A DNA stretch of 11,890 nt from an uncultured Rhodanobacteraceae bacterium (GTDB lineage: Bacteria; Pseudomonadota; Gammaproteobacteria; Xanthomonadales; Rhodanobacteraceae): positions 1-11,890 of the forward strand of contig CAJXGK010000026.1 in NCBI GenBank assembly GCA_913053815.1, read 5' to 3'. Below are positions 1 through 11,890 of the stretch, piece after piece. Position 1 is the stretch's first letter, and the number at the start of each line of letters is the position of its first letter. A program made the translations under genes and the position numbers. The notes beneath the pieces were generated by a model. The model saw nothing but the letters and a program-made list of their open reading frames with translations, did not search any database and was not told the DNA's origin.

Positions 1-834
1 CGGGGGGGGCCATTTATTGCGATGAGTTGTGCGGCGATTCCCGAATCGTTGGCGGAAAGCGAACTGTTCGGTTACCAATCTGGTGCGTTCACGGGTGCTC
101 GCACCGGCGGAATGCGTGGCAAGATCCTGGCTTCCGACAAGGGCACACTGTTTCTCGATGAGATTGGGGATATGCCCCTAGCCCTTCAGGCCCGCCTGTT
201 ACAGGTGCTGGAGGAAAAGAAGGTCACGCCGCTTGGAAGCACCACGGAGCTTCCGGTGGATCTACATATTGTCAGCGCCAGTAACCGAGATCTGCTGGAA
301 TTGGTCGGCAAGGGTGAGTTTCGCCAGGACCTCTATTATCGGCTTAATGGAATCACGCTTACCTTACCGCCATTACGGGAACGCCATGACCGTGAAGAGC
401 TTGTCATGGCCATTGTGAATGCTGAAATGAGTGATGCTCCGGTCGGGATCGAGCCGGAAGCTTTGCGCTGTCTGGTTGACTATTCATGGCCTGGCAATAT
501 CCGGGAGTTGAGTAATGTGGTTCGTACCGCACTTGCACTTTCCCGGGATGCCATATTGCATTGGGAGCAGTTACCGCCACATATCCATGATCCGCAGACG
601 CCATCGACCGGAACGCCACCTGCATGGGCAGGCCCCCCGACGGTAGATGGTGATATCCAAGGCGATTCAAAGTGGGGGCGCAATGTGGACGATCGTGAAC
701 GCTTACTCATGCAACTTGAGCGTCACCGTTGGAACATCACCCTGACTGCCCGGGATCTGGGCATCAGTCGGAACACCCTGTACCGGCGCATGAAGCGCTG
801 CGAGATCCCGACGATCATGGCCGGCAAGCACTGA
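1..834 (+). CDS. Sigma-54-dependent transcriptional regulator, AcoR/NtrC type, C-terminal part (5' truncated by the window)
   Basis: The frame is open from base 1 and ends at TGA 832-834, giving 277 residues; the true start and the Walker A loop lie upstream. Visible residues: the sigma-54 contact loop GAFTGA (28-33), Walker B GTLFLDE (48-54), arginine-finger segment FRQDLYYRL (107-115), PPLRER (about 123-128) and the sensor II motif WPGNIREL (163-170). A proline-rich linker of about 45 residues follows, then a Fis-type helix-turn-helix (about 230-267) with the core [19 protein letters not shown]. Proteins of this class bind upstream dyads and use ATP to open sigma-54 promoters. AcoR-like members usually carry an N-terminal GAF domain, which cannot be seen here. 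The gene converges on the dehydrogenase operon, whose upstream region holds a sigma-54 promoter, so that operon is the likely target (inference). Family assignment is very secure; the AcoR subclass and effector are not. Confidence 0.95.
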
Positions 835-1173
835 GCCGTTGGGGGCATGGCTGGGCACGGATTGGGTGAGGCCGGATCGTCTAGCGTTGGGCCCCTGTTG
901 AGGCGTCGGGGGCGTCCCCTTTACGCGTCACGAGTCCGCTGGCAGAAACCGTATCGACATGCCGGGGTCCCTGGGCTTGCTAAGCCGGTTTGGAGTCCGG
1001 TTTGCCCCAGACCGCGGTGCCCAGCGAGGCGTCAGGAGGTCTGGCCCGCCGGGTCGTGGCCTAGGCCGGGGTATCAGGGTGTTGGTGCCGTCATCATGGC
1101 ACCGGGGTATCAGTGGGGAGGGGGTAGAGCACGCCGACCCGGCCTCATAGTAGGGGTTTCGGGTGGGGAGGCC
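835..1173. other. Convergent intergenic region, GC-rich, no supported gene
   Basis: This 339-bp gap separates the stop of the regulator from the stop of the AhpD-like gene. I see no convincing gene. It holds a 6-bp perfect inverted repeat GGTGCC/GGCACC (1084-1089 and 1098-1103, 8-nt loop), which could form a hairpin in either transcript but is not followed by a T-run. It also holds a 12-bp direct repeat, CCGGGGTATCAG, at 1066-1077 and 1102-1113. A weaker GGGG/CCCC hairpin followed by TTT lies near 909-922 and might serve the regulator transcript. Termination of both converging transcripts is expected here, but no canonical intrinsic terminator is visible. Confidence 0.6.
1066..1113. repeat. 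12-bp direct repeat flanking a GGTGCC/GGCACC hairpin
   Basis: CCGGGGTATCAG occurs at 1066-1077 and again at 1102-1113, a 36-bp period. The inverted repeat 1084-1103 lies between the copies and touches the second. The arrangement could be a small duplicated element or an RNA 3'-end structure; its function is unknown. Confidence 0.5.
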
Positions 1174-1476
1174 TCAATCGAAACAGTGGGTACCGTGGGT
1201 GACGGCGGCCCCGGCGCGCAACGCGGCGGCCACCATCACCGCTTCGGCGATTTCCGCATCGGAGCATCCGGCTTTGCGAGCCCCGTCTACATGGATGTGA
1301 AGGCAATACGGGCATTGCGTCGTGTGGGCCACGGCCAAGGCAATGAGTTCTTTGGTTTTTACCGCCAGTGCGCCGGGGGCCATGGCCGCGGCATCAAAGG
1401 CGGTAAAAGCCGCCATCGCCGTCGGTGCATGTTGGCCCAGTGTTTTCAGGTGTTTGAGGTTGTCGAGGGTGTACAT
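1174..1476 (-). CDS. AhpD-like / carboxymuconolactone decarboxylase family protein with CxxC motif
   Basis: This 100-residue protein of the AhpD/CMD fold is usually a small all-helical oligomer. The diagnostic stretch is E43, then 11 residues, C55-P-Y-C58, then H62. That is the Glu, CxxC and His spacing of the AhpD redox site, although the His that precedes the second Cys in AhpD is Tyr57 here. The start at 1476 is preferred because AAGGAG sits 7 nt upstream; the open frame runs back to 1521 but those residues are low-complexity and overlap the preceding gene. No signal peptide is seen, so the protein should be cytoplasmic. It is the last gene of the operon, 31 bp after the LutH-like receptor. 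A role in peroxide or thiol redox defence is the general family expectation; its role beside a periplasmic dehydrogenase is unknown. It could also be a non-enzymatic CMD-fold protein. Confidence 0.85.
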   Translation of the reverse strand: MYTLDNLKHLKTLGQHAPTAMAAFTAFDAAAMAPGALAVKTKELIALAVAHTTQCPYCLHIHVDGARKAGCSDAEIAEAVMVAAALRAGAAVTHGTHCFD

Positions 1477-1507
1477 CAAGGGTCTCCTTGGGTAGGGGGG
1501 GAAAGGG

Positions 1508-3784
1508 TCACAGCCAGGCATAGCTGACGCCCAGCCAGAGGCCTCGAGGGGCGCCGGGAGCGACGAACTGGGTATTGCTCCAGGCTGTCGGGTTGGGGTT
1601 GAAGCCCCTGTTGGGAGCGGTGAATTCGTTCACTCCCAGCTGTCCGAAATCCGTATAGACTCGGTTGAACAGATTGTGGATAGACAGATTCAGATGCCAG
1701 TGTGACCCCAGTTGGTAGCGTACGCCGAGGTTGACCACGGCATAACCCGGTACCTGGCCGTGGCGGTCTTGATTGTTGGCGTCGCCCTGGGCATAGCGTG
1801 CGCTGTAGGCTAATAAACTGGCGTGCATCCACAGGTGTCGGGTGAACTGGATTTGGCCGAGCAACTTGATATTCCATTCGGGGATGTTGGGCAGGTGGTC
1901 GCCGGCATGCACCTGGATGTTGCCATGGGCTCCGGCCGAGGAATTGCTCGGGCTGAGTTCCAGAAAGGTGGATTGATAGGTGGCCAGAGTGTGGCTGAGT
2001 GAGAGTGTCCCTAGCCAGCGCCCGCGGCCGGCATGCAGATCCAGCGTGAAGGTACGGAATTGTTCTTGGGGGATATTGGTGAAAAAGCCTTGGGTCATGT
2101 TTGCCAGGCTGATGTACTGGATGGCGTGCCGCAATCGAGTGCGGGTGTACTCGGCATGCACCCGCAGCCAGCCCATGTGCCACACCCCGCCCGTCTGCAC
2201 GGTACGAGCGATGACCGGGTGCAAATTGGGATCGGCGACCAGCGCATTGGGCAAGGTACAGGGGGCATTGGGGCTGGCACAGGTCAGCTCCACCGGCATG
2301 GGTACGCGCAGGCCGGCGGCGTAACGAAGATAATATGAGGTTCGGGGTGAAGGATGCAGATCCAGCCCCATGCTGGGGACAAAGCGGAGATAGTTATGGC
2401 GGCCGCCGAGCGCGCCGCCGAGGCGATCAGTCATGTTGATGTGCGTGCGCTGGTAGCGGCCGCCGGCCGTCAGATCCAGCCACGGGGTGGGGCTAAGGCG
2501 ATCGGTGAAGTAGATTCCGCGGTAGCGATTCAGGACCCGCAGATTGGCCGGAGCTTGGTTAAAAGGTCCGATGCCTAGCGTATAGCGTTGGGGCGTAAAG
2601 GTGGCGGCCTGCTGGATTTGCGTGTAGTCGATGCGATCATAATCTACGCTCAGGCCCACACTGGCATGGTTGGGCAGGCCGAACACCACACTGTCGTGAT
2701 GCAGAGCTAGATTCAGACCGTGGCTTTGCTGGTGTAGACCGTTGAGCACATTGTTGGCCACCGGGTTGGCGAGGGTGGGGGGGCGGCCGTCGTAGTCGCC
2801 ATTGACATTGCTGTTGAAGCCGGTCTGATCGCTGTTGCGCAGATACAGCCGCACGGCGACTTGCCAGTGGGGGTTGAGAACCTGGGCATCGCCGAGATTG
2901 AAAAAATTGAGGGCGTTACGGATGATGTCGGGGGCGGTATAAATAACCCGTGGCGTATTGATCCATGCTTGCGGTAGAGTCTGGGACCCGGCCAGCTTGC
3001 TCTGTGCGAAGGTGTAGCTGAAATCGAAATGATTGCCCCCGGTTTGCCGCGTGAGCTTGCCGAACAGGTTGCGGTTTCTGCTAGCACTGAAGGGCGCGAC
3101 CCCGCGCACGTACAGGTTTTGCGCCGCCAGGAGATAACTCCACGGCCCATGGTGGGTGCCGTAGCGGGCCTGCTCGCGGGTGGTGCCGAAGCTGCCGAAC
3201 TCAACGCCCACGTGGCCTCCCGGTGCCGACCAGCCGTTCTGGGTGCGCATAATGATGGCGCCACCGAGGGTGTTGAGGCCAAACACGGGGTCGGTGATTG
3301 GCACCAGATGTAGGGAACGTAGGGCCTCAGTAGGGACGAGATCCCAGTTTACCGTGTCGCCGAAGGGTTCGTTGACCCGGACCCCATCCAGGAACACCGA
3401 CAGCCCTTGGGGGGTTCCCAACAAGGGCGAGGCGGAAAAGCCGTTGAAACGCAGGGTAGGCTGGAGAGGGTTACCCTGCTCATGGGTCAGCGTGATCCCC
3501 GGGAGATGCTCGGCGAGCAGGTCAGGGAAGTCGGTGGCGGACTGCTGTTCCAGGACCTGCGCGGTGATCCCATACGCGTGGGGGGGCGGGCGGCGAAAGC
3601 CTTCGATACTGGTGGCCATGACGTGCACCGTGGGCAATCGCTGGAGCGGCGCGGCCACGGTCGATGCCACGGCGGGTCCCGGAGTGCTCAGAGAGGCGAC
3701 ATCCTGGGCATAAGCGGGGGCCTGCCAGAGCAGGATCAAGCAGGCCGCCGACCCCAGGCGGCCCCATACCCGGGCCGGGCTCAT
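1508..3784 (-). CDS. TonB-dependent outer-membrane receptor, LutH-like (candidate lanthanide-chelate importer)
   Basis: A 758-residue receptor. Residues 1 to about 26 form a signal peptide ending AYA. The plug domain follows (about 50-180), with RFNGFSASP (112-120), GTPQGLSV (123-130), a DGVRVNEPFGD segment (133-143) and VFGLNTLGGA (167-176). A 22-strand barrel makes up the rest. The GTPQGLSV and NEPFGD plug signatures recall the subfamily that includes LutH, the methylotroph receptor for lanthanide uptake; this is from memory and was not aligned. The start at 3784 is chosen because its ATG overlaps the stop of the preceding gene (ATGA). Upstream in-frame ATGs to 3937 would lie inside that gene and add no signal peptide. 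There is no good Shine-Dalgarno, so translation is probably coupled. Receptor function is certain; lanthanide specificity is inferred from the plug and from the neighbouring lanthanide-type dehydrogenase. Confidence 0.93.
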   Translation of the reverse strand: MSPARVWGRLGSAACLILLWQAPAYAQDVASLSTPGPAVASTVAAPLQRLPTVHVMATSIEGFRRPPPHAYGITAQVLEQQSATDFPDLLAEHLPGITLTHEQGNPLQPTLRFNGFSASPLLGTPQGLSVFLDGVRVNEPFGDTVNWDLVPTEALRSLHLVPITDPVFGLNTLGGAIIMRTQNGWSAPGGHVGVEFGSFGTTREQARYGTHHGPWSYLLAAQNLYVRGVAPFSASRNRNLFGKLTRQTGGNHFDFSYTFAQSKLAGSQTLPQAWINTPRVIYTAPDIIRNALNFFNLGDAQVLNPHWQVAVRLYLRNSDQTGFNSNVNGDYDGRPPTLANPVANNVLNGLHQQSHGLNLALHHDSVVFGLPNHASVGLSVDYDRIDYTQIQQAATFTPQRYTLGIGPFNQAPANLRVLNRYRGIYFTDRLSPTPWLDLTAGGRYQRTHINMTDRLGGALGGRHNYLRFVPSMGLDLHPSPRTSYYLRYAAGLRVPMPVELTCASPNAPCTLPNALVADPNLHPVIARTVQTGGVWHMGWLRVHAEYTRTRLRHAIQYISLANMTQGFFTNIPQEQFRTFTLDLHAGRGRWLGTLSLSHTLATYQSTFLELSPSNSSAGAHGNIQVHAGDHLPNIPEWNIKLLGQIQFTRHLWMHASLLAYSARYAQGDANNQDRHGQVPGYAVVNLGVRYQLGSHWHLNLSIHNLFNRVYTDFGQLGVNEFTAPNRGFNPNPTAWSNTQFVAPGAPRGLWLGVSYAWL

Positions 3785-5928
3785 GGAGAAAATGCCCGGG
3801 TAATCTGCACGCCCACCATCGCGTTGCGCCCCGGCGCGGCTTCGAAATAGCGCCCTCGGTGGGCGGCGATGATCACTGCCCCGATGTAGTTTTGGTTCAG
3901 GAGGTTGTCCACGCGCAGAAACTCCGCAACCTGCCATAGGCCGTGGCGCTGCCGGATGCCGGCTACCCAGTTCAGCACGCCGTAACCTTGCGCGGCACTA
4001 CTGTTTTGGGAATCCACAAACACCTTACTGCGCACCAAGGTCGAGAGGGTGCTGTAAAAACCGTGCAGGACGGCGTGTTGGAGGCGCGGACGCCAGCTCA
4101 GCCCCGCATAGAACTGCTGCCGTGGGACCCCCGGCATGACGTTGCCATTGTAAGGCGCCCCCACGAAATGGACATGGATGTAGCTATAGGCCAAGTGCGC
4201 ACTGAAATGTCCGGGTAGCGCCACCTCCATGCTCATATCGGTGCCGTAGCGGCGGGTGCGTCCTGCATTGGTGTAAGTGGTGCGGCCCCCGTGGGAGGCA
4301 TACACCACGATCTGGTTGTCGGTATCGATGTAGAAGACGGATGCATTGATGTGCAGGATACCGAAGTGGCTGCGAAGCCCCACTTCGGCATTGCGCAAGT
4401 GCATAGGTTGCAGGGCGAAGTTCAATCCGGGTTGACCGTTCGGGCGATAGGCCAGCTGATAAAATGTGGGGGTCACGAAGCCATGACCGTAGTCGGCATA
4501 AATCCGGGTCTGGCCACCGACTCGGTACAGAAGACCCAGCACGGGGTCGGTACTGGCGTAACGAGCCCGCCCCCCGGTGCCAGCGCCGAACAGGGCATCG
4601 GCGGCGTTGGTGGAGTTGAAATTGACCTGATCATGGCGTATTCCGCCGCTGACCGACAGGCGGGGAGTGAGGTCCAGGTGACCTTCCATGTACTGGGCAA
4701 AATTATCCACGGTATTGAACTGATCATTACGCAACGTGCCGCGTAGGCCGAACTCATTGACAAAACCCTTGCGGTGTTCGTTCTCACGCGCGTAATCTAA
4801 TCCCGTAGCCAGGGTGTAGGAGTGGGCGGCCACCAAACCACGGTGGGTGAATTCGGTAGTGATGCCGTTGAAATGGTCGAGTAAATCGATCACCCCACCG
4901 GCTGAGAAACCGAAATGACCGGTAAAGGGCAGGTACTGCACAATGTGCCGGGTCCCGGTATAGGAACTCATGCGCAGACTATTGCCGGCATCAAAGCGGT
5001 GGTTCCAAACCAGTCCGGCTTGACGGTTGCGCACGGTCTTGCGGGTGTTGAACTTGAGGATGACCGGGTCCACCTGCCGGGGGTTGTGCTGCAGTTCGGC
5101 CCGGGTGAGCCCGCTGGGATCGAGGGCATCCTGATTCAAGGCATTGAGGACCAGCTTGTAGGAGTTCTCCGAACTGGGATCCCAGCTCAGCACGCCGTTG
5201 AATTGTTTGCGGGTCGCCGCGCTGTGTTGGCGCCAGCCCTCTGTGTGAAAATGGGTGATCCCGGCGAGGCCGCTCCACGCCCCCCTGTGACCGCCGCCGA
5301 CCAAGGTGGTCTGCAGTTTACCGTAGCTGCCCCGCCAAGTACGCAAGGATACCTCGGGAGGGGTGGGCGCAACCCGCGTGTAAGCTTGGATAACGCCCCC
5401 GGCCGCATTGCCATACAGCGCGGCGAAGGGCCCTTCAATGACCTTGATAAGACCGATGGTGGGCAGGTTGATGACCTGCGATTGGCCCCGCCCATCGGGC
5501 ATGGTCAGGGGAATGCCGTCTAAGGTCATGTACACCCCTTGTACACCGAAAGGGGCCTCGGCTCCGAAGCCCCGAATCGATATCTGCAGGTCTTGCGCAT
5601 AGTTGTAACGGTTCTGAACCACCAATCCCGGAATCTGGCGCAAACTTTCCGAGAGATTCACCTGAGGCTTGCCCTGGGTCAGCGCCCGCCGCCCCAGCAA
5701 CATGATGGTCGATGGCAGAGCGACGGCGTCAACACCATATCGAACGCCCTTGACCGTCACGGCAGAAAGCGCCGGAACGGTCCCGGAAACGGCCGGCGTC
5801 GTATGCAAACTCTTCGGCGCTACGTGCCGTGCCTTAGCCCATGCCGGGGCCGTCAAGGCGACCAACAGACCCACGACTGTGAGGTATCTCTGCCATGGCG
5901 GCGCCGCTATGCTACTGGGTTGTTGCAT
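3781..5928 (-). CDS. pqqU: TonB-dependent receptor, PqqU/YncD family (PQQ import)
   Basis: A 715-residue outer-membrane receptor. Residues 1-31 are a signal peptide ending AWA. The plug lies at about 55-185 with SESLRQIPGLVVQNR (93-107), NYAQDLQISIRGFGA (109-123), DGIPLTMPDGRGQS (137-150) and EGPFAALYGNAAGGV (165-179). The barrel includes GGRTTYTNAGRTRRYG and, near the C terminus, RYFEAAPGRNAMVGV. These match what I recall of E. coli YncD, now called PqqU, the high-affinity outer-membrane transporter for pyrroloquinoline quinone. PQQ is the cofactor of the dehydrogenase two genes upstream, so the context fits strongly. The start has a perfect Shine-Dalgarno (AGGAGG) that overlaps the stop of the fusion gene; the stop overlaps the start of the next receptor. 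The signal peptide is homologous to that of the dehydrogenase (17 of the first 32 positions identical, no gaps). Composition is GC-rich, unlike the fusion gene just upstream. Confidence 0.92.
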   Translation of the reverse strand: MQQPSSIAAPPWQRYLTVVGLLVALTAPAWAKARHVAPKSLHTTPAVSGTVPALSAVTVKGVRYGVDAVALPSTIMLLGRRALTQGKPQVNLSESLRQIPGLVVQNRYNYAQDLQISIRGFGAEAPFGVQGVYMTLDGIPLTMPDGRGQSQVINLPTIGLIKVIEGPFAALYGNAAGGVIQAYTRVAPTPPEVSLRTWRGSYGKLQTTLVGGGHRGAWSGLAGITHFHTEGWRQHSAATRKQFNGVLSWDPSSENSYKLVLNALNQDALDPSGLTRAELQHNPRQVDPVILKFNTRKTVRNRQAGLVWNHRFDAGNSLRMSSYTGTRHIVQYLPFTGHFGFSAGGVIDLLDHFNGITTEFTHRGLVAAHSYTLATGLDYARENEHRKGFVNEFGLRGTLRNDQFNTVDNFAQYMEGHLDLTPRLSVSGGIRHDQVNFNSTNAADALFGAGTGGRARYASTDPVLGLLYRVGGQTRIYADYGHGFVTPTFYQLAYRPNGQPGLNFALQPMHLRNAEVGLRSHFGILHINASVFYIDTDNQIVVYASHGGRTTYTNAGRTRRYGTDMSMEVALPGHFSAHLAYSYIHVHFVGAPYNGNVMPGVPRQQFYAGLSWRPRLQHAVLHGFYSTLSTLVRSKVFVDSQNSSAAQGYGVLNWVAGIRQRHGLWQVAEFLRVDNLLNQNYIGAVIIAAHRGRYFEAAPGRNAMVGVQITRAFSP

Positions 5929-5940
5929 TTTCTCCTCCTA
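5929..5940 (-). promoter_or_regulatory. Shine-Dalgarno overlapping the upstream stop codon (translational coupling)
   Basis: On the minus strand the sequence is TAGGAGGAGAAA directly before ATG 5928. TAG (5940-5938) is the stop of the fusion gene and supplies the first bases of a perfect AGGAGG. Ribosomes finishing the fusion protein would be placed on the pqqU initiation site, tying expression of the cytochrome fusion and the PQQ importer together. Confidence 0.8.
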
Positions 5941-7290
5941 GAGTGAGGGAACGGTACCGGGAAAAGCAGGTACATCAGCCTTTGCAGAATCCATGGAATC
6001 AACACTAGGTAGCACACGATCTCTACAAAGGTACCAGGAGCCAGACATAACGCGGCGGGCATTCTCGCAAGCGTGCTGGTCCGTAACAAAGGAATTGAAT
6101 GGTGACGAATCGTTCATTGCATAATATGACGACAACTTTCTACCTGACGGTCTATAACCATTCATGTGTAACAAGTAAGCAAAGATTTCAGTATATTCCG
6201 GTGGCGTCAGTTGCCCAGGCTTGTTTGCAGGCATATTTGTTTTCATGTATTGAAAAATTCCAGCCTTAGTCATTGTAGAATTCAATTTCGGTGCAAATCC
6301 AGGTCCGACGAGAGTAGGGCCAACCTTTCCCTGAATATGAAGCCCATGACATTCAGAACATTCATGTCTAAATAATTTTCTACCTGCAGTAACCTGAGCT
6401 ACTGAAAAAACTGCGATGGATCCCCGCGGGATTTCATGGGGGGAGGGCTTAGGCTTATTCGGTACTATTGAACGTATAGATGAGAGGTTATGAGCCGTAA
6501 GTGTTATCGATGAAGTATGATGGTATAAATTACCAGATCTAATAAGGTTTAATTCCCAAGGTGCAGTAATAGAATGAAGTACACCAGAATTAGAAAGAAT
6601 CTGGATCGCCGAAGAGATTTTTGTCAAGATATAATGATTATTATTGTCGGCTGTAAAGCTTAATTTCCAATTTGACATTTGTGTATGGGTTTTCGATATA
6701 TAAAAATGTATTTGGGGATGAGTATGCTCATAGATAACAAGGGCTGGATACCAAGTGATGCCATATTCAGCTTTTCTAGTAATAACTGCATTAATTACAT
6801 CAGCCGTAGTATCTTCAATATCTGACTCGGCATCATTTTCTTCTATGGCAATCAGCATGGAAGGGCTCTTGTATGCGACCGCAACGAGGTCATGACTTCT
6901 ATTAGCCTTAAATACAGAATCAATACTAAATTTTACAAAATTAACTCTCAAATAGGATGGCGAGATTAATATCTTATTATTAAACTGATGAACATCACTT
7001 GATATAGGTACACCCATAAAGACATTACAAGATTTTTTCAGTAAATCCATTATTTTATATTCAGAACCTGCCTGGAGGTTCAATATGGTGTAGGGTAAAC
7101 CAATTTCCTTAAAAATAGCCCGGGCAATCTTAATATTTACTAAGTGCGTTGGACTTTGTGAGAAAGTACAAACTTTTACGGTATTTATATTAGTATTTGC
7201 ATCGGCATTTACATTATAAAATAAAAAATATAATGAAAAAATACCTATAAAAAAATAATATATTACACCTTTCATAGTATTATATCTCAT
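5938..7290 (-). CDS. Periplasmic MxaJ/XoxJ-like binding protein fused to a C-terminal c-type cytochrome
   Basis: A 450-residue exported protein with two domains. After a signal peptide (1 to about 30, ending VNADA), residues 37-250 resemble the quinoprotein-dehydrogenase-associated substrate-binding family (MxaJ/XoxJ): VKVCTFSQSP (38-47), then C88-NVFMGVPIS (88-97), with C41 and C88 a likely disulfide, then ITWYPALVIYEH (178-189). A linker leads to a cytochrome c domain (about 290-380) with C311-S-E-C314-H315, GPTLVGPGF (324-332) and the candidate axial Met353 in NMPANKPGQL. A 70-residue tail holds two further Cys (408, 422). Expected role: dock on the dehydrogenase and take electrons from PQQ. 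Fused XoxG/XoxJ proteins are known, for example cytochrome cGJ of Methylacidiphilum. The start at 7290 is supported by GAGG 8 nt upstream; Met6 lacks an RBS. The gene is the most AT-rich in the window (8 G/C of 60 in bases 7201-7260), which suggests transfer. Confidence 0.88.
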   Translation of the reverse strand: MRYNTMKGVIYYFFIGIFSLYFLFYNVNADANTNINTVKVCTFSQSPTHLVNIKIARAIFKEIGLPYTILNLQAGSEYKIMDLLKKSCNVFMGVPISSDVHQFNNKILISPSYLRVNFVKFSIDSVFKANRSHDLVAVAYKSPSMLIAIEENDAESDIEDTTADVINAVITRKAEYGITWYPALVIYEHTHPQIHFYISKTHTQMSNWKLSFTADNNNHYILTKISSAIQILSNSGVLHSITAPWELNLIRSGNLYHHTSSITLTAHNLSSIRSIVPNKPKPSPHEIPRGSIAVFSVAQVTAGRKLFRHECSECHGLHIQGKVGPTLVGPGFAPKLNSTMTKAGIFQYMKTNMPANKPGQLTPPEYTEIFAYLLHMNGYRPSGRKLSSYYAMNDSSPFNSFVTDQHACENARRVMSGSWYLCRDRVLPSVDSMDSAKADVPAFPGTVPSL

Positions 7291-7326
7291 TGATATAACC
7301 TCATAACAATAGTTGATTAGAGCTGA

Positions 7327-7350
7327 ATTATACAGTATAGCATGCTGGGG
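7327..7350 (-). promoter_or_regulatory. Possible internal sigma-70 promoter before the fusion gene
   Basis: On the minus strand a perfect -10 hexamer TATAAT lies at 7332-7327, about 37 bp before ATG 7290. The best -35 at 18 bp is GATACA, only 3 of 6 matches. Transcription would start near 7320. This would let the fusion gene and the receptors be expressed apart from the sigma-54 promoter. The match is a weak one in AT-rich DNA. Confidence 0.35.
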
Positions 7351-7459
7351 TGTATCACGTCTGAAATTAGAGGGTTACACATGGGCTCAGATCTAAGAGA
7401 GGTGGTGAAACCAAGTCGGTGCAGAGTTGTCTTCAATACTGGTCAGGTTTAGCAAAGGA

Positions 7460-7488
7460 ATGAAGGGCACCATGAAGGCACCCTTCAT
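7460..7488 (-). terminator. Strong intercistronic hairpin after the dehydrogenase gene (no U-tract)
   Basis: On the minus strand ATGAAGGGTGCC, loop TTCAT, GGTGCCCTTCAT forms a 12-bp stem (two G-U pairs) with a 5-nt loop, starting 30 nt after the dehydrogenase stop. It is not followed by a run of U, so full termination is doubtful. It more likely protects the 3' end of the porin-dehydrogenase message or reduces read-through, giving more dehydrogenase than accessory proteins. Confidence 0.5.
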
Positions 7489-7518
7489 ATTCGTTATTCT
7501 CCATGCGAACTGATAGGC

Positions 7519-9237
7519 CTAGTTGTTAAGACTAAACACGTAAAGTGTTCCACCCCTGGGGACATTTTTGGCGATAGTTGCCATAGGACCACCAAAGAGC
7601 GGAATTACACCACCATATCCTGCAAGAATAGCCACATACTCTTTCCCGTTGACTTTATAGACAGCGGGTTGTGCAACGATTCCACTTGCAAGTTTTGGAC
7701 TCTTCCACAAAACTTTGCCCGTCGTAGTATTAAAGGCGTAGAGATGGCCCCCAAGTGACCCGGAGAAAGAGATGCCAGACGCTGTGGAAGTTACACCCCC
7801 AGCCCATGGCATTTTAGACCACCGTCTCCATACCAGCTTACCCGTATCCACATCAATAGCCTGTAATTCACCATACCCTTTACTACCAGGTTCGGGATAG
7901 AAAACAAAACCTTCACCAAGGTACGGTAGACCGCGCATATAACTCACTTTACTGCCACTGAGTTTCATGCACGCGTGTAGCGTTGGTATCACGGCAATAT
8001 GAGTTACCGGATCATAGCTCATGGACCACCAATTCTTACCACCAAGAGAACTTGGACATGTATTAATCGTTGTTCCAATCTTCGGATAAGCCTTCAGATT
8101 ATTAATAGACTCCCCATTCCTATTATAACCTAGTACTGAGGTAACCTTTACAAGTGGCTTGGCATAAATAAGTTTACCTGTTTTCTCATTGAGGGCAATG
8201 AAAAACCCATTACGATCAGCATGGATTAAGGCATCATAATATTTCCCTTTGTATTTAATTTTTGCTCTGATTGCAGTATTTACACCATCATAATCCCATG
8301 TGTCATGCTGGGTGTACTGGAAGTGCCACTTGATATTTCCATTTGCTGGGTTTAATGCAAGCAATGAGTCTGAATAGAGATTTTTTCCGGGCCGCAACTC
8401 GGCTAGCCAAGGGCTGGGGTTGCCAACTCCCCAAAACAGAGTCTTACTCTGTGGGTTATACGTACCAGTAAGCCAGGCTCCTGATCCCGAATGCAAATAC
8501 ATGCCCTTAGGCCACGTATTGCCATACTTTTCGCTCGGTGATGGAACAGTATACTCCTTCCAAAGTATATCGCCGTTCCCAGCATCTAGAGCAACAAGGA
8601 ATCCTCGGGCTCCAAACTCGCCTCCCGAGGTACCGGTTATAACTTTTCCATCAATTACGAGTGGTGCTGACGTTAGAGCAGATCCAGTACCGGGTTTAAA
8701 TAGTTGTCTCTTCCAGTTAATCTGGCCATTTTGTGCATCGAATGACATAACCTCTCCATTCAACATGGCAATATAAAGATTGTCACCATACAGTGCAACA
8801 CCCCGATTAACAAGATCACAGCACACTGTTTTGAATGCTAACTTTGATATTTTTGGATCATAGTTCCAAATCTTTTTTCCCGTTATCGCATCAAAAGCAT
8901 AAACGTTGTCTTTTGGTGTGGTAACAAACATATAGTTTCCATTAATGATTGGTATTCCTTCGAAACCCTGCGTCAAGTTAGCAGGAAACTTATAGGACCA
9001 AGTCAACTTTAAGCCCTTTACATTCCTCACGTCAATTTGTCCTGCTGGTGAGAAGCTTTTCCCACCATACGAATGGTAATAGGTCAACCATTCACTATTC
9101 TGACCGGCATTATTCAATCTATTCTGTGTCACACTCGGATATTTGGCAAATGCTAGTGGTGTCAATACTACTAGTATCCCTATGGCTGTTAAGTACTTCA
9201 GCCATTTATTCGAAGCCAAGCTTTTTGATTGTTGCAT
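7519..9237 (-). CDS. PQQ-dependent alcohol dehydrogenase, lanthanide-type (XoxF/PedH-like signature), periplasmic
   Basis: A 572-residue eight-bladed propeller quinoprotein. Residues 1-31 are a signal peptide (ending AFA). Key residues: vicinal C139-C140 (the disulfide over PQQ), metal ligand Glu207 in GGEFGARGF, metal ligand Asn273 in GNPSPW, catalytic Asp315 and the extra Asp317 in HDTWDYDGV, and Arg342 in ADRNGFF. Asp317 is the residue that separates lanthanide-dependent enzymes (XoxF, PedH, ExaF) from calcium enzymes such as MxaF, which have Ala there. The C terminus has the usual GKEYVAILAGYGG motif and no cytochrome domain, so it is not a quinohaemoprotein; the cytochrome partner is probably the next gene. 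It oxidises an alcohol to an aldehyde in the periplasm; the substrate cannot be read from sequence, and I do not call it methanol-specific. GGGGAAG precedes the ATG. The gene follows the porin by 31 bp and is moderately AT-rich. Confidence 0.95.
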   Translation of the reverse strand: MQQSKSLASNKWLKYLTAIGILVVLTPLAFAKYPSVTQNRLNNAGQNSEWLTYYHSYGGKSFSPAGQIDVRNVKGLKLTWSYKFPANLTQGFEGIPIINGNYMFVTTPKDNVYAFDAITGKKIWNYDPKISKLAFKTVCCDLVNRGVALYGDNLYIAMLNGEVMSFDAQNGQINWKRQLFKPGTGSALTSAPLVIDGKVITGTSGGEFGARGFLVALDAGNGDILWKEYTVPSPSEKYGNTWPKGMYLHSGSGAWLTGTYNPQSKTLFWGVGNPSPWLAELRPGKNLYSDSLLALNPANGNIKWHFQYTQHDTWDYDGVNTAIRAKIKYKGKYYDALIHADRNGFFIALNEKTGKLIYAKPLVKVTSVLGYNRNGESINNLKAYPKIGTTINTCPSSLGGKNWWSMSYDPVTHIAVIPTLHACMKLSGSKVSYMRGLPYLGEGFVFYPEPGSKGYGELQAIDVDTGKLVWRRWSKMPWAGGVTSTASGISFSGSLGGHLYAFNTTTGKVLWKSPKLASGIVAQPAVYKVNGKEYVAILAGYGGVIPLFGGPMATIAKNVPRGGTLYVFSLNN

Positions 9238-9268
9238 TTTCTTCCCCTACATGGTGGATTTATGTTGA

Positions 9269-10474
9269 TCAGAAGAACAGAATGCCCCCGAAGGCCACTC
9301 CGTTCATCCGCGCGGTATCGCCAGTGAAATCCTTAGATCGAGTCTGACTGAACTCCAAGTCCAGCGTCACGCTCTTAGTGAGTGCGTAATAGGCTCCAGC
9401 GGTGACGTTGCGGTTGGATTTCAAATGACCGGTGCTGGCGAAATTGTCCCGGTTACGGCTGATTCCGCCGCTCAAACCGAGCTTGAGCTTGGGAGTAACT
9501 GCGTACGTTCCCTGTAAAAGATAATTGATTCCCCGGGCGTTACCTTGATCACCATCAGTCAGGATGCCTATCCCGCGTCCAGCTTGAACGTTACCGATCA
9601 GGCTCAGTCCGCCGATCCTAAACGCCGCCCCGATCTCGCCAGCGGTCATGGTAAAGCTTCCTGGCTGTGCGCCGGAGCCACTCAGGGCGTAAAAACGCTG
9701 CGATTTGGCACCGATCCAGGTCCTAAAATGGCCCTGTTTGAAGGTCACCTGCATTTGTACCTGGGGCGCTGATCGTGAGTCGTACTGGCCGGTATTGTTG
9801 ACCGGGCTGAAGACCCCTCCGGTAAAGCTCAGGCCGCCGTGCCCCGGCGTGGTGTAGACAATCTGGCCATAGTTACCCAGATAGGTGTAGCCGGCACCTA
9901 TGTGACCGAGTGATACTCGGCCGCGCTGGGTCGCCTGGATCGGTGCGCCAACCCCCAGCAAGGTCATGTCGCCGAGGATCGCATTGGAGCCGAAGATGCC
10001 GTAATCCCGACCAATCTTGACGGTGCCCAAGTTCGGGCTGGAAAGGGTAAAGAAGGCCTGCCGCACATCGACCCCATTATTCGGTGAGAGTGCATCGGAT
10101 GTGGCGGTTGCCACCATGATACCGATCTGCCCACCAATCTTGATGCCTTCCTGCTCAGTGCTGAACTTGGTGATCACGGCATTCGGTAGCAGGCCGTTGC
10201 CGATCGTCGTGCGGTTACTCTGGCCGCCGCAGCCCAACGCCCGTCCGGCTAAGGCGGCGCCTCCCACTGCGTTACTACCCGAACAGTTCACGGTGGTGTA
10301 AAAGGCGTTGACGTAGCCACTGATGTCCACCTTCCAGTTGTTGCCCTTGATCTCGGTCGCCCCCACCGCCAGAGGGAGGGCTGCCAAGCCCAGTAGGATC
10401 ATGCCCACCGACAGTTTTTGCCGTACCGCTCGGACGCGTTGCCGTGGGCCGCTCTTCCACCTTATCGTTCTCAT
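9269..10474 (-). CDS. Gram-negative porin (general diffusion type)
   Basis: A 401-residue outer-membrane barrel. The signal peptide is long and basic at its N terminus, with core LSVGMILLGLAALPLAVGA. A typical first strand, WKVDISGYVNAFYTTV, follows, then alternating beta-strands with GTVKIGRDYGIFGSN (start of the constriction loop region) and a C-terminal strand ending GGILFF, the terminal Phe recognised by the Bam machinery. Two Cys in the first loop region (64 and 82) may pair. An ATG at 10480 is in frame, but the Shine-Dalgarno AGGAG would then be only 2 nt away; the ATG at 10474 has 8-nt spacing and is preferred. As first gene of the operon, 31 bp before the dehydrogenase, it probably admits alcohol substrate or another small solute (inference). 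Composition is GC-rich, unlike the next two genes. Confidence 0.9.
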   Translation of the reverse strand: MRTIRWKSGPRQRVRAVRQKLSVGMILLGLAALPLAVGATEIKGNNWKVDISGYVNAFYTTVNCSGSNAVGGAALAGRALGCGGQSNRTTIGNGLLPNAVITKFSTEQEGIKIGGQIGIMVATATSDALSPNNGVDVRQAFFTLSSPNLGTVKIGRDYGIFGSNAILGDMTLLGVGAPIQATQRGRVSLGHIGAGYTYLGNYGQIVYTTPGHGGLSFTGGVFSPVNNTGQYDSRSAPQVQMQVTFKQGHFRTWIGAKSQRFYALSGSGAQPGSFTMTAGEIGAAFRIGGLSLIGNVQAGRGIGILTDGDQGNARGINYLLQGTYAVTPKLKLGLSGGISRNRDNFASTGHLKSNRNVTAGAYYALTKSVTLDLEFSQTRSKDFTGDTARMNGVAFGGILFF

Positions 10475-10516
10475 ATTCATCTCTCCTCACTTGTGATTAT
10501 CATGAAACGTACTCAA

Positions 10517-10565
10517 GGCGCCTGGGAATCAGGCGCTACCCATCGCTACCGCCGATGCGGTAGCG
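10517..10565 (-). promoter_or_regulatory. Tandem hairpins with alternative pairing in the porin leader
   Basis: On the minus strand CGCTACCGC (10565-10557) pairs with GCGGTAGCG (10552-10544) across a 4-nt loop. A second GGTAGCG copy (10540-10534) can also pair with CGCTACC. That copy overlaps the 5' arm of the next hairpin, GCGCCTG/CAGGCGC (10536-10530 with 10524-10518). The two states cannot coexist, which is the layout of a structural switch, though the proximal stem should be much more stable. It lies about 45-90 nt before the porin start. Confidence 0.4.
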
Positions 10566-10629
10566 GCTTGACCGTACCTGGGAGACACATGTTCTCCCTA
10601 TGGCCATCAATGCATCGGGGGCGTCAACA

Positions 10630-10704
10630 TCAGAAGAAACCCAGTTTCTTCGGTGAATAACTGACCAGCATATTTTTCGTCTGCTGGTAATGACTCAGCA
10701 TCAT
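10630..10704 (-). CDS. Possible 24-residue leader peptide
   Basis: Starting at ATG ATG (10704), an open frame of 24 codons ends at TGA 10632-10630. The peptide is basic and ends [17 protein letters not shown] (10736-10731) is too far upstream to serve this ATG directly. It could serve a GTG at 10718 that starts a 5-codon frame whose TGA overlaps the ATG (ATGA), giving coupled micro-ORFs. Two hairpins (10664-10688 and 10633-10651) fall inside the frame. It has no resemblance to PqqA, since the conserved Glu-x3-Tyr is absent. It may be chance; the evidence is only position and context. Confidence 0.25.
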
Positions 10705-10752
10705 GAGATGATTCTCACGGCCGATGTTCCTCCTCGCTAAGCCCGCTTGATC

Positions 10753-10777
10753 AAAAACACACGCTTGCCGCAAGCAT
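10753..10777 (-). terminator. Terminator-like hairpin early in the leader (possible attenuator)
   Basis: On the minus strand ATGCTTG, loop CGG, CAAGCGT forms a short GC-rich stem (7 bp with one G-U) followed 3 nt later by TTTTT (10757-10753). It would lie about 62-86 nt after the predicted start. The stem is short for a strong terminator, so partial or conditional termination is the most that can be proposed. Confidence 0.3.
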
Positions 10778-10849
10778 CACCGAACCCCAGCACTTGTATC
10801 GTGGTGGTGCGCAAGCAGATAGGGTCAATAATGATCCTGATATCATCTA

Positions 10850-10865
10850 AGCAATAATCGAGCCA
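10850..10865 (-). promoter_or_regulatory. Sigma-54 (-24/-12) promoter of the porin-dehydrogenase operon
   Basis: The minus strand reads TGGCTCGATTATTGCT. Against the sigma-54 consensus TGGCACG-N4-TTGCW there is a single mismatch (T for A), with GG and GC correctly spaced by 10. Transcription would start near 10839 toward the porin gene. It agrees with the adjacent IHF site and with a sigma-54 activator gene at the other end of the locus. Confidence 0.75.
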
Positions 10866-10870
10866 TGTGC

Positions 10871-10895
10871 TAACATGTTGATAAATAATATCTTG
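10871..10895 (-). promoter_or_regulatory. IHF binding site next to the sigma-54 promoter
   Basis: The minus strand reads TATCAACATGTTA (10883-10871), matching all 13 positions of the IHF consensus WATCAANNNNTTR, and an AT-rich tract lies on its 5' side (10895-10884), as at known strong sites. IHF bends DNA so that an upstream-bound activator can touch sigma-54 polymerase. Its centre is near -38, rather close to the promoter core. Confidence 0.6.
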
Positions 10896-10897
10896 TG

Positions 10898-11035
10898 TGT
10901 TGTACGGAATAGCTAATGCAACATTATGTAATGCGTTAAAAGCGAGCGTTGGAACACTTTGTAATCCCTGAGCATGGACGCTCGAACTACCGACCTCCCC
11001 TAAACCCGGTTCATGTATAACTGGAGGTCACCGGG
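10898..11035. promoter_or_regulatory. Candidate upstream activator sites (dyads) for the enhancer-binding regulator
   Basis: Between about 60 and 195 bp upstream of the predicted start are several dyads: TGTTG-N16-CAACA (10898-10902 and 10919-10923), CATTA-tg-TAATG (10922-10933), and interleaved inverted repeats GACCTCC/GGAGGTC (10992-10998 and 11023-11029) and CCCGGT/ACCGGG (11005-11010 and 11030-11035). Any of these could bind the activator; I cannot tell which. Confidence 0.35.
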
Positions 11036-11272
11036 CACACTAGCCTCAAGGAGGCCACCATGCGCGCGAGTTGATTTACTGAAAGTCAGACGACAGCTAC
11101 CGGTGCGGCGTGCTCGATATGTACGTATTCCGTACCTGTTAGGTCCCCTATGATTTCATAGTACCAAGGAGCTATGCTCTGTTTCATGCCGAAAAAGCTT
11201 TGCAAGAATGCCTTGACCACCGGGATTACGTCTGTTGACCCGATTCATTTCATATTGGACAAGGCTCTTGGT
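11036..11272. other. Intergenic region between the divergent operons, no supported gene
   Basis: It contains a strong plus-strand Shine-Dalgarno AAGGAGG (11048-11054) 5 nt before an ATG (11060) whose frame stops after four codons, and a GCCTC/GAGGC hairpin (11043-11055) that would hide that Shine-Dalgarno. There is also a small GTACG/CGTAC inverted repeat (11121-11135). A 38-codon plus-strand frame (11174-11290) follows an AAGGAG but with poor spacing. No glycine-riboswitch core was recognised upstream of gcvT. Confidence 0.5.
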
Positions 11273-11301
11273 TTGGATGCCGGGACCTGAAGGTCGATAA
11301 T
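11273..11301 (+). promoter_or_regulatory. Possible sigma-70 promoter of gcvT
   Basis: GATAAT (11296-11301, 5 of 6 to TATAAT) lies 17 bp after a poor -35, TTGGAT (11273-11278, 3 of 6). Transcription would start about 17 nt before the gcvT ATG, leaving room for the GGAG Shine-Dalgarno (11314-11317). A near-palindrome GACCT-ga-AGGTC (11284-11295) sits between the two hexamers and could be an operator. Confidence 0.35.
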
Positions 11302-11324
11302 AATCGTTTTACCGGAGACGTCTG

Positions 11325-11890
11325 ATGCCCTTGGCCATCACCCCGTTGCATGCTTTGCACCGTGAACTTGGTGCCCGTATGGTCGATTTTGGCGGCTGGG
11401 AGATGCCGCTGAACTATGGTTCACAGATCGAGGAACACCATGCGGTGCGCCGTGCTGCGGGTATGTTTGATGTCTCGCACATGACCGTGGTCGACCTGCA
11501 GGGGGCGGCCATCCGCGCGTTGTTGCGGCACCTGCTTGCCAACAGTGTGGACAAGCTCAAAGTTCCTGGCAAGGCCCTCTATAGCTGCATGCTCAACCAC
11601 AAGGGTGGGGTTATCGATGACCTGATCACCTATTTTTTGGATGAGCAGCACTTCCGTATGGTCGTCAATGCCGCTACCCGAGACCAGGATCTGGTGTGGA
11701 TCCGGGCGCATGCTGCTGATTTTGAGGTGGAGGTCACCGAGCGCCGGGATCTGGCGATGATCGCAGTACAGGGGCCGCAGGCCCGTGAACGGGTTATTGC
11801 CTTGCTGCCGGAAGCGGATCGTAGCCGTGTTGAGGCCGCGTCACGTTTTACCGCCTTAGCTAGTGACGGATTGTTTATTGCCCGTACCGG
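11325..11890 (+). CDS. gcvT: Aminomethyltransferase, glycine cleavage system T protein (3' truncated by the window)
   Basis: The first 188 codons are present; the frame is open at the window edge. GcvT takes the aminomethyl group from lipoyl-GcvH and, with tetrahydrofolate, makes methylene-THF and ammonia in the cytoplasm. Visible family motifs: [20 protein letters not shown] (6-25), MFDVSHM (47-53), the [10 protein letters not shown] segment with the Asp98-Asp99 pair that corresponds to the catalytic region (94-103), MVVNAATRD (112-120) and IAVQGPQA (146-153). GGAG lies 7 nt before the ATG. The full family length is about 360 residues, so roughly half is missing. It is divergent from the porin operon and looks like ordinary chromosomal backbone next to the accessory cluster; gcvH would be expected downstream. 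Confidence 0.97.

Follow-up and report, generated by a model that had tools for sequence, protein, structure and literature searches.

Why would a bacterium keep candidate importers for both cofactors of an alcohol dehydrogenase beside the gene of that very enzyme? The question is raised by a locus of an uncultured Rhodanobacteraceae bacterium, contained in the 11,890 nt of DNA that were analysed as a whole (the window) and described in an earlier, sequence-only reading as a single operon of six tightly spaced genes. We think it likely that this locus serves to oxidise short-chain alcohols in the periplasm, that its core is a lanthanide-type PQQ alcohol dehydrogenase (ADH) accompanied by PQQ and lanthanide importers, and that it results from a Thiomonas-type transfer. 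Each part of the cluster is of a known kind. In the literature searched, no account was found of a lanthanide-type ADH paired with both PqqU and a LutH-type receptor; for Paraburkholderia, Thiomonas and Rhodanobacter with lanthanide and PQQ, the matches listed gave nothing on this cluster.

The six minus-strand open reading frames are present in the order first described, namely porin, ADH, J-cytochrome, PqqU-like receptor, second receptor and AhpD-like protein (Table 1). From porin to AhpD the intergenic spacings are 31, 228, 9, −4 and 31 bp, which makes the arrangement tight at four junctions but not between ADH and J, and position 10865, proposed as the end of the operon, coincides with the first base of a sigma-54-type site rather than with a gene boundary. 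A single operon is unsupported as written because the 228-bp gap between ADH and J holds a hairpin (12 pairs, two of them G-U; −24 kcal/mol, z −3.6) whose stability was reached by none of 200 shuffles. In related loci this gap is never as long as 200 bp (0 of 50 rows, five duplicates and one artefact included; median 67 and maximum 129 bp, with J starts estimated). A strong hairpin in a gap where the relatives differ might mean that porin and ADH are transcribed up to it and that J, PqqU, the LutH-type receptor and AhpD form a separate unit, in which case enzyme and importers would not be co-expressed. We regard this as possible but doubtful: the T tail of the hairpin is poor, the hairpin is absent from the minus-strand terminator-scan list (nine sites in total versus 9.4 in shuffles), the promoter scan lists no site inside the gap and the same junction is compact in relatives. 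On our preferred reading the genes would be co-transcribed. The AhpD-like gene, which had been counted as part of the set, has no match in the stretches from 46 related loci and was rejected as a conserved component.

Table 1. Position, strand and basis of assignment of the features of the window
Feature	Position	Strand	Basis or remark
Sigma-54-dependent activator, C-terminal part, cut by contig end	1..834	+	PF00158, HTH_8
AhpD/carboxymuconolactone-decarboxylase family protein, 100 aa	1174..1476	-	PF02627; 31 bp behind receptor
LutH-clade TonB-dependent receptor, 758 aa	1508..3784	-	Tree, LanM-genome searches
PqqU-type TonB-dependent PQQ receptor, 715 aa (P0004)	3781..5928	-	NF041535, PDB, residues
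Probable J-type periplasmic binding-protein domain + cytochrome c domain, 450 aa	5938..7290	-	PF13442, homologues, fold
Strong hairpin in 228-bp ADH-J gap (attenuator, terminator or processing site)	7460..7488	-	Folding vs shuffles
PQQ-dependent alcohol dehydrogenase, 572 aa	7519..9237	-	TIGR03075, motif, tree
Outer-membrane porin, 403 aa	9269..10480	-	Homologues
exaC (acetaldehyde dehydrogenase) remnant, last 37 codons	10633..10743	-	tblastn, NF050026
Sigma-54-type (-24/-12) promoter-like site TGGCTCGATTATTGCT	10850..10865	-	385 bp upstream of porin start

At the upstream end, the porin has no Pfam match of its own. Several of its close homologues carry PF13609, nearly all the named ones are called "porin" and the nearest are from Rhodanobacter (among 120 listed of 1071); it is 71% and 59% identical to the ADH-linked porins of G015 and G020. 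The exaC remnant is 78% identical to residues 470–506 of the ExaC of a related locus (L100; tblastn E 4.9e-14, against a best E of 1.3 for the reversed sequence) and matches profile positions 467–503 of NF050026 with 42 bits. An ExaC-like gene occurs in 17 of the 46 related loci, scoring above the NF050026 cut-off in the three tested, and was not seen in the remaining 29, some of which are long on both sides of ADH (for example L034). The promoter-like site agrees with 10 of 11 consensus positions, a quality that recurred in 2% of cases when the 844-bp upstream region was shuffled 3000 times. Sites of this type lie upstream of ADH in all 24 Burkholderia-group loci, against 0.10 expected in each, and 75–92 bp before exaC in all six Thiomonas-type loci holding that gene; in the stretch scanned of five host-family loci, only L101 has one. 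The truncated sigma-54 gene at the other end of the window, an obvious candidate for the regulator, was rejected: contig C230 has another regulator gene, a complete one, placed divergently to exaC as in G015, and the fragment, 44% identical to it, is probably not the cognate activator. The first 55 bases of C230, which carries exaC as well as this regulator, are exactly those of window positions 10657–10711, the pattern of a branch in the assembly graph, and the exaC remnant and the junction with gcvT could then be artefacts of an assembly chimera. We consider this unlikely, since about 18 more bases past the 55 are still similar before the sequences diverge, which fits two strain variants better.

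Does the second receptor carry lanthanides, as first proposed? In a tree of 40 sequences, the test named in the sequence-only reading, it groups with LanM-adjacent receptors of the LutH type in a clade of 100% support, outside of which are E. coli BtuB, FhuA, FecA, CirA and PqqU, the tree leaving out LanA and other receptor families. Within the clade it is not the sister of the LutH-type references, which were picked by their lanM neighbour and do not include AM1 LutH itself. Searches of nine LanM genomes returned one or two receptors each at 115–267 bits, all others scoring 46 bits or less; the matched receptor lies beside lanM in three genomes, about 20 kb off in two and elsewhere in four, and one of the three lanM-adjacent matches is the second-best copy in its genome. 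Substrates can vary among receptors of a single clade, identity to the LutH-type references is 26–27%, 5044 of the 7998 candidates scored lie above the threshold, and among the 120 matches listed most are nameless and a source annotates two from Paraburkholderia as vitamin B12 transporter BtuB. The receptor might thus import a siderophore, another metal or a metallophore-iron complex, with an incidental dehydrogenase neighbourhood. Against this reading, which we judge quite improbable, stand the clade itself, and the link of the receptor to the same lanthanide-type ADH in several lineages, among them 8 of 24 PqqU-free Burkholderia-group loci (seven divergent, one downstream). Lanthanide transport by the second receptor is our preferred, still putative, assignment. 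LutH is described as needed for La uptake in the available text on Methylorubrum extorquens (PMC7391723). LanM-adjacent receptors share a clade with the window's receptor, whereas the window has neither lut ABC genes nor lanM, identity is 27% and the receptor is linked to an ADH; a lanmodulin query had no match in the window's genome (G000).

The enzyme matches TIGR03075 with 511 bits (cut-off 480). Its motif WDYDG places Asp317 two residues past the catalytic Asp315, and all 45 family members that could be read, the window's ADH among them, have this lanthanide Asp (one fragment was unreadable, and seven other listed quinoproteins are non-members and outside the 45), in agreement with the type first assigned. 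Its best solved-structure match is 6zcv, a quinoprotein ethanol dehydrogenase that we take to be PedH. A PDB search with L104 as query gave no match at the search threshold. The identity of the ADH to PedH is 36.7%, and no sister relation is supported (deep nodes 27–39%, in a tree without an ExaF sequence). That the enzyme is a XoxF-like methanol dehydrogenase serving methylotrophy, as the lanthanide motif, the J and cytochrome partner and a XoxF/MxaF-type fragment on contig C69 of the same genome could suggest, is very improbable, given that it falls outside the XoxF/MxaF clade with 100% support and that its frequent neighbour is an ExaC-like acetaldehyde dehydrogenase, accompanied by DUF779 in L029. 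The presence of exaC in related loci and of its remnant in the window points to a short-chain alcohol as the substrate, most likely ethanol. The PedH/ExaF systems, such as the ped cluster of Pseudomonas putida, likewise pair a soluble quinoprotein, carrying the additional lanthanide Asp, with an acetaldehyde dehydrogenase (family name ExaC). In the accessible part of one report, P. putida KT2440 is said to have no LutH homologue, and how lanthanides cross its outer membrane is called unresolved (PMC12997753), whereas the cluster in the window has a LutH-clade receptor together with PqqU.

The third gene encodes, as had been proposed, a fusion of a probable J-type binding-protein domain (N-terminal half) and a cytochrome c (C-terminal half). 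It matches PF13442; TIGR03871 (MoxJ_2) is found in 6 of 17 homologues and is absent from the window's own protein (P0003), while CXXCH and Met353 are invariant in all 17. For the J half, a weak model (mean pLDDT 61) gave a type II binding-protein fold; its matches reach E 1.8e-12, and all 50 of those listed are with other binding proteins. A fused XoxGJ, in which, as predicted here, a J-type binding protein is joined to a cytochrome c and serves a lanthanide dehydrogenase, is described for Methylacidiphilum in the text available (PMC8498564); the dehydrogenase partner of the window's fusion, unlike that of XoxG-XoxJ or XoxGJ, is not XoxF.

The fourth gene product is predicted to be a PqqU-type receptor importing PQQ. 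Its 512 bits to NF041535 lie under the cut-off of 1200, which none of 45 genomes and only the E. coli control reached; against PDB 6v81 and 9c4o E is about 1e-121, with about 410 bits to 6v81. The PqqU signature is given as Y/F/W99, R304 and R365 in the portion available of a study (PMC12124388) that tested synteny with PQQ biosynthesis and, in that portion, not dehydrogenase neighbours. The claim of a PqqU-type importer is strengthened by F99, K274, R304, R365 and R536 (E. coli numbering), found in all 12 full-length cluster PqqUs, this one among them; two partial copies show F99 only. With E. coli PqqU (YncD) the window's protein has five PQQ-contact residues in common, Y99 appearing as F, and it differs in that its gene lies near that of the PQQ enzyme. 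Co-import of a PQQ-metal complex through Glu274 was rejected, the residue being Lys in 12 of 12 full-length proteins.

pqqC and a full pqqE were undetected in 13 of the 15 genomes with PqqU inside this cluster, including G000, an 81%-complete draft in which their absence is weaker; G020 and G061 hold both cluster PqqU and PQQ synthesis. Over 45 genomes, one of them undecidable, the two genes are lacking in 15 of 21 with PqqU versus 0 of 23 without (Fisher 2e-7, kinship ignored), where all 23 belong to the Burkholderia group and the genomes are not independent events. These counts leave L056 outside, set aside G078 (L046), whose contig ends within the J gene, take G061, G063 and G068 as PqqU-positive from contig-edge fragments that the profile search (E 1e-60) missed, that of G063 being weak (40 bits), and score G062 as lacking with one pqqE-like fragment under the cut-off. 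The window's bacterium probably cannot make PQQ.

The arrangement had been called unusual. It is not unique: both receptors adjoin ADH-J in six other loci, and the arrangement recurs in two bacterial groups. A search for gene order across genomes, as had been suggested, found the order ADH-J-PqqU-receptor again on other contigs, and it is therefore not due to chance. The ADH is 68–76% identical to Thiomonas-type proteins versus 50–52% to those of the host family, whereas the flanking GcvT is 64–70% identical to the host family, 58–59% to the Burkholderia group and 37–40% to Thiomonas-type genomes, whose matches may be non-orthologous. Four genes match Thiomonas-type bacteria, while for porin, exaC and gcvT the match is with the host family; this implies transfer, and the gene set appears to have moved between bacteria. 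A receptor beside a lanthanide dehydrogenase has been published before: in the text at hand, a TonB receptor is co-localised with xoxF3, XoxJ and XoxG in Acidobacteria, Gemmatimonadetes and Verrucomicrobia (PMC10875860), although those receptors are not assigned there as PqqU or LutH and the enzyme clade differs from that of the window's ADH.

How might the parts work together? PQQ would pass the outer membrane via PqqU and lanthanide via the LutH-type receptor, alcohol entering probably through the porin, and in the periplasm ADH would combine with PQQ and metal. ADH would hand its electrons to the cytochrome c of the fusion protein, the J half of which would probably help to activate or dock ADH. 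In the ancestral cluster, acetaldehyde would be removed by ExaC and the genes would be switched on by a sigma-54 activator. The ADH-J-PqqU-receptor block would be of Thiomonas-type origin, acquired horizontally by a locus with exaC, regulator and porin of the host-family type.

More tentatively, the cluster may be a mobile, self-contained cassette that enables bacteria making no PQQ to operate a rare-earth enzyme with PQQ from their neighbours; enzyme, acceptor and both receptors would move jointly between Burkholderiales and one further family, replacing resident versions or recombining with them, and would allow PQQ synthesis to be lost or absent. The cluster offers a genetic handle on how rare earths cross the outer membrane in non-methylotrophs, the matter left standing for P. 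putida in the source cited above (PMC12997753), and on whether bacteria share PQQ as a common good. A named isolate, Thiomonas sp. FB-6 (L041), which carries the complete cluster and in which neither pqqC nor pqqE was detected, makes the question testable. The order of genes in this strain is slightly different, the second receptor lying between J and PqqU.

The genes under study would together serve lanthanide-type alcohol oxidation. Alcohol would enter through the porin, PQQ through the PqqU-like receptor and lanthanide through the LutH-type receptor; the alcohol would be oxidised in the periplasm, its electrons passing to the cytochrome, and ExaC would convert acetaldehyde to acetate. This mechanism, built on gene identities, residues, neighbourhood and the non-detection of pqq genes, seems to us probable. 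That enzyme, acceptor and both receptors travel together as a mobile, self-contained cassette for PQQ non-producers is a more tentative proposal, falling somewhat short of even chances. Confidence in both readings was slightly lowered by doubt over GcvT orthology and a looser linkage to lanM. PqqU and a LutH-type receptor beside a lanthanide-type dehydrogenase (ADH) and J-cytochrome were not found in the literature searched, of which full texts were partly covered.

The window is a complete contig (C26, 11890 bases) of a 2.36 Mb draft genome in 437 contigs, 81% complete. All six minus-strand genes are present where the sequence-only reading placed them, at spacings of 31, 228, 9, -4 and 31 bp. 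Its description of them as tightly spaced fits four of these junctions and fails between ADH and J, where its single operon also remains unestablished, because this gap of 228 bp contains a strong hairpin and is at most 129 bp in related loci (50 measured rows, including 5 duplicates and one artefact).

Features of the window and their positions
Feature	Position	Strand	Remark
sigma-54 activator fragment	1-834	+	window end
AhpD-like gene	1476-1174	-	
second (LutH-clade) receptor	3784-1508	-	
PqqU-like receptor	5928-3781	-	
5' region of PqqU shared with ADH	5928-5821	-	ribosome-binding region and signal peptide
J-cytochrome	7290-5938	-	
C-terminal tail of J-cytochrome	5938-6075		
ADH-J pair	5938-9237	-	
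ADH	9237-7519	-	
5' region of ADH shared with PqqU	9237-9130	-	ribosome-binding region and signal peptide
porin	10480-9269	-	
segment identical to contig C230	10657-10711		55 bases, within exaC remnant
sigma-54-type site	10865		10/11 positions
gcvT start	11325 on	+	opposite window end

The 572-aa ADH scores above the cut-off of the PQQ methanol/ethanol dehydrogenase family and, like 44 of 44 readable relatives, carries the second metal Asp, the mark of lanthanide enzymes; in the alignment for a 24-sequence tree PedH and XoxF have this residue and MxaF lacks it. The ADH family forms a separate clade outside XoxF/MxaF in that tree. The closest solved structure is 6zcv, a quinoprotein ethanol dehydrogenase that we take to be PedH; the position of PedH relative to the ADH family in the tree is without support. 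A second PQQ dehydrogenase fragment with a DYD motif lies on another contig of this genome (C69; L103, 3-1331) and groups with XoxF/MxaF at 97% support. In the 450-aa J-cytochrome, a predicted structure of low model confidence gives the N-terminal domain a type II binding-protein fold, and CXXCH and Met of the C-terminal cytochrome c domain are invariant (17/17 sequences). The quinoprotein-associated MoxJ family was matched by 6 of 17 homologues and, at the same threshold, not by the window protein itself. Such a fusion is already known from XoxGJ of Methylacidiphilum, according to PMC8498564. At the C-terminus, the window J-cytochrome and its close homologues P0009 and P0010 extend by about 45 residues, two of them Cys, that the other 14 aligned sequences lack.

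The first receptor matches E. coli PqqU structures, and F99, K274, R304, R365 and R536 are kept in all 12 full-length cluster copies, the window's included; neither it nor any relative found reaches the NCBI equivalog cut-off for PqqU. References for the second receptor were receptors sought next to lanmodulin, which occurs in 19 of 398 genomes and adjoins a receptor in 3 of 13 retrieved regions (L085, L086, L096); L086 resembles a lut cluster in what lies upstream: an ATPase and a membrane protein of the ABC type, plus a binding protein. A 40-sequence tree, in which BtuB, FhuA, FecA, CirA and PqqU represent other receptor types, unites the second receptor and these references in one clade (100% support) and leaves those five outside; within the clade the second receptor joins Thiomonas-type copies and is not sister of the references. 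Searched with it, each of nine lanmodulin genomes gave one or two receptors scoring 115-267 bits, all others staying at 46 or less, the matched receptor adjoining lanM in three (in G220 the second-best copy), lying about 20 kb away in two and elsewhere in four.

A search of 45 genomes covered the synthesis genes pqqC and pqqE, with matches in 29 searched genomes as positive control because the 14 control genomes were without pqqC. Neither was detected in the window's 81%-complete draft. PqqU occurs in 21 genomes (18 found with a profile and 3 as fragments at contig edges), 15 of which lack pqqC and a full pqqE, counting G062 with one weak pqqE-like fragment below cut-off; the 15 include four that are 99% complete (G015, G022, G024, G035) and a named isolate, Thiomonas sp. 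FB-6 (G074). Both genes are present in 23 of 23 PqqU-free genomes, one of the 45 being undecidable. Synthesis is missing from 13 of 15 genomes with PqqU in the ADH-J cluster versus 2 of 6 with PqqU elsewhere (Fisher 0.03, uncorrected for relatedness). One of two genomes combining cluster PqqU with PQQ synthesis, G020 (L102), has a second porin copy outside the cluster.

Scanning named genomes for matches to the J-cytochrome alignment yielded 41 loci, 40 with ADH; the exception, L065, begins within J. Both receptors lie beside ADH-J in L029, L031, L040, L041, L098 and L102, the order in L041 (Thiomonas sp. FB-6) being J-receptor-PqqU. Among Burkholderia-group genomes PqqU was undetected in 23 of 23 searched, and a LutH-clade receptor lies near ADH at 8 of 24 loci. 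An ExaC-like gene was found at 17 of 46 loci. Six Thiomonas-type loci and every one of the 5 from the host family have it upstream of ADH, and 6 from the Burkholderia group have it downstream; the stretches of the other 29 have none, some being cut by a contig end and others (e.g. L034) not. Three of three ExaC-like proteins tested pass the curated cut-off, and L029 contains a DUF779 gene. Sigma-54-type sites precede ADH in 24 of 24 Burkholderia-group loci and, at 9/11 positions, lie 75-92 bp before exaC in 6 Thiomonas-type loci; in the host family one of five loci, L101, has such a site within the stretch scanned. Downstream of the window's site is a 37-codon exaC remnant. Bases 1-55 of L122, on contig C230 of the same genome, are identical to part of this remnant, which points to a branch in the assembly graph or to a pair of strain variants; C230 carries exaC and a complete sigma-54 regulator. 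Because the J-cytochrome homologue P0010 (86%) and a porin homologue, P0145 (93%), each come with a 9958-base contig of the same source, a porin-linked cluster probably exists on a second metagenome contig.

How did the locus arise? Flanking GcvT shares 64-70% identity with the host family, 58-59% with the Burkholderia group and 37-40% with the Thiomonas type, the last perhaps non-orthologous. ADH shares 68-76% with the Thiomonas type versus 50-52% with the host family, a contrast repeated by J, PqqU and the second receptor; the porin (71% to G015) and C230's exaC (84%) and regulator (55%) follow the host family. A close ADH and the porin are both missing from 12 same-genus genomes (72-99% complete). 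The simplest reading of these comparisons is that the window species gained the locus, its ADH-J-PqqU-receptor block being of Thiomonas type; loss in the other species is a possible alternative. That block may itself be composite, because ADH and J are AT-rich (GC3 0.39 and 0.31, versus 0.72-0.75 in the receptors), as they are more weakly in the closest relatives, L028-L031; the genes flanking ADH-J have GC3 of 0.70-0.75. The 5' regions of ADH and PqqU are homologous, GC-rich in PqqU and AT-rich in ADH. Since their signal peptides score 87 at the protein level (shuffle maximum 45, 5000 shuffles) while five relatives' PqqU peptides, compared with the window's, score 16-20 in four cases and 41 in the fifth, one of the two genes seems to have received its 5' end as a copy of the other's.
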